Assembly (NCBI RefSeq): GCF_026013645.1
Contig: NZ_CP110224.1
Span: 2,046,001-2,110,000, forward strand
Direction of reading: 5' to 3'
Origin: Virgibacillus natechei
GTDB lineage: Bacteria; Bacillota; Bacilli; Bacillales; Amphibacillaceae
Length of the DNA: 64,000 nucleotides
In this document: positions 1 through 64,000 of the stretch, one piece after another
Numbering within the stretch: the stretch's first letter is position 1
Layout: each line of letters begins with the position of its first letter
Made by a program: the position numbers and the translations under genes
The notes under the pieces: model-generated
Database searches by the model: none
Told to the model about the DNA's origin: nothing
Seen by the model: the letters and a program-made list of their open reading frames with translations, nothing else

Positions 1-218
1 AAAATCCCGTTATCGGTTAATTCGACTTTAACACCTTTACTGTGGGCTGTTTTTCCAAATCTTTCGGCTACACCTGAAGCAAAATTACCTCTCATAGCAA
101 AAAGACCTTCCACTTCTGTAGAAGCAATACCTGTAATTACTTCAATTACTTCTGGCGCTATTTCTACTGTTCCTAAACCAGAATCATCACTAACATTAAG
201 TAATGGCTGTTCACTCAT
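1..218 (-). CDS. yqhY: Asp23/Gls24 family protein YqhY (3' part outside window)
   Basis: The N-terminal 72 residues are visible, starting MSEQPLLNVSDD; the rest lies beyond base 1. The stretch VEIAPEVIEVITGIASTEV followed by VEGLFAMRG is the conserved opening of the Asp23/Gls24 (DUF322) family. The ATG at 216-218 has a GAGGAG ribosome site just upstream. The gene is immediately downstream of accC in the same direction, as in B. subtilis, where YqhY is linked to control of acetyl-CoA carboxylase activity. Identification is by family motif and gene order. Confidence 0.9.
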   Translation of the reverse strand, partial: MSEQPLLNVSDDSGLGTVEIAPEVIEVITGIASTEVEGLFAMRGNFASGVAERFGKTAHSKGVKVELTDNGI

Positions 219-294
219 TTTCTCACTCCTCACATTGTACGTAATGAAAATAGAGATCCTTAACAGTTATCCAAGAGAATGTTCTCCCTAAATT

Positions 295-1653
295 CTAATC
301 ATTCTTTTCTAAAATAGGATAGTCATCCAGAAAATTTGTATTATAATCTCCTTTTATAAACACTTCATGCTCCATTATTAACCGGTGAAATGGAATAGTT
401 GTATGGACCCCCTCAACGACGAATTCATCCAGTGATCGCTTCATTCGTTTTATTGCTTCTTCACGAGTGCCCCCGTATGTAATCAATTTGGCAATCATGG
501 AGTCATAATATGGTGGTATTTTGTAACCAGAATATGCAGCTGAATCGATTCGTACACCTAGACCACCAGGTGGAAGATACATTTCTATTTCACCAGCTGA
601 AGGCATGAAATTTTTAAACGGGTTTTCAGCATTAACCCTGCATTCAATTGCCCAACCTCGAAATTCAATTTCCTCTTGTTTAAAAGATAAGCTTTCCATA
701 TTAGCGATGTTTATTTGTTCTGTGATTAAATCAACACCTGTAACCATTTCTGTAACCGGGTGCTCTACCTGAATTCGTGTATTCATCTCCATAAAATAAA
801 ATTCTTTGCTTTTTCTGTCGAATATAAATTCAATCGTACCCGCACCGTGATAGTCCACAGCTGATGCTGCTTGAACAGCTGCTGCACCCATCTTCTCTCG
901 TATTGCAGGAGTTATTGCCGGAGACGGCGTTTCTTCTATCAGCTTTTGCAACCTTCTTTGGATCGTACAATCTCTTTCCCCCAAGTGTACTACATTGCCA
1001 TGTTTATCTGCCAAAATTTGAATTTCAATATGGCGAAAGTCCTCAATGTATTTTTCAATATACACACCAGGGTTTCCAAATGCTGTTTCAGCTTCTTTCT
1101 GCGTCATTTGAATACCTTTAATTAGCTCTTCTTCCGTTCTAACTACACGAATACCTTTACCACCACCACCAGCAGTAGCTTTTATAATTACCGGGTAACC
1201 AATTTCATTTGCTGTTTCGATTGCGTGTTGCTCATCGTTAATTATTCCATCGGAACCTGGAACAATTGGTACATTTGCTTCTTTCATAGTTTCTCTCGCA
1301 ACATCTTTTATTCCCATTTTTTGAATTGCTTCAGGACTAGGTCCGATAAATATAATATTACAAGCCTTACATATTTCAGCGAAGTCAGCATTCTCAGCTA
1401 AAAAACCATACCCAGGATGGATTGCATCGACTTGTGTTAATGTAGCCACACTCATGATATTAGTAAAGTTAAGATAGCTATCTTTACTTAATTTTGGACC
1501 AATACAATAAGCCTCATCTGCTAATTGTACATGCAATGCTTCCTTATCTGCCTCTGAGTATACAGCGACTGTTTCTATTTCTAATTCTTTACAGGCCCGT
1601 ATAATCCGTACCGCTATCTCACCTCTGTTAGCAATTAACAGTTTTTTGATCAA
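295..1653 (-). CDS. accC: Acetyl-CoA carboxylase, biotin carboxylase subunit
   Basis: This 452-residue protein is of usual AccC length. It catalyses ATP-dependent carboxylation of biotin on AccB, the first half of the malonyl-CoA-forming reaction of fatty acid synthesis. It begins MIKKLLIANRGEIAVR, has the glycine-rich ATP-grasp loop GGGGKGIRVV near residue 165, and the EMNTRIQVEHPVTE active-site segment near 290. The start codon is TTG (1651-1653), preceded by an AAGGGGTGGAG ribosome site. The gene starts 13 bp after accB and is clearly in the same operon. Confidence 0.97.
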   Translation of the reverse strand: MIKKLLIANRGEIAVRIIRACKELEIETVAVYSEADKEALHVQLADEAYCIGPKLSKDSYLNFTNIMSVATLTQVDAIHPGYGFLAENADFAEICKACNIIFIGPSPEAIQKMGIKDVARETMKEANVPIVPGSDGIINDEQHAIETANEIGYPVIIKATAGGGGKGIRVVRTEEELIKGIQMTQKEAETAFGNPGVYIEKYIEDFRHIEIQILADKHGNVVHLGERDCTIQRRLQKLIEETPSPAITPAIREKMGAAAVQAASAVDYHGAGTIEFIFDRKSKEFYFMEMNTRIQVEHPVTEMVTGVDLITEQINIANMESLSFKQEEIEFRGWAIECRVNAENPFKNFMPSAGEIEMYLPPGGLGVRIDSAAYSGYKIPPYYDSMIAKLITYGGTREEAIKRMKRSLDEFVVEGVHTTIPFHRLIMEHEVFIKGDYNTNFLDDYPILEKND

Positions 1654-1666
1654 CTTACTCCACCCC

Positions 1667-2164
1667 TTAATGCTTCTTTACTCTAAATAACGATTGGCCG
1701 TATTCTACTAACTCGCCATCTTCTGCCATAATTTCAACAATCTCACCAGATACCTCAGCCTCAATCTCATTAAATAGTTTCATGGCTTCAACAATACAAA
1801 CGACAGTATCATTTTCAACCTTACTGCCTTTGCTTACATAGGCATCGCTTTCTGGTGTTGGCGCTATATAAAGTGTTCCCACCATTGGTGATACAATTTC
1901 ATAATCATAGTCAACATTGCTTTCCTGTTGTGGATCTGCTACTTTATCTGGCTGCTTTTCTTCTGTTACCTTTACAGTCTCTTCCTTACTGATTTCTGGT
2001 TGTTGCTCGATGCGATCGATTGTTTTATTGGTAACTTGTTCACCACTATCCCCATTTGCCTTTTTTAGCGAGACGCTGGTTCCGTTCGATTCATAGTTGA
2101 ATTCGTTGATAGATGATTGATCAACTAGTTTAATTATTTCCCGTATTTCTTGTACTTTTAACAT
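1667..2164 (-). CDS. accB: Acetyl-CoA carboxylase biotin carboxyl carrier protein
   Basis: The 165-residue carrier subunit has an N-terminal helix ([16 protein letters not shown]), a variable acidic/Gln-rich linker (about 35-85), and a C-terminal biotinyl domain (about 88-165). The domain contains the biotinylation motif EAMKLFNE with the acceptor lysine at about residue 129. It carries carboxybiotin between AccC and the transcarboxylase. The ATG is preceded by GAAGGGGTG. It is the first gene of the accB-accC transcript; 242 bp separate it from spoIIIAH upstream. Confidence 0.97.
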
Positions 2165-2361
2165 TTCGGCACCCCTTCATTTTTATCTGAAAAATTATTA
2201 TTAGGTACTAACATTTCCTCTTAACATTTTACGATAAACAATCACCAAACATCAAGATAAACCTTATTGACAGTTATCGATATATTAACTACTGTATAAA
2301 TCGCTTTCAATAGTAAAATTATAACAATGTTGGATGGGTAATGCGAATAGTTTGTTAAACA

Positions 2362-2394
2362 TTAAAAATCTGGACGGCTATCAGCGCCGTCCAG
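2362..2394 (-). terminator. Terminator after spoIIIAH
   Basis: Perfect 9-bp stem CTGGACGGC / GCCGTCCAG with a 7-nt loop, followed on the minus strand by a short T-rich tract (ATTTTTAATG). It separates the spoIIIA operon from accBC. Confidence 0.75.
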
Positions 2395-2406
2395 TTACTA
2401 CATACT

Positions 2407-2979
2407 TTATTCTTCTTCGCTTTCAGTTGGTTGAAAATTAACATTTGTATTCACTTCACCAAATTCATCTCTCACCATTTGCATAATATTGACAACCTCT
2501 GTTTCAGACAAACTATCTACTTTTACGTGAACATGCACTTTTTCATCATCGGAATCAGAACGTACTAACACATCTTGATAATCCGTAGTCCCCATTATTG
2601 TCTCTTCTAGAATCGTTTCATTTGTGGAAGCTTGCTCCAGCACATCAATATCTTTTAAAGCTTGATCTTTTTCTTCTGAGGAAGCAGTACTCGATGCCAC
2701 AACATCATTTAAGCGATCTTTTTTCATACTTCTGTCATCCTGAATTTCCATCCTTAACGTGGTAAATAACTCATCTTGTCCCAAATTAGTAATATCTTCT
2801 ACCTCAGCTTCAGCCTCATCTTCAATTCCAGGTGCGTCCGTTGTCATCGTTTCTTCCGTTTCATTCTGCCCATCATCAATATAAGCTAGTTCCTCACTAT
2901 CCGAAGTCATATAATAGACACTCAACACAATCATTAAACTTAGCATTGTTAATAACCAAACCGTTTGTTTTTTTAACAT
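2407..2979 (-). CDS. spoIIIAH: Stage III sporulation protein AH
   Basis: SpoIIIAH forms, with SpoIIQ, the channel bridging mother cell and forespore during engulfment. The 190-residue product has one N-terminal membrane segment (LLTMLSLMIVLSVYYMT, about 9-25), an acidic linker, and a C-terminal YscJ/FliF-like ring-building domain (about 75-185, including DYQDVLVRSDSDDEKVHVHVKV). It is the last gene of the spoIIIA operon, 14 bp after spoIIIAG. Length is close to the usual 200-220 residues; the linker is more acidic than in B. subtilis. Confidence 0.93.
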   Translation of the reverse strand: MLKKQTVWLLTMLSLMIVLSVYYMTSDSEELAYIDDGQNETEETMTTDAPGIEDEAEAEVEDITNLGQDELFTTLRMEIQDDRSMKKDRLNDVVASSTASSEEKDQALKDIDVLEQASTNETILEETIMGTTDYQDVLVRSDSDDEKVHVHVKVDSLSETEVVNIMQMVRDEFGEVNTNVNFQPTESEEE

Positions 2980-2993
2980 ATATTTTTCCTCCC

Positions 2994-3626
2994 TTAATTT
3001 CTTGGCATTACAGAAACTCTATGTGTTGGAACATCAAGCACACGTGAAATTGACTCAACCATCCAATTTTTTACATTAGAATTATCAGCACCTTTTGCTA
3101 CCACAAATACGCCTCTCACATCTGGTTTCTCTGTTTGTGTTAATAAAGGTACCTCCTGATCGCCTTGCCTAACTAAAACGACCTGTGTTTCTTCCGTGTT
3201 GTCCTCTACTTGTCTGGTACCACCATTACTATCATCTTCATCCGTAGTTTGTCCGCTTATTACAAGGTCTTTCTCATAAACTTTTACATTCGTAGAGTCG
3301 AGGTTCACCATCACTTCAGCTTCTGACACTCCTTGAATTTTGTTTAGCATATTTTCCAAATCTTTTTTGAAGCTTTCTTCTAGTTCATCTACATCAGCTG
3401 TAGCAGATACTTCTTCTGAACTAGTTTCTTGTGAATCTTGTTCCACTTGATTTTCAAAATCAGTGTCCATGTTGGACTCCTCTGGTGATGAAAATACATT
3501 TCCTAAAATAAGCAGCAGTAGTCCAACTAAAGCAAGAACAATTATATATCCTGTTTTTTTGGATGGAGTTTTCGAATTGTTATCACTATCTTTTGATTGA
3601 AAAAATTTTCCGAATTTTTTTATCAA
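2994..3626 (-). CDS. spoIIIAG: Stage III sporulation protein AG
   Basis: SpoIIIAG is the large-ring component of the feeding-tube complex, related to secretin/FliF ring folds. The product has an N-terminal cytoplasmic stub, a membrane segment (YIIVLALVGLLLLILGNVFS) and an extracytoplasmic domain with NMLNKIQGVSEAEVMVNLDS and GVFVVAKGADNSNVK. I choose a TTG start at 3624-3626 giving 210 residues. GGGAGGGA lies at correct spacing, and the TTGA overlap with the spoIIIAF stop is typical of translational coupling. A longer ATG start at 3644 is possible but would have no ribosome site. Confidence 0.9.
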   Translation of the reverse strand: MIKKFGKFFQSKDSDNNSKTPSKKTGYIIVLALVGLLLLILGNVFSSPEESNMDTDFENQVEQDSQETSSEEVSATADVDELEESFKKDLENMLNKIQGVSEAEVMVNLDSTNVKVYEKDLVISGQTTDEDDSNGGTRQVEDNTEETQVVLVRQGDQEVPLLTQTEKPDVRGVFVVAKGADNSNVKNWMVESISRVLDVPTHRVSVMPRN

Positions 3627-4252
3627 GATGTCCCTCCCTCCCATATAATCGTGATTTCTTTATTATGCAGTTCCCATACTTGCGTTAATAAGCCCGTTAT
3701 TTGTTCATTATCCTGTCCCTCTTCCGTAATAATTGGATCATCTGTATTAATTTCCACATCCTCTACTAATTCCACTGTTCCCTCCTCATCATCTGATTCG
3801 CGTAGATAAACAATGACTTCTTCCAAATTCTCATAGGTGTAATCCTCTTCTGATGAAAATAGAAAGTTTACATCTGTGATTTCTGCTTGGTGCTCTTCCA
3901 ATAAAGGGTCACTCGCTAAATCTTTTAATTGGACAGCCATTTGTTCTAAAATATATGCATCTTGTGACACTTCTATTTCACTTTTTTGTAATTCCATTAA
4001 ATTTTCTACTGAGTCATCATTCAAATTATCCTCAAAAACCTGTGAGAATGAGGTTTCCAGTTCATCTTGAATATTTATATTAAACAGATAAAATATTGGC
4101 TGCAATAAAATTAAAATCAAAATTAAACCAACGACCAGTTTAATGTATTTTTTCATGTGTGTGGACGGTATTATTAAATCGATCACCGCTGCCAATATAA
4201 GAAATATTACGATTTGTGTAACCCATTGTATAAACACATCCATTTGAACCAT
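3623..4252 (-). CDS. spoIIIAF: Stage III sporulation protein AF
   Basis: The 209-residue protein has two N-terminal membrane segments (FIQWVTQIVIFLILAAVIDLI and YIKLVVGLILILILLQPIFYLF) with the conserved MKKYIKLVVGLILILILLQP signature of SpoIIIAF. A long acidic extracytoplasmic region follows. It is an accessory ring-forming component of the mother-cell-to-forespore channel. It lies 1 bp after spoIIIAE and overlaps the start of spoIIIAG. Confidence 0.9.
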   Translation of the reverse strand: MVQMDVFIQWVTQIVIFLILAAVIDLIIPSTHMKKYIKLVVGLILILILLQPIFYLFNINIQDELETSFSQVFEDNLNDDSVENLMELQKSEIEVSQDAYILEQMAVQLKDLASDPLLEEHQAEITDVNFLFSSEEDYTYENLEEVIVYLRESDDEEGTVELVEDVEINTDDPIITEEGQDNEQITGLLTQVWELHNKEITIIWEGGTS

Positions 4253-4253
4253 C

Positions 4254-5435
4254 CTATCGTAAGAGCAACGTAATATTACTAGCTACAACAATAATTACAA
4301 TAGCAAGTAAAAACATAAAAGATACAGCTAATAAACAGGCAAAAACATAAATAATATAGTTGCTGATTGTGTTCAGACTAGTAATAACAGGACCATCCCC
4401 AATCGGTTGTAAGACTGCAGCAGCTATCTTATAAATAATTGCAATGGCAAAAATCTTGATTGCTGGAAACAGAGTAAAAAAAACAATTATAATCAAACCC
4501 ACTACTCCAACAGCGTTCTTTAATAGCAACGTAGCACTTAAAATGGTATCTGCTGCATCCGTAAATGTCCGACCCACAACAGGAATAAAATTTCCTGTTA
4601 TAAATTTTGCTGTTTTCATAGCGACCCCATCTTGAATAGCACTAACGGCTCCCTGTACAGACATAACTCCTAGGAATATCGTAAAAAAAACTCCAAGTGT
4701 CCCCATTCCTACGGTCTTAAATAAATTTGCTAAATGCGTCACTTTATAATCATCACTTAGACTACTTACGATTAATAGCAACGCTGACATAAATAAAAGT
4801 GGTATTATAAAGTTAGATATAAGAATACCGCTAAAATTAACCAAGAAAATGATAATCGGATGAAAGAATGATACCGCTACTACATTTCCAAATGTGGCCA
4901 TCAATCCCAGAACTAGTGGTAAGAGCGCAATCATAAAACTGCTCATCGTATCTATTGCTTCTGTAGCATACGAAACTGCTGAATAAAAACTGTTCAACGC
5001 TATAAATATAAGTACGATATAAACCACGAAGTAAGCCACTTTACTAATCGCACTACGCTCAAAAGCATTATGCATGGTTTGCAGAATACTGGAAAACAAT
5101 GTGAGCATTAATAATAAACCAAGTAATCTACCATTTTGAATAATTTCATGAAAAAAATAGTCGACAAAACCTGTTACTATATTTTTTAAAGAAAATGATC
5201 CACCATTCTTAATTGCGTCATAAAGACTTGTCTTTTCAAGCTCAGGTAAATATCCTCCATAATCATTTATTAATAGATTCCAATATTCTTGAACGCCTTC
5301 TAATGAGACTTCATCAAGAAGAGCATCCTCTACTTCATCTGTTTCTTGCTCGGCAGATGCCACAGAACTAGCTAGAAAGGGGGAGATCAATGTTATTAAA
5401 ATAATAATTAGTAGTTTGTTAAGAGTAGGTCTCAT
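4254..5435 (-). CDS. spoIIIAE: Stage III sporulation protein AE
   Basis: A 393-residue polytopic membrane protein with a cleavable-looking signal peptide (LLIIILITLISPFLASSVASA, about 8-28). A lumenal segment and about seven further membrane helices follow. The conserved features ALLPLVLGLMATFG, VGRTFTDAADTILSA and KIAAAVLQPIGDGP match the SpoIIIAE family, which is proposed to form the transport core of the sporulation channel. It sits between spoIIIAD and spoIIIAF in the standard order. Confidence 0.95.
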   Translation of the reverse strand: MRPTLNKLLIIILITLISPFLASSVASAEQETDEVEDALLDEVSLEGVQEYWNLLINDYGGYLPELEKTSLYDAIKNGGSFSLKNIVTGFVDYFFHEIIQNGRLLGLLLMLTLFSSILQTMHNAFERSAISKVAYFVVYIVLIFIALNSFYSAVSYATEAIDTMSSFMIALLPLVLGLMATFGNVVAVSFFHPIIIFLVNFSGILISNFIIPLLFMSALLLIVSSLSDDYKVTHLANLFKTVGMGTLGVFFTIFLGVMSVQGAVSAIQDGVAMKTAKFITGNFIPVVGRTFTDAADTILSATLLLKNAVGVVGLIIIVFFTLFPAIKIFAIAIIYKIAAAVLQPIGDGPVITSLNTISNYIIYVFACLLAVSFMFLLAIVIIVVASNITLLLR

Positions 5436-5473
5436 TCATTTACTTTCTCCCCCCTTAAAATCAATTTTCATGA

Positions 5474-5866
5474 TTATGTTGTAGGTAAGAAACTTATGAT
5501 AGCTTCTATTAGAGCTGTAATTATTGGCACTGCATGTAATAAAATGAATATTTTCCCAGCTAACTCAATATTTGACGCAACGGAACTTAGACCAGCATCC
5601 CTCGTTATACTAGCACCGATTTCTGCAATATAAGCAATACCTATAATTTTCAATATCGTTTCGAGGTACATCCCGTCAATATTTGCTCTCTTGCCTAACG
5701 AATCAACAAGTTGAATAATGGTTCCAATTTGTTGAATGACAACGAAAATAATAATAATACCTGTGATTAAAATTAAGAAAAAAGCAAATGAGGCATTTAA
5801 ATCTTTTAAAATGATATATAAAATAGTTGCTATAATCCCTAGTGTTACGATTTGTAAAATATCCAT
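5474..5866 (-). CDS. spoIIIAD: Stage III sporulation protein AD
   Basis: A 130-residue integral membrane protein with four hydrophobic helices. IGIAYIAEIGASITRDAGLSSVASNIELAGK is the family hallmark; its first part resembles SpoIIIAC and both share the AC/AD family fold. It is part of the mother-cell membrane complex of the SpoIIIA-SpoIIQ channel. It starts 5 bp after spoIIIAC. Confidence 0.94.
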   Translation of the reverse strand: MDILQIVTLGIIATILYIILKDLNASFAFFLILITGIIIIFVVIQQIGTIIQLVDSLGKRANIDGMYLETILKIIGIAYIAEIGASITRDAGLSSVASNIELAGKIFILLHAVPIITALIEAIISFLPTT

Positions 5867-5871
5867 GTATT

Positions 5872-6078
5872 CTACCCCTGGAAAAGAAATACAGATCTAA
5901 TCTGTTGAAATAAATCAGAAAGGCTGCTTACAACGACAACAAGAACAATAATAAATCCTAAAAGTGTAGCAAATTGCGCAATCTCTTCTTTCCCCATCTG
6001 TTTTAGGATCGTATGAATAATCGCAACAATAATTCCTATTCCAGCAATTTGAAATAAAATGGATGCGTCGGTTAGCAT
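5872..6078 (-). CDS. spoIIIAC: Stage III sporulation protein AC
   Basis: A 68-residue protein made of two membrane helices (ILFQIAGIGIIVAIIHTIL and ATLLGFIIVLVVVVSSLSDLF) joined by the basic/acidic turn KQMGKEEIAQF, which is diagnostic of SpoIIIAC. Length equals that of B. subtilis SpoIIIAC. Start ATG is preceded by a GGGGGA ribosome site. Confidence 0.95.
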   Translation of the reverse strand: MLTDASILFQIAGIGIIVAIIHTILKQMGKEEIAQFATLLGFIIVLVVVVSSLSDLFQQIRSVFLFQG

Positions 6079-6102
6079 AGATGTCCCCCTATTCCGCTAA
6101 TT

Positions 6103-6615
6103 TCATAAGAGTAGCAATACGATGAATACCCCGCATAAAAACCCTAAGCTTTTCGCCATTTTGCTATATTTAAATTGATTGTCCCTCGCTTCTTCTAGTT
6201 CACGATTAAGATGAGTAACTGTTAATTGAATATGTTTTTGTTGCTGATGAAAATCATGTTGACCTAGCGTCCTGCCGAATTGTTTCAAGATTTCACCTTC
6301 ATTGTTTCCTAACGCTGATTCCTTCAATAGTACATTTATATGTTTATCCCAAAGGGCAACCAAATCATTGCTATCTTCCACCATGTCAATGCTTAAGTTC
6401 TTGAAAAAAGGCTTCATTGGATGCGGAATTTGGGTAGCAATTGTTGTAAATGCATCTTTTAGTGGCAATTGACTATAAAGAATTTCAGCTTCCAATATTT
6501 GCAATGCATTCTTCACTTGTCTAATATGCTTTGGTCTTTTGCTCAAATTTTGACTCCATTCAAACCCTATCCAAGTTGTTGTGCCTATGAAAAGAAGTGC
6601 TCCAATCCACTTCAT
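6103..6615 (-). CDS. spoIIIAB: Stage III sporulation protein AB
   Basis: A 170-residue protein with membrane segments at both ends (IGALLFIGTTTWIGFEW and SLGFLCGVFIVLLLL) and a soluble helical middle with the RPKHIRQVKNALQILEAEI segment. This GspF-like topology is typical of SpoIIIAB and fits a platform role next to the SpoIIIAA ATPase. The start overlaps the 3' end of spoIIIAA by 56 bp, which implies coupled translation. Confidence 0.94.
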   Translation of the reverse strand: MKWIGALLFIGTTTWIGFEWSQNLSKRPKHIRQVKNALQILEAEILYSQLPLKDAFTTIATQIPHPMKPFFKNLSIDMVEDSNDLVALWDKHINVLLKESALGNNEGEILKQFGRTLGQHDFHQQQKHIQLTVTHLNRELEEARDNQFKYSKMAKSLGFLCGVFIVLLLL

Positions 6616-7537
6616 CCGGTAAGCACCCCGTTTTCTTTAAAATATTTTCTTCATTTTGATTATAAATTCGCTGAATATGACCTGGATGATTCTGCTTTTC
6701 TAAAAGAATGGTACGTTTGAATACGTTTTGTTGAAATAAAGGATATAACGATGGACGTTTCTTTAGATCCTCTAATGTTTCTCCATGTATGGTACAAATT
6801 ACATTTACACCTGCATTGATTGCTTCCATTAATGCCTCTACATCTTTCGTGTTGCCTATTTCATCTACTACAAGAACGTCTGGTGACATGGATCGAATCA
6901 TCATCATCATTCCTTCGGCTTTCGGGCATGCATCCATTACATCTGTTCTAAGACCTAAATCATGTTGTGGAACCCCTTTTATACAAGCTCCGATTTCTGA
7001 ACGCTCATCAATTACGCCTACTTTTTGCGCATCAACATTACGCCAACCTGTTGAAATCAATCTCGTAGCATCTCGTATTAACGTTGTTTTTCCAGTTTGA
7101 GGTGGTCCGACAATTAGTGTATTTAGATAGTTTTTATGATACATATAAGGAATGATTGATGATGCAGCCCCAATTTTTTCTTTAGCAATTCGAATATTTA
7201 AAAATGTAATATTTTGAATCGCTTTGACGGATCCACTCACCGTATTTACTTTGCCGGCTAGCCCTACACGATGACCACCTTCAATCGTAATATAACCTTC
7301 TCGAAGCTCGTCCTCCATTCGATATAATGAAAACTCACTTAATTGATTCACTATAAATATACTGTCATCCTTATTTGGCTTGGTACTGGATACCCATTCC
7401 GTTTTCGTATCAAAAATAAGTTCAATAGGATGATGCAACCGAAAACGAATTTCCTGTAATAGATTCCATCTATCAGCAATCTTCACTTGCAGAGCCTGTT
7501 TTATCTCGGATGGGAATAATTTTAAAATCTCATTCAT
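6560..7537 (-). CDS. spoIIIAA: Stage III sporulation protein AA, channel ATPase
   Basis: The secretion-type ATPase of the mother-cell/forespore channel. The Walker A motif VGPPQTGKTTLIRDATRL (about 140-160), the Walker B-like VLVVDEIGNTKDVEAL and the preceding DACPKAEGMMMMIRSMSP are clear. I use the ATG at 7535-7537 (MNEILKLFPSEI, 325 residues): it has GTGAGG nine bases upstream and matches the start of B. subtilis SpoIIIAA. The ORF extends five codons further upstream to a GTG. First gene of the eight-gene operon. Confidence 0.95.
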   Translation of the reverse strand: MNEILKLFPSEIKQALQVKIADRWNLLQEIRFRLHHPIELIFDTKTEWVSSTKPNKDDSIFIVNQLSEFSLYRMEDELREGYITIEGGHRVGLAGKVNTVSGSVKAIQNITFLNIRIAKEKIGAASSIIPYMYHKNYLNTLIVGPPQTGKTTLIRDATRLISTGWRNVDAQKVGVIDERSEIGACIKGVPQHDLGLRTDVMDACPKAEGMMMMIRSMSPDVLVVDEIGNTKDVEALMEAINAGVNVICTIHGETLEDLKKRPSLYPLFQQNVFKRTILLEKQNHPGHIQRIYNQNEENILKKTGCLPDEVDWSTSFHRHNNLDRV

Positions 7538-7575
7538 AGAGCATGTCCTCACTTTTTAGTAGTAGCTTTATAGTA

Positions 7576-7604
7576 TATGTATGTACGATTAAGCAAAATA
7601 TGAT
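7576..7604 (-). promoter_or_regulatory. Sigma-E-type promoter of the spoIIIA operon
   Basis: On the minus strand the sequence reads ATCATATT (7597-7604), 13 bp, CATACATA (7576-7583). This is close to the sigma-E consensus (KTCATATT, 13-15 bp, CATACANT). It lies about 40 bp upstream of the spoIIIAA start, and the B. subtilis operon is known to be sigma-E dependent. No equally good sigma-A promoter is visible nearby. Confidence 0.8.
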
Positions 7605-7754
7605 TAGTTAAATTAGTCTTTAGAAAAACTCGACTGCCGCCTTGTCTTTTTCAGTTGTTAGAAGTCAGGGCTCGGAAATCGGCGAAATAGTCGATTTCAC
7701 TATCTAAACCTTCTATCCAAATTGGAATGTTTTATATTTTCCCTATTTATTAAC

Positions 7755-7790
7755 CAAAAAAAACAGCCTTCCATAGAGGAAGACTGTTTG
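7755..7790 (-). terminator. Terminator after efp
   Basis: On the minus strand a stem AAACAGTCTTCC / GGAAGGCTGTTT with one G-U pair runs directly into a T8 tract. It ends the papA-efp transcript. Confidence 0.88.
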
Positions 7791-7811
7791 CCTGAATTTA
7801 TTATATTGTTG

Positions 7812-8369
7812 TTACGCCCTTGAAACATACTTCCCCTCTGTTGTACTAATAAGCAACACATCTGCTTGATTGATAAAAAGTGGTACTTGTACAACAAGAC
7901 CGGTTTCCATCGTTGCAGGTTTTGAACCACCACTAGCTGTGTCCCCTTTAACACCTGGTTCCGTTTCCGTTACTTCTAATTTGACGTTCTTAGCTAGATC
8001 CACACCGAGAACTTCTCCTTCATAGGTACTAACTTGAACTTCTGTATTTTCTTTCATAAATTTCAATTCATATTCGATGTCACTGGTCTGTATTTCTATC
8101 TGTTCGTATGTGTCCGTATCCATAAATGCATGCATGTTACCAGAAGCATATAAATATTGCATTTTTTTACTCTCAATGTGTGCTTTATTGACTTTTTCTC
8201 CACCACGGAATGTCTTATCTTGAATGTTTCCGCTTCTTAAATTACGAAGTTTAGAGCGAACAAATGCGGCACCTTTTCCTGGTTTAACATGTTGAAATTC
8301 CAACACTTGCCATATATCATTTTCTACCTCAATTGTTAAACCTGTCTTAAATTCATTTACTGAAATCAT
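7812..8369 (-). CDS. efp: Elongation factor P
   Basis: EF-P relieves ribosome stalling at polyproline stretches. The 185-residue protein (standard length) has an N-terminal KOW-like domain with the loop [12 protein letters not shown], whose lysine 32 is the modified residue in B. subtilis, and two OB domains with the family signature segment [25 protein letters not shown] at the C-terminus. It follows papA by 33 bp, the usual Bacillus pairing, and ends in its own terminator. Confidence 0.98.
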
Positions 8370-8402
8370 GTTTAATTACCTCCCCTAACATAAGAACAAG
8401 CA

Positions 8403-9464
8403 TTATAGTTGTATTAATTCTTTTGGAGCAAATGTTAATCGTTCATTTCCTGTCTCTGTAAGAACGATATCATCTTCTATTCTGCATCCACCCACACCAG
8501 GGATATAAATACCCGGTTCAACCGTGACAACCATGCCTGCCTCAAGTTTTTTATCCGTTTTAAAAGACAGCCCTGGGCCTTCATGCACTTCAAGACCTAA
8601 CCCATGACCTGTGGAGTGTCCAAAATAGTCCCCGTATCCTTGCCCTTTAATATAATCGCGTGTTAAGGCATCTGCTTCTTTTCCAGTAATGCCTGGTTTA
8701 ATTCCATCAACACCTCGTACATTTGCTTCTAGTACAGTGTTATATATTGCTTTAAGTTCACTACTAATTTCCCCGACAGCAACAGTTCTGGTTATATCTG
8801 AACAATATCCATGATATAACGCTCCAAAATCAAGTGTTACCAGCTCTCCAGATTGGATTTCTTTATCTGATGCAACCCCATGCGGAAGTGCTGAACGATT
8901 ACCAGAGGCAACAATTATATCGAAGCTTGATGACGTGGCCCCTTGCTTTCTCATAAAAAATTCAAGCTCATTTGAAATATCAATTTCCTTAGCACCCGGT
9001 TTTATGTATGCCTGAATATGTTCAAAAGCATCATCAGCAATTTTTGCAGCCTTTTTCATAATAGATAGCTCGTCAGTAGATTTTACTAAGCGAAGCTCTT
9101 CTACCAATCCACTAACAGGGATTAGTTCTGTATCAATAACTTGTTTATATTGCTCATATTTGCTGTATGTTACATGATCCTTTTCAAAACCAAGTTGTTT
9201 GACATTCATCTCATTTAATTGATTACTTATCTCCATGTCCAATGATTGCTTATGTTCTACTATATTGAACGCATCTATTTCCTCATTAGCCTGCTCCGTG
9301 TATCTAAAGTCTGTTATAAACCGTGCGTCTTCTCTGCTCACAATTGCTACTCCTGCTGTTCCAGTGAAACCAGTAATGTACCGTCTGTTTATTGCACTTG
9401 TAATCAGAATCGCATCCAGGTTACTAGCTTCAAGTTTCTTTCTTAACTTTGTTAGTTTCCCCAT
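8403..9464 (-). CDS. papA: M24 family Xaa-Pro aminopeptidase (PapA/YqhT)
   Basis: A 353-residue cytosolic metallopeptidase of the pita-bread fold that removes N-terminal residues preceding proline. The N-terminal creatinase-like domain covers about 1-125 and the catalytic domain 130-350. Metal ligands are visible in LVTLDFGALYHGYCSDITRT, GHSTGHGLGLEVHEGP, TVEPGIYI and GCRIEDDI. It precedes efp in a two-gene operon, as in B. subtilis. Substrate range cannot be read from sequence. Confidence 0.93.
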   Translation of the reverse strand: MGKLTKLRKKLEASNLDAILITSAINRRYITGFTGTAGVAIVSREDARFITDFRYTEQANEEIDAFNIVEHKQSLDMEISNQLNEMNVKQLGFEKDHVTYSKYEQYKQVIDTELIPVSGLVEELRLVKSTDELSIMKKAAKIADDAFEHIQAYIKPGAKEIDISNELEFFMRKQGATSSSFDIIVASGNRSALPHGVASDKEIQSGELVTLDFGALYHGYCSDITRTVAVGEISSELKAIYNTVLEANVRGVDGIKPGITGKEADALTRDYIKGQGYGDYFGHSTGHGLGLEVHEGPGLSFKTDKKLEAGMVVTVEPGIYIPGVGGCRIEDDIVLTETGNERLTFAPKELIQL

Positions 9465-9580
9465 GTCCTCATCCCCTTCTGTTTCTTCATGCTTCTTAAA
9501 GAGTACTCATTTACTACGTTAATCTTAAGTTTATCATAAAAGAAATCATTTGAATAACGTTACTCTGTTATATTAAGCAA

Positions 9581-10108
9581 CTAATTACCATTTGCCTGTT
9601 GTTGCTCTTGCTTTTTCTCTTTTAATTTCATATCATGATAGTCATAGGATATGGAATAACCAATAAATGTTCCATATATAATAAATAAACAAAGCGTTGA
9701 TACAATCGTGTTTATATCTAGATCCATAACTGGTGGGACATTTGTGAAGATTGGTTGCAACACAATAAAAAGTATACCCCACAAGATACCACCATACGCA
9801 ACTCCCATCCACATGGAGTTTATCTTTTTTAGTATACCGTAATAAATAAAAGCCACAGCTATAGAGATTATCCCTACTAAGAAAATAGATACAAGATCTC
9901 CCAGCCACCCTTCTGTCCACTCTAACGTTGTCCACGCTCGTAATACATAGCTTTTAGGGGATACTTCAGAGAAATTGAAATAGTACATAATGATCCCGAA
10001 TAAACTCCCTATCAGTCCCCCAACGAAACCAGTTATAAAAGTTCTTGATAGTATCGACATGGACTCCTCATTGTTATCTTGTTCTAATTGTATGTTTTTC
10101 TCACTCAT
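9581..10108 (-). CDS. yqhR: YqhR family membrane protein
   Basis: A 175-residue protein with four predicted membrane helices (FITGFVGGLIGSLFGIIMYYF, LVSIFLVGIISIAVAFIYYGIL, and two more), a charged N-terminus and a basic Gln-rich tail. The pattern and position upstream of papA match B. subtilis YqhR, which is of unknown function. I start at the ATG at 10106-10108 (MSEKNIQLEQ) because GGAGGTGG lies upstream of it; the ORF extends six codons further. Confidence 0.82.
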   Translation of the reverse strand: MSEKNIQLEQDNNEESMSILSRTFITGFVGGLIGSLFGIIMYYFNFSEVSPKSYVLRAWTTLEWTEGWLGDLVSIFLVGIISIAVAFIYYGILKKINSMWMGVAYGGILWGILFIVLQPIFTNVPPVMDLDINTIVSTLCLFIIYGTFIGYSISYDYHDMKLKEKKQEQQQANGN

Positions 10109-10378
10109 AATAGCCACCTCCATCATGTATTATGACCAAAGATGAACATTTTATAATTTATAGAAGTGAAAATTAATAAAGTCGAATACTAGTTATCATG
10201 CATCTTTTCTAATAAAATAGAAATAATAAGTTAAGAAATGAAGAAAATAACAAGGGGATGCATATTTTAATCAGAATTGGGAAACAGTATAGTAGTGTAT
10301 TTTTTAGCAGATAGGAAACTAACATGATGTCACGTTTTCTAATCTAATAATGAATGGAGAGAAAGGAGGACTTTTTTG

Positions 10379-10753
10379 ATGGCACGTAGTAAACTTTCCG
10401 TATTAATTTATATACTGATTGGCCTAGCAGTCGTGGGAGTTGTATCGCAGCTTTTTACAAATACAATAAACTTTCTAACCAATATTATTATAATGATAGC
10501 GATTGGTGTGGCAATCTTTGCTGCATTCTATTTTATTTTTTTCAGAAAAAGAAATCCTTCTAATTCAAATGAAATGAAAAAATACAAGAAAGCCGTTAAG
10601 CACTCTAAAGCTAAATACAAAGACAATAAAACAGCCATTACGAATAAAAAGCCACAATCAATACAATCAAAGAAAAAACTAAACAAACGTGCAACACATC
10701 TACGAGTAATAGATGGAAATAAACATAAGAAAAAAGATCGTGCTACCTTTTAA
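10379..10753 (+). CDS. yqhP: SA1362/YqhP-like membrane protein
   Basis: A 124-residue protein with two N-terminal membrane helices (VLIYILIGLAVVGVVSQLF, IIMIAIGVAIFAAFYFIFF) and a strongly basic, Lys-rich cytoplasmic tail. The MARSKLSVLIYILIGLAVVG opening resembles the SA1362/YqhP family, of unknown function. A strong GAAAGGAGG site precedes the ATG. Transcribed away from yqhR and converging on the yqhO-like gene, with a shared terminator. Confidence 0.75.
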   Translation: MARSKLSVLIYILIGLAVVGVVSQLFTNTINFLTNIIIMIAIGVAIFAAFYFIFFRKRNPSNSNEMKKYKKAVKHSKAKYKDNKTAITNKKPQSIQSKKKLNKRATHLRVIDGNKHKKKDRATF

Positions 10754-10771
10754 TAGGGAGCACGGTCTTTT
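10733..10771. terminator. Bidirectional terminator between yqhP and yqhO
   Basis: Stem AAAGATCGTGCTACC / GGGAGCACGGTCTTTT (a few mismatches) flanked by A-rich and T-rich tracts, between convergent genes. Confidence 0.85.
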
Positions 10772-10784
10772 CTATGAATAAACA

Positions 10785-11678
10785 TTATCTTGGCCAATGC
10801 TGTAAGAAATGGTCTGCACTATCCAGACCAGATTGTATTAATAATTCTTTCGTTTCATCCCCAACATGAAAATCGGTTGTTCCAACATCTGTCACAGGAA
10901 TAAAAATAATGTTATTTTTATGCGATTTAGATATATATCTAGCGTCATGCGCCTGCTTCATTGTTGAAAAAAGTGCGTGAAACATATCAAAGGCATTTTT
11001 AATTTCCCTCGGTGTGTTCTGGTTTTCTATGGATTCGCTTAACTTCACACCTAAAACTGGACGGTCACTACTACTATTGTTATTTTCAAACACCCATAAC
11101 GGAAAATTGCTTAATAAGCCTCCATCGACGATAATACTTTTTCCATTTGAATTACCTGGTATTTTTTTTGGCATAAAAAAATAGGGAAACCCTGCGCTCA
11201 TCCGTACTGCTTTTGCAATGGGAAAATAATTTGGTTCGATATTATAAATTCTCTTTAAATCGTCCGGGAGAACAACTAACTTTCCTAATGACAGGTCACT
11301 TACAACAACTTTAAGATATCCTGGTTTAAGATCGTTAAATGTATATACATTCTTTTTTGCTAATTGATTGTATAACCATTCTTCCAATTTATCACCTTTG
11401 TATATACCAAGTTGAAAATATAAAAAGAACCATTTACTGAAGGGTACTAACTTACTTAACCCAGGTGGATCCAAGAATTCTTCTAAGTCTAATTCAGCCA
11501 GTAGCTCATTAATCTCCTCATACGTATAACCTGAAGCAACAAACGCTGCAACGATAGCTCCAGCTGATGTGCCTGCAGTACGTTCCAGCTGCAGATTTTT
11601 CTTTTCCATGCTTTGCAATGCTCCTACAAACGCATAAGCCTTTATACCACCACCGGAAAACACACCATCAATTTTCAT
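10785..11678 (-). CDS. yqhO: Patatin-like phospholipase family protein (YqhO)
   Basis: A 297-residue putative lipid acyl hydrolase. It carries the patatin signatures in order: the oxyanion-loop GGGIKAYAFVGAL (about 8-20), the nucleophile elbow GTSAGA with the catalytic serine near residue 35, and the catalytic DGG (IIVDGGLLSNFP, about 180). Start ATG 11676-11678 is chosen for its AAGGAGAG ribosome site; the ORF extends 13 codons upstream. The substrate is unknown. It lies next to mntR as in B. subtilis. Confidence 0.88.
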   Translation of the reverse strand: MKIDGVFSGGGIKAYAFVGALQSMEKKNLQLERTAGTSAGAIVAAFVASGYTYEEINELLAELDLEEFLDPPGLSKLVPFSKWFFLYFQLGIYKGDKLEEWLYNQLAKKNVYTFNDLKPGYLKVVVSDLSLGKLVVLPDDLKRIYNIEPNYFPIAKAVRMSAGFPYFFMPKKIPGNSNGKSIIVDGGLLSNFPLWVFENNNSSSDRPVLGVKLSESIENQNTPREIKNAFDMFHALFSTMKQAHDARYISKSHKNNIIFIPVTDVGTTDFHVGDETKELLIQSGLDSADHFLQHWPR

Positions 11679-11747
11679 GAGTTCTCTCCTTATCGTCCTT
11701 TTTATATTTTTAAGCACATATATGGAAAAATAGAACCATTATCTCCA

Positions 11748-11783
11748 TAAAAAATCCACACAACGTTAAAACATTGTGTGGAT
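11748..11783 (-). terminator. Terminator after mntR
   Basis: Perfect 10-bp stem ATCCACACAA / TTGTGTGGAT with T runs on both sides; on the minus strand it follows the mntR stop directly. Confidence 0.88.
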
Positions 11784-11790
11784 TTTTTAA

Positions 11791-12210
11791 TTATTTTTCA
11801 TTATCTATATGTATTTGCCTTAATTTATCAACACGCTTTTTATCTGATTTAAAATAATTGACCAAATCCCCGATTCGATCAATTGAATTCCAGCTTAGAT
11901 GATGTTCTATCCCTTCAACATCTTCATAAATTTTTTCTTTATCCACTCCGATTATTTCAAGAAACTCTTCTAATAATTCATGCCGAAAAACCAGTCTTTC
12001 CCCAATTTTTTTTCCTCTGGACGTTAGCACCAACCCTCTGTATTTTTCATAGTTCAAATATTCATCTTTGTCTAATTTCTGGACCATTTTAGTAACAGAA
12101 GAAGGGTGTACCATTAATGCTTCTGCAATATCAGATACACGCGCATAGCCTTTCGTTTCAATTAAATTATATATTTGCTCAATATAATCTTCCATACTCG
12201 GGGTAGGCAT
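11791..12210 (-). CDS. mntR: Manganese-responsive repressor MntR (DtxR family)
   Basis: MntR senses Mn(II) and represses manganese uptake genes. The 139-residue product is close to B. subtilis MntR (142). Metal-binding positions are conserved: Asp8 and Glu11 in MEDYIEQIY, the histidine in [13 protein letters not shown], and the glutamate/histidine cluster in [10 protein letters not shown]. The winged HTH spans about 20-65 ([23 protein letters not shown]). It is monocistronic here, between the lipase gene and nrdJ. Confidence 0.97.
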
Positions 12211-12299
12211 AAAATCTCCTCATTTCAGCGAATGTTTTTTTAGTTAATGCAACAATGTTTCCATACTATGAGGATACAATAAAACAGTATATAAAACAA

Positions 12300-12335
12300 G
12301 CTAAAGAAGAGCTAACTGGTATCGTTAGCTCTTCT
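12300..12335 (-). terminator. Terminator after nrdJ
   Basis: Perfect 12-bp stem AGAAGAGCTAAC / GTTAGCTCTTCT with a 7-nt loop, followed on the minus strand by TTTAGCTTGTTTT. Confidence 0.85.
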
Positions 12336-12349
12336 AATTGGTAAATATT

Positions 12350-15300
12350 TTATATTCCGCACTTCAGCTGGGCGTTACAGCTTGTACACGTATTACAGCC
12401 ACCTATCTCTTCAACACTGCCTGTCCGGCAAACAGGACATGTGTCCCCAATTTCAGAACCGATCGATACACTCGTTTTTTCCAGTTCTTGTACAGTGTCC
12501 ATTAATACAACTTTCGGTTTTGCAGTTTCATGAAATAATTCTGTTTGCTCGCCGACAGTATTCTCTTCCGCTTTTAGTGTCAGTACTTGAGAATCGCGGC
12601 TACCATCTACATAGACAGTTCCACCTTTTGCTCCGCCGTTATATAACCTACGATAAACACTCTCAACCTGATCCACTTTGTAGCCTCGCGGTGCGTTAAC
12701 CGTTTTGGAAATAGAACTATCTACCCAGCGCTGGATTACACATTGTGTATCAGCATGTGCTTCAGGAGTTAAGTCCATTGAAGCAACAAACCATTTTGGT
12801 AAATTATTAGGATCTGCTTCTGGATTTCTGTCTAGATATTCCTGTACAATACTTGCTTTTACCTCAATAAATTTACCAAGTCTTCCACTTCTATAATAAG
12901 AAAAGGAAAAATATGGCTCTAATCCTGTACTAACACCGACCATTGTCCCTGTGCTGCCTGTAGGTGCAACAGTCAATAAATGAGAGTTACGAATACCATT
13001 TTCCAGTATTGCTTCTCTTATATCTTCCGGCATTTTTTTCATATAACCGGTATTGATAAATGCTTCTCGTAGTTCTTTTGTTTCCTCATCTGTTTTCCCG
13101 ATTAAAAATGGAAAACTTCCTTTTTCTTTGGCAAGCTCAATGGATTCCCGGTAAGCAGTTGTTGCTATAGCTTCAAATAGCTTGTCTATCAATTCATTGC
13201 CTGCTTTTGATCCATACTCTGTTTCACAATAGATTAAGAGATCATGCATGCCCATGACGCCTAATCCAACTCGACGTTCACCGAGTGCCTGTTTTTTATT
13301 CTCTTCTAGAAAATATGGTGTTGCATCGATTACATTATCCTGCATGCGAACGCCGGTTTTTACCGTTTGCTCTAATTTTTTAAAATCAACCGTTTTTGTA
13401 TCTTTATTTGCCATTTCAGCTAAATTCACTGCGGCTAGATTACAAACGGAATAAGGTGCGAGTGGTTGTTCCAATTTTGTTATCCTATCGGCTTTTTATC
13501 CGATAGTTCTTACAGTTTGAATTCCTGTAAGTTCAGCATATCTTTTCATTACACACTTTTCATACGTTTATTTCATATGTAATGTTGCGGCCTCGTGGAC
13601 GGATTATATTCTGCTATACAGGTTCGCCGTCTATGCGTTGCCCCTGACTAAACTTTTACATTCAGCCTTCGGTTCGGATTCCCGTTTCAGGGTTCCCGCT
13701 TTATTCCGCAATGTTTAACGTGAGGCAAACTAAGCTACTCTACCACACGGATTTGTCGCAACTACCTGATCGCCATAAGCTTGAGCATTGGTCATGTCAT
13801 TCGCATTGTCAATAAAGAAAATACCTGGTTCCGCTGCGTATGTTGCACAAATATTGATTAAGTTCCATAGTTCCTTAGCTTTCACTCGGCGGTATGTGCG
13901 TATACCGTATCCTTTTTCTTCCCATTTACGAACATCACCGACATCATGCCAATTTTCATTGTATGCAGCCATTTGCTCTTTCGTATAATTTTCAACATCC
14001 GGGAAACGAAGATCATAATAATCATCATTTTCGACTGCTTCCATAAATTCTTTCGTTAAACAAACAGAGATATTTGCCCCGGTTAAAAATTCCGGATTAT
14101 GAACAGAATAGGTGCCGCCAGTTTGCAGTTTTTCTTCCGCTTTGCTTATTGCTTCCTGTGTAAATCCACCTAATCCTGGCATTGTTCTGTAGTTAACGAT
14201 TCCCTGGTATAGGTCCAGTTCTGTTTCTGTAAATGGTGTGAAGTTCAATTTCTCCTGTGCCAGCTGTTTAATTTGCTCATCCTCTGTATTTTCAATCAAA
14301 TAACGCAAAATTCGTGGATTTTGCATTTTAGAAATAATGAATTCTATGATATCAGGATGAGAATCTACTAACATAATCATTTGAGCCAAATTGTTACGTT
14401 GATTCGTTACATCAACTCTCTAAGTCACCTTAGAGTTCAGACCATATCTTACACATTTAATATGTGCCCCCGCACTTCGAAATCACTTGATTTCTACTTT
14501 ACTCGCTTTCGTCTTCAGACGTGCTTTCAATGGTCGTTGAACCTTCTCCCAATAGGAAGCTTGGCTGCTGATTGTCTTTATCCCCTTGTTGTTTTACAGC
14601 ATTCACGCTTACCGTTTCCAGTTACGTTGTAGCCAACAAGTCATCTATGATGCTTCACCAATTTTACATTCTTGTACACCATAGGATTTCACGCTTTTCT
14701 ATGAAATCTAAAGAGTTTCCAGCAATTCACGGGGTTTATTTAGAGACGAGGCACTTCTATTTACCACGTCTTGAACCGCCTTGCTCAACTAAATGTGTGA
14801 GTTTCGCGATATCATCAAGCCATGACACCGACCCGGATGACTTTCCGTTAACACCTCTTGCCAATGTATTGCGAGGTCTGAGTGTGGATCCATTTGTTCC
14901 AACTCCCCCTCCTCTACTCATAATTTCCATGACTTGTTTACGGTGATCGGATATGCCTTCACGTGAATCTTTAATATATGGCATGACGTAACAGTTAAAA
15001 TACGTGACATCCGTATCTGCACCAGCTCCGTATAACACTCTTCCTGCTGGTATAAAATTCATATCTGCCAATTCACTATTGAATCTATTAAACCATTTTT
15101 GTCGTGCTTCTTCTGTTTGCTCCACATTTGAAAGTCCTGTAGCATTTCTTCTCGCAATTTGCTCATAGTATAATTCTAGTGGCTTATCGATAACATCTAA
15201 ACCCCGCTGCACAATTCCTGAAGCTGCTTCCTCTTCGTTATCTAAAACAGATACAAATTCAGAATCCACCTGGATATTCGCTTCTTTTTTCATCCAATCT

Positions 15301-15557
15301 ATTGATTTTACGATTCCTAATCCGCGAGCAGGAAACTTAGGTTCTGACTTGACTGTTAAGACAACAAAATCGCCTTCTTTTAATGTTTTCTTTTCAGTAT
15401 CTTTAAAAGCATATCGATCCAGCATTACTAACCGGGATACACCCTTATGGGTAATGTTCATATCTTCAGTAATCGGATGAACTTGTGAAAACAATTTGAT
15501 GTCTTCATTAAGCGCTTCTAGATCAATTTTGCTCTTTTTTTCGATAGCAACCGACAT
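12350..15557 (-). CDS. nrdJ: Class II (B12-dependent) ribonucleotide reductase NrdJ, three exons
   Basis: Makes deoxyribonucleotides using adenosylcobalamin. The coding sequence is split: exon 1 14763-15557 (265 codons), exon 2 13742-14386 (215 codons), exon 3 12350-13471 (373 codons plus stop). Joined in frame they give an 853-residue protein, a usual length for Bacillaceae NrdJ. Landmarks are TYFNCYVMP (first redox Cys) and RGGGVGTNGSTLRPR in exon 1, the active-site finger NPCG at the end of exon 2 completed by EQPLAPYSVCN in exon 3, and VAPTGSTGTMVG. A C-terminal Cys-rich tail (CPVC, CNTCTSCNAQLKCG) is probably the redox shuttle. Neither intervening sequence is translatable; both are group I introns. 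A paired NrdR operator lies upstream. The gene occupies the slot between mntR and yqhL. Confidence 0.93.
13472..13741 (-). ncRNA. Group I intron 2 in nrdJ (ORF-less, about 270 nt)
   Basis: It separates the codons of NPCG and EQPL, the catalytic Cys loop. The 5' exon ends in T (GGT) and the intron ends in G (...AAAATTG), as group I introns require. Inside, on the minus strand, are a P3-P5-like segment CATTGCGGAATAAAGCGG, an R-like GGCAACGCATAGACGGCG and an S element AAGATATGCTGAAC. GCAT in R can pair with ATGC in S as P7. The 5' exon frame runs into a TAG within four codons. Core elements are more divergent than in intron 1, so the boundaries rest mainly on restoring NPCGEQPL. Confidence 0.82.
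14387..14762 (-). ncRNA. Group I intron 1 in nrdJ (ORF-less, 376 nt)
   Basis: It interrupts GGSRRG / AQMIML. All four conserved group I core elements are present in order on the minus strand: P GAATTGCTGGAAAC (14715-14728), Q AATCAGCAGCCAAGC (14559-14573), R GTTCAACGACCATTG (14528-14542) and S AAGATATGGTCTGAAC (14435-14450). P7 forms between GACCAT and ATGGTC. The 5' exon ends in T and the intron ends in G. There is no homing-endonuclease ORF, and translation would stop at TAG two codons into the intron. Confidence 0.93.
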
Positions 15558-15627
15558 TTAATCGCTCCTTTATTAATTTAGTACATGATTATTCTATACT
15601 AATACAATACCACATATCAAGAATTTA

Positions 15628-15674
15628 AAACAAGATATTGTGATCAAATTAATAATTAACACTATATATTGTGA
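15628..15674 (-). promoter_or_regulatory. Paired NrdR boxes upstream of nrdJ
   Basis: Two copies of the NrdR motif occur 31 bp apart (three helical turns): 15659-15674 reads ACACTATATATTGTGA, close to consensus, and 15628-15643 reads AAACAAGATATTGTGA, weaker in its left half. The pair lies 70-117 bp upstream of the nrdJ start. NrdR represses ribonucleotide reductase genes in bacteria. The rest of the 15558-15953 gap holds no other gene. Confidence 0.85.
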
Positions 15675-15953
15675 TTTGAACGAATAAAACACGTTTTGTC
15701 AACAGTAGAAATTCGATGATTGATGTAGTAAATGTAAGCTGGAAAGAGCAGATGAGGTTTTTTAATCTAAAAACTAACGATTTCAGTCCTTGCATGATAA
15801 TTCAATTTAGACTTGTTATTACATTATTCAACAAACCCCTATATAATCCACTCCTAATAAAATTATACTGTAATTATAAGAAAAAACTTTGAAAAAATAG
15901 CAAAAGAAACATATAATAGAAAGAGTACAAATGTGAAAGACGGGGGAAAAATA

Positions 15954-16325
15954 ATGGAGTTCTTAATAATAGCAATCGTTATTCTAGTGGCAGTCGGTAT
16001 GTTCCGCTATTTTAGACAGCGTAACTTTTTAAAGGTGTTAACACAAGATCAGTTTAGGGAAGGATACCGAAAAGCGCAATTAATCGATGTAAGAGAGCCA
16101 CAGGAATTTGAGAAAGGTCATATACTAGGTGCCAGGAATATTCCAGTCACACAAATGAAGCAACGATTAGTAGAAATTCGAAAAGACAAACCAGTCTATC
16201 TTTATTGCCAAAGTGGTTCACGCTCAGCAAGGGCAGGGCAACTCCTGAACAAAAAAGGATATCAGGATATCAACCAATTAAAAGGTGGATTCAAGAAATG
16301 GTCTGGAAAAATCAAGACTAAATAA
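15954..16325 (+). CDS. yqhL: Membrane-anchored rhodanese-like protein YqhL
   Basis: A 123-residue sulfurtransferase-fold protein with one N-terminal membrane helix (FLIIAIVILVAVGMF) and a rhodanese domain (about 30-120). The active-site loop is YCQSGSRSARAG with the catalytic Cys at about residue 83, and the DVREPQEFEKGHI motif is present. Start ATG at 15954 is favoured by ACGGGGGA just upstream; the ORF extends seven codons to a GTG. The sulfur acceptor is unknown. Confidence 0.88.
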   Translation: MEFLIIAIVILVAVGMFRYFRQRNFLKVLTQDQFREGYRKAQLIDVREPQEFEKGHILGARNIPVTQMKQRLVEIRKDKPVYLYCQSGSRSARAGQLLNKKGYQDINQLKGGFKKWSGKIKTK

Positions 16326-16335
16326 AACTTCAAAT

Positions 16336-16373
16336 AAGGCTCGAGATATATTTATATCTCGAGCCTTATTTTT
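16336..16373. terminator. Terminator after yqhL
   Basis: Perfect 15-bp stem AAGGCTCGAGATATA / TATATCTCGAGCCTT with a 2-nt loop and a following ATTTTTG. Confidence 0.92.
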
Positions 16374-16378
16374 GTTCC

Positions 16379-16549
16379 TTATAACTTAAAATAGGCTTTC
16401 GTGCTGCTGTTGTCTATACGTTTAACAATCGTGGTATGTGGAGCCTCCTGAACTAATTTAGGGTCACTTTTTGTTTCTGCAATAGCAACCATGGAATCGA
16501 TAAATCCATCTAATGTCTCTTTCGATTCCGTTTCTGTTGATTCTACCAT
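16379..16549 (-). pseudogene. Decayed second copy of the gcvPB 3' end
   Basis: Read on the minus strand this gives 56 codons ending at TAA. The translation begins [18 protein letters not shown] and includes [14 protein letters not shown], aligning with the C-terminus of the intact GcvPB ([32 protein letters not shown]) next door. Roughly half to two thirds of residues match, so it is not a recent tandem duplication. Similarity ends abruptly at the methionine; upstream, 16550-16660 shows no further homology and no ribosome site. Confidence 0.82.
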
Positions 16550-16657
16550 CTTTTGTTGATTGCGGCATATTCATATAATTAGATGTTCATGTGAATCAGG
16601 TTTTATTAGTGACCTCCATTATATTAAAGTAACACGATGAATCGTTAAGGTATTCCG

Positions 16658-16693
16658 AATTTAAAATCGGCCGTCGAGGGTTTCTCGACAGCC
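16658..16693 (-). terminator. Terminator after gcvPB
   Basis: Stem GGCTGTCGAG / CTCGACGGCC (one mismatch) with a 5-nt loop, then GATTTTAAATT on the minus strand. Confidence 0.75.
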
Positions 16694-16738
16694 TGAGTAG
16701 TATCTCTTCCATTCTTTAATTTTTATTATTCGTTCGAG

Positions 16739-18202
16739 TTACCCTTCTCTTTGAAAACGTAAAACCGGCTTACGAGATGCGGTTGTTTCGTCTAAACGTT
16801 TTACAGCAGTGTGATGTGGAGCTTCTTGAACAATTTCTGGATTGTTCTTCGCTTCATCAGCAATTTGAAGCATTGCATCGATGAAATGATCCAATGTTTC
16901 TTTCGATTCTGTTTCCGTAGGTTCGACCATCATTGCCTCCTCCACAATTAATGGGAAATAAACAGTCGGCGGATGAATTTCTAAATCCAGTAGACGTTTA
17001 GCAATATTCAATGTCTTCACGCCAAGTTTCTTCTGGTTATTACCAGATAGGACAAACTCGTGTTTACAATGTTGTGTAAATGGAAGTTCATATGCTTTTT
17101 CAAGACTGCGCATCATGTAGTTTGCATTAAGTACAGCATATTCACTAACTTTCTTCAATCCTTCTGCACCCATTGTACGGATGTACGTATAAGCACGCAC
17201 GTTAATTCCGAAGTTTCCGTAGTAACCTTTCACCATACCAATCGATTGTGGAAGATCATAGTCAAATTCATACAATCCTTCGTTTTTACGTACTACCGGT
17301 TTTGGCAGGAAAGGTGCGAGTTCTTCTGAAACTCCGATTGGACCAGAGCCTGGACCACCGCCTCCGTGTGGACCAGTAAATGTCTTATGAAGGTTCAGGT
17401 GTACTGCATCAAAGCCCATATCTCCTGGACGACTGTAGCCCATAATAGCATTTAAGTTTGCGCCATCATAGAACAATTTTCCGCCCACGCCATGAACGAT
17501 TTCTGCCATTTCGACGATTTCTGTTTCAAACAAACCTAAAGTGTTCGGGTTTGTTAACATGAGTGCTGCAGTATTTTCATTTACTACACGTTTTAAATGC
17601 TCAACGTCAACTAATCCTTTCTCATTTGATTTTACTTCAACAACCTTAAATCCTGCGACTGCTGCAGAAGCCGGGTTGGTACCATGTGCTGAGTCAGGTA
17701 CAATGACTTCATTTCGGGTGTGGTCGCCATTCGCTTCGTGGAATGCTTTTATCATCATGAGTGACGTCCACTCACCTTGTGAACCAGCAGCTGGCTGTAA
17801 TGTGATTTCATGCATTCCTGTGATTTCTTCAAGATGTACTTGCAAATCATACATTAATTCAAGCGCACCTTGAACTGTTTTCGGATCTTGATATGGATGG
17901 ATATGACTAAATCCAGGAAGTTTGGCAATATCTTCGTTAATCACCGGATTATATTTCATCGTACAAGACCCCAGTGGATAAAATCCGGAAAGTATACCGA
18001 AGTTACGGTTGGATAACCCTGTATAGTGCCGCATTAATTCCAATTCATCGACTTCAGGAAGTGCTGCATCGACCTTACGTACATATACATCTTCAAATTC
18101 TTCTTCAAGGCTGACTTCCGGAACATCAAGTGCAGGCAGGTTATAGCTCGATCTGCCTTCTTTACTGCGTTCAAAAATTAATGGAAAGTTTTCAGTAGCC
18201 AT
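16739..18202 (-). CDS. gcvPB: Glycine dehydrogenase (decarboxylating) subunit 2
   Basis: The P-protein large subunit decarboxylates glycine with PLP and passes the aminomethyl group to lipoyl-GcvH. The 487-residue product contains the PLP-lysine segment [20 protein letters not shown] (about 265-285) and the upstream [13 protein letters not shown]. It overlaps gcvPA by 11 bp with AATGGGGGAT as ribosome site. It is the last gene of the glycine-riboswitch-controlled gcvT-gcvPA-gcvPB operon. Confidence 0.97.
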
Positions 18203-19544
18203 TGATATCCCCCATTTCTTTTACGAAAGCATCGATTTCTTCTTTTAACCGGATTTCAGTTGTAGCTATCAACATATGGTTTTCTAATTCCGGATATACT
18301 TTACCAAGATCAAACCCACCAATAAATCCTTTTTCGAATAACGCATCGTTTACAACATCTACCGGTTTGGAAAGTTTAATTACAAATTCATTGAAAAATG
18401 CCCCATTAAATACAGCTGGTAAGTTAACTTCTTCTAACTTTTGCTTTGTATATCTTGCCTTTTGCATATTTAATTTTGTCATTTCTTTCACACCGTTCTT
18501 CCCAAGAGCACTCATTGCAGCTGAACTTGCAACAGCGTTCAATGCCTGGTTTGATGTGATGTTTGATGTTGCTTTCTCACGCCTGATATGCTGTTCTCTC
18601 GTTTGTAATGTTAAAACGAAGCCGCGCTGCCCATCTTTATCTACTGTTTCACCAACAAATCGACCTGGTACTTTACGCATTAATTTTTGAGTCGTTGCAA
18701 AGTAACCACAGTGCGGTCCGCCAAATTGTGCCGGAATACCAAATACTTGTGTATCACCAACAACAATATCTGCCCCAAATTCACCTGGAGGCGTTAAATA
18801 CCCAAGTGAAAGCGGGTTACTGGATGCAATAAACATTGTTTTCTCTTGCTGTTTGATTAGTTTATTAATTTTTTCCAGCGGCTCGATCTGACCGAAGAAG
18901 TTAGGGTATTGAACTAAAACGGCAGCTGTATCTTCATCAACCTCTTTTTCCAGTTGTTCTAAATCAGTAACACCGTCTTTGTAATCGATCTCGACGATTT
19001 CAAGTTTCTTCCCGTTTGCAGCTGTTTCAACAAGCTGGCGATGTTCAGGGTGCAAAGCAGCTGAAACAAGAACTTTTTTGCGTTTTGTCTGGGCTATACT
19101 CAAGTATACAGCTTCAACTACAGCTGTTCCCCCATCGTATAAGGAAGAGTTAACAATAGGCATTGCAGTTAATTCAGAAACCATTGTCTGAAATTCAAAC
19201 ATAGCCTGCAGTTCACCTTGTGTAATTTCCGGCTGGTAAGGTGTGTAAGCAGTATAGAATTCTTGTCTGGAAATAACATGATCAACGACGGATGGAATGA
19301 AATGATCATATACACCAGCGCCTAAAAATGAACGATATTCTGTTAAATTCGCATTTTTGCTTGCCATTTCTGTTAGTTCTTTTTTCAACTCATATTCACT
19401 AACTGGTTTTTTAAGGTTTAATTCCCTGTCCAGTCTAACTTCTTTCGGAATATCAGAAAACAGTACTTCTGTGGATGATACACCGATTTTATCTAGCATT
19501 TCTTTTTTATCGGTTTCGGTCATTGGTAAATAACGAAATTCCAT
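18192..19544 (-). CDS. gcvPA: Glycine dehydrogenase (decarboxylating) subunit 1
   Basis: The 450-residue N-terminal half of the split P-protein of Firmicutes; it pairs with GcvPB. It begins [21 protein letters not shown] and contains [21 protein letters not shown] and [22 protein letters not shown], both typical of GcvPA. It starts 13 bp after gcvT and its end overlaps gcvPB. Confidence 0.97.
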
Positions 19545-19557
19545 TCCTATTCCCTCC

Positions 19558-20673
19558 CTATTTCTCTCGTTTGTAAAATGGTGTATTCACAACTACAGCC
19601 TTTAACTTACGCTTTCGAACCTGAACATGAAGTTCTGTACCTTCTATGGCAGCTTCAGCCTTCACTAAAGCTAAACCAATATTCTTATTGAGAGTTGGAG
19701 ATTGTGTTCCAGAAGTAACAAAACCTATCTCTTCTTCTCCACTGTACACCCCATATCCATGACGTGGTATTCCTTTGTCAATCATTTCAATTCCAATTAG
19801 CTTTCTTGTAAGTCCGTGTTCAACTTGTTTCTGCAAGCTTTCTTTGCCAATAAAGTCTGACTCCTTATCAAGCTTTACAGCGAACTTCAACCCCGCTTCA
19901 ATTGGCGAGATTGTTTCGGAAAGCTCCTGTCCATAAAGTGGCAAGTTCGCTTCAAAGCGTAATGTATCTCTGGCTCCAAGTCCAATCGGTTCCAAGCCTT
20001 TAGGTTCTCCTGCTTCCAAAATCAGGTTCCATAAATCAGGTCCATACGATTTATCGATATAGATTTCAAAACCATCTTCCCCTGTATAGCCCGTCCTTGA
20101 AACGATAGCAGGTGCACCAATTGACGAAAAATAAAGATCACGGTCAAAACGAAAGAACTTGATCTCACTCAAATCTGATTTCGTTAATGTTTGTAAAATT
20201 TGTTCTGCTTCTGGCCCTTGTAAGGCAATTTGAACATAATGACTAGATTCATTTGTAATGATTACATCAGCATTACTATAATTGTTATGAGCCGTAAGCC
20301 ATTCATAATCTTTTTCTGTATTTGCCGCATTAACAACTAATAAGTAATCTTCGTCTTCCAACATGTAAATGATAAAGTCATCAATTGTCCCACCATCTTC
20401 ATTGCACATAAATGTATACTGCGCACGATTTGGTGTTAATTTTGCTACATTATTTGTTGTCATCTTTTGCAGGAAATCCAAACTCTTAGGACCTCTTACA
20501 CTAATTTCCCCCATATGGGACACATCAAATAAACCAGCTTTGGTTCTAGTGATTTCATGTTCATGTTTAATTCCAGCGAATTGTACTGGAAGGTCCCAAC
20601 CACCGAAATCAACTGTCTTTGCCCCTGACTTTTTGTATTCTGGAAATAGCGGCGTTCTCTTTAACTCACTCAT
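19558..20673 (-). CDS. gcvT: Aminomethyltransferase (glycine cleavage T protein)
   Basis: GcvT releases ammonia and transfers the methylene group to tetrahydrofolate. The 371-residue product has the usual length, [13 protein letters not shown] near residue 50 and the folate-binding [14 protein letters not shown] near 190. Start ATG 20671-20673 ([13 protein letters not shown]) is preferred because AAAGGAG lies eight bases upstream; an ATG three codons earlier is too close to it. First gene downstream of the riboswitch. Confidence 0.96.
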
Positions 20674-20718
20674 TCCATCCACTCCTTTAAAATTCTGACT
20701 AATAAAATTATTTAAGCT

Positions 20719-20957
20719 ATAAAAAGACAGAGATCCCCCAGAATGCTTCGTTCAAGGGAACCTCTGTCTTCAAACCAGAAAGTTGCATATTTATGTAGAA
20801 AACCTTTTCCATTTTCCATATAAATATTTGCTTCGTGGGTGGTCTACTAAGTAAATAGTAAACGCTCTCCAGAGTTGCGTCCTACAAGAGTCTTTTTGCC
20901 TGAGAGATTCACATATGTTTGCTCCTTCGGCGTTACATTAAAGTAAGCTCTCCCCTT
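20719..20957 (-). promoter_or_regulatory. Tandem glycine riboswitch with terminator, upstream of gcvT
   Basis: On the minus strand, aptamer 1 has the conserved GCCGAAGGAGCAA, AATCTCTCAGGCAAAAAGAC and CTCTGGAGAG. A short linker follows, then a second degenerate aptamer with CCACGAAGCAA, CAACTTTCTGG and AGACAGAG. The 3' AGACAGAG of aptamer 2 can pair with CTCTGTCTTTTT (20721-20732), forming an intrinsic terminator at 20719-20770. Glycine binding would hold AGACAGAG in the aptamer and let transcription proceed, as known for gcvT riboswitches. The remainder of 20958-21191 holds only promoter-like AT-rich DNA. Confidence 0.95.
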
Positions 20958-21191
20958 GTATTCATCCGCTTTTATGAAAATGACTTATTTGGTTATACTA
21001 ATACAAGTATCTTTAGAAAAATCTATCTTGATTGTAACATAGAACAATTCAGGAATATAGCTTTAAGTAGATAAGAAAGCTTAAAAGCTTTTTCACTTCA
21101 AAGTGCAGGCTTTAGTTTCCTTCAAAAATTTTGGTGCGAAGCCACGTTTTCTAATATCCTGATTAATCCACAAATACAAAGGAAGTATCGT

Positions 21192-22853
21192 ATGAAATCC
21201 ATTCACTTACAAAAAGACTCAACCTTCATCGACAACCTGCAAGCGAATTTTGAACAAGATGGAAAGTTTTCCCCATGGGATCTCTTTTCAATGGCCTACC
21301 AAGCTGAATTAACAACAATAACTCCTGAGTTCTCTGGATTGCGTTCATTAGAGCACCTGCCACATGTTGATTTTTTAGATCATCAAATTTCAACCGCCGA
21401 ACAAGCAATCGAAGACATGAATGGTCGTGCTATATTAGCTGACGAAGTGGGACTCGGGAAAACAATTGAAGCAGGATTAATTTTAAAAGAGTACATGATT
21501 AGAGGCTTGGTTAAAAAAGCACTTATTCTCGTTCCTGCATCTCTAGTAAATCAATGGGTAACCGAGTTAAATGAGAAATTTTATATACCAGCTGTTGCTC
21601 ATCGGAAAAACTATACCTGGGAACAATCCGATGTCATTATTACATCATTGGATACGGCAAAGCGCTCACCACACCAGGAGGCGATATTGGATATAAACTA
21701 TGACTTTATATTAATTGATGAAGCTCATAAACTTAAAAATCATAAAACCAAGAACTATTCCTTTGTTCGTCAATTAAAGAAAAAATATTGTTTATTATTA
21801 ACTGCAACTCCAGTCCAAAATCGTCTTCTTGAAATATTTAATCTGGTTTCCTTACTAAAGCCGGGACATTTAGGTAATTACGATTCCTTTCTTGACCAAT
21901 ATGGAAAGGATCGCAAAAAAATTAAACAAGATATATATTTGAAGCAATTAATCCAAAAAGTAATGATCCGCAATACACGAAAAGATACCATACTAAATAA
22001 TACGAAGCGTCATATTGAAACCATTTGGATTGATTTTAAACCAGAACACCAACAAGTATATGATGAGCTTAATGATATAACCATGCCCTTTTCCTCGTTT
22101 TCCAAAATAACATTTTTAAGGGAAATGTGCTCATCACGTGAGGCCTGTTACCTATCCCTTAAAAAATTAACAAAGGAAGAGAAAAAGGAAGAAACGCTTC
22201 AACCCGTGTTAGAAAAGATTGAACAATTGCCTCATCATGTAAAAGCAGAAAAATTAGTAGAACTACTTAAAAAAATCGGTGATGAAAAAGTAATTGTTTT
22301 TACAGAGTACAGGGCTACCCAATATTATCTGCAATGGTATCTACAACAAGAAGGCATATCTTCCGTACCATTTAGAGGTGGTTTTAAAAAAGGGAAAAAG
22401 GATTGGATGCGGCAGCTTTTCAGGGACCATGCCCAGGTTTTAATCGCTACAGAGGCTGGCGGAGAAGGTATTAACCTTCAATTTTGTAATCAGATGGTTA
22501 ATTATGATTTGCCCTGGAATCCGATGCGCCTTGAACAACGGATTGGGCGAATTCATCGTTATGGACAGGAAAACGATGTCCATGTATATAATTTTGCTAT
22601 CAGGGATACGATTGAAGAACATATTATGAATCTGTTATATGAAAAGATCAATTTGTTCGAACGAGTGATCGGGCAATTGGACGATATTTTAGCTGAACTT
22701 AATATAGCCGATATCGAGAAAGAAATCGAAAGCATCTATACGGAAGCATCATCCACAGGTGAAGCTAAAATAAAACTGGATAATCTTTCATCTATTATTA
22801 AACAAAACCATGAACATGCAGATAGTCAGGAGCGTCAATATGGCAATTACTAA
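21192..22853 (+). CDS. yqhH: SNF2-family DEAD/DEAH helicase YqhH
   Basis: A 553-residue Swi2/Snf2-type ATPase. Motif I is ILADEVGLGKTIEAGLIL (about 75-92), motif II LIDEAHKLKN (about 175), motif III LLTATPVQNR, and the C-terminal motifs V-VI are EAGGEGINLQFCNQMVNYD and RLEQRIGRIHRYGQ. It resembles HepA/RapA-type remodellers but lacks their extra domains. Ribosome site AAAGGAAG. Its end overlaps yqhG, so the two are cotranslated. Biological role is not established. Confidence 0.9.
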   Translation: MKSIHLQKDSTFIDNLQANFEQDGKFSPWDLFSMAYQAELTTITPEFSGLRSLEHLPHVDFLDHQISTAEQAIEDMNGRAILADEVGLGKTIEAGLILKEYMIRGLVKKALILVPASLVNQWVTELNEKFYIPAVAHRKNYTWEQSDVIITSLDTAKRSPHQEAILDINYDFILIDEAHKLKNHKTKNYSFVRQLKKKYCLLLTATPVQNRLLEIFNLVSLLKPGHLGNYDSFLDQYGKDRKKIKQDIYLKQLIQKVMIRNTRKDTILNNTKRHIETIWIDFKPEHQQVYDELNDITMPFSSFSKITFLREMCSSREACYLSLKKLTKEEKKEETLQPVLEKIEQLPHHVKAEKLVELLKKIGDEKVIVFTEYRATQYYLQWYLQQEGISSVPFRGGFKKGKKDWMRQLFRDHAQVLIATEAGGEGINLQFCNQMVNYDLPWNPMRLEQRIGRIHRYGQENDVHVYNFAIRDTIEEHIMNLLYEKINLFERVIGQLDDILAELNIADIEKEIESIYTEASSTGEAKIKLDNLSSIIKQNHEHADSQERQYGNY

Positions 22854-23631
22854 TTTAAACAAATTCTTAGGGGAATATTTCACCGCAAATAATTGTGAAT
22901 TACTCCATAATCAGGATGGAATATTAACCATCCAATTAACAGAACAAATGGATAGGGAATTAATGAACCGCCCATTCTATTGGCATTACGTTAAAAGTAC
23001 AGGTTATAGCGGGGAACCAATGAAACTAACCCTCATTACAAATCCGGAAAAACGAGAAAATCAGGGGGAATGGATTCATTTCGGAAGCCCACGTTTACAA
23101 CAAATAATAAATCAGCTTAAAACAAATGAAAGAAACACAAAATTATTCCAAGTAGTAGAGACGAATAAAAACACCCCTTTATATCCTTGGTTAGTGATTA
23201 ATATAAAGATTAGTTATATTGGAAAACAAAAAAAGGATGAAGTATTTTCAATTGGATTGCATCTAGTCAATGGCGTTATGAAATTAGAAATGATGGATAA
23301 GTTACAGCAGATTCCACTTAAGTTGACAATATCTGATTATTGTTATCCTATTTCTCCAATGATCAAACTAAAAAGCGGATATCTCAGAATACAGTCCATT
23401 ATTGATGATTACATCGAGAATCAACTACATGAATGGGCAGAGCAATCACTCCTTACATTAGATGAAGAAATTCAAATGCTAAACTATTTCTATTCTGGTG
23501 AAACCGATACTGTACAGGAACAAAAAGAAAAAGAATTAGCCGAAATGAAGAAGCGCTACGAACCATCCATAACCTATCACGTAATTAACGGTGGTGTTTT
23601 CTACCTTACCGAGGATACATTGAAGGAATAG
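22840..23631 (+). CDS. yqhG: YqhG family protein
   Basis: A 263-residue soluble protein of unknown function matching B. subtilis YqhG in position and opening (LNKFLGEYFTANNCEL; RPFYWHYVKSTGYSGEPMKL). It ends with a charged helix (TVQEQKEKELAEMKKRYEPSI). Start ATG 22840 has CAGGAG upstream and overlaps the yqhH stop by 14 bp. Constant linkage to the SNF2 ATPase YqhH suggests a partner role, which is inference. Confidence 0.85.
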   Translation: MAITNLNKFLGEYFTANNCELLHNQDGILTIQLTEQMDRELMNRPFYWHYVKSTGYSGEPMKLTLITNPEKRENQGEWIHFGSPRLQQIINQLKTNERNTKLFQVVETNKNTPLYPWLVINIKISYIGKQKKDEVFSIGLHLVNGVMKLEMMDKLQQIPLKLTISDYCYPISPMIKLKSGYLRIQSIIDDYIENQLHEWAEQSLLTLDEEIQMLNYFYSGETDTVQEQKEKELAEMKKRYEPSITYHVINGGVFYLTEDTLKE

Positions 23632-23662
23632 CGAAACGAAAAATCGGTTCGTTATGACAGAA

Positions 23663-23701
23663 AAATAGCAGGAGACAATATGAATTGTCTCCTGCTATTT
23701 T
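23663..23701. terminator. Bidirectional terminator between yqhG and yqzE
   Basis: Perfect 17-bp stem AAATAGCAGGAGACAAT / ATTGTCTCCTGCTATTT with a 4-nt loop, between convergent genes. Confidence 0.93.
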
Positions 23702-23883
23702 GACTTTTTCCGAATTGTTCTCAGTGCAAACGGTAATACGCCAAGCCAACGATTTGAATAAATAGGTGGATCATTTTTTTGTGCAGCTCTTCTATTTTTT
23801 CTTTCTTCAGAAGGGGAATCGATATAGGTCACCACTTGCTCCGTCATAAATCTAAGGTAATCATTTACGGAAATGGGTCTCAC
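23695..23883 (-). CDS. yqzE: YqzE family small protein
   Basis: A 62-residue protein with NDYLRFMTEQVVTYIDSPSEE and RWLGVLPFALRTI, the hallmark of the YqzE family, which lies opposite comGA in Bacillaceae. The start is uncertain. A GTG at 23881-23883 is in frame, but GAAGAGGTGA is best spaced for an ATT codon at 23872-23874, which would give MSVNDYLRF, the usual YqzE start. Longer in-frame versions reach 23916. Function unknown. Confidence 0.75.
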   Translation of the reverse strand: MRPISVNDYLRFMTEQVVTYIDSPSEERKNRRAAQKNDPPIYSNRWLGVLPFALRTIRKKSK

Positions 23884-23934
23884 CTCTTCACTCTTAATAC
23901 TTCTAGCTTTACACAATACGTTTTTACTTATTCG

Positions 23935-23995
23935 TTATTTCGGAAAAAGCGGGAAATTTTTTTAAAAAATATTTAAAAATAAAGAAGGAGTTTAT
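23935..23995 (+). promoter_or_regulatory. Possible ComK-type control region of comG
   Basis: A very AT-rich block with GAAATTTTTTTAA and AAAAAATATTTAA, which resemble degenerate AAAA-N5-TTTT ComK half-boxes, lies 60-110 bp before comGA. The comG promoter is ComK dependent in B. subtilis. The match is imperfect. Confidence 0.35.
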
Positions 23996-24050
23996 CATAT
24001 TGTGTCGAATATAGTAGTTGTTGCGAATTAAAAAGGAGGTGATATTTAAT

Positions 24051-25061
24051 TTGAGCCCTGCTACAACACTTTCGAATAAACTTCTCATTTCTGCTTTTGA
24101 AGCTCAAGCATCGGATGTTCACTTTTACCCATTCCCCAATCACACAGACGTTTATTTTCGTATTCACGGTAAACGAATATTCTATAAATCATTAGTAAAT
24201 TCACAATACCAATCACTGTTAACCTATTATAAATTCACGTCTGGAATGGATATCGGTGAAATAAGAAAACCACAAAACGGCACCATAACACATCAGAAAC
24301 TTGACCAAATTTATTCATTGCGTTTATCAACACTTCCCGTTAACCAAATGGAAAGCTTAGCAATTCGAATCCTTCCCCAGGAAGAAAATCTCACCCTTGA
24401 TCAACTTTTTCTTTTTCCAAATCAACTGAATAAATTAAAAGAATGGATCACGAATCATGCTGGTATTATTTTATTCACCGGCCCGACAGGAAGTGGAAAA
24501 ACCACTACTTTATATGGTCTATTACAAGCCATTTTAAAAGAAAAATCATATCAGACCATTACATTAGAAGACCCTATTGAAAAAGAGATGGACGATATTT
24601 TACAAGTGCAAGTTAACGAAAAAGCTGGTATAACCTATCAAACCGGTTTAAAAGCTGCACTTAGACACGATCCAGATATTATCATGATCGGGGAGATCCG
24701 TGATAAAGCAACAGCACAATTTGCTTTTGATGCTTCGCTAACAGGTCATCTCGTATTAAGTACTTTGCATGCCAAAAATGCTGCAGGTACAATCCATCGC
24801 TTGTTAGAAATGGGGTTAAAACAAACCGATTTGCAACAATCACTTATCGCAGTAGCGGCTTTAGAATTGTTGCCGCTTCAAATAAACAATAAAACAACTA
24901 GACGTGCTGCTATATTGGAACTTTTAGATAGTGAAAAATTGGAAAACACAATAATGAGACATGATACCAAAAATTCAAGTACGTTTCATACGTTCGATCA
25001 CTTAAGAAAGAAGGCTTTTGCATATGGATTTATATCTGAAGAGATTTATAAAAATTCGTAA
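24051..25061 (+). CDS. comGA: Competence pseudopilus ATPase ComGA
   Basis: A traffic ATPase of the type II secretion/type IV pilus class, powering assembly of the DNA-uptake pseudopilus. The 336-residue product has Walker A GPTGSGKTTTLYGLL (about 145), the Asp box TITLEDPIEK, Walker B IIMIGEIRD and the His box STLHAKNAAGTIHRL. The start is TTG at 24051, with a near-perfect AAAGGAGGTGAT seven bases upstream; a longer in-frame start at 24018 has no ribosome site. First gene of the comG operon. Confidence 0.95.
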   Translation: MSPATTLSNKLLISAFEAQASDVHFYPFPNHTDVYFRIHGKRIFYKSLVNSQYQSLLTYYKFTSGMDIGEIRKPQNGTITHQKLDQIYSLRLSTLPVNQMESLAIRILPQEENLTLDQLFLFPNQLNKLKEWITNHAGIILFTGPTGSGKTTTLYGLLQAILKEKSYQTITLEDPIEKEMDDILQVQVNEKAGITYQTGLKAALRHDPDIIMIGEIRDKATAQFAFDASLTGHLVLSTLHAKNAAGTIHRLLEMGLKQTDLQQSLIAVAALELLPLQINNKTTRRAAILELLDSEKLENTIMRHDTKNSSTFHTFDHLRKKAFAYGFISEEIYKNS

Positions 25062-26076
25062 AGAAAGACTTTCAAATGAAATTCAATTGCGTTTTTTACA
25101 ACGGCTGAGTCGATTATTATCCAACGGTTACCCATTAATCGAAGCGTTAGATGTAATTAAATGGGATAAGCAGTTAACTACTTCAGCCACTCTCATTACA
25201 AATGCTTTAAAAAATGGCTCCTCTATTGACCAAGCATTTGATAAAGCAGCATTTCATCCAACAATTACCGCCTATTTATATTTTGTTAGAGCGAACGGAG
25301 ATATACAGGGAAGTATCGATAAATGCTTGGACATGTATGAACAGCGGATGAAATACACGAAGAAATTCCAACAAATCATACGATATCCATTAATTCTGAT
25401 TTTCATATTTTCGTTATTGCTTTATTTCATCAAGCAATATGTACTTCCATCCTTCGAAGAACTTTTTCAAACAAGTACCGAATCTTCTTCCATGATTGCA
25501 ATCTCTATAGTGTTAATTGACTTGTTAAGTAGCACGGTAATTGTTTTGAGTATACTCCTTATTGTCGGAATCGTTATTTGGCGCTTTGCCAGACACAAGC
25601 TCACCATATCAAAACAGATTAATCTATATCGCGCCCTACCAATTTATCGAAAGTTTTTAAAGCTTCAAACATCCTTTCTATTTGCAACTCATTTCAGTAC
25701 TCTTTTAAAAACAGGAATGTCCTTCAAAGAAATTCTAATCCACATGTCTGAACAAAATAAATTACCCATCATAGCCCATTACTCAACCTTAATAACAGAA
25801 GAATTAATGAGGGGATTACCAATCATACCTTTGCTTTCAGAGATGAGTTTTCTGGAAAATCAACTATCATCCATTTTCCAAAAGAATGCGGATGTAAACG
25901 CGTTAGAGAAGGACCTAAATGTATATGCTGAGTTCGTGACAGAAGAAATACAACGAAAAATAATGAAGATCATTACGTTTATTCAACCATTATTTTTTAT
26001 TGTACTTGCAAGTTTTATCATTTTTATCTATGTAACGTTGATGTGGCCAATGTTTCAACTAATTCAATCTATTTAA
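25024..26076 (+). CDS. comGB: Competence pilus platform protein ComGB
   Basis: A 350-residue GspF/PilC-family inner-membrane platform protein. It has two copies of the T2SF domain (about 18-130 and 205-330) and three long membrane helices (LILIFIFSLLLYFIKQY, VIVLSILLIVGIVIW, LFFIVLASFIIFIYVTLMW). It overlaps the 3' end of comGA by 38 bp. ATG 25024 has AAGAAGG upstream. Confidence 0.93.
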   Translation: MDLYLKRFIKIRKERLSNEIQLRFLQRLSRLLSNGYPLIEALDVIKWDKQLTTSATLITNALKNGSSIDQAFDKAAFHPTITAYLYFVRANGDIQGSIDKCLDMYEQRMKYTKKFQQIIRYPLILIFIFSLLLYFIKQYVLPSFEELFQTSTESSSMIAISIVLIDLLSSTVIVLSILLIVGIVIWRFARHKLTISKQINLYRALPIYRKFLKLQTSFLFATHFSTLLKTGMSFKEILIHMSEQNKLPIIAHYSTLITEELMRGLPIIPLLSEMSFLENQLSSIFQKNADVNALEKDLNVYAEFVTEEIQRKIMKIITFIQPLFFIVLASFIIFIYVTLMWPMFQLIQSI

Positions 26077-26090
26077 AGGAGAATAATAAT

Positions 26091-26390
26091 ATGCTTAAAA
26101 ATAATAAGGGATTTACACTGATCGAAATGTTAATTGTATTGATGGTAATATCTGTTCTGATCATCCTATTTGTACCTAATTTAAGTGATAGAAGTGGAGA
26201 TGTTCATGATAAAGGCTGTGAAGCGCTTGTAAAAGTTGTTCAAGCTCAAGTTGAATTATATGAATTGGAGGAAGGATCTACTCCTGATATAGCAGAATTA
26301 TTAGATAAAGGTTACATTACGGAAGATCAGGATGAATGTTCTAATGGTGGTACGTTATCTATTTCGAACGGAACCGTTACGGCTAGTTAA
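26091..26390 (+). CDS. comGC: Major competence pseudopilin ComGC
   Basis: A 99-residue type IV pilin-like protein with prepilin cleavage motif NNKGFTLIEMLIVLMVISVL (residues 4-23), to be cut by ComC after the glycine. Two cysteines (in KGCEAL and DECSNG) fit the intramolecular disulfide of ComGC. ATG 26091 has AAAGGAG. It abuts comGD. Confidence 0.95.
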   Translation: MLKNNKGFTLIEMLIVLMVISVLIILFVPNLSDRSGDVHDKGCEALVKVVQAQVELYELEEGSTPDIAELLDKGYITEDQDECSNGGTLSISNGTVTAS

Positions 26391-26831
26391 ATGAAGAAGC
26401 AAAATGGATTCACCTTAATCGAATTACTATTGGTTCTCGGATTATTGTCTGCTCTCTTGCTGCTTAGTCCACCATTTAATATTGCTGCGTTGGAAAAGCA
26501 TCAAAACAATCAATTTTTGGAACAATTTCAATTTGATCTTTTGTACATTCAAAACTTAGCCTCTGTGTCTGCTGATGATAAACGTATCACCATCGATTTC
26601 GGTGAAAATAGCTATTCTATTTTAGCTCTACAAGGTGGTGGAACAGAAACAATTGCTGTCAGAGACTACCCTGAAGGTTGGGAGGTTGACATCCGAGTCA
26701 TGTCAACTATATCCTTCAAATCTAATGGAACAATAAGACAACCAGGTAATATAAAAATGACATCAAAGAACATGACCTACAATATTGTCTTTCCGTTCGG
26801 GAAAGGAAGAGCTTATATTGTTGAAGAATAA
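26391..26831 (+). CDS. comGD: Minor pseudopilin ComGD
   Basis: A 146-residue protein with prepilin motif KQNGFTLIELLLVLGLLSAL at the N-terminus followed by a GspH-like globular domain. The ATG immediately follows the comGC TAA. Its 3' end overlaps comGE by 14 bp. Confidence 0.92.
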   Translation: MKKQNGFTLIELLLVLGLLSALLLLSPPFNIAALEKHQNNQFLEQFQFDLLYIQNLASVSADDKRITIDFGENSYSILALQGGGTETIAVRDYPEGWEVDIRVMSTISFKSNGTIRQPGNIKMTSKNMTYNIVFPFGKGRAYIVEE

Positions 26832-27156
26832 TGGATTTACGTTGGTTGAGGTCCTTGTTGCATCAAGTATACTTATGGTTGTTATAACTACTTTGGTTCC
26901 TATAATTTCACTGATTAACGAACATCAAGCTCTTTTAAGTGAGCGTCGTACATTCAGTTATCTATTACATGATGAATTACAACCATTTGTCCATCAGCAC
27001 GAGACTACAATACCAACAAGTTACAGCAAACAAGTTCATCATAAAACGCTAGCGTTTCAATTTAGTAAAGAAAATGAACTAGTGAAGGGATGCGTGCAGT
27101 GGCAAAATGTCAAAAATACCAATGAAGTCATCTGCTTATATGGCTATCAGGAATAA
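26818..27156 (+). CDS. comGE: Minor pseudopilin ComGE
   Basis: A 112-residue protein opening LLKNNGFTLVEVLVASSILM, a prepilin motif. The start is one of two adjacent TTG codons (26818 or 26821), because AAAGGAAG lies 7 bases upstream; the ORF continues upstream without a usable ribosome site. It overlaps comGD and comGF. Confidence 0.85.
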   Translation: MLKNNGFTLVEVLVASSILMVVITTLVPIISLINEHQALLSERRTFSYLLHDELQPFVHQHETTIPTSYSKQVHHKTLAFQFSKENELVKGCVQWQNVKNTNEVICLYGYQE

Positions 27157-27553
27157 CGAAAAGGGTTTTACACTCGTTTCAATTCTAATCAGTATTACTA
27201 TTATTGCTATGACCCTTCCTTTTACAGCTTATTTAATCAATTCCGTACAAAACACAACAAATTATGAAGAAATATCGATTCAACAATTCTTTCATTATTT
27301 GAGAGATGATGTTATTAAAGCAACAAGTATTACAACTTCTTCATCCTCCCTGTTCCTTACATTGGATGATGAAACAACTGCAACAATTGAAATGTATGGA
27401 GGTCATATCCGGCGACAAGTTAATAACGGCAACGAGATATATTTACGTGATATAAAAGAAGTAACGTTTAAGGAAAAACCATATGGCATTCAAACCATAA
27501 TTACATCGGTACAAGGAGAGCGTTATGAAAAAACGATTGCCTTTTATGAATAA
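27107..27553 (+). CDS. comGF: Minor pseudopilin ComGF
   Basis: A 148-residue protein with NNEKGFTLVSILISITIIAM after a short leader, then a ComGF-type domain (FFHYLRDDVIKATSI; ATIEMYGGHIRRQVNNG). Which of three in-frame ATGs (27107, 27122, 27140) is used is unclear, since none has a strong ribosome site; coupling to comGE is likely. Confidence 0.88.
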   Translation: MSKIPMKSSAYMAIRNNEKGFTLVSILISITIIAMTLPFTAYLINSVQNTTNYEEISIQQFFHYLRDDVIKATSITTSSSSLFLTLDDETTATIEMYGGHIRRQVNNGNEIYLRDIKEVTFKEKPYGIQTIITSVQGERYEKTIAFYE

Positions 27554-27929
27554 TAATGCTGGTTTCTTTCTACCCTATGTTCTCTTTGTAACCACGATTG
27601 TCTTTATTTTTATCACCGCAACTATTAGCATGTACACCACAAATATCAAGGTCACAGAAACCCATTTGGAGCAAGTGAAAATTGAAACACTTTTTCAAAT
27701 GGCATATTCCAAGTTTAGTGAAGAATATAAAGATAGTGAACTGAATTATGGCAAAAAGAATTATACATTTCCTTATGGCAGTGTTGAAATAACTGCTGAA
27801 CCATTAGATGAAAATATCCTTCACTTATATTTTGAAGTTACCACGGATAAAGGCTACGTATATTCCATAACGCATACATCCCATGTGGACCTTAATAATG
27901 ATCATTCCGAGGAACACGCAGCTACTTAG
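27525..27929 (+). CDS. comGG: Minor pseudopilin ComGG
   Basis: A 134-residue protein with an N-terminal hydrophobic segment (AGFFLPYVLFVTTIVFIFITATI) but no clear prepilin Gly-Phe-Thr-Leu motif, as in other ComGG proteins. AAGGAGAG precedes the ATG, which overlaps comGF by 29 bp. Last comG gene; the tandem repeat array begins about 75 bp downstream. Confidence 0.88.
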   Translation: MKKRLPFMNNNAGFFLPYVLFVTTIVFIFITATISMYTTNIKVTETHLEQVKIETLFQMAYSKFSEEYKDSELNYGKKNYTFPYGSVEITAEPLDENILHLYFEVTTDKGYVYSITHTSHVDLNNDHSEEHAAT

Positions 27930-28004
27930 ATAAAGTAACATTTTACTCTGGGGGGTTACGACGTATAAATGTTTTCGATAGGGCGAGTAAGCGCAGTCCT
28001 AATA

Positions 28005-28270
28005 GGGGTTCGGTGGGACGAGCATTTACGCGCAGTCCCAAAGGGGTTCCGTGGGACGAGCATTTACGCGCAGTCCCAAAGGGGTTCGGTGGGACGAGCA
28101 TTTACGCGCAGTCCCAAAGGGGTTCGGTGGGACGAGCATTTACGCGCAGTCCCAAAGGGGTTCGGTGGGACGAGCATTTACGCGCAGTCCCAAAGGGGTT
28201 CGGTGGGACGAGCATTTACGCGCAGTCCCAAAGGGGTTCGGTGGGACGAGCATTTACGCGCAGTCCCAGG
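28005..28270. repeat. 38-bp tandem repeat, seven units
   Basis: Seven head-to-tail 38-bp units with no spacers start at 28005, 28043, 28081, 28119, 28157, 28195 and 28233. Each begins GGGGTTCGGTGGGACGAGC and ends TTTACGCGCAGTCCCAAA. Unit 2 has one G-to-C change and the last unit ends CCCAGG. A degenerate partial unit precedes it (about 27979-28004). Within each unit TGGGAC and GTCCCA are inverted, so each can form a hairpin. 38 is not a multiple of three, so the ORFs through it are frame-shifting artefacts. Confidence 0.95.
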
Positions 28271-28405
28271 ACATGCCATGTTTAGTCGACCTGTCCATTA
28301 AGCTGCAACAAAATATGTACAATTTCCAACAAACCTTCTAAATACCCCATTTACACTTGAATATTTATTACAATAAAGGTAATAAATATTGTGAGGTGAA
28401 TTTTG

Positions 28406-29104
28406 ATGGAAAATACACTGAAGGTTACAAATGTACTAAGTGATCCAACTAGGTACAGTATTTATCAGTACATTATTCAACATCATAAAGAGGTAAATGT
28501 ACTGGAAATATCAGAAAAATTCGACATTCATCCGAACGTTGCAAGACTACACCTATCAAAATTAGAAGATATTAACATGATTGTTTCCTATTCCCAAAAA
28601 ACTGGAAAAGGAGGACGACCAAGCAGGCTATATCGCTTGTCCAATGAAGTAGTTGAATTAAACTTTCCACACAGAGACTACAAGCTTCTATCCAGCATCG
28701 CAATCGAATCATTTGTAGAACTAGGTGAACCTGGAAGACAGGCACTATATAAGACAGGCAATAAATATGGTAAGAAAGTAATCGAACATTACAATAAAAC
28801 ATCAACAACCAAAGAACTTACGATGGATCGAAAAATAAACATATTAGAAGATGCAGGAAAAATGCTTGGAATGTATCCCCTTTTTGAGCATAGTCCAGAA
28901 AGTAACAGCATCGCATTTGAAATTAACAATTGCCCATTTAAGGAAATAGCATCAGACAATAATAAAATGGTCTGTAACATGCATCATTCTTTCTTAAAAG
29001 GGATGTTTGAATCATTATTTAGTGACGTAGACCTGATTGAAGGAGATAATATCCTACAAGGCTGTGAAAGCTGCACGTATGTAGCAAAACTTTCAATTGT
29101 TTAA
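28406..29104 (+). CDS. ArsR/SufR-like winged-helix regulator with C-terminal Cys cluster
   Basis: A 232-residue transcription regulator. Residues about 5-75 form a winged helix (LSDPTRYSIYQYIIQ; VLEISEKFDIHPNVARLHLSKL; GKGGRPSRLYRLS wing). The C-terminal part carries four cysteines at about 176, 190, 220 and 223 (NCPF, VCNMHH, GCESC), like the Fe-S ligand sets of SufR-type regulators. GTGAGGTG precedes the ATG at 28406. Its target is not evident; no operon partner is close. Metal or Fe-S binding is inference from cysteine spacing. Confidence 0.78.
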   Translation: MENTLKVTNVLSDPTRYSIYQYIIQHHKEVNVLEISEKFDIHPNVARLHLSKLEDINMIVSYSQKTGKGGRPSRLYRLSNEVVELNFPHRDYKLLSSIAIESFVELGEPGRQALYKTGNKYGKKVIEHYNKTSTTKELTMDRKINILEDAGKMLGMYPLFEHSPESNSIAFEINNCPFKEIASDNNKMVCNMHHSFLKGMFESLFSDVDLIEGDNILQGCESCTYVAKLSIV

Positions 29105-29178
29105 TTAGATTCGTTTACAAGTACGTATTCCTGGTTTATAATAATTATGATAAGGTTATCTAAAAGGAGGGGGAAAGC

Positions 29179-29421
29179 ATGGATCGTATGTTTCGTGTGC
29201 TTGCCTTTTGGACGGGTATTTTCACAGTAATGTTTTATGTTGGAGATATGCAACAAACTGCGTTATTATTCCTAGTTCAAACGGCGTTTTTCCTTACATT
29301 AAGCTATTTAAGATTATCCGAACGCATGTATATGTATTTATTTGGTGCTTATCTAACCGTGTTCATGGTTGGATTTACATGGTACTCTGAATTTATTCTT
29401 GTACCTGGCTTCGGACACTAA
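29179..29421 (+). CDS. yqgY: DUF2626 family protein YqgY
   Basis: An 80-residue membrane protein with three short helices and the family opening MDRMFRVLAFWTGIFTVMFY and end VPGFGH. Strong AAAAGGAGGGGG site. Conserved in Bacillaceae next to yqgX; function unknown. Confidence 0.9.
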   Translation: MDRMFRVLAFWTGIFTVMFYVGDMQQTALLFLVQTAFFLTLSYLRLSERMYMYLFGAYLTVFMVGFTWYSEFILVPGFGH

Positions 29422-29425
29422 GAAT

Positions 29426-29467
29426 AAAAAGAACCCTGCTTACATAAACATGCAGGGTTCTTTTTAT
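29426..29467. terminator. Bidirectional terminator between yqgY and yqgX
   Basis: Perfect 14-bp stem AAAAAGAACCCTGC / GCAGGGTTCTTTTT, 12-nt loop, between convergent genes. Confidence 0.93.
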
Positions 29468-29484
29468 AATCCAATGAAAATGAT

Positions 29485-30108
29485 TTAATTCGATACAAAA
29501 GGGTTATCTGTTTTTTCTTTCCCTATTGATGTTCTTGGCCCATGTCCAGGATATACAATAAATGATTCATCTAATTGATAAAGATAATTTCGTATACTAC
29601 TCTCCAGTTCATTCATATCTCCACCTGGTAGGTCAGTTCGACCAATCCCTGATTGAAACAATACATCTCCACTAATAACAAAACCATCATCTCTAAAAAT
29701 AAAACTAACACTCCCCGGTGAATGACCTGGTGTATGAACTACTTCAAAAATAAAAGAAGCTATTTTTAATTCTCCAGGCCGCAACATATACTCTGCACGT
29801 TTGGTTTTTATTTCTTCTCCAGTGAAACGTGCAGATCCATTTAATCGGGGTTCTTCCAACCACGCAGCCTCATTTTCATGTAGGTACACATCAAGTTCAT
29901 AATGAGACCTTAGCTCTTCTACCCCACCTATATGATCAAAGTGTGCATGCGTTAATAAAATACCGCGGGGGGATAACCCCTTTTTATGTAAAAAGTTGAT
30001 TATTTCACTTGGATCTCCTCCAGGGTCTACAATTAAAGCATTATGAGCATCATACACAATATAACAATTCGTTCCCAACGGGCCCAGCGACATACTATTT
30101 ATTTCCAT
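29485..30108 (-). CDS. yqgX: MBL-fold metallo-hydrolase YqgX (glyoxalase II-like)
   Basis: A 207-residue metallo-beta-lactamase-fold hydrolase. Metal ligands are in the motif LLTHAHFDHIGG (about 55-66), HTPGHSPGSV (about 132), SGDVLFQSGIGRTD and VYPGHGPRT. This resembles hydroxyacylglutathione/bacillithiol hydrolase-type proteins; the true thiol substrate is not known from sequence. ATG 30106-30108 has GGGAGGC; the ORF extends five codons further. Confidence 0.9.
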   Translation of the reverse strand: MEINSMSLGPLGTNCYIVYDAHNALIVDPGGDPSEIINFLHKKGLSPRGILLTHAHFDHIGGVEELRSHYELDVYLHENEAAWLEEPRLNGSARFTGEEIKTKRAEYMLRPGELKIASFIFEVVHTPGHSPGSVSFIFRDDGFVISGDVLFQSGIGRTDLPGGDMNELESSIRNYLYQLDESFIVYPGHGPRTSIGKEKTDNPFVSN

Positions 30109-30286
30109 AAAACTGCCTCCCACTATAATTTTGTTTAAAATTGTACGTTAAATCACTATGATATATCTCGACAAAAGCAATTTTCTATTATAGAATAAAT
30201 AATAGAGTTACTTAGTTACATAATAAACAAATGTAATTCCTATATCAATGATGACAGTTTAGGAATAATAAGGGAGGATTAAATAA

Positions 30287-30460
30287 ATGCATATTGTATT
30301 GGCAATTTTATTCTTAATGGTTGCTTTACTATCTGTTGTATCAATAATTCGTCAACTTAAATACAAAAATATGTTTGCGTTAGGATTTTCAGTAATTACA
30401 ACCGTGGCATTTGGTTTTTTCTCAATTGCGACGATCATTTCAGAAATTTCAGGTTCATAA
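30287..30460 (+). CDS. yqgW: DUF2759 family small membrane protein (YqgW-like)
   Basis: A 57-residue protein, MHIVLAILFLMVALLSVVSI at its start, with two membrane helices joined by the polar RQLKYKNMFALGF segment. GGGAGGA lies eight bases before the ATG, and an intrinsic terminator follows the stop. Position upstream of and divergent from yqgX matches yqgW. Function unknown. Confidence 0.75.
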   Translation: MHIVLAILFLMVALLSVVSIIRQLKYKNMFALGFSVITTVAFGFFSIATIISEISGS

Positions 30461-30476
30461 AAATCCCATCATTAGG

Positions 30477-30508
30477 AAAAAGCTAACTTAATTATAAGTT
30501 AGCTTTTT
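30477..30508 (+). terminator. Terminator after the yqgW-like gene
   Basis: Stem AAAAGCTAACTT / AAGTTAGCTTTT, 8-nt loop, T-run. Confidence 0.88.
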
Positions 30509-30519
30509 AATATTCTTTT

Positions 30520-30562
30520 AGAAAGAAAGCTGCTTCAACAATAAAGAACCAGCTTTCTTTCT
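30520..30562 (-). terminator. Terminator after the LTA synthase gene
   Basis: Stem AGAAAGAAAGCTG / CAGCTTTCTTTCT with a 17-nt loop; on the minus strand it lies about 55 bp after the stop. Confidence 0.7.
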
Positions 30563-30617
30563 ATTTAGCAGGTAAAACTGTCTTACCTTGCAGTTGGGTG
30601 AGTTCACCACATTTTAA

Positions 30618-32552
30618 TTAATCTTCATTGAAATCCATAAACCGGAATAGGTCACCATAAATTAAGTCATCTGAATAGCCTAATTCCTTTTCAACTAGTT
30701 GACCAATTTCGGTACAAGCATTTGCAGGTTCGGATTCCGCAGTTGAATTCTCTGTTTCTGTTTCTGTCTCTGTTTGTGCTTGTTCATCTTCATCCACTTC
30801 AATTGGTTCGCCTGTCTCCCGGTCATAACAAACTCCACTTGTTGAGACATAATCATCACTAATGAAGTCACCGTTTCTTAATGCAATATAACCTTTTCTA
30901 TCCTCTGCAAAAACATCATTACCAAAGTGAAAATTATTTTCAGATTCAACACCTAATAAATTCAATAAAGTTGGTTTAACATCAATTTGTCCTGTTACCT
31001 CAGACCTTACTTCGCCTTCCCCATGACCAGGAATATGAACGAAGAATGGTACTCGTTGTAATTGTACCTGATCAAATGGTGTAATTTCATCTTTATCTAA
31101 ATACTGGGCCATTGCTCTGTTATGGTTCGCACTAATACCGATATGGTCCCCCATTATAACAATCATAGAATCCTCATATAGATCTGCTTCTTTCAAGTGA
31201 TCAAAGAATTCTTCAATCGCCTCATCTGTATACCTCGCTGTTGGGAAGTATTGATTCAGCGTGTTTGAATTAGAATCATATGGTTCAATTGTGCTCTCTT
31301 CCTCACTCAAATCAAATGGAAAGTGATGCGTTAACGTAATGAAATTTGAATAAAATGGTTCTTCTTGAGATTGTAAATATTTCATCGATTGCTCAAAGAA
31401 TGGCTTATCAAGCAATCCCCAACCTTCAGCGTTTTCTTCCGTAACTTCATAAGACTCTTCATCATAAAAATGGTCTAACTCTAAACTATTATATAATTCA
31501 TCCCTGTTCCAGAAACTCTTATTATTCGCATGGAATACAGAGGAATAATACCCTTCTTCTCCTAAAATTTCTGGAAGAGCTTGAAATTCATTTCCACCAT
31601 GTGTAAAAGCAACAGCTCCTCGTGATAAAGGATAAAGTGAATTTGCTACCAAAAACTCTGAATCAGAGGTGTTCCCCTGACCAGTTTGTTCATAGAAATT
31701 TTCAAAATAATAGGTGTCTTCATCTTTGGTTAAACTATTCATAAATGGAGTTGTTTCCTGTCCATTAACTTCCTCGTTAATAAGAAAACTTTGAATAGAC
31801 TCAGCAGTTATAAAAATAACGTTTTTATCCTCGGCTACACCTTCCAACTCCGACCCTTCGCTAATTTGTACATGTTCGTCAATATAACTCTCTATTTCAG
31901 GTAACTCATTTCCGTCAGCGAACACACGTTGCGTTTCTGTTGTTGTCTGCATGACAATATCATAGACGTGGAAGTTAAACAGCCCAATGTTTTTCACTAG
32001 ATATTCCCGGTCAAAACCACGTGTGAAAAGTTGTGGTCTTTCCATTTCAGCTAAGAAGAAATTACCAGCAAGCAATACAAAGGACATTGCCAAGGCAAAT
32101 ACTTTACTGCTTCTTTTATATGCAACAGCCATTACATCTTGTTTCTTTTTACTTAAATACCAAATCAAGATAACATCAGCGAAAAGTAAAACATCAAATG
32201 GTGAGATCAATGTTAAAATGCTTGATCCTAAATCAGCCATGTTACTTCCCTGAAATAGTTGTGGTATTGTAATGAAATCATTAAATGAACGATAGAATAC
32301 TAGATTGGCAAACACAATAAAAGTTAAGATGAGTGCCATATATCGTATGAATTTCATTTGACGAGACTGCTTTTTAAACCATACACTTATGGCTAATAGT
32401 AGAAAAACAGACACAAATGGATTAATAAATAATATTAACTCCTGCATCGGATTTTCTAATTCTATGCTGAAGACAAATCGATACACAATATATATTTTAG
32501 CTCCAATTAAAAGTGTTGCAAGTATATACAATGGTAATTGTTTTAAATTCAT
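30618..32552 (-). CDS. yqgS: LTA synthase family protein (YqgS-type)
   Basis: A 644-residue polyglycerolphosphate polymerase/primase-type enzyme that builds lipoteichoic acid outside the membrane from phosphatidylglycerol. Five N-terminal membrane helices (1-175) precede an extracellular sulfatase-fold domain (about 240-560). The catalytic threonine is in GNTSDSEF, and metal-site motifs ITAESIQSF, MGDHIGI and VTGQIDVKPTLLNLLG are present. A very acidic Glu/Thr tail is seen near 585-610. Position next to glcK matches B. subtilis yqgS rather than ltaS. GGGAGGGA ribosome site. Confidence 0.92.
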   Translation of the reverse strand: MNLKQLPLYILATLLIGAKIYIVYRFVFSIELENPMQELILFINPFVSVFLLLAISVWFKKQSRQMKFIRYMALILTFIVFANLVFYRSFNDFITIPQLFQGSNMADLGSSILTLISPFDVLLFADVILIWYLSKKKQDVMAVAYKRSSKVFALAMSFVLLAGNFFLAEMERPQLFTRGFDREYLVKNIGLFNFHVYDIVMQTTTETQRVFADGNELPEIESYIDEHVQISEGSELEGVAEDKNVIFITAESIQSFLINEEVNGQETTPFMNSLTKDEDTYYFENFYEQTGQGNTSDSEFLVANSLYPLSRGAVAFTHGGNEFQALPEILGEEGYYSSVFHANNKSFWNRDELYNSLELDHFYDEESYEVTEENAEGWGLLDKPFFEQSMKYLQSQEEPFYSNFITLTHHFPFDLSEEESTIEPYDSNSNTLNQYFPTARYTDEAIEEFFDHLKEADLYEDSMIVIMGDHIGISANHNRAMAQYLDKDEITPFDQVQLQRVPFFVHIPGHGEGEVRSEVTGQIDVKPTLLNLLGVESENNFHFGNDVFAEDRKGYIALRNGDFISDDYVSTSGVCYDRETGEPIEVDEDEQAQTETETETENSTAESEPANACTEIGQLVEKELGYSDDLIYGDLFRFMDFNED

Positions 32553-32771
32553 ACTCTTCCCTCCCGAACCCTTTCCTTTTCAACAGCTTATTAGCACAAT
32601 GACTAATAATTATTGTAATGTTCTTATTCGTTTCTTTACCCAAACTCATACATTTAAAACTGCTTTTAAACGATTTATATTTATAATAACATTTTATATA
32701 ACAAAAAATCTCACAGTAATTTACTGAATTTACATACTATATCTTAATATATAGTAGCAAAAAAGGAAAGC

Positions 32772-33743
32772 TTAAAATTTAATTCCTCTTAATTTTTGTC
32801 TAACAAGAAATGCGCCACCGATAATTCCTGCATCATTACCTAGTTCCGCCGTTTTAATTTCACATACTTTACTCACTCGGGGTAATGCATACTGATGAAA
32901 TGCCTTTTTAATTTCATTCAATAATTGATCTCCTGCCTTCGAGACACCACCACCAATTAGTACCTTTGAAGGATTGAGTGTGACACCCATGTTTGCAATC
33001 ACCATTCCAAGGATATCCCCTGTTTTATTGATGATATGCTTACAATCAGAATCCCCATTACTTGCTAGTTCAAAAATATCCTTTGCTGAAACAGTTCCTT
33101 CTTGCTTATAATAGTCTGCCAGTATACTATGCGGTTTCTGTTCTAAACTTGCCATAGCCTGACGTACCAATCCGGTAGCTGAAGCAATTGTTTCTAAACA
33201 GCCCTTACTACCACAGTTACACGTATCGCCATTAGGATCCACTGTAATGTGACCTATCTCTCCAGCAACACCGTTTACACCATTTAAGATGGAGCCGTTC
33301 GCAATTATGCCACCACCAACTCCCGTTCCAATTGTTAGGGCAATTACGTTTCTCGACTGATTTCCGGCACCTTTCCAGTTTTCGCCTAATACAGCAATGT
33401 TCGCATCATTTTCTACAAATACTGGTAACCCGGACTTATCTTTTAATTGTTTGGCCAAATCAAAATCCTTCCAACCAATGTTAACAGCTTCGTATACAAA
33501 ACCATTATCACTGTCGATAAATCCTGGCGCACCAACCCCTATACCTAATAAATCATTACTATTTATTTTTAGTTCTTTTAAATTATCACTAATTGATGTC
33601 CATATATCATCAACAATCGACACGCCTGTATTTGATTTATCAGTTGGTATTTCCCATTTCTTAAAAATCTCCCCAGTATCATAAATCATACCTATTTTAA
33701 TTGACGTTCCACCAATATCTAAGGCCATTATTATTTCTTTCAC
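32772..33743 (-). CDS. glcK: Glucokinase, ROK family
   Basis: A 323-residue ATP-dependent glucose kinase. Motifs: ALDIGGTSIKIGMI (phosphate loop, about 7-20), GIGVGAPGFID, and the ROK zinc motif GHITVDPNGDTCNCGSKGCLE (about 155-178). Start chosen is GTG 33741-33743 (KEIIMALDIGG), with AAGAGGA upstream; the ORF extends 20 codons further. The usual neighbour yqgQ is not found between glcK and gluP here. Confidence 0.93.
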   Translation of the reverse strand: MKEIIMALDIGGTSIKIGMIYDTGEIFKKWEIPTDKSNTGVSIVDDIWTSISDNLKELKINSNDLLGIGVGAPGFIDSDNGFVYEAVNIGWKDFDLAKQLKDKSGLPVFVENDANIAVLGENWKGAGNQSRNVIALTIGTGVGGGIIANGSILNGVNGVAGEIGHITVDPNGDTCNCGSKGCLETIASATGLVRQAMASLEQKPHSILADYYKQEGTVSAKDIFELASNGDSDCKHIINKTGDILGMVIANMGVTLNPSKVLIGGGVSKAGDQLLNEIKKAFHQYALPRVSKVCEIKTAELGNDAGIIGGAFLVRQKLRGIKF

Positions 33744-34032
33744 GGCATATTCCTCTTTTCCTATCAAAAGTAGCTTGCCAGATTGCAATTCAAAATCACC
33801 CAACGTTCATTATATCAAATTACCTTTGAATTAGGAATAATAAAGTATAATAAATCGATTATAACCTTGTTAAAGACTCTATACCATGTAGATTTTTATT
33901 AGTGATCTTTTAAAGATATCATGATGTGTTCTAAAAGGAAATGGTAATAAATGGCCATATCATAGGAGTGCATATATTTCGTTTAGGAACATAGGATTTA
34001 ATAAGTCAAGCTGTTAAAAGGATGACACTTTA

Positions 34033-34890
34033 ATGAATAAATGGCTATTTTTTATATTTACAATAATATTAACTTCAATATTTGGGGTTGTCTATATCAT
34101 ACAAATGAATACTAGTCCGGCAATTACTTACTTCCCTATTGATGAGGAAACTTCCTTTACATATTCCGATTCAACACTAGAACTTATTTCTGAACAAGGA
34201 TACGATTCATATGAAATAGATTGGGAAAGTAATTCTCAGAGCGATACTCAAATGTATCTACGCCAAGATGCCTCCTTATTATTTGATAATGGCAGGTTGA
34301 GAGGAGTGCGCAGTAAGTGGGTGCAGGGCACAGATACCATTCATTTAAAAGAAACGCTTATTAGTGAGGACAGTAGTTTTTTTCAAGTGATCTCATTCCA
34401 TCATGGGGAAGTCCATTATCCAAATGATGAAATTAAAAGCATCCATCAGATGTCTAATGATCACCTATATGTAATCGATTCTCCAACTACGCCACTTGAT
34501 GCTTTCAAATCAGCTGAAGATGAATTTCAAATAGAATGGCAAATTCTACTCGATCGAACAAAAAAACAGCAATTATTGTATCACTGGCATGATTTAATTA
34601 CACATTTTAACATTTCGGCTGATTCCTATATGTCTGTCCCCCTTACAAAATTAGTCCGATATGGTAATGAACCACTACCTTCTATGACTCAAGAACAGAC
34701 AGATAAAGTCATCGGACGGTTATGGGAAGGATTATACAAAAACTATATAGTTCCGGCTGCGAATACAGAAAGCAATGAGCTTGTCAGCTATGTTCCAATT
34801 GTTTTGTTTGATAAGGAAATGGAGCACTTGCTTGTTCTTTTTGAATTAAACGGTAAGAAAGAGCAGTTGATTCAAAATTACTCCTTTTAA
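34033..34890 (+). CDS. Unrecognised membrane-anchored protein
   Basis: I do not recognise a family. The 285-residue product has one N-terminal membrane helix (WLFFIFTIILTSIFGVVYIIQ, residues 4-24) and an extracytoplasmic-looking domain rich in Ser, Glu and aromatic residues, with no lipobox. AAAAGGATG precedes the ATG at proper spacing and a terminator follows directly, so it is a real single-gene unit. It lies on the opposite strand between glcK and gluP, where B. subtilis has yqgQ. Confidence 0.72.
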   Translation: MNKWLFFIFTIILTSIFGVVYIIQMNTSPAITYFPIDEETSFTYSDSTLELISEQGYDSYEIDWESNSQSDTQMYLRQDASLLFDNGRLRGVRSKWVQGTDTIHLKETLISEDSSFFQVISFHHGEVHYPNDEIKSIHQMSNDHLYVIDSPTTPLDAFKSAEDEFQIEWQILLDRTKKQQLLYHWHDLITHFNISADSYMSVPLTKLVRYGNEPLPSMTQEQTDKVIGRLWEGLYKNYIVPAANTESNELVSYVPIVLFDKEMEHLLVLFELNGKKEQLIQNYSF

Positions 34891-34918
34891 ACGTGCCCTC
34901 GATTTGGGCACGTTTTTA
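34889..34918. terminator. Terminator between the unrecognised gene and gluP
   Basis: Stem AACGTGCCC / GGGCACGTT, 7-nt loop, T5; convergent genes share it. Confidence 0.9.
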
Positions 34919-36472
34919 TCCTGTATCTTCACCTGTTATCTCTTCATATAAGTTAATAAACGCCTCATCGTCCGGTTTCATCTGATAGGCATTTTCTATA
35001 GCTTCTATTGCTTTATCCGTTTCTCCTTTATCATAATATAACATGGCTAAATTATAAAATGCCTCTGGAAAAGCATCATCAAATTCAATGCTTTTTTCTA
35101 AATCACGAATAGCTTTGTCAGTCTGGTTCATTTCAATATAAGCATAGGAACGCTGAAATAGTATAGATGAATCAAGGTCCCCATCTACTTCTAATGCATC
35201 TGTTGCAATTTCTACCACTTGTTCGTACTGGTCTTGCATGATTAATTCTTCCAATTGCATTAATTGATACGATTGAGTGTTCAAATTATTCTGTATTCCG
35301 AAAGTAGTTAACCCATATATCATTGTCAGATAAACGATGAATGCTGAAAATTGTATTCGAAAATTTTTATTTCGCGGCAAATGGAAGATAGCTGAAGCAA
35401 GAAATCCTGCTATCAATCCCCCGAGATGAGCTCCCATATCTATTTGAGGAATGGCAAAACCAAATATTATATTTATACCGATTAATAGTAAAACGCCACT
35501 CCCCAGCGTTTGAAAGAATATTTTCTTATTCATTAACCCGAAAAATAATATGGCTCCAAATAAGCCAAAGAGTGCGCCAGACGCCCCAGCAGATACACTT
35601 GTGGTAAATGCAAAGCTAGCCAGTCCCCCGCCTATTCCTGCTAGGAAATAAATACTCAGAAAACGCCAGGAACCGTAAATTCTTTCAACCAGTGTTCCCA
35701 AATAATACACTGCAAGCATATTCATAAATAGATGTAAAAAGCCAATATGTAGAAACATAGAGCTTATAATGCGCCACCATTCTCCATTTTCAATGATAGC
35801 AGGATTATACTTTGCACCAAAATCAATAAGGTTTTCAATGGAAGTACTGCTTCCACTTCTTTCAAGCATAAAAAATACAATTAAATTAATAACTAATATG
35901 AAGTAAGTGAGAAAAGGTTTGCCGAACGAGAAGATGTCTTCCATTTCTTTCCTTTTATTATATAACTTGTCAGCAAGAAAACGTCTATAATATTGAATTC
36001 TTTCTTCTTTATCTGTTTCCGAAAGTTCGGTTCTATGTTCCATTTCATGTGAAGAGAGCCGAATAGCTGTAAAAAATCTTGTTTTTTCTTCTGTAAAGTT
36101 ATGATCAGCTAGGTAATAAACTTTCATTTTTATTGGATTTCTTTCGGTTAATTGCATGGGCTTTCTTAAAACTTCCCAATCGTCAACAGGGGTGTGGGAG
36201 GATATATAAACATTATGCACTTCTACATGTTTTCCTGCCAACAAACGTTTCATAGATTTTGCTTTCTGGAATACTTGTGCTATATCTTTTTTTAAATAAT
36301 TTTTCCAATCAAATCCCTTATGTATGAAACGAACCACTGTTGACTTGTTCTTTTCATATTTTTCCAACCAAATCTCTTCAATATCATCATTTAGTTGTAT
36401 AACATCAAAACTTTCATTGGCTACCAAATGGTAAGCGAATTGATACATTCTATATTTTTCATTCAGATACAT
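34916..36472 (-). CDS. gluP: Rhomboid intramembrane serine protease GluP (YqgP) with TPR tail
   Basis: The 518-residue protein has a cytosolic N-terminal domain (1-180), six to seven membrane helices (about 185-385) and a C-terminal TPR region (about 405-510; AFPEAFYNLAMLYYDKGETDKAIEAIE). The rhomboid catalytic serine is in GASGALFGLFGA and the histidine in DMGAHLGGLIAG, with the HLFMNMLAVYYLG motif before. B. subtilis YqgP cleaves the magnesium transporter MgtE under Mn stress with FtsH; the same role here is inference. Confidence 0.93.
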   Translation of the reverse strand: MYLNEKYRMYQFAYHLVANESFDVIQLNDDIEEIWLEKYEKNKSTVVRFIHKGFDWKNYLKKDIAQVFQKAKSMKRLLAGKHVEVHNVYISSHTPVDDWEVLRKPMQLTERNPIKMKVYYLADHNFTEEKTRFFTAIRLSSHEMEHRTELSETDKEERIQYYRRFLADKLYNKRKEMEDIFSFGKPFLTYFILVINLIVFFMLERSGSSTSIENLIDFGAKYNPAIIENGEWWRIISSMFLHIGFLHLFMNMLAVYYLGTLVERIYGSWRFLSIYFLAGIGGGLASFAFTTSVSAGASGALFGLFGAILFFGLMNKKIFFQTLGSGVLLLIGINIIFGFAIPQIDMGAHLGGLIAGFLASAIFHLPRNKNFRIQFSAFIVYLTMIYGLTTFGIQNNLNTQSYQLMQLEELIMQDQYEQVVEIATDALEVDGDLDSSILFQRSYAYIEMNQTDKAIRDLEKSIEFDDAFPEAFYNLAMLYYDKGETDKAIEAIENAYQMKPDDEAFINLYEEITGEDTG

Positions 36473-36520
36473 TTATCTTCCTCCCCTACACATCATATCA
36501 AAACAGCCAGGTTTTACCTA

Positions 36521-36563
36521 AAAAAAAGAAAAAGAAGCTGTCAATTAACAACTTCTTCTTTTA
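36521..36563 (-). terminator. Terminator after yqgO
   Basis: On the minus strand AGAAGAAGTTG pairs with CAGCTTCTTTTT around an 8-nt loop, followed by CTTTTT. Confidence 0.7.
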
Positions 36564-36764
36564 TCAGGAAGATGTATGGGACGATTCACCATTGAATAAA
36601 CTTGGTAAAATTTTTGCCCGTATTGCTGGCATATTCATCGATAGGCTTATTGCTATTCTTCGTAAAAAACTAATCGCCAGTACTGCGTTCATCAATCGAT
36701 ACCGCCATTTATAGAGCATTGAAACAGCAGTAATAGCAGTTGCAAAGATAATGATATATCGCAT
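36564..36764 (-). CDS. yqgO: Small membrane protein YqgO-like
   Basis: A 66-residue protein with one N-terminal membrane helix (YIIIFATAITAVSMLY) and a basic middle (KWRYR, FLRRIAISLS). Size and place between gluP and yqgN match B. subtilis yqgO, which is uncharacterised. Sequence identification is weak, but a terminator follows. Confidence 0.55.
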   Translation of the reverse strand: MRYIIIFATAITAVSMLYKWRYRLMNAVLAISFLRRIAISLSMNMPAIRAKILPSLFNGESSHTSS

Positions 36765-36901
36765 CTAAACACCCTTTTCTAGATATGGTGTTATTAGTTA
36801 TTTTCTAATAGATGAAAGTTATGCATCTTAGTTCTATTACAGCCTTTGTTTATAAGTTTGTCGCAGTTTAACGGGCAGTAAAACCCCCACTGAATGAAGT
36901 T

Positions 36902-37465
36902 TTACTTTATACGATTTATTCCTTTATCGGTAATAAGATAATGAACAGGGAGATCAAATTCTTCTCTCGGCAATTCTTCAACTATTTGGTTTTGATGCAT
37001 CAAAGAAGCGGTTTCATTAGGATAATCCATTAAAAACCGATCATAGTAGCCCCCTCCGAACCCGATACGGAATCCACTTTTATCGAATACTAAACCCGGA
37101 ACGATTAATAAATCAATAGCTGCTTTACCTATTTCGTTCGCTCGATTTGGTTTTGGTTCCTTTAAATTATAATAGACAATTTCTAATTGATCATAGCTAG
37201 TCAATTGATAAAAAGTTAGTTTTTTATCTACCGGATTACATTTTGGTACACAAATTGTTTTGTTTTGCTCCCATGCATGTTCAATAATTAATTTTGTTTC
37301 CCATTCATAACCTTGCGCCATTGTAATGCCAATTGTGTTTGCGTTTTTCCAGAGCGTAGATGTAACAAGATGTGTCGTTAATTTTTTTTCAATCGCTTGT
37401 TTATCTGATTTTGAATGATTTTTTAATTGAGCTATTGCTGATTTTCGTAACTCTGTCTTTTCCAT
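36902..37465 (-). CDS. yqgN: 5-formyltetrahydrofolate cyclo-ligase
   Basis: A 187-residue enzyme converting 5-formyl-THF to 5,10-methenyl-THF with ATP. It has LRKSAIAQLKNHS at the start and the substrate/ATP loops VPKCNPVDKKLTFYQL, DLLIVPGLVFDKSGFRIGFGGGYYDRFL. I start at ATG 37463-37465 (MEKTELRKSAI), with a perfect GGAGGTGAT upstream; the ORF extends 14 codons more. Confidence 0.94.
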   Translation of the reverse strand: MEKTELRKSAIAQLKNHSKSDKQAIEKKLTTHLVTSTLWKNANTIGITMAQGYEWETKLIIEHAWEQNKTICVPKCNPVDKKLTFYQLTSYDQLEIVYYNLKEPKPNRANEIGKAAIDLLIVPGLVFDKSGFRIGFGGGYYDRFLMDYPNETASLMHQNQIVEELPREEFDLPVHYLITDKGINRIK

Positions 37466-37492
37466 ATTAATCACCTCCATTACATATATAAA

Positions 37493-37527
37493 ATAAACTC
37501 TTATCAATTATTTTGATAAGAGTTTAT
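37493..37527 (-). terminator. Terminator after rpmG
   Basis: Stem AAACTCTTATCAA / TTGATAAGAGTTT around a 6-nt loop; located between the rpmG stop and yqgN. Confidence 0.85.
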
Positions 37528-37544
37528 CTCATTGTGGACTCCAA

Positions 37545-37694
37545 TTATTTTGTTTCACGATGCAACGTGTGTTTTTTGACACGTGGGCAATATTTCATAA
37601 GCTCTAAACGCTCTGGATTAGTACGCTTGTTTTTTGTTGAAATATAGTTACGCTCTCCTGTTTCGGTACAAGCTAAAGTAATATTTACGCGCAT
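37545..37694 (-). CDS. rpmG: Ribosomal protein L33 (zinc-free form)
   Basis: A 49-residue protein beginning [20 protein letters not shown] and ending [10 protein letters not shown]. Only two of the four zinc-ribbon cysteines remain (Cys9, Cys36); positions 12 and 39 are Thr and Val. So this is a C-minus L33, the type that replaces the zinc-binding paralogue under zinc limitation in related species. ATG 37692-37694 has GGAGGG. Its place after yqgN matches B. subtilis rpmGA. Confidence 0.95.
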
Positions 37695-37973
37695 GATTTT
37701 CCCTCCAAACTTTTAGAAAAACTAGACTGAACCTTATTTAGGGTAGTCTTACTATTTTCTTATACTTAAGTCATTAGAAACTTCATATTCCTTACGTGTA
37801 AGAAACTTGCTTTATAACACCTTTTACTTCATTTCAGACTTAATTATAATAGCAGATATTTAGATAAGTATCAAGATCCTTATAGAAAAAATTAATGTTT
37901 TCACAAAGGGTTTTCTATGTTATAACTAATATTGTAACATAAAAGTATACATGAATGAAATGGAGGTAGTTAA

Positions 37974-38204
37974 ATGATTTATGCTGCTATCGCAATAATT
38001 GTAGTTGCTATTGTACTATTCGGTTTATCCTTTTTTATGAATGATAAATTTGAAGAGCTGGAAAGTCAGGTAGAGCAACTTTCCATCTCAACAATGCAGG
38101 ATACATATCAGATGAAGAAAAAAATTAAAATCTTAGAAGAAGAATTACTTCCCGAAGATATCACTCAAGATACACTCTCTCAAAACGATTCGAGTAATTT
38201 TTAA
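37974..38204 (+). CDS. Small membrane-anchored coiled-coil protein (yqzD position)
   Basis: A 76-residue protein: one N-terminal membrane helix ([19 protein letters not shown]) and a heptad-like charged region ([28 protein letters not shown]). ATGGAGG site before the ATG. It precedes the next gene by 41 bp and is likely cotranscribed. Position resembles B. subtilis yqzD but I cannot confirm homology. Confidence 0.65.
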
Positions 38205-38245
38205 GTAGAGAATGTTACTATAGTTATGAAAAGAAGGAGAAAAAT

Positions 38246-38713
38246 ATGAAACAGCCAATACGCTCGTTCTCAATAGGCTTATTTACAGCTGGAGTCATTA
38301 TGCTAGTCGGCGTTTATTTTTTTGAAACGCCGAATGATACAGAACAATTACCAGTTGTTGATGAAATGATTCCTGCTGTCGAAGAAGAAGGCTATCGAGT
38401 TCTAACAGAATCAGATTATATTTCGCTATCTGTTAATGAGGATAATAATGAAGACGATCAAGAAGATACAGAAGAAACCGAAGAAGATGAATCCGAAGAG
38501 GAGAACGAACACTCCTACACATTAACCATTGAACCTGGGATGCCTTCCTCTGATATTGGCCCATTATTAGTTGAAAACCAAATAGTGGATGATGCAGATG
38601 ATTTTAATCAATACTTGGACGAAGAAGACTATAGCCTATATATTCAATTAGGTGAATACGACCTATCAAGTGATATGAGCTTTTATGAAATAGCTGAAGT
38701 CATTGCAAATTAA
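38246..38713 (+). CDS. MltG/YceG-like N-terminal domain protein (yqzC position)
   Basis: A 155-residue protein: a membrane helix (IGLFTAGVIMLVGVYFF, about 10-26), a highly acidic low-complexity linker (about 70-95), and a C-terminal module TIEPGMPSSDIGPLLVENQ ... DFNQYLDE ... FYEIAEVIAN. That module resembles the LysM-like subdomain of MltG endolytic transglycosylases. It lacks the MltG catalytic domain, so a cell-wall binding or regulatory role is more likely than catalysis. Followed by a terminator. Confidence 0.7.
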   Translation: MKQPIRSFSIGLFTAGVIMLVGVYFFETPNDTEQLPVVDEMIPAVEEEGYRVLTESDYISLSVNEDNNEDDQEDTEETEEDESEEENEHSYTLTIEPGMPSSDIGPLLVENQIVDDADDFNQYLDEEDYSLYIQLGEYDLSSDMSFYEIAEVIAN

Positions 38714-38756
38714 ACGATATTGCAGCATGTTTAAATAAATGCTGCAATATCGTTTT
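38713..38756 (+). terminator. Terminator after the MltG-like gene
   Basis: Perfect 16-bp stem AACGATATTGCAGCAT / ATGCTGCAATATCGTT followed by T-run. Confidence 0.93.
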
Positions 38757-39150
38757 TTGGATCAACACCAAAATCTAGGGTTGACAAACAGGTGTAATCA
38801 TGAATCATAGTAACCGCTGCGGGAAAACACTACGCTTTCCATGGGCTTGTCCTCAGCCTCCTCGAAAAAGAAGAACACTTTTTCTGCGGGGTCTTCACAC
38901 TGCGCTTTCCCATAGGAGTCTCCGTGTTTTTCCTCCGCTAGGAGCATTGGACAAAAGTAAAAAGATTAATGCTATAGAAGAATGATGCAGTGACTTAGCG
39001 GAGGAAATATACGCAGACTCCAGTGGGAGGAAAGGCATAGGTGAGACTCCGCAGTGCGGTAGCACAAGGAGGCTCACCAGCTGTGTTTTGCAACCTAAAA
39101 GGTTACAAGATTGCAATGAAAAGGTTAGAACTTTGCCAGCCCATATTTTA

Positions 39151-39879
39151 TTATGATTGATGATTCGAAAGCGCATGTGTGACGCGATAACTATCTCCAG
39201 TAAAGCTCAAAATGTGTGCGTGGTGAATAACTCGATCCACTAATGCAGCTGTTAAACGTGCGTCTACAAATATTCTATTCCATTGACTAAATTCCAAATT
39301 GGAGGTAATCACAAGGCTAGACCTCTCATACCAATCAGATATCAATTGGAATAATAATTCAGCGCCTTCCTTACTAAATGGAACATATCCCATCTCGTCT
39401 AAAATAACCATATCTACTTTATTAAACCTGTTGCGTAAGGCTTGAAAGCGCCCTTCTCTCCAAGATTTTTCAAGTAGTTCTACCAAATCAGCCACTCGAT
39501 AGAAACGGACTTCATATCCAGATCTACATGCCTTCCGCCCAAGCGCTGTAACCAGATGAGACTTTCCAGTCCCAGGTGCACCTGTTAAAATTAGATTCTC
39601 TTTTTTATCGATAAAATATAGTGATTCGAGACTTTCTCTATCCAATTGTGGAGGGAAACGAATATGTTCACTCCACCGGTAATCCTCTAATTCTTTTTCA
39701 TTCATGAATTTCGCCTTTTTGATCAAACGCTCTCCTTTAGCTACCTCTCTATGTTCTAATTCCTGTTGTAATAAAGCCGAGATATACTGCTCAGGATTCT
39801 CGAAGGGAATCTGCTCATATATGTCTGCAACATATGCTAAACGTAACGATTTGCATTTCTCTCTAATCAAATTAGACAT
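39151..39879 (-). CDS. istB: IS21-family helper ATPase IstB
   Basis: A 242-residue AAA+ transposition helper. Walker A is LTGAPGTGKSHLVTALG (about 95-110), Walker B VDMVILDEMGYVPF (about 153), sensor-1 LVITSNLEFSQW. The C-terminus ends ILSFTGDSYRVTHALSNHQS. It overlaps istA by 8 bp. The ORF looks intact. Confidence 0.95.
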   Translation of the reverse strand: MSNLIREKCKSLRLAYVADIYEQIPFENPEQYISALLQQELEHREVAKGERLIKKAKFMNEKELEDYRWSEHIRFPPQLDRESLESLYFIDKKENLILTGAPGTGKSHLVTALGRKACRSGYEVRFYRVADLVELLEKSWREGRFQALRNRFNKVDMVILDEMGYVPFSKEGAELLFQLISDWYERSSLVITSNLEFSQWNRIFVDARLTAALVDRVIHHAHILSFTGDSYRVTHALSNHQS

Positions 39880-41371
39880 TCTCTACTTCCTCTCCTTTCA
39901 ACGAATGGTTTAAAGGTTGAAGGGAGTCGTAGATACTCCAATTTACATCATACGGATGTGCAATCGAATCATGTAATGATTCATTTCCATTTTCTTTATC
40001 ATCTACTGCTAACAATTCATAGAAACGCTCATCTATTTCTTGCATACTGTATTTTATTATTAAACTCTGTAACCAGTCGGCACGTTCTTTTCTGAGTTTC
40101 ATTGATTCACTATTCAAATGATGCGCGATTCTTCCTGGAAGATATGGGAAGTATCTAGAATAGGTAATTGATCTTGGTTTCCTCATCCAATTTTTCAAAA
40201 TGGATTGCCATGGAATTTCTCTAGAACGATTCATATATGGTCTAGGTCCCTTATAAAGCATTTCTCCTTGCGGAGAAACCACTTTAAAGTCATCCCAGTA
40301 CTTAATTACGTACAATTGTGTATAGTGATAACTATTCGGTATGTGGATTTCCTTTCCATCAATTCTTACCTCACCATATTTATTAGCCGAAACCAGCGTT
40401 TTATTAAATACTGGATACTCTTTCTCAGGTAATGCGAGACCATATTTCTTTTCTTCCTTTATGAGATCAGCGATACAAATTCCCTTTTTATAATGCATTC
40501 TTAAATGATCATCCTGACAATGTTTGAACAATAACTCACGCAAGTGCGTCAAATCCTGAACAACCGGTGACGGCGTAAAGAAATTATATCGAACGTAACC
40601 AACCTTATTTTCTACATGCCCTTTTTCGTTTCCCTTTCTTGGATTACAGGCTATTGGCTCAAATCCATAGTGACTGGCAAATCGTTGAAAACCATCAGTG
40701 AAAATGGTTTCCTGACCATGACCTCTAGCCTTTACAACGGCTGCTGATAGATTATCTAACCGTAATTCCCTCGGAACAAAGCCGACTTGTGCAAAAAGTA
40801 GTTTAATACCTTCCAAAAAGCACTCTTGATTTTCTGCTGGCAATGGTGTTACAAAGCCTCCATTACTAAAGGGGAAACTCAAAATCAGACAATGGATATC
40901 TTTTACTTTCCCTTCATGTACAACTTCTGTAACTCCAAAGTCTATCTGTGCTTCCGCTGGGGGATGTGTTAACCTGTCATATTCCTCTTTTACTGTGTCA
41001 GTTTCATCTAACATTTTGTCTTTTCATTCAGCGATAAAGTTACAAACGGTTCGGTAAGAACCTGGGAACTTTAATTGCTGTAATTGTTTAAATATATTCT
41101 TATTATTCCTTCGCAATTTCTTTTTAAGTGCTTGGTCCTCCATTAGCCAGTCAGATACAATTTCTCCCCATTTTTCTTCATGCATCATACCCTTTTTAAA
41201 TGGTGTTTTTTCCTCGGGTAATTGATCTTCATCCGCGTATTTCTTAACGGTTTTCCAAGCAAAACCGGTTCGTTTTACTATTTCATTAATTGATAGTGAT
41301 TTATTATTACGTAAATTTTTGATATGATTAACTTCAGGCATTGCTAGCATCCTTTCACTTACCTCCACCAT
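39872..41371 (-). pseudogene. istA: IS21-family transposase IstA interrupted by an in-frame TGA
   Basis: Two reading segments in the same frame, 41024-41371 (115 residues, HTH domain: SINEIVKRTGFAWKTVKKY) and 39872-41014 (380 residues, DDE integrase domain starting in THPPAEAQIDFG), are separated only by TGA AAA GAC AAA. Related transposases read a tryptophan here (AEW), so a single TGG to TGA change explains the stop. The catalytic region includes DFGVTEVV, LDNLSAAVV and NEKGHVENKVGY. Without readthrough or restart at 41014, this transposase is inactive. Confidence 0.88.
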
Positions 41372-41666
41372 TAATTTGTTTAGTCGCTATTAACGGTAGG
41401 GTATTTTGTTAGGGCTGGCAAGCCTTTTTTATTTGTACAACCTTCTAACATTTTGGTTGCAATACTCTGTACTTTTATTATGCATTAAACACCAGCCGCC
41501 CACGGAAAGCGAAGTATATTTCCAGAGCGGATTTTCATCCTCATAAAGCTCAGTTTTCTCGTTGATGATAAGACTTCTGTCCAAGACTCCTAACTTGTGT
41601 CATTACCATAATTATTCACTTATATCAACCATAGATTTTGGTGAAGAGCCCGTTTTTTAGATAAAA

Positions 41667-41706
41667 AAAATACGCGAGCCATTTAATTAGGCTTCACGTA
41701 TTTTTA
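41667..41706 (-). terminator. Terminator after pbpA
   Basis: Stem AAAATACGCGAGCC / GGCTTCACGTATTTT (mismatches near the loop) with T-runs, just after the pbpA stop. Confidence 0.88.
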
Positions 41707-41713
41707 AAATTAT

Positions 41714-43813
41714 TTATTCTTCATCTTCTTCATTTTCCTCGTGCTCTTCATCTCTGTCTTCTTTTAGATCAAAATATGCATCCATAATTCCTTCTCCGAT
41801 ATAATGGTTGATTCCGCTAGCTTCCCCAGTATGTGGAACAACGACCGCAAAAGCTACTTCCGGCTCATCAAAAGGTGCGTACCCGACTAAACTGAGATTC
41901 TCTGTAGATTGATCAAAATCTCCCTCATCATCATATGCTTCGTTTTCTGCTGTTCCTGTTTTACCGGCAGGGTTGTAATCCTTATCTCCAAAATAGCTGT
42001 AACCCGTACCATTGGATGTTTGGAACACTTGACGGAATCCTTCCTGGACGCGCTCTATATGGCTTTGATCCATTTGAATTCGATTAAGTACGTCTGTGTT
42101 ATGACGTTTGTAGACTGCCCCCAAGTTATCATCTGAAGCGACCGGATTTCGAATTTCTTTCAAGAAATGTGGGCGAACACGGTACCCATCATTAGCAATC
42201 GTTGATACATATTGTGCCATCTGCAAGGTCGTATATGTATCATATTGCCCGATGGCAAGATCCATAAAATTACCTGGATTATTGTTGGACAGCCCTTCAT
42301 AGCCGGTAGACTCAAATGGATAATCAACACCTGTTTCAGCGCCAAGCCCGAATTGTCGGTAATAATTCCGCATCTCTTGCCAAGCAGCTCGATCAAATGG
42401 AATTGCTGAACCATCATTTTTAAAGTTATACTCTCCGCCCATACGCATCGCAGTATAAAACATGTATACGTTAGATGATTGCTGTAAGGCGTCCAGATCA
42501 TTTACTAAGCCTAAATTTCTCCATGAACCCTTTGATGGTCCAGTGGGCATTTCTAAAGGTTCATCATAAAACGTTTGGCCTGGTGTAATAACTTCAGACT
42601 CATATCCGGCTAATACTGTTGCACCTTTTACTGTAGAGCCTGGTATGTGTGCATCATATAACGCTTTATATGCAGTATTACTAAACTCATTGTCTTCGCT
42701 GTCATAACTTTGTCCAGACACGGCTAATAATTCACCGGTTTGTGGATCCATAACAACAGCAAGCGCATCCTCCAAATTACGATTTTCATATGGGTTTTCA
42801 CTTATCGCTTTATCTAGTTCATCGCGGACAATTTCATCCACACGCTCTTGAAATTCCATATCAATCGTTAGAACCAAGTCATTTCCACGTTGACCTTCAA
42901 CAACTCTTTTGGTATCAACTACTGCACCACTATTATTAGTTGAATATTCAATTTGTTCCTTTCTGCCTCGTAACTCTTCTTCGTACTGTTCTTCTAATCC
43001 ACTTCTGCCAACACGATCATTTCTGCTGTAACCTCTTGTTAAATAATAATCTTCTTCGTCAGCTAATATCCCTTGTTCTTGTGAGGTAATGGAGCCAAGA
43101 AGACTGTTAAACGTATCGTCATATGGATATTCACGATCCCAGTCAGTTGTAGCATTAATTCCCGGTAGATCGTCAAGGTTTTCAGCTACACGTGCGTACT
43201 CTTCTGGTGTTACATCTTCATTTTTCACAATTTGAGGTGTTAAGGAATAGGCTTTGTCAAGTTCACTCTTAATCGCTATTACTTCTTCTTCTTCTCGTGA
43301 AAAGCCATCGAGTTCATCGTCCGTAATTCGTTTTAGTACTGTATCATAATATTCAGCATTATCCATTTCCTCTGCCTCTTCAGTGGACACACGGCCTTCT
43401 GCAATTTCTGTATTTTTCAGATACCAGTATTCCTGTTTATTTCTTATTGTAATACTATCGATAGATTCCTCATCCATGGATATCAATTCAGCTAAGTCTT
43501 CGGCTACATCCATTCGATCATCTGGTTGTACGTCTTTAGCTGGTGTATATGTTATCGAATATAACGGTTTATTGTCCACGACAACATTGTGGTTATTATC
43601 ATATATCTTTCCCCGTGGAACTGGAATTTTCGTCGTATCTTCGGTGGTTCGATCTATTTCATTCTGAAAAGCTTCCCCATTTAAAATCTGCACAATCCCC
43701 AACTGAAGAATTAGTACAGAAAAAGCTAAAAACACAACAAAGAATAGTATATTTAACCGGAAGGGAAGCTGTGCTTTTTTCTTTTTCTTTCTTTCCAATA
43801 TTTTCTCCCCCAT
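41714..43813 (-). CDS. pbpA: Class B penicillin-binding protein 2 (PbpA-type transpeptidase)
   Basis: A 699-residue cell-wall transpeptidase of elongation. It has a basic cytosolic start, a membrane helix (LNILFFVVFLAFSVLILQLGIVQI), a dimerisation domain with VPRGKIYDNNHNVVVDN, and a transpeptidase domain (about 330-680). Catalytic motifs are STVKG (SxxK, near 394), SSN (near 440) and KTGTAEN (near 616). The protein is notably acidic, with a Glu/Asp tail, fitting a halotolerant lineage. It lies before sodA with yqgE, as in B. subtilis. Confidence 0.95.
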   Translation of the reverse strand: MGEKILERKKKKKAQLPFRLNILFFVVFLAFSVLILQLGIVQILNGEAFQNEIDRTTEDTTKIPVPRGKIYDNNHNVVVDNKPLYSITYTPAKDVQPDDRMDVAEDLAELISMDEESIDSITIRNKQEYWYLKNTEIAEGRVSTEEAEEMDNAEYYDTVLKRITDDELDGFSREEEEVIAIKSELDKAYSLTPQIVKNEDVTPEEYARVAENLDDLPGINATTDWDREYPYDDTFNSLLGSITSQEQGILADEEDYYLTRGYSRNDRVGRSGLEEQYEEELRGRKEQIEYSTNNSGAVVDTKRVVEGQRGNDLVLTIDMEFQERVDEIVRDELDKAISENPYENRNLEDALAVVMDPQTGELLAVSGQSYDSEDNEFSNTAYKALYDAHIPGSTVKGATVLAGYESEVITPGQTFYDEPLEMPTGPSKGSWRNLGLVNDLDALQQSSNVYMFYTAMRMGGEYNFKNDGSAIPFDRAAWQEMRNYYRQFGLGAETGVDYPFESTGYEGLSNNNPGNFMDLAIGQYDTYTTLQMAQYVSTIANDGYRVRPHFLKEIRNPVASDDNLGAVYKRHNTDVLNRIQMDQSHIERVQEGFRQVFQTSNGTGYSYFGDKDYNPAGKTGTAENEAYDDEGDFDQSTENLSLVGYAPFDEPEVAFAVVVPHTGEASGINHYIGEGIMDAYFDLKEDRDEEHEENEEDEE

Positions 43814-43865
43814 ACAAGTTACTTCATACCCATTATATCATTTATTTCATTAAAAACGAACAAAA

Positions 43866-45137
43866 TTAACGATTTTCTTCGTCTGTAATCTGATCTTTTA
43901 TCAGTACTTCTTTTTTATTAGTACCTGTCAGGTATATATCCTTCATAAAGAAATATATGATCAAAGGCCCAGCACCGAAAATAACCAATAATAACGGAAT
44001 AACCCGTTCAGCAGAGAAAATAGAAACTGCTATAAGAAAAATAACAAGGGTAACTACTCTGCCTACGTTAACGAATAATTCACGAACCACTATATACTCT
44101 ACTCGTAGGTCTTTAGCTTTCCAGGCTTTGCCTATTACATCATAAGTCATTGATACATATGGCACGTTGATAATTGGATATGCAATACCTATACTTATTG
44201 CATAAATGATTAAATGCATAAAACTAATTTCGAATAGGATTATAAAAATGGAAAAATAAAGAATGAAAGATCCAATCAAAATAGCCTTTTTTCTCCTTGA
44301 GGGTTTTATAAATTTTGTAGCCACAAAATAAAACACTAACGAAAGTCCAGATAAGAACAAATTAAACATACCTAAAGCGAACTCACTATTTGTTACTAAA
44401 TAAACCCAAATCGTAATAACAAATACAAATATACCTTCCCTTAAACCTTGTGCAAAGTGAGCATTTAAAACTCGATTCCAATTTTTATTATGATGTCTCT
44501 CTTCCAATATTCGCCTAAAGTGAAAGCTTCCCTCCGCCTGACGACGATTCAAAAAGAAGCTGCATACCACAGCACAAATAAACAAGATGAACGAAAGCGT
44601 AAAAATTGTGGTATAACCAGCATTTTCGGTCATTTTTGCGATAATTGTACCTGCTAACAACGGTCCAATCATTCCACCAAACGATTGCAAAACCCCTAAA
44701 ATCCCATTAAAAAAATCCCTTGTATCAGGCTCTGTGATTTCAAAGGTTAATACATTAAATGCCAACCAGTAAAAGCCATATCCTATTCCCAACAGACTCC
44801 CTAATAAAAAATTATAGGTTGATGCGTTTTCTCCAATAATTAATACACTCAAGAAAAATATAGATAAAAATATTACACCTAATCTTAAGACAATAACACG
44901 ATCAACCTTTTTGGCAAGTTTCCCCGCTAACACAAATGTAACTGGTTGAAATAAATATATGCCTAAATTATATACAGCAATGGTAATGTAATCACCTGAT
45001 TGTTTCCATAAGTATATATTTACAAAGGTATTAGACAGGAATATCCCTAAAAAATAGAGACCTCCAACGGATAACAAGAGTAATAAATCACGATTTATAT
45101 CTATTTTATTTTGAAATAGCTGCAGACCTTTTCGCAT
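43866..45137 (-). CDS. yqgE: MFS transporter (YqgE)
   Basis: A 423-residue protein with 12 hydrophobic helices and an MFS-like motif (LAGKLAKKVDRVIVLRLG, about 75-92). Substrate unknown. It lies between sodA and pbpA in the B. subtilis order and is 52 bp upstream of pbpA. Confidence 0.87.
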   Translation of the reverse strand: MRKGLQLFQNKIDINRDLLLLLSVGGLYFLGIFLSNTFVNIYLWKQSGDYITIAVYNLGIYLFQPVTFVLAGKLAKKVDRVIVLRLGVIFLSIFFLSVLIIGENASTYNFLLGSLLGIGYGFYWLAFNVLTFEITEPDTRDFFNGILGVLQSFGGMIGPLLAGTIIAKMTENAGYTTIFTLSFILFICAVVCSFFLNRRQAEGSFHFRRILEERHHNKNWNRVLNAHFAQGLREGIFVFVITIWVYLVTNSEFALGMFNLFLSGLSLVFYFVATKFIKPSRRKKAILIGSFILYFSIFIILFEISFMHLIIYAISIGIAYPIINVPYVSMTYDVIGKAWKAKDLRVEYIVVRELFVNVGRVVTLVIFLIAVSIFSAERVIPLLLVIFGAGPLIIYFFMKDIYLTGTNKKEVLIKDQITDEENR

Positions 45138-45229
45138 ACCTCAATACTCCTTTTTTAATTAGTAATAGTGTGAGCAAATGAATATTAGATATGCAAAAGT
45201 CCATAATCCAAAAATAAACAACTAAATCA

Positions 45230-45600
45230 ACCAAAAGAACAAAAGCGCAAGCGCCCGTTTAGCAACGTACAAACTGCGCCCGCGCATCGCGGGTGGTTCA
45301 ACGTTGCCACGCAAAGTGGCGGTTTTAGTTGAACTTCCACTCCGCAATGAGATAAAGGAAACACGACGAACGAAGTGAGTAGATGTTGACTTTCACCACA
45401 AGGGTATAAGTGCGACTTTACTTCTGCCTGCGCCTGCCGGCTTGGCAATCAGTAAGTCTTCTTTTCACCCACAGGGCATAAGTGCGACTAAGCCTCTGGC
45501 GGAGCCAATCGGCAAGTCTTCTTTATCGTAGTGGAGGAGTGTGAAGTTTGATAGTTGCTGGGCGCTGGAGCTGGACGTGGCTATTCCAGTGTATAAGTTA
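45230..45600. repeat. GC-richer intergenic repeat element
   Basis: About 370 bp bounded by AGCGCAAGCGCCCG (45243-45256) and the opposing GGGCGCTGGAGCTGGACG (45559-45576). Internal near-repeats CACAAGGGTATAAGTGCGACT (first 20 bases CACAAGGGTATAAGTGCGAC) and CACAGGGCATAAGTGCGAC, each followed by a GCAAGTCTTCTTT-like stretch, show it is internally duplicated. Its base composition contrasts with the AT-rich flanks. Such elements occur in many intergenic regions of related Bacillaceae. No gene is supported in 45138-45676. Confidence 0.7.
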
Positions 45601-45639
45601 TCCACAGCTTTTAAATTCTATAGTTTCCTATGCAATAAA

Positions 45640-45673
45640 AAACACGAGAACTATATCTCGTGTTTTTTATTTA
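45640..45673 (-). terminator. Terminator after sodA
   Basis: Stem AAAACACGAGA / TCTCGTGTTTT with T-run on both strands, directly after the sodA stop. Confidence 0.9.
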
Positions 45674-45676
45674 TAT

Positions 45677-46288
45677 TTATTTTGCTTCATTATAATTTTT
45701 TGTTACTTCATCCCAATTCACTACATTCCAGAATGCAGCAATATAATCAGGGCGTTTGTTTTGATACTTAAGGTAATATGCATGCTCCCAAACATCTAAG
45801 CCTAGCACTGGCGTTTTACCTTCCATCACTGGTGTATCTTGATTAGGTGTGCTTGTAACTTCTAGCTCTCCATTGTTAACAACAAGCCATGCCCAGCCTG
45901 AACCAAATCGACCAGTTGCAGCATTTCCAAATTCTTCTTTAAATTTATCAAAGCTGCCAAATTTTGCATTAATTTTGTCTGCTAATTCTCCAGATGGTTC
46001 TCCGCCACCATTAGGGGAAAGAATTTTCCAGAATAAACTATGATTAGCATGTCCACCACCATTGTTTCTAACTGCCGTACGAGCACTTTCTGGTACAGCA
46101 TCCAAATTACTCAAGAGATCCTCAAGTGATTTTTCTTGGATGTCTGAATGCCCTTCAAGAGCACCATTCAGCTTCGTAACATACGTATTATGGTGCTTCG
46201 TATGGTGAATGTTCATCGTTTCTTTGTCAATTGTTGGTTCTAACGCATCATATGCGTAAGGTAGTTCTGGTAATTCAAATTTTGCCAT
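45677..46288 (-). CDS. sodA: Superoxide dismutase (Mn/Fe type)
   Basis: A 203-residue enzyme converting superoxide to peroxide and oxygen. Metal ligands are the His in MNIHHTKHH, the His in NHSLFW, and Asp and His in [32 protein letters not shown] favours a manganese-type enzyme. Length standard. GGAGGAAT before the ATG; monocistronic with its own terminator. Confidence 0.97.
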
Positions 46289-46474
46289 TCCAAATTCCTC
46301 CTCTAATAAGTACTGTTTTTCTAAAGGATTGAAAATTCACCCTTTAAAGTAAAGGTTATCAGAGCTTTATTTTAGATGCAAATTTTATGCATAATTTCTA
46401 ATGATTAACCTTCTATATATTAACTATATCCTTTTTACCATTCGACAAAACATAGTAATTATAATTAGAACAAT

Positions 46475-46506
46475 AAAAAAACAAGCAAATTAGCAGCTTG
46501 TTAATA
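46475..46506 (-). terminator. Terminator of the tRNA operon
   Basis: On the minus strand AACAAGC / GCTTGTT around TGCTAATTT, followed by T7, just after tRNA-Phe. Confidence 0.9.
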
Positions 46507-46511
46507 AGTGA

Positions 46512-46584
<73 letters not shown>

Positions 46585-46685
46585 ATGTGTAGATTTTATT
46601 GTTCAGTTATTTTTTGGAAATTTTTAACTTTAAGCGTTTGTATAAATAATTATAAATAAGCTTATTAACTTACTTAGATTATGTA

Positions 46686-46778
46686 TGGAGGAGGAAGAGG
46701 GATTCGAACCCCCGCGGGCTTTGACACCCCTGTCGGTTTTCAAGACCGATCCCTTCAGCCAGACTTGGGTATTCCTCC
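46686..46778 (-). tRNA. tRNA-Ser (TGA)
   Basis: A class II tRNA with long variable arm. Acceptor GGAGGAA / TTCCTCC, anticodon loop CTTGAAAAC with TGA, T-arm GGGTTCGAATCCC. CCA is encoded. The discriminator base reads T where serine tRNAs usually have G. Confidence 0.96.
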
Positions 46779-46791
46779 TAGTATTATTATA

Positions 46792-46868
46792 TGGTGGACC
46801 CTGCAGGATTCGAACCTGCGACCGATCGGTTATGAGCCGATAGCTCTGACCAACTGAGCTAAGGGTCC
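46792..46868 (-). tRNA. tRNA-Ile2 (CAT, lysidine type)
   Basis: 77 nt including CCA. Acceptor GGACCCT / AGGGTCC, anticodon loop CTCATAA. The acceptor and stem sequence match the CAU isoleucine tRNA of Bacillus rather than elongator Met, which is present separately at 46995. TilS would convert C34 to lysidine. Confidence 0.9.
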
Positions 46869-46903
46869 GGCAAAAGAACAATTCATTTATTACTTAATTT
46901 ATA

Positions 46904-46980
46904 TGGGGCGACCGATGGGGATCGAACCCACGAATGCCGGAGCCACAATCCGGTGCGTTAACCGCTTCGCCACGATCGCC
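46904..46980 (-). tRNA. tRNA-His (GTG)
   Basis: Anticodon loop TTGTGGC with GTG. Eight-pair acceptor with the extra 5' G opposite C73, as expected for tRNA-His; CCA encoded. Confidence 0.97.
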
Positions 46981-46994
46981 ATGTAATTTTAAAA

Positions 46995-47071
46995 TGGTAG
47001 CGGCGGAGGGGATCGAACCCCCGACCTTACGGGTATGAACCGTACGCTCTCGCCAGCTGAGCTACACCGCC
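46995..47071 (-). tRNA. tRNA-Met (CAT, elongator)
   Basis: 77 nt including CCA. Starts GGCGGTGTAGCTCAGCTGG, anticodon loop TTCATAC. Full Watson-Crick D-stem and lack of initiator GGG pairs identify an elongator. Confidence 0.95.
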
Positions 47072-47075
47072 ATTC

Positions 47076-47150
47076 TGGCTCCACAGGTAGGATTCGAACC
47101 TACGACCGATCGGTTAACAGCCGATAGCTCTACCACTGAGCTACTGTGGA
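47076..47150 (-). tRNA. tRNA-Asn (GTT)
   Basis: 75 nt including CCA. Acceptor TCCACAG / CTGTGGA, anticodon loop CTGTTAA with GTT. First tRNA of the operon. Confidence 0.97.
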
Positions 47151-47250
47151 ATAATCAAAAAAATTTGCAGAACTTATCTTAATAATTCATCGAATATCCT
47201 TCAAATTACTGTATAATAACGAAACATTTAAATTAACAGCGACGAAATAT

Positions 47251-47279
47251 AATTTATCATGTATGACAAGATCTGTCAA
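47251..47279 (-). promoter_or_regulatory. Promoter of the tRNA operon
   Basis: On the minus strand TTGACA (47274-47279), 17 bp, TAAATT (47251-47256), about 100 bp before tRNA-Asn. The -35 is a perfect sigma-A match. The rest of 47151-47455 is AT-rich with no gene. Confidence 0.75.
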
Positions 47280-47455
47280 TATCTTTTTTAAAACTTTTAA
47301 ATTAACATTTCGTTAATATTTCGTTCATCACGTTTGAAACGACATTATATACTATAGCATTTTCATTTATGGATTTCAACACTAATTAAAATTAATTGTT
47401 TAAAAATGTAAAATTGTAGTAGGGAGTAAGAGCGAAGCCCCTACTCCTTACTGAA

Positions 47456-49081
47456 CTATTCTTCCAATACTTCTTCAGCAATATTTACAGCGTGATCACC
47501 AATACGCTCTAAATTACTTATAATATCAACGAATACAATACCTGCTGATCCACTGCACAGTCCCTCATTCATACGTATGATGTGTTTCTTACGGTAATTT
47601 CGTTCCATCTTATCTATTTGATCTTCCTTCTGTATAACTGCAAGTGCATCCTCTCTATCCGAACTATTAAGTGTTTCCACTGCTTGTTTTACAGTCAAAA
47701 TGGTTAAATCAAACATATTATTAAGGTCTTCTTGTGCTTGTTCGGTTAAATATACTTTATTTGTTATCTTATAATCAATTAACTCAAGAATGTTTTCAAA
47801 ATGATCTCCAATACGCTCAAAATCCCGGACCATATCCATTAGTGCTGTATGGTTGGAACTATCCAATTCTGACAGCGATTCTGCAGAAATAGCAATTAGA
47901 TACTCGGTTATTTTGCGATCCAAATTGTTTAGAGCCCCTTCGATTTGGGTTGCTGTTTCAGAATGCTTTTGCTGTTGTGTTGTTAAGTAAAGGTTTGTTT
48001 CTTCCAGCCCTTTATACGCATACTCGCCCATTCGTATTACTTCTGATTTAGCCTGATCGAGTGCCAGTGTGGAAGACTGCTGTATGAAAATAGGGTCTAA
48101 ATGCTTTGGTTTATATTCTACAATTGCATCTTCACCAGGAACCATTTTTGTTACAATCCACGCTAATGCCCCAATAAATGGAAATTGTATTATAGCATTG
48201 GCTATATTAAAACTGCCATGAGAAAATGCTATCGTCATTTCAGGATTTAAATTGAATTGACCCTGTAAATAGGCCACATACTGTGTGAATATTCCTAATA
48301 ATATAAGTCCGACTAAAGCTCCTACCAAATTAAAAATAACATGTGTATATGCTGCTCTTTTAGCTGCTACAGATGCTCCTAAAGACGCTATTACAGCAGT
48401 AATTGTTGTCCCAATATTATCACCAAACAATACAGGAAGTGCAGCATCTAGGCCCATAGCCCCTTGTCCGTACAGTCCTTGAAGTACCCCTATCGTTGCA
48501 GTTGAACTTTGTACAATCATTGTAAATACCGTCCCGATCACCACACCTAAAATTGGTGATTGACTCATGCTTACCGTTAACTCTTGAAATGCTTCTAGGC
48601 TGCGCAATGGTGACATCCCACTACTCATCAAATCCATTCCAAAGAATATTGCACCAAATCCAAACACAGTTTGTCCAATATTATTGACTTTTATATTTTT
48701 AAAGAAATACAACATAAAACAACCAACAGCAATAATAGGAAGGGAATAGGCACTTATATCTATACCAATAATAAATGCTGTAACAGTGGTACCTACATTA
48801 GCCCCCATTATGACGCCAATGGCTTGTCTAAATTTCATAAATCCTGCGTTAACTAAACCAATTGTTAACACTGTTGTTCCAGTACTCGTTTGCAAAAGTA
48901 TGGTAACAACAATACCAGCTAAAACACCCATAAAAGGATTTCGTGTAAACTTGTCTAGAATGTCTCTAAGGCTATCTCCAGCTATTTTCTGTAGGCCGTC
49001 CCCCATATATTTAATACCTAAAAGAAAAACACCTAATCCGCCAATAAATTGAAATATCAGTGTTTGAATATCGATCTCCAT
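47456..49081 (-). CDS. Na+/phosphate cotransporter with PhoU-like domain (NptA/YqeW type)
   Basis: A 541-residue sodium/phosphate symporter. Two inverted NptA repeats carry GANVGTTVTAFIIG and GDNIGTTITAVIAS plus QSSTATIGVLQG; eight or so membrane helices cover 1-310. The cytosolic C-terminus (about 340-540) has PhoU-like helices (MDMVRDFERIGDHFENILEL; DIISNLERIGDHAVNIAEEV). ATG 49079-49081 (MEIDIQTLIFQ) has GAAGGGCGG; the ORF runs seven codons further. A PhoP operator lies about 100 bp upstream. Confidence 0.92.
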   Translation of the reverse strand: MEIDIQTLIFQFIGGLGVFLLGIKYMGDGLQKIAGDSLRDILDKFTRNPFMGVLAGIVVTILLQTSTGTTVLTIGLVNAGFMKFRQAIGVIMGANVGTTVTAFIIGIDISAYSLPIIAVGCFMLYFFKNIKVNNIGQTVFGFGAIFFGMDLMSSGMSPLRSLEAFQELTVSMSQSPILGVVIGTVFTMIVQSSTATIGVLQGLYGQGAMGLDAALPVLFGDNIGTTITAVIASLGASVAAKRAAYTHVIFNLVGALVGLILLGIFTQYVAYLQGQFNLNPEMTIAFSHGSFNIANAIIQFPFIGALAWIVTKMVPGEDAIVEYKPKHLDPIFIQQSSTLALDQAKSEVIRMGEYAYKGLEETNLYLTTQQQKHSETATQIEGALNNLDRKITEYLIAISAESLSELDSSNHTALMDMVRDFERIGDHFENILELIDYKITNKVYLTEQAQEDLNNMFDLTILTVKQAVETLNSSDREDALAVIQKEDQIDKMERNYRKKHIIRMNEGLCSGSAGIVFVDIISNLERIGDHAVNIAEEVLEE

Positions 49082-49178
49082 TAATTCTGTACCGCCCTTC
49101 ATTCATGTTGAAAATTGTCGCATTCCTATACCATTATTAAATGAAGATGACTCTTTTGTAAAGTCTATTTCCGAATAA

Positions 49179-49217
49179 TTAACATTAAATTAACATTAAA
49201 TTAACATTAAATTAACA
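49179..49217. promoter_or_regulatory. Four-repeat PhoP box upstream of the Na/Pi symporter
   Basis: Four exact TTAACA hexamers start at 49179, 49190, 49201 and 49212, an exact 11-bp period with TTAAA spacers. This equals the PhoP box consensus (TT[A/C/T]ACA repeats about 11 bp apart). The only gene starting nearby is the symporter at 49081, so it is the likely target. The hexamers are on the strand opposite to the gene. Confidence 0.85.
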
Positions 49218-49314
49218 TTAAGTTATATAAGTGCATTTCAACAAGGAGTATATCTTCCTTCTTATTAACTTCCCTAATATATATCTACCCATTCTCATTA
49301 TAATTAAAAAATCA

Positions 49315-49352
49315 AAAAAACTCCATAAGCTATATAAGCCCATGGAAGTCTT
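49315..49352 (-). terminator. Terminator after the nfeD-like gene
   Basis: On the minus strand CTTCCAT / ATGGAG with an inner GGCTTATATAGCTT hairpin, followed by T7. Confidence 0.75.
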
Positions 49353-49360
49353 CTTCTAAA

Positions 49361-49999
49361 TTATTCGTTTTTTAACTTTTCAACAAGTATCTTTGTTCCA
49401 TCTACTTGGACAATCCGAACGTGACTATCCTTGGGAATCCATTGCCCATTCGAAATAGCACTATAATATTCATTCTCAACTTTAATCGTTCCAATTGGTC
49501 TTAGATCATTCATGGTAATAGCCTCTTCATTAACCATCTCTTCATAACTACTATTCATTGAATTATAGCCAGCTTCTTTTGTTAGCTGATCTTTTAAGGT
49601 TAGCTTTGTCCACATTTCTCTTCGCTTGAAGACTTTCATGAAAAAGAAAGAGGCACCTCCGCCTAGAATAACACCTATCACAGCATACAACCCTGACGTT
49701 AAATCCGGTGCAGCTAAGGCTACTGCAGAAACCATTGCTGCCAAGCCAAGCGTAGCTAATGTTCCATCATTCAGCAATTTTCCATCAATAATAATAAGTA
49801 ATATTCCTACAAAGTAAATAATAAGCATGATGATAAAGGAGCCTGTTTCTACGTATGCTCCAAAGTATACAGTAATAAAACCAATTCCCAATAATGCAAA
49901 TAATCCGCGCGCATTAACTAAAACTTCACCAATCAAGAATAATGTACCTAATCCTGTAATAACAAATCCAATCCAAGTTAAAGAAAATATATCCAACAT
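49361..49999 (-). CDS. NfeD-family membrane protein, short form without protease domain
   Basis: A 212-residue protein with about five membrane helices (1-125) and a C-terminal NfeD OB-fold domain (about 135-210; LRPIGTIKVENEYYSAISNG, VQVDGTKILVEKL). Long NfeD proteins have an N-terminal ClpP-like serine protease domain, absent here, and no flotillin gene (floA) is adjacent. ATG 49997-49999 has GGAAGGAGGAG. Likely a membrane-domain scaffold; inference. Confidence 0.82.
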   Translation of the reverse strand: MLDIFSLTWIGFVITGLGTLFLIGEVLVNARGLFALLGIGFITVYFGAYVETGSFIIMLIIYFVGILLIIIDGKLLNDGTLATLGLAAMVSAVALAAPDLTSGLYAVIGVILGGGASFFFMKVFKRREMWTKLTLKDQLTKEAGYNSMNSSYEEMVNEEAITMNDLRPIGTIKVENEYYSAISNGQWIPKDSHVRIVQVDGTKILVEKLKNE

Positions 50000-50171
50000 G
50001 TCTCCTCCTTCCTTACTTGTTGTACGTATTACCATTATAAAATGTTTCACTTTAAACTTGGCTAATCACCAAACTTTAATGCAACCCACGTTTACAACGC
50101 ACGAGCGAACGTTGTTACAATGTTTTCAGTGGGACGAGTGATTTCCTATCTGCAAAAAAAGGGGAATGAAT

Positions 50172-50504
50172 ATGGAATTCTTCAAAAGATTTTTTTTATA
50201 TGCCTTCATTATATTATTATGTATTAGTATACTCCATGATCTTACATTGGGAACTCCAACGACGCCAGAAATTAACTCAAATCCTATTCAATCGGATCAT
50301 AACATAAAGTTTGATGCGCAATATGTGAAGGCGGATCCAGGTGAAACTGTTTTAACAATCGTAGAAGGAATAAACAATAATAATATTAAAAAAATGGCTC
50401 CCAAACAAATTATAACAGATTTTAAACTAATAAATCCATCTATAGATCCGCATAATCTTAGACCTAACCATTATTATTATTTTCCTTTATATACAAATGG
50501 ATAA
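50172..50504 (+). CDS. yqfZ: YqfZ-like exported protein
   Basis: A 110-residue protein with an N-terminal membrane/signal segment (FFLYAFIILLCISILHDL) and a LysM-like end (ADPGETVLTIVEGIN ... LINPSIDPHNLRPNHYYYFPLY). ATG 50172 is preferred because AAAAGGGG is seven to eight bases upstream. Position matches B. subtilis yqfZ. Homology is moderate; function unknown. Confidence 0.65.
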   Translation: MEFFKRFFLYAFIILLCISILHDLTLGTPTTPEINSNPIQSDHNIKFDAQYVKADPGETVLTIVEGINNNNIKKMAPKQIITDFKLINPSIDPHNLRPNHYYYFPLYTNG

Positions 50505-50506
50505 AG

Positions 50507-50546
50507 AAGGACTGAGATATGTGTCTCAGCCCTTCTTTCTTTAAAA
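50507..50546. terminator. Terminator between yqfZ and yqfX
   Basis: Stem AGAAGGACTGAGA / TCTCAGCCCTTCT (one bulge) followed by TTCTTT; convergent genes. Confidence 0.85.
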
Positions 50547-50951
50547 AAATGGAATAACAAAAAGTGTAACTAAGATTGAAATTGCCCCTGCAACAATTGC
50601 AATATTTCCTAAAGTATCAGCTCCACGAGCTCTGGAAATAAATCCTAGAATGATGCCTGATCCACCTAAGATAATTGGCATCATAAAAAAAGATATGATG
50701 GATAAAGCCGCTCCTATCCACCCATAGACGCTATTCACGTCATCACTTCTTTCATTCTTTCTCTCCATTTCATGGCGATCATCTGCTGTCATTTCAGCAG
50801 CATATTCTTCGTCTCTGGAAATGTCCGATTCCATTCCAATAAATTCCTCATCCCTGGAACGATCTAGATTTATTCCCTCAAAGTTTTCATTCTTCATTTC
50901 ACCATGGTTTGGTGGTTCCTGATGGTTTCTTCGGTTATTAAATTCATCCAT
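50541..50951 (-). CDS. yqfX: YqfX-like small membrane protein
   Basis: A 136-residue protein with a long, hydrophilic, acidic N-terminal half (1-70; SRDEEFIGMESDISRDEEY) and two membrane helices (YGWIGAALSIISFFMMPIILGGSGIILGF and IAIVAGAISILVTLFVIPFF, each read in parts). Matches YqfX by position and the YGW...LSIISFF pattern. Function unknown. Confidence 0.78.
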   Translation of the reverse strand: MDEFNNRRNHQEPPNHGEMKNENFEGINLDRSRDEEFIGMESDISRDEEYAAEMTADDRHEMERKNERSDDVNSVYGWIGAALSIISFFMMPIILGGSGIILGFISRARGADTLGNIAIVAGAISILVTLFVIPFF

Positions 50952-51112
50952 TTTATAGACCTCCTTTGCTTCTGATTGAGGTGCATCTATAGTTTATGGA
51001 CTTTTCATCATTATAGTGGTGTTACATTTTGGAAGAGCGTCTTATATTTTGGATGTTCAACTTTTTTAAGATTGTGCATATAGTAAATCAGATCTGTTAA
51101 GGAGTGTATAAT

Positions 51113-51400
51113 ATGTCCAATTTCATTAAAGAATTAGTAAGCAAAAAGTTAAAGCAACTGTCCCCTGAAGAATTACTTAATTATGCAAAGCAACATGGAT
51201 TTTCATTAAACCGTGCTGAAGCCAACAGCATAATCAACTATTTAAGAACAAATTCAATTGATCCATTCAATCTACATGATCACAAAAAAATGTTTGAAGA
51301 ACTTACTCAAATAACGAATAGAGAAACGGCTAATAAAGCACAGAAATTATTTAATGACTTAATACAGTCCTATGGATTAGGCCATTTATTTCATGAATAG
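51113..51400 (+). CDS. yqfT: DUF2624 family protein YqfT
   Basis: A 95-residue soluble helical protein with the family motif LSPEELLNYAKQHGFSLNRA and NKAQKLFNDLIQSYGLGHLF. ATG 51113 has AAGGAGTG nine bases upstream; a GTG 9 bp earlier overlaps that site. It is convergent with nfo. Function unknown. Confidence 0.85.
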   Translation: MSNFIKELVSKKLKQLSPEELLNYAKQHGFSLNRAEANSIINYLRTNSIDPFNLHDHKKMFEELTQITNRETANKAQKLFNDLIQSYGLGHLFHE

Positions 51401-51470
51401 GGGCTAGAAACCATTCATCAAGCCTTTAACGTAAATTGCCAAAGCCCGCACTTATTCAGTAACCAGCTAA

Positions 51471-51510
51471 AAAGGAATAACACCATACCAGAACAGCGTT
51501 ATTCCTTCCT
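51471..51510. terminator. Terminator between yqfT and nfo
   Basis: Stem AAAGGAATAACAC / GCGTTATTCCTT with a 12-nt loop; convergent genes. Confidence 0.8.
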
Positions 51511-51511
51511 A

Positions 51512-52405
51512 TTATGAATTAGCGATTTTTTCTTTCAGGTCCTTATCAAAAGTTCCTTCCTTAATCATATCTATTTCTAAATAATATGGTGCTTTTTTAT
51601 TCTTTTTATCTTCCCCAACAAATGGCGTTTCCAAAATTTTAGGTAAATGCTGTAATTGAGGATGATGAACGACATCATGCAATGCATTAAACCCTATATG
51701 ACCAAAACCAATGTTTTCATGCCGGTCTTTATGAGCCCCTCGTTCATTTTTGCTATCATTCACATGAATTACTTTCAACCTGTCCATACCAATAATTTTA
51801 TCAAATTGATTTAATACTCCATCAAAATCTTGGACGATATCATAGCCGGCATCGTGTATGTGGCACGTATCCAAACAGATGGATAATTTATCGTTTTGCG
51901 TTACTCCATCAATAATTCTTGCCAGTTCATCAAATGTCCTACCTATCTCTGATCCTTTACCAGCCATTGTTTCAAGTGCTATTTGAACATCCTTGTCTTT
52001 TTCCAGAACTTCATTTAAACCCTCGATGATTTTGTTTATACCAGCGTCTACACCTTCGCCAACATGTGCCCCAGGATGAAGCACAATTTGTTTTGCACCA
52101 ATAGCTGCAGTTCGGTCAATTTCACTACGTAGGAAATTAACACCCAAATTAAATGTTTCTGGTTTAACGCTATTACCGATATTAATAATATAAGGAGCAT
52201 GTACTACGATGTCAGAGATCTTGTGCTCATCCATGTGTTCCTTCCCAGCAGTAATATTTAATTCTTCAATCGGCTTTCTTCTTGTATTTTGTGGAGCACC
52301 AGTATAAATCATAAACGTATTCGCTCCATAAGAAGCTGCTTGCTCACTAGATCCAAGAAGCATTTTCTTTCCATTCATTGATACATGTGATCCTATTTTT
52401 AACAA
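51512..52405 (-). CDS. nfo: Endonuclease IV (AP endonuclease)
   Basis: A 297-residue zinc enzyme of base excision repair, with TIM-barrel metal sites in [60 protein letters not shown] and ILETPF. Length standard. Last gene of the trmK-yqfO-cshB-nfo cluster. Confidence 0.97.
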
Positions 52406-52428
52406 GTTTATTCCCCCTGCATAATTAT

Positions 52429-53742
52429 TTATTTTCTATATTTTTCTTTTTTTGACATAGACCTTTTTATAGATTCCTGTTGTTTTTTCATCTTTTTCTT
52501 ATAACCTGGTTTAACTTTTTTGGTTTTTTGTACATGCTTCCACGCCTCTTTATCTAGATTTGTGGTCGGTTTATTTCTTAAATTACGTTCATTCCAAGAC
52601 TTTGATTCTTGCCATTCGCCGTTTTTTACATCCGCATAATTAAACGTTAATCCTTTCTGTTCTAGTTGCTCAATTAATCTAATATCATTTTCATGATAAA
52701 TACTGATGGCTGTTCCTTCCAATCCAGCTCTTGCTGTTCTTCCCACACGATGAATATAAAAATCTTCCTCTTTCGGAAGCTGTGCGTTGATTATATGACT
52801 GACACCCTTTATATCGATACCTCTTGAAGCCAAATCAGTCGCAACAACATATTGATAACGTAGATTCTGAATTTCCTTTAAAACCCTTTTTCGTTCACGC
52901 GGAGCCAGTCCACCATGAATAATACCAACTTCCAGTCCTTTTTCCTGTAGGGAAGCAGCCAATTTATCTGCGATTGTTTTACCATTTGTAAAGATAATCG
53001 CTAAGTAGGGCTGAATTGTCTTGGAAACCTCCATAATTATGTCAGCTTCATCCCGATGCTTTCGTTCGATTAAGTGGTGCTCCATTGTTTCTGGTGAAAA
53101 ATGATCATCCACTTTTACATGTAATGGATTTTCTAAATATTTGTCAAAAAAATGTTGTAAGCGTTGTGGTATTGTAGCTGAAAAGACCATTAACTGTATA
53201 TCCTTTCTAGAACGGACCAATAATTGATCCACTTCGTTAATAAAGCCTAAATCCAGCATTAAATCAGCTTCATCTATAACAAAAGAGCTAGCGGAATAAA
53301 TAGAAATAGCTTCTTCTTTAACTAAGTCCAAGATCCTTCCAGGAGTTCCAACAATAATGTGTGGAGGCTCTTTCAGCTTTTCCACCATCTTTTGTTTATC
53401 TGTCCCGCCTACTAGAAGCTTCGAGATCCATTGTTGGTCTTTATCAGCATAATGAATAATTTTTTTGACTTCATCGTGGATTTGCGTTGCTAACTCTCTC
53501 GTTGGTGCAGTTATAACAAATTGCACCTGTCGTTTGCTTACATCAATTTCGTTAAATAACGGCAGCAGGTAAGCATGTGTTTTTCCTGAACCAGTACGAG
53601 ATTGTCCAATTACACTGGTCCCCTTTAAAACAGATGGAATAACTTGTTGCTGTATATCAGTAGGTTCACGAAAACCCAGTCGATCTACAACACCTTCCAT
53701 TACTGGCTGAAAAGAAAACGTATTAAAATTATTTTTCTCCAT
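52429..53742 (-). CDS. cshB: DEAD-box RNA helicase CshB
   Basis: A 437-residue helicase. Q motif [13 protein letters not shown], motif [10 protein letters not shown], Ia [51 protein letters not shown]; then a Lys/Arg-rich tail ([16 protein letters not shown]). B. subtilis CshB (YqfR) acts in cold-adapted RNA metabolism. ATG 53740-53742 has AGAAGGAG; the ORF runs 12 codons further. Confidence 0.93.
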
Positions 53743-53781
53743 ATATAGTGCTCCTTCTAATGATAGTTTACCTATCATCCT

Positions 53782-54891
53782 TTAAATAAATTGAAATGGC
53801 TCTGTATTTGACTCAGATATCATTACTTCTACCGTATTACTTTGAAGTCTGTCATCCAAATATTGCTTCGTTGCTTTTTTCATTACTTTCTCTATATAGT
53901 GCCCTGGATCAATTAACGATAATCCCATTTGCCACGCAGTTTGCGCAGTATGAAAAGTCATATCACCAGTTATATAAACATCAGCCCCCTTTTGCTTCGC
54001 TGCATTTATATATTTTTCACCACTTCCACCTAAAATAGCAACCTTGTTTATTTTTTTTGTTAAATCTCCTGTTATGCGCATATGTGAAATATCAAAAGCA
54101 TACTTAACTTGTTTACAAAACGTTTCGAGATCAGTTTGTTTATCCAATGTTCCCATTCTTCCAAGTCCAAGGACTTCTCCTTGATTATGCAAGGGGAAAA
54201 TATCATAGGCGGCCTCTTCATACGGATGTGCCTCAATCATGGCATGAACAACGTTTGCAAGAATTCCTTCTTGTACGATGGTTTCAACTTTAATTTCATC
54301 AACGATTTCCAATTCATTCTGCGTTCCAATATGGGGGGCTGTCCCTTCAAGTGGTTTAAATGTTCCTTGCCCTTCTATTTGAAAGGTACAATTACTATAA
54401 TCACCAATATGGCCAGCCCCACTGTTGTTAAAAGCCTCAAGAACATCATTTTTATGTGACTTCGGAACGGAAACAGAAATTTTAAACAGTTTTTCTGTCT
54501 TGGTTTCCACGAGAACATCCTGAGATTGAAGATTTAACAAATCAGCTAACATATCGTTTACTCCACCATTTGCAATATCTAGATTAGTGTGTGATGCATA
54601 TACAGAGATATTATGTTGAATTAACTTGTGGATAATACGACCGTGAGGAGTATCGATATTTACTTCTTTTATCGGCTTAAATAACAGTGGATGGTGCGCA
54701 ATAATAAGGTCAATATCATTATCAATTGCTTCATCTACCACAGATTCTAATACATCTAATGTAACCATTATTTTTTTTACTGAATTCGTATAGGATCCAA
54801 TTTGTAAACCAACGTTATCCCATTCATATGCTAGATTAAGCGGTGCCCATTCTTCCATCAAACGAAAGATGTCTAAGTTTGTTTTAGTCAT
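53782..54891 (-). CDS. yqfO: Nif3-like dinuclear metal centre protein YqfO
   Basis: A 369-residue protein with two Nif3 halves and an inserted NIF3/CutA-like domain (about 135-235). Metal ligands are in LIIAHHPLLFKP, YASHTNLDIA and TGDMTFHTAQ ... DPGHYIEKV. B. subtilis YqfO is reported in the same cluster; it is sometimes annotated GTP cyclohydrolase I type 2, which I do not adopt. It overlaps trmK by 8 bp. Confidence 0.92.
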   Translation of the reverse strand: MTKTNLDIFRLMEEWAPLNLAYEWDNVGLQIGSYTNSVKKIMVTLDVLESVVDEAIDNDIDLIIAHHPLLFKPIKEVNIDTPHGRIIHKLIQHNISVYASHTNLDIANGGVNDMLADLLNLQSQDVLVETKTEKLFKISVSVPKSHKNDVLEAFNNSGAGHIGDYSNCTFQIEGQGTFKPLEGTAPHIGTQNELEIVDEIKVETIVQEGILANVVHAMIEAHPYEEAAYDIFPLHNQGEVLGLGRMGTLDKQTDLETFCKQVKYAFDISHMRITGDLTKKINKVAILGGSGEKYINAAKQKGADVYITGDMTFHTAQTAWQMGLSLIDPGHYIEKVMKKATKQYLDDRLQSNTVEVMISESNTEPFQFI

Positions 54892-55597
54892 CAGATAAAA
54901 CCTCCTTCATCCATTTTAATTCCTTTTCAAACTGATTTATCTTTTGTATATCTTTTACTTTAGCTTTATCCATTTGATTTATCACTGTTTGTAATTTTTC
55001 ATGTTCATGTTTCCATTTTTGATAGAATGTAGCTGTTCTATTTTTCATTAATAGAGGGCCAAACAATAATTGCTGATCCACTAAACTCGCATCATATGGA
55101 CTTCTATTTTCTCCTCTGTCAGCTACAATAATTTCATAAATATGGCCGTTTTCCTCTAGTATTGCTTCATTTGTAACTGTAAAACCATGTATTAAAAACC
55201 ATTTGCGAATAGTTCTTGCATCAATATTAGGCTGAACTACGATACGATTGACCGCATTTAATTTAGAAATGCCATCTTCGAGAATGGATCTAATCAATGC
55301 ACCACCCATACCAGCAATTACAAGCTGATTAACCTCTTCATTTTCTACTACCTCTAACCCATTACCCAAACGTACTTCAATTGAATCAGACAACCCGTAT
55401 AAATGAACTGTTTCTACAGCACTATTAAACGGGCCTTCATTTACTTCACCTGCAATCGCCCTTGCTTTTTCATCATGCAAGCAAATGTAACAAGGTAAAT
55501 AAGCATGATCCGTACCTATATCAGCAAACAAAGCACCCTCAGGCACATAAGTTGCTACTTTTTTTAACCGCTTTGATAACTTAACTGTCTCTATCAT
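54884..55597 (-). CDS. trmK: tRNA (adenine22-N1)-methyltransferase TrmK
   Basis: A 237-residue SAM-dependent methyltransferase. SAM motif I FADIGTDHAYLPCYIC (about 25-40), motif IV VIAGMGGALIRSIL (about 95), and a C-terminal helical coiled-coil domain (about 165-237). ATG 55595-55597 (MIETVKLSKRL) has GTGGAGA; the ORF extends six codons further. Modifies A22 in some tRNAs. Confidence 0.93.
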   Translation of the reverse strand: MIETVKLSKRLKKVATYVPEGALFADIGTDHAYLPCYICLHDEKARAIAGEVNEGPFNSAVETVHLYGLSDSIEVRLGNGLEVVENEEVNQLVIAGMGGALIRSILEDGISKLNAVNRIVVQPNIDARTIRKWFLIHGFTVTNEAILEENGHIYEIIVADRGENRSPYDASLVDQQLLFGPLLMKNRTATFYQKWKHEHEKLQTVINQMDKAKVKDIQKINQFEKELKWMKEVLSDD

Positions 55598-55684
55598 TGA
55601 AATCTCCACTTTCATATTCTTTTAAATGTAATAGAAAACTCCACGTTCGTTAAAGGGATTCTTAAGAAATCCTTTGTTTTTCGG

Positions 55685-55718
55685 GCAGATAGGAAAAAAC
55701 GTAAACTGTCTTATCTGC
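55685..55718. repeat. Intergenic hairpin with GCAGATAGGAAA motif
   Basis: GCAGATA and TATCTGC are inverted around 20 bases. The 12-mer GCAGATAGGAAA also occurs at 10307-10318, and its complement at 50142-50153, always between genes. Confidence 0.6.
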
Positions 55719-55727
55719 TAATAAGAA

Positions 55728-55764
55728 TAAGAAGAGCTTTCTGTACATAGCAGAAAGCTCCTCA
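55728..55764 (-). terminator. Terminator after cccA
   Basis: Perfect 10-bp stem GAGCTTTCTG / CAGAAAGCTC, 7-nt loop, then TTCTTATTCTTATT on the minus strand. Confidence 0.8.
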
Positions 55765-55787
55765 TTTATATCATTCATTAATAATAA

Positions 55788-56183
55788 TTACTGTTCTGCT
55801 AACCATGTTGCAATAGCAGCCGCTTGCTCATCATCCACTAGACCACCTGGCATACCAGCGTCTGTACCTTCAATAATGATCTCTTCAATCTCGTCTTCTG
55901 ATAATCTGTCACCTACTTCAGCTAACTCAGGGCCAGACCCACCAGATAAGTCCTCCCCATGACAATTCATACAATTATTTGTGTAAACTTCTGACGGATC
56001 CTCTTCCGTTGCACCCTCTTCGGCCTCATCTCCTGTTTCTTCTTGTGCCTCTTCCTGTTCTTCTCCATTACCATCTTCAGCAATATCTTCTCGCTGACCT
56101 ACACCAATAATAGAAACCACCAAAACAGTAAGTATCCCTAAAACAGCAATTATAGCATATGGGATGACTGGATTTCCTCTCAT
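55788..56183 (-). CDS. cccA: Cytochrome c-550, membrane anchored
   Basis: A 131-residue protein: N-terminal membrane anchor (VIPYAIIAVLGILTVLVVSIIGVG), a strongly acidic Glu/Gly linker (about 33-62), and a class I cytochrome c domain. The haem motif is CMNCH (about 72-76), and the likely axial Met is in AGMPGGLV. Standard size for CccA. It lies between trmK and sigA as in B. subtilis. Confidence 0.94.
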   Translation of the reverse strand: MRGNPVIPYAIIAVLGILTVLVVSIIGVGQREDIAEDGNGEEQEEAQEETGDEAEEGATEEDPSEVYTNNCMNCHGEDLSGGSGPELAEVGDRLSEDEIEEIIIEGTDAGMPGGLVDDEQAAAIATWLAEQ

Positions 56184-56299
56184 TGCATATTCCTCCTTAT
56201 GTATAATCCCTTATTGAAAAAGACTATATTTATTTTACTCCAAATTTACTTTTGTTTAAAGCAATATGATATAAAACTTATAAAAAACTTAATCAACGA

Positions 56300-56353
56300 A
56301 AATTTATCGCAGTCCCACGACGTTTGGTATTTAGTCGACACTGCGATAAATTT
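56300..56353. repeat. Hairpin with 14-bp perfect stem between cccA and sigA
   Basis: AAATTTATCGCAGT (56300-56313) and ACTGCGATAAATTT (56340-56353) are perfectly inverted around 26 bases. The loop shares GCAGTCCCA and TTTAGTCGAC with the end of the 28-kb tandem array. The rest of the 390-bp gap 56184-56573 holds only hairpins near the sigA end. Confidence 0.75.
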
Positions 56354-56409
56354 GCAAAATAATTTAAAATGACGTACTATAATTACAAGAAATGAAAACG
56401 ATCACAAAA

Positions 56410-56448
56410 GAAATAGAAAGGATACTCGTATTAATAATCCTTTCTTCT
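56410..56448 (-). terminator. Second hairpin downstream of sigA
   Basis: AGAAAGGAT / ATCCTTTCT inverted around 17 bases, with ATTTCTTTTG after it on the minus strand. Confidence 0.5.
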
Positions 56449-56529
56449 GCCTTTTAAATTGTTTTGGTTTAAGCACGAATGCTAGCGCATCGTTTTAAGT
56501 ATTTGATACTATGAAAAATTACATAATAG

Positions 56530-56563
56530 GAAAAGTCACTGTTCACGAAAAGTGCACAATGAC
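56530..56563 (-). terminator. Terminator after sigA
   Basis: On the minus strand GTCATTGTGCAC / GTGAACAGTGAC form an imperfect stem around TTTTC, followed by TTTTCCT, just after the stop. Confidence 0.65.
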
Positions 56564-56573
56564 CTAATCATAT

Positions 56574-57695
56574 TTAATCTAAAAAGTCTTTAAGTCGTTT
56601 GCTACGGCTTGGATGCCTAAGTTTACGCAGTGCTTTTGCCTCTATTTGACGTATTCTTTCTCTCGTGACGCCGAATACCTTTCCAACTTCTTCTAATGTC
56701 CTAGTTCGACCATCATCCAGACCAAAACGTAATCGCAAAACATTTTCTTCGCGATCTGTAAGTGTATCCAATACATCTTCTAGTTGTTCTTTTAAAAGTT
56801 CATATGCAGCATGATCTGATGGTGAAACAGCTTCCTGATCTTCAATAAAATCACCTAGGTGTGAGTCATCTTCCTCACCTATTGGCGTTTCGAGTGACAC
56901 AGGCTCTTGAGCGATTTTTAGAATATCCCGAACCTTATCTGGAGATAATTCCATTTCTTCGCCAATTTCTTCCGGTGTTGGTTCCCGTCCAATATCTTGC
57001 AATAATTGGCGTTGTACCCGAATAAGTTTGTTAATTGTTTCGACCATATGAACCGGGATCCTGATTGTCCTTGCCTGATCGGCAATAGCACGTGTTATTG
57101 CTTGGCGAATCCACCATGTTGCGTACGTACTGAATTTAAACCCTTTTCGATAATCAAACTTTTCCACGGCTTTAATTAAGCCCATGTTACCTTCCTGAAT
57201 AAGATCAAGAAATAACATTCCACGACCGACATAGCGTTTAGCAATACTGACAACTAGGCGTAAGTTTGCTTCTGAAAGGCGGCGTTTGGCTTCTTCATCG
57301 CCTTTTTCAATTCGTGTAGCAAGTTCAATTTCCTCAGCAGCTGATAATAAATCAACTCGCCCTATTTCTTTTAAATACATCCGGACTGGATCATTGATTT
57401 TAATGCCCAGCGGAACACTTAAGTCATTTAAATTAAACTCTTCTTCTTTTGCAATCTGCTGCATATTAGGGTCATCTTCAGATTCTCCTATTACTTCTAC
57501 ACCCTGCTCTCCTAGGTGCTCATAAAACTCGTCCATTTGATCTGATTCAATAGCAAAATTAGATAAGCGATCTGCCACTTCTTCATAAGCTAAAACACCA
57601 CGCTTTTTACCCATTTCTACTAATTGTTCCTTTGCTTGTTCCAGGGTTAGCTCGGTTTCATTTTGCTTTGTTTGTGAAGGCTTATTTTCGGCCAT
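56574..57695 (-). CDS. sigA: RNA polymerase major sigma factor SigA (RpoD)
   Basis: The 373-residue primary sigma factor. Region 1.2 starts near [11 protein letters not shown], regions 2.1-2.4 span [21 protein letters not shown] to [20 protein letters not shown], region 3 follows, and region 4.2 is the [23 protein letters not shown]. Length close to B. subtilis SigA (371). Downstream of dnaG by 35 bp in the classical macromolecular synthesis operon, here without rpsU. Confidence 0.98.
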
Positions 57696-57730
57696 ATGAG
57701 TCCCCCTCCTTCCAGACTATACATTATCAT

Positions 57731-59545
57731 TCAATTTGTATTCTTCAGCTGCTTCTGTATGTCAATTATTTGCATTGCAATTTCTGCAGCTCTTAGTGGA
57801 TCATTTTGCTGCTCAGCTAATTTTTGACTTTCTTTCAACGATTTAATGTTACCTACACCATTCGCTTCAGCACGTATGAATTTTATATAATCATTAATTT
57901 CTTTATCGCTGATATCTTCGAGCACAGGTGTCATAGCTATTTTTATAGCTAATTGCTTTACGTTTTCGTCTGTTAATTTATCAATAAATACACTAACATC
58001 AGCTTGGCGCCCCTCTTCATAAAAAGCATATAAATGAGTGGCGATAATTTTATGTTCATCTATATTAAAAGCGACTCCTAATTCCCGTTGTACTGTATCA
58101 GCAATATGAGCATCTTGTAGCATATATGAAATAAGTTGTCTTTCAGCATTGTGAAATGCTGGAAGTAATTTTTTTTCAGTATAATTGTTCGCTGTCTTAT
58201 TAGTATATCGGTTCTTTTCTCTCTTATCCTTCCGAATGCCCATTTTTTCACGATGGGTACTGATTTCATCCGTTAATGTTTCTAATGATATATCATATTC
58301 ATTACTCAATTCTTTTAAGTAATATTCCCGTTCGATTGGACTTTCAATCATCGCAAGTTGTTTGAGAATATTTTCGATATAATTTATTCGATCTCCTTCA
58401 AGACTTAAATTATAATCTTTTTTCAAATAACGCATATAAAAACTCATAAAAGTATTGCTTGCTTTTATTACTTCATTGTTAAAAGCTTCAGCACCATGTT
58501 CTTTAATGAATGTATCGGGATCCATGTCGTCTCTCAAATTTGCAACTTTAACATGGCATCCAACTTTACGCAATATCATGGAAGCTTTGTATGTTGCCTC
58601 AACGCCAGCATTATCGGCGTCATAACACAGAACCACTGTATCAACATATCGCTTTAAAAGTTTCGCTTGATTCTCTGTTAGAGAAGTGCCGAGTGTCGCT
58701 ATAACATTCTTCACATCAGCCTGGTATGCAGCAATAACATCCATATACCCTTCAAATAAGATTACTTCACTTTTTTTGCGAATATGCTTTTTTGCCAAAT
58801 CAAAGTTGTATAGAATTTTTCCTTTTTGAAACAATTCACTCTCAGAACTGTTTAGATACTTAGGATCCTGATCTATGATAGCACGACCACCAAAACCTAT
58901 TGTTTTCCCTAAGTGATTGCGGATTGGAAAGATTACTCTACCTTTAAATCGATCCGTTACACTATTATCATCTTGTTGAGAAAGTAAACCTGCTTTAACT
59001 AGCAACTGTTGATGGAAACCTTTTTTATCAAGGAAATCTCTAGTGAAATCTTTCGCATTTGGTGCAAACCCTAATTGAAACACTTCGATCGTTTCATCAT
59101 CAAGACCCCTGTTTTTAAAATAGTTATAACCTTCTCTACCATCTTTTGTATATCTTAGTAAATGGTGATAGAGTTTCGTGAGCCATTCATAGGCAGACAA
59201 AATACTTTGATTTTCCTTAGACAATGATGTTTCTTTCTTGATTCCAGTTTCTGGAAGTTCAACACCACTTCTATCTGAAAGGAATTCTAATGTTTCATAA
59301 AAAGAATAATTCTCCATTTCCATTAAAAAAGTCATTACATTTCCACCTTTTTTACAACCAAAGCAATGAAAAATTTGTTTTTCCTGCGTGACTGAAAAAG
59401 ATGGGGTTTTTTCGCCATGAAAAGGACATAACCCAAAATAATTTCTACCTTGTTTCTTCAATTGTACATATTGACCTATAACATCAACAATGTCATTGGC
59501 TTTTCGAATGGTTTCAATTACTTCATCAGATACTTGATTAGCCAT
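57731..59545 (-). CDS. dnaG: DNA primase
   Basis: The 604-residue replicative primase. N-terminal zinc motif LCPFHGEKTPSF ... HCFGCKKGGN (about 38-66), TOPRIM core with VILFEGYMDVIA and CYDADNAG, and a C-terminal DnaB-binding domain (about 450-604). ATG 59543-59545 (MANQVSDEVIE) is chosen; the ORF has four further codons. Position before sigA is the standard one. Confidence 0.97.
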   Translation of the reverse strand: MANQVSDEVIETIRKANDIVDVIGQYVQLKKQGRNYFGLCPFHGEKTPSFSVTQEKQIFHCFGCKKGGNVMTFLMEMENYSFYETLEFLSDRSGVELPETGIKKETSLSKENQSILSAYEWLTKLYHHLLRYTKDGREGYNYFKNRGLDDETIEVFQLGFAPNAKDFTRDFLDKKGFHQQLLVKAGLLSQQDDNSVTDRFKGRVIFPIRNHLGKTIGFGGRAIIDQDPKYLNSSESELFQKGKILYNFDLAKKHIRKKSEVILFEGYMDVIAAYQADVKNVIATLGTSLTENQAKLLKRYVDTVVLCYDADNAGVEATYKASMILRKVGCHVKVANLRDDMDPDTFIKEHGAEAFNNEVIKASNTFMSFYMRYLKKDYNLSLEGDRINYIENILKQLAMIESPIEREYYLKELSNEYDISLETLTDEISTHREKMGIRKDKREKNRYTNKTANNYTEKKLLPAFHNAERQLISYMLQDAHIADTVQRELGVAFNIDEHKIIATHLYAFYEEGRQADVSVFIDKLTDENVKQLAIKIAMTPVLEDISDKEINDYIKFIRAEANGVGNIKSLKESQKLAEQQNDPLRAAEIAMQIIDIQKQLKNTN

Positions 59546-59868
59546 ATAAACCACCATACTATAATATTATTCGAGATGTGTTAAAGAAAAACCTTCATAG
59601 TTCGACATTTTCTTTGTATATGAAAAATATTCTTTTCGAATTCTATAGCCATATATTTACTTATTTATATCAAGCCTTAATTACTAATTCTACACGCAAC
59701 CGTAAGAATCCTTCCTTATGATGAATGTTTTACTTTTCAGAATACCCTTTCAAGGCTAAAAGAACTATTACTACTTATATCTTTACACAAAAAATAATTA
59801 TAATACAAATTCGACAAAATTGCCAGTCAAAAAGTTTCTAATTTGCTCTTTTTGATTAGAAAGACCAA
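59546..59868. other. Gene-free upstream region of dnaG
   Basis: A 320-bp AT-rich gap between dnaG and the yqfL terminator. It presumably holds the dnaG-sigA promoter. I see no ORF, RNA gene or convincing operator. Confidence 0.5.
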
Positions 59869-59909
59869 GAAAAACATCCTAAACGGCTTGTTTAGAATGT
59901 TTTTCTCTT
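59866..59909 (-). terminator. Terminator after yqfL
   Basis: Stem AGAAAAACATCCTAAAC / GTTTAGAATGTTTTTCT with one mismatch, 5-nt loop and T-run on the minus strand. Confidence 0.9.
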
Positions 59910-59923
59910 TTATGAAATGCATA

Positions 59924-60727
59924 TTATTTTTGTATAATTTGTCGAATAACATTTGCTGTTTCTTCAACAGCTTTATTTGAAACATCTATCACTTCGCATC
60001 CAATTTTATCAACGATTTTATCAAAATATTCAATTTCTTCATGAATACGCTGTATATTGGCGTAACTTGCCTGATCTCCCAAACCTAGAGCCTTAAGACG
60101 TTCTTTCCTTATTTCGTTTAATTTTTCTGGACTAATACGAAGTCCAATACATTTAGAAGAATCGACACCAAATAGTTCTTCCGGTGGATCTACTTCAGGG
60201 ACAATTGGCACATTCGCAACTTTTAGTCGTTTATGTGCTAAGTATTGCGACAAGGGAGTTTTTGATGTGCGCGATACACCGATTAAAACAATATCTGCTC
60301 GGGCAATCCCTCGTGAATCTCGTCCATCATCATATTTCACAGCAAATTCAATTGCCTCTACGCGTTTAAAATAATCTTCATCAAGCTTATGCACCAACCC
60401 TGCTTCAAGTCTGGGTGCAGCTTCAAATACGCGCTCCATAGCTGATAACATTGGACCCATGATGTCAATTGCTTCTATATTCATTATATTTGCTTGCTCG
60501 TTTAAATAGTTTCTAAGTATCGGGTCTACTAAGGTAAAACCTATGATACCGTTTTTTTCTTTTGCTAATTGGATGGATTCATTGATCGTTCCTTTATCTT
60601 CAATATAAGGTATGCGATGTACCTTGAATTCTCCATTATTAAACTGACTCAATCCTGCCTTGATAACTAATTCAGCAGTTTCCCCAACAGAATCAGATAA
60701 AACATAAACAATTGGTTTGGCACCCAT
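59924..60727 (-). CDS. yqfL: Pyruvate, phosphate dikinase-regulatory-type kinase/phosphorylase YqfL
   Basis: A 267-residue DUF299 protein. It begins [20 protein letters not shown] and has the P-loop-like [15 protein letters not shown] (about 150-164). In plants and bacteria this family phosphorylates and dephosphorylates PPDK or PEP synthase. In B. subtilis YqfL works with CcpN in gluconeogenic control, and the two genes are adjacent here (19 bp). Confidence 0.92.
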
Positions 60728-60746
60728 ATTAAGCTCCTCTCCTATC

Positions 60747-61376
60747 TTATATATGGTCGTCCATGATTAATTCAACAAACACTTTGGTTATCGTTGTTTT
60801 CGTTATACGACCTACAACTTCCAATCCACTTTCAACATCTTTTACTACTGGTATTCCATCAATTTGATTATTAATTAATTTCTGGGCTACATCAATTAAT
60901 AAGTCCTCTTTTCTGCACACGGTTATGTTTGGCATTCGTGTCATAATAATATGAACAGGAATGGCGCTTAAATCCTGCTGCCCGATACTTGCTCTTAACA
61001 AATCCTTCCTTGACAGCACACCAGTTATACAAGCATTCTCATCTACTACAAATAATGTACCGACATCCTCTAGAAACATGGTGGAAATTGCATCATATAC
61101 AGATACATTTTCTTTGACTACTATTGGTATATGTTGGAATTCATAAACTTTATATGCTTTGATTTTTTCGGTAAGTAGTTCAGAACCTGTTTTTCCAGTG
61201 TAAAAATAACCTACACGTGGTCTGGCGTCCAGGAATCCGGCCATCGTTAAAATGGCTAAATCAGGACGTAACGTGGCTCTTGTAAGATGGAGACGATCTG
61301 CTATTTTTTCACCTGTTATCGGCCCACCTTCTTTAACAATTTCAAGAATTTGTTCTTGCCTCTTTGATAATTCCAC
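60747..61376 (-). CDS. ccpN: Gluconeogenesis repressor CcpN
   Basis: A 209-residue regulator: N-terminal HTH ([39 protein letters not shown], read in parts, about 3-45) and two CBS domains (about 75-205; [40 protein letters not shown]). B. subtilis CcpN represses gapB and pckA under glycolytic conditions. The start is GTG 61374-61376, with AGGTGGTG upstream; ATG or TTG further out extend it by 7 codons. Confidence 0.94.
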
Positions 61377-61479
61377 CTTTTCACCACCTAATAACACTAT
61401 GACATACTACTTTCAATTCGTATATTCCAATTGAAGTGATTGTTGAAAATGTCTCTACTTAGGCCACAGCTAACTTAAC

Positions 61480-63564
61480 TTAGAATTGTTGTTTCCACTC
61501 CACCGCTGTTAGGTCTGCATAATCCAGTATTAAATAAGCAATCTTATTTACAAGTGCGAGTCGATTGGTTTTAATTTGGTCATCTTCCGCCATAACCATA
61601 TTATGGTCAAAGAAATTATGAATAGGTTCCGCTAGCTCTCCTAATAGTTCTAACGTGCTTTTAGCGTCTTTTTGTTCCTTAACTTTCGCGTAGTCGTTAA
61701 CTAGTGCTTCATATTTTTCGTATAATGCCTGTTCTGAATCCGTTTCAAAATGTTTTTGATTCACTTCTGTTTGGTTTGTTTTACTAGCTAGGTTCAGTAC
61801 ACGAACTAACGCTTCTTGAATATATTTAAATTGATCATCGTTACGCTTATTTGTAAGAATAGTTGCTTTAGCAAAGGTATAATCAACAGCACCTATTTCC
61901 CTGTGGAGTACTGCCTGTACAACATCTTGTTCAACTCCCATCTCTTTGAGCAAGTAAGCTGCACGAAGGTGGAAAAAGTCAGCAAGGTCATTCGTAACTT
62001 TCTCGGCATTTCTCTGATCAATATCCAATGTTTGATATACGCTTTTCGTCGATTCCAGAAGGCTTTCAAGTGTGATATTCCACTTATTGGCCTGCATTAT
62101 TCTAAGAATTCCTGTTGCTTGTCGGCGCAAGCCATATTGATCAGTTGAACCTGTTGGTATTAATCCGATCGATATACAACCAACGATAGTATCTAATTTA
62201 TCAGCTATACTTACGACAGACCCTGCGATCGACTCCGGAAGATACCCATTTGCTTGTTTGGGTAAGTAATGTTCTTTAATAGCTTTAGATACTTCACTAT
62301 TTTCCCCAAAATTCAGTGCATATTTTTCTCCTATTATTCCCTGTAGCTCCGTAAATTCATTTACCATATGCGACATTAGATCAAATTTACTTATTTCTGC
62401 TGTCCTTATCGCATTATTAGCTGTTTTTTCATCAAGATTCAACAGCTGTGCTAGTTCCCTTGTAAGATAAACAACACGCCGCACTTTATCACTAATTGTC
62501 CCTAGTTTTTCCTGAAAAACAACACGTTCTAATTTGTCCATATAGTAATCAATGGAATGATTTTGATCTTCCTCATAAAAAAATTGAGCGTCTGCCAATC
62601 GTGCGCGTAGTACTTTTTCATTTCCTTTTATAACTGTATCAAGTGCATAATCATCCCCGTTTCTAACACCCACGAAATATGGCAACAATGTACCATCATG
62701 TGATTTCACAGGAAAATACCGTTGATGTTCCTTCATCGAGATTATTAATACTTCTGACGGTAGCTGTAAAAAGCTTTTCTCATAGGAACCTACAAATGCA
62801 GTTGGATATTCAACTAAATTCCTTACCTCGTCTAATAATTCCTTATCAACTGGAATCTGAAAGTTCTCTTTCTGCTCCACTTGTTTTATACCATCCAAAA
62901 TCAGACGTTCACGTTCACCAGCATCAACAACAACATAGTTTTTAAATAAAGCCGTTTGATATTCTGAAGGATTATTTAATGATAGTTCTGTTCCCAAATA
63001 TCGATGACCAAATGTTACATTACTTGTTCGGACATTTGCTACTTCAAACGGGATAACAGAGTCACCAAATAAAGCAACGAGCCATCTGATTGGGCGTGCA
63101 TATTTTAGGGTTTGTTCAGCCCAGCGCATGTTTTTTCCAAATTGAATGGATTCAATAATAGACCTAAGTTCAGGTAATAGGTCTGTAGTTTGCTTTCCTT
63201 CAATATGTTTTTTTACATATATATATGTTGTTCCATTTAAATCTTTCGTATATATATCTTCTACTGTTTTACCTTGCCCTTTCGTAAATCCTATTGCGGC
63301 TTTCGTCCAATCCCCATTTGCATCTTTTGCAATATCTTTAGCAGGACCCTTTGCTTCTTCTACAATTGTCGTTTGTTCTTCTGCTACATTCTTAACGAGT
63401 ACAGTAAGGCGTCTTGGTGTTGAGAAAGAAATGATGGAGTCATGTGTAATGCGCAATTCAACCAACCAATTTTTTGTTTTATCTGCTAGCTGTCTCTCAG
63501 CATCGTCTATATACCGGGCAGGTAATTCTTCTAATCCAATTTCAACTAACACATCTTTACCCAT
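61480..63564 (-). CDS. glyS: Glycyl-tRNA synthetase beta subunit
   Basis: A 694-residue subunit of the alpha2-beta2 GlyRS, needed for tRNA-Gly binding. It begins VLVEIGLEELPARYIDDAERQL and has the HD-like and anticodon-binding-like C-terminal regions. The ATG immediately follows the glyQ TAA. Length normal. Confidence 0.97.
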   Translation of the reverse strand: MGKDVLVEIGLEELPARYIDDAERQLADKTKNWLVELRITHDSIISFSTPRRLTVLVKNVAEEQTTIVEEAKGPAKDIAKDANGDWTKAAIGFTKGQGKTVEDIYTKDLNGTTYIYVKKHIEGKQTTDLLPELRSIIESIQFGKNMRWAEQTLKYARPIRWLVALFGDSVIPFEVANVRTSNVTFGHRYLGTELSLNNPSEYQTALFKNYVVVDAGERERLILDGIKQVEQKENFQIPVDKELLDEVRNLVEYPTAFVGSYEKSFLQLPSEVLIISMKEHQRYFPVKSHDGTLLPYFVGVRNGDDYALDTVIKGNEKVLRARLADAQFFYEEDQNHSIDYYMDKLERVVFQEKLGTISDKVRRVVYLTRELAQLLNLDEKTANNAIRTAEISKFDLMSHMVNEFTELQGIIGEKYALNFGENSEVSKAIKEHYLPKQANGYLPESIAGSVVSIADKLDTIVGCISIGLIPTGSTDQYGLRRQATGILRIMQANKWNITLESLLESTKSVYQTLDIDQRNAEKVTNDLADFFHLRAAYLLKEMGVEQDVVQAVLHREIGAVDYTFAKATILTNKRNDDQFKYIQEALVRVLNLASKTNQTEVNQKHFETDSEQALYEKYEALVNDYAKVKEQKDAKSTLELLGELAEPIHNFFDHNMVMAEDDQIKTNRLALVNKIAYLILDYADLTAVEWKQQF

Positions 63565-64000
63565 TTATTTCTCCTCCTTTTTCAACATGGGAAATCCAAG
63601 CCGTTCTCTTTCAGCAACATAGGATTTCGCAATATTTCTAGCAAGCTTTCTGATTCTTGAAATATAGCCTGTGCGTTCTGTTACAGAGATAACTCCTTTT
63701 GCATCCAACAGATTAAATGTGTGCGAGCATTTTAATACATAATCATAGGATGGGAAAACCAAACCTTTTTCCATCGTATCTTTCGCTTCGTTTTCATACA
63801 TCGTAAATAGCTGAAACAGCATATCGGTATTCGATTCTTCAAATGTATACTTAGAATGTTCATATTCAGGCTGGAAGAATATATCCTTAACGGTAACGCC
63901 ATTCGTCCATTCCAAATCAAAAACATTCTCTTTATCTTGAATATACGATGCCAGTCGCTCAATCCCATACGTTAATTCAACTGTTACTGGATTTGCTTCC
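63565..64000 (-). CDS. glyQ: Glycyl-tRNA synthetase alpha subunit (5' part outside window)
   Basis: The C-terminal 144 residues are visible: [20 protein letters not shown] at the window edge, then [19 protein letters not shown] and [16 protein letters not shown], ending LKKEEK. This is the catalytic GlyQ subunit. The reading frame is open to base 64000, so the gene continues beyond the window. Confidence 0.97.

Follow-up and report, generated by a model that had tools for sequence, protein, structure and literature searches.

We found that the class II ribonucleotide reductase (RNR) gene nrdJ of a salt-tolerant Bacillus relative is almost certainly interrupted by two separate predicted self-splicing group I introns, each placed exactly between codons. 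The gene lies in the window, by which we mean the whole 64,000-nucleotide stretch of DNA that was analyzed; the positions of its parts are given in Table 1. As evident from the profile search, NCBIfam NF005991 matched nrdJ in three pieces on the minus strand that tiled the profile. Upon removal of both introns, the three joined exons read as 853 residues and a stop codon with zero internal stops. Each intron directly follows GGT. A third insertion site known from relatives (APTG/STGTM) was empty in exon 3 of the window gene. The longest plus-strand open stretches in the two introns were 40 and 27 codons, and no ORF was present in either.

Table 1. Features of the interrupted nrdJ gene and their positions in the window
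Feature	Position	Strand	Description
nrdJ exon 1	14763..15557	-	codons 1-265, ends GGSRRG; NF005991 positions 2-265, E 1.1e-144
nrdJ exon 2	13742..14386	-	215 codons, ends NPCG; NF005991 positions 266-481, E 2.5e-119
nrdJ exon 3	12350..13471	-	373 codons and stop, starts EQPLAP; NF005991 positions 481-858, E 1.2e-217
Group I intron 1	14387..14762	-	376 nt, phase 0, no ORF; RF00028 68.4 bits, E 3e-15
Intron 1 internal guide sequence	14744..14752	-	P1 partner is 5' exon AGACGTGGT
Intron 1 P7 5' strand GACCAU (R element)	14530..14535	-	partner 14440-14445; paired in 11/11 sequences
Intron 1 P7 3' strand AUGGUC (S element)	14440..14445	-	partner 14530-14535
Homing-endonuclease gene scar, 63 nt, Vsr/EDxHD-like	14646..14708	-	within P5 region of intron 1; collinear with L022, L016 and G002
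Group I intron 2	13472..13741	-	270 nt, phase 0, no ORF; model R1 183.3 bits, E 9e-41
Intron 2 internal guide sequence GCCUCACG	13719..13726	-	P1, one U-U mismatch
Intron 2 P7 5' strand GCAUA	13632..13636	-	partner 13536-13540; paired in 9/9 sequences
Intron 2 P7 3' strand UAUGC	13536..13540	-	partner 13632-13636

Identification of the two introns

An earlier note on this DNA had placed a complete group I intron at 14762-14387, between GGSRRG and AQMIML, and these coordinates proved to be exact. On the minus strand, 14763 is the final base of ...GACGTGGT, and 14386 is the first base of GCTCAAATG. A search with Rfam RF00028, the check that had been proposed, matched intron 1 at 14772-14418 with a score of 68.4 bits against a gathering score of 50 (E 3e-15), and the match recurred in a high-sensitivity search. 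The claim that removal of 376 nt restores GGSRRG-AQMIML agreed with the insert-free relatives, which read the same junction with zero extra bases. The P7 pairing was confirmed between GACCAT (14535-14530) and ATGGTC (14445-14440), as were the U that ends the 5' exon, which forms a U.G pair at the splice site, and the G that ends the intron; P1 contains this U.G pair and one U-U mismatch. Two points of that description had to be amended. The Rfam match, the covariation and the relatives all spoke for a complete group I intron, but the reading of a single intron was rejected, since a second was found at 13741-13472. In addition, intron 1 indeed has no ORF, although calling it ORF-less is an incomplete account, as a 63-nt scar of an endonuclease gene remains within it (14708-14646).

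The second intron, which the earlier note had overlooked, lies between NPCG and EQPL, and insert-free relatives read its exact junction. RF00028 gave no match to intron 2 up to E 1 in 12350-15600, nor at E 0.001 genome-wide. A covariance model, R1, was built from seven of the 15 relatives of the intron 2 type, with the window copy excluded. Against the 64 kb window, R1 gave a single match up to E 1, and this was intron 2 (183.3 bits, E 9e-41). By eye, we recognized P1 with U.G at the cut, P3, P4-P6, P7, P8, P9, P9.1 and the terminal G; additionally, GUUU (13730-13727), just 5' of the guide sequence, can pair with GAAC of the 3' exon as P10. Exact restoration of the frame, U.G at the 5' splice site and the terminal G were all found for this intron. 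Whereas intron 1 is a member of RF00028 (Intron_gpI) by score, intron 2 and all 15 relatives of its type were unreported at the gathering score. We ascribe the lack of a match to a limit of the model, since it misses these 15 relatives too; the standard Rfam model passes over the subtype to which intron 2 belongs.

The inserts break the frame with stops, as could also be expected if they were group II introns, IStrons, inteins or errors of assembly, but we give this reading almost no credence. The group I covariance models RF00028 and R1 match the inserts, and the short open stretches leave no transposase or intein frame. An IStron was rejected on the basis of the lengths of 376 and 270 nt without an ORF or transposase gene, and an intein or group II intron on the basis of the missing frame and the group I matches. 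Against an assembly error, other genomes, sequenced separately, carry similar inserts at matching places.

Conserved fold of the introns

The predicted group I folds were compared with those of relatives. The named structures write P7 as a pseudoknot, and alignments A1, A2 and A8 contained 9 of 16, 11 of 18 and 7 of 15 introns of the respective type, picked mostly for shortness. In the intron 2 set (nine sequences, 62 pairs), 98.4% of cells were paired. Both sides had changed in 27 of the 62 pairs, compared with an average of 12.2 across 500 shuffles, none of which scored as high, and with 4-7 when the partners were slid, a control over which the structures are favored, having been derived from the same sequences as those tested. 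In the intron 1 set (11 site-1a sequences, 77 pairs), 98.6% of cells were paired, and both sides had changed in 28 of the 77 pairs, compared with 12.5 in shuffles (0 of 500) and 3-8 with slid partners, under the same bias; further pair types were not above shuffles in this set (176 of 500). The window copies form 62 of the 62 named pairs in intron 2 and 76 of the 77 in intron 1.

A pseudoknotted P3/P7 core with P4-P6 and P8 was kept across the relatives of both introns, and P9 was kept as well in intron 2. P1, P4 and P7 were nearly invariant in both sets and had almost no covariation of their own; P7 hardly varies and therefore supports the structure by pairing, not by covariation. In the site-2 set, L051 showed one compensatory change, in which the exon base and the guide base of P1 had changed together. 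The U.G pair at the 5' splice site was present in 11 of 11 sequences of the intron 1 set. Two of the 18 site-1a introns (L051 and L075) end in A rather than G with the boundaries as drawn here. The single-strand folds were more stable than those of shuffles, with z values of -4.67 and -4.54. Introns of subgroup IA have extra helices, P7.1/P7.2, between the 5' strand of P7 and the 3' strand of P3, and this feature was present as helix 7 in the intron 2 set and as helices 9-11 in the intron 1 set.

We infer splicing in the cell, and its efficiency. By analogy with the family, each guide sequence would pair with the upstream exon end to form P1 with U.G at the cut; guanosine would be bound in P7, the 5' site cut and the exons joined at the terminal G. 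Early in-frame stops, at codon 2 of intron 1 and codon 4 of intron 2, would halt ribosomes before they unfold the ribozyme. With the window copies counted, each of the 18 site-1a introns has its first in-frame stop within 12 codons, and each of the 20 site-2 introns has it within 13; L012, L029, L060 and L061 were left out of the site-1 stop counts and of the exon-T counts given below, and L074 was left out of the site-3 stop count. Stops so soon after each 5' site fit a published idea, put forward in a passage of PMC3984707, namely that the intron can fold unhindered once the ribosome has stalled.

Introns in nrdJ of related bacteria

GTDB genomes were scanned with exon 2, which gave at least 534 encoding stretches, and the best 80 named loci were kept. 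By title, these 80 loci came from Bacillaceae sensu lato and from an unplaced Bacilli MAG. Inserts were found at the sites of the window gene or at neighboring nrdJ sites in 34 of the best 80 loci: site 1a, that of intron 1, was occupied in 17, site 2, that of intron 2, in 19 and site 3 (APTG/STGTM) in five, with two of the three sites filled in 11. Shifted site-1 inserts lay three bases upstream in L012 and L029 and six bases upstream in L060 and L061. RF00028 at its gathering score reported the site-1 inserts of 17 of 21 loci, the site-2 inserts of 4 of 19 and the site-3 inserts of 2 of 5; R1 supported the remaining 15 of the 19 site-2 loci, none of which RF00028 reported (0 of 15). The view in the earlier note that an intron in a class II nrdJ is less usual needs correction for these best-matching loci, among which inserts recur. 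The named examples in the passages covered from the literature are mostly class I or phage genes. nrdJ is a recurrent landing place for mobile introns in related bacteria.

We also compared the reach of the two models. Among the window genome and 60 relatives, RF00028 matched anywhere in the genome (E 0.001) in 31 of 61 and R1 in 12 of 61. Seven strong R1 matches (>140 bits) were absent from the RF00028 list of the same 61 genomes; the genomes that carry them and the 15 R1-supported site-2 loci overlap. Across the phylum, R1 matched only the window genome and one other of 149 genomes, so the R1 subtype looks mainly local. A phage of Enterocloster carries an R1-type intron (115 bits).

The 5' exon ends on a third codon position that is free to vary. 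At site 1a, all 17 occupied genes have T as this last base, compared with 15 of the 59 empty genes (Fisher p 1.5e-8); at site 2, the figures are 19 of 19 occupied genes and 25 of 61 empty genes (p 1.6e-6), both comparisons being uncorrected for relatedness. At site 3 it was T in 4 of 4 without the mis-bounded L074. A T at the occupied exon ends is expected from the U.G rule of group I splicing. In a tree of the exon proteins of 81 genes, site 1 was occupied in 22 genes (shifted positions included), site 2 in 20 and site 3 in five, and this quick tree with many weak inner branches required at least 14, 18 and 5 state changes, respectively.

Several individual loci differed from the window gene in their inserts. 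The nrdJ gene of Aquibacillus koreensis (L060) had group I introns at 2220-2590 and 2659-2962 (RF00028 77.7 and 86.8 bits), split by an exon of approximately 30 nt (RGAQMIMLAD, by eye), and a third intron at site 2. In four Lentibacillus loci (L011, L012, L016 and L021), the site-2 introns (RF00028 81-93 bits) had cores very unlike that of the window intron, while their first 30 bases (P1/P10) were nearly the same. Among 15 nrdJ-bearing virus loci, 11 were uninterrupted at sites 1 and 2; L151 and L155, in which only site 2 is visible, and L158, in which only site 1 is visible and the match breaks off soon after, were also uninterrupted. The nrdJ gene of virus contig L153 contained a compact 185-nt insert at site 2 (3119-3303) with nearly the same guide sequence and a different core; the insert is group I intron-like by eye and gave no Rfam match up to E 0.1.

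Further introns were observed outside nrdJ. In the same genome, two group I introns lie in or at the flagellin gene hag, approximately 100 nt apart (L142, G000:C1:2998000-3003500, 2094-2437 and 2540-2863, minus strand; RF00028 71.4 and 66.4 bits), and parts of them share 71% of bases with nrdJ intron 1, in alignments of 157 and 108 bases. A probable group I intron is located in the T-loop of the tmRNA gene, beside smpB (L143, G000:C1:2481500-2483500, approximately 812-1137, minus strand). It scored 42.5 bits with RF00028 in the genome search, below the cut-off; cmscan matched the tmRNA up to the start of the intron, the halves of the T-arm were readable on both sides of the insert, and ARAGORN found no tmRNA in the overlapping locus L004. 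Three RF00028 matches below the cut-off, the tmRNA one and two in G002, a genome of the same genus, did not recur in cmscan at E 0.01. A likely sixth group I intron, L134 (G000:C1 near 1850019-1850163, plus strand; R1 37.1 bits), contains an ORF of 284 aa resembling an HNH endonuclease by eye, and its host gene looks like a prophage tape-measure gene. Across 47 nt at its 3' end, L134 matched nrdJ intron 2 at 83%, and RF00028 gave no match to L134 up to E 0.1. A Serratia jumbo phage (L119 2001-2117) matched 118 nt of intron 1 at 84%, between two pieces annotated as RpoBC, pointing to related introns in phage RNA polymerase genes. The window itself also holds a glycine riboswitch aptamer (20878-20965, minus strand, 72 bits), upstream on the same strand of ORFs that by eye resemble glycine dehydrogenase subunits.

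Mobility, gene function and biological meaning

The introns of the window lack an intact homing-endonuclease gene, and such genes were found at the same sites in relatives. A Pfam scan of intron ORFs covered seven pieces from six loci. It identified LAGLIDADG at site 2 of L006 (E 8e-31), HNH at site 3 of L033 (E 1e-9) and, at site 1 of L073, DUF559 above the cut-off (E 5e-7) and Vsr just below it (E 2e-5); by our own reading of its motif, the L073 protein appears EDxHD-like. The LAGLIDADG gene of L012 was split in two frames. A site-2 protein of several loci, which has MNRGYAGFYK close to its start, matched no Pfam family above the cut-off in the L071 and L022 copies and seems PD-(D/E)xK-like by eye.

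To place the window copy, we compared it with two members of its genus. The nrdJ gene of G002 had three inserts of 1217, 275 and 1126 nt, with introns 1 and 2 at the same places as in the window, and its intron 1 was identical to that of the window at 361 of 376 aligned bases (96%). The excess of approximately 840 bases in G002 intron 1 holds an endonuclease gene of the L073 kind that is broken but in large part retained. The 63-nt scar in the window corresponds to the start and end of such a gene and is collinear with the G002 intron. The inserts of L022 and L016 were collinear with the scar as well (in neither case did any of 1000 shuffles do as well); the separate comparisons with L073 (77 of 1000 shuffles as good), L046 (113), L041 (423), L068 (189) and L076 (201) were not significant, and matching by local alignment gave weak results at all loci tried. 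Intron 1 would have lost its endonuclease gene by deletion, with the scar left behind. In G001, the third member of the genus, all three sites were empty, and an apparent one-base frame change was present near residue 217.

The exons of the window gene and G002 were 88.6% identical, and we found no co-conversion tract at the intron sites between the two. Since no tract there is clearly more similar than the exons in general, the simplest reading is that the window and G002 introns would derive from a common ancestor within the genus, the endonuclease gene having been lost later. Vertical inheritance can be extended to the whole family, with introns that have not been mobile recently and a patchy distribution produced by repeated loss, but we consider this extension unlikely. 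The shared places of introns 1 and 2 in G002 and the absent co-conversion tract speak for it, as does the site-1a tree, which groups the window intron with those of Virgibacillus, Lentibacillus and Oceanobacillus; an AU test did not reject host grouping there (p 0.214). Against it stand the same test for the site-2 intron tree, in which the host group was rejected (p 0.027), the endonuclease genes at the sites, the two very different site-2 cores and the many state changes at sites 1 and 2, counted on the quick tree with weak branches. Vertical descent is plausible within the genus of the window and does not look sufficient for the wider family, and horizontal movement is weakly supported by the trees. 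In our preferred reading, both introns appear to descend from mobile introns that bore homing-endonuclease genes, and we infer past homing.

We then considered whether the gene still functions. The genome also carries an uninterrupted class I RNR, with a large subunit frame of 798 codons and an adjoining small subunit frame of 352, and no NRDD (class III) match was found in it. The statement in the earlier note that every RNR molecule would depend on splicing is therefore not correct, and total dependence of the cell was rejected: with class I RNR present, the cell does not rely on splicing for all its deoxyribonucleotides. Only the B12-dependent enzyme would need it, with two correct events for each NrdJ. 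As NrdJ may be dispensable beside a complete class I enzyme and the endonuclease gene of intron 1 is gone, nrdJ could be a dead gene with decayed, non-splicing introns, the class I enzyme doing all the work. We judge this to be very improbable. All three exons are open and of full length, and dN was 0.087-0.101 with dS of 2.0 or more or saturated (four of six relatives comparable), from which NrdJ appears to be under purifying selection. These features and the named pairs retained by both introns are not expected of a dead gene, and the full-length exons and dN/dS ruled out a pseudogene. A search of solved structures with exon 2 gave no match.

Intron 2 interrupts the motif NPCGEQ, which we take to be the RNR active site. 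Its insertion between the C and E of this motif fits the tendency of group I introns to sit in active-site codons, as described in a passage of PMC3943268.

Group I introns in RNR genes are of an already known kind. A group I intron in the RIR gene of Nostoc punctiforme was reportedly described by Meng in 2007, with an insertion sequence to judge by the title; this would be a bacterial RNR gene with a group I intron, as here, from a different phylum. The intron-bearing cyanobacterial gene is termed nrdE in a passage of PMC3984707 and RIR in a passage of PMC12702839, where the B12-dependent Anabaena enzyme is cited beside it, and it may belong to class II. According to passages of PMC3653736 and PMC3984707, nrdE of Staphylococcus phage Twort and nrdE/nrdF of the SPbeta prophage and Bacillus contain group I introns as does the window gene, sometimes more than one per gene and near conserved functional residues, again as here. 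Some of those introns have homing endonucleases, whereas the window copies have none left. As far as these passages go, the genes concerned are class I and largely of phage or prophage origin, in contrast to the class II gene of the host chromosome. The flagellin introns of thermophilic Bacillus and Geobacillus (Hayakawa and Ishizuka, in a passage of PMC3984707) likewise interrupt a protein gene of Bacillaceae, although the gene and the sites differ. More than 100 RNR group I introns had been curated in RNRdb by 2009 (PMC2795772), the genes not being named in the passages concerned, and a passage of PMC3653736 describes two phage nrdJ genes split otherwise than by a group I intron. The passages covered from the open-licence literature contained no account of a group I intron in a bacterial nrdJ, and no account of introns in Bacillaceae nrdJ was found in that literature, which is not proof of absence.

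A more elaborate scenario can be proposed, which we regard as quite improbable. The endonuclease-free introns of the window would have been domesticated, and Bacillaceae nrdJ would be a standing hotspot, with a few of its conserved codons contested by very different ribozyme cores and by three or more endonuclease families. With the class I enzyme able to sustain ordinary growth, the splicing of the two introns may by now serve as a conditional gate through which NrdJ is made only in certain states, such as low oxygen or the supply of B12 or GTP.

Our verdict is one of ordinary chemistry in an instructive hotspot. A chromosomal class II RNR gene can carry two or three group I introns, and inserts of this kind recur across a bacterial family. 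Such genes are easily misread as broken, because their exons appear as separate frames. Moreover, the genus provides a natural series, from empty sites in G001 through an intron with a broken endonuclease gene in G002 to nearly the same intron, with that gene deleted, in the window. Through this series, the gain-decay-loss cycle that has been proposed for homing introns can be put to the test among close relatives.
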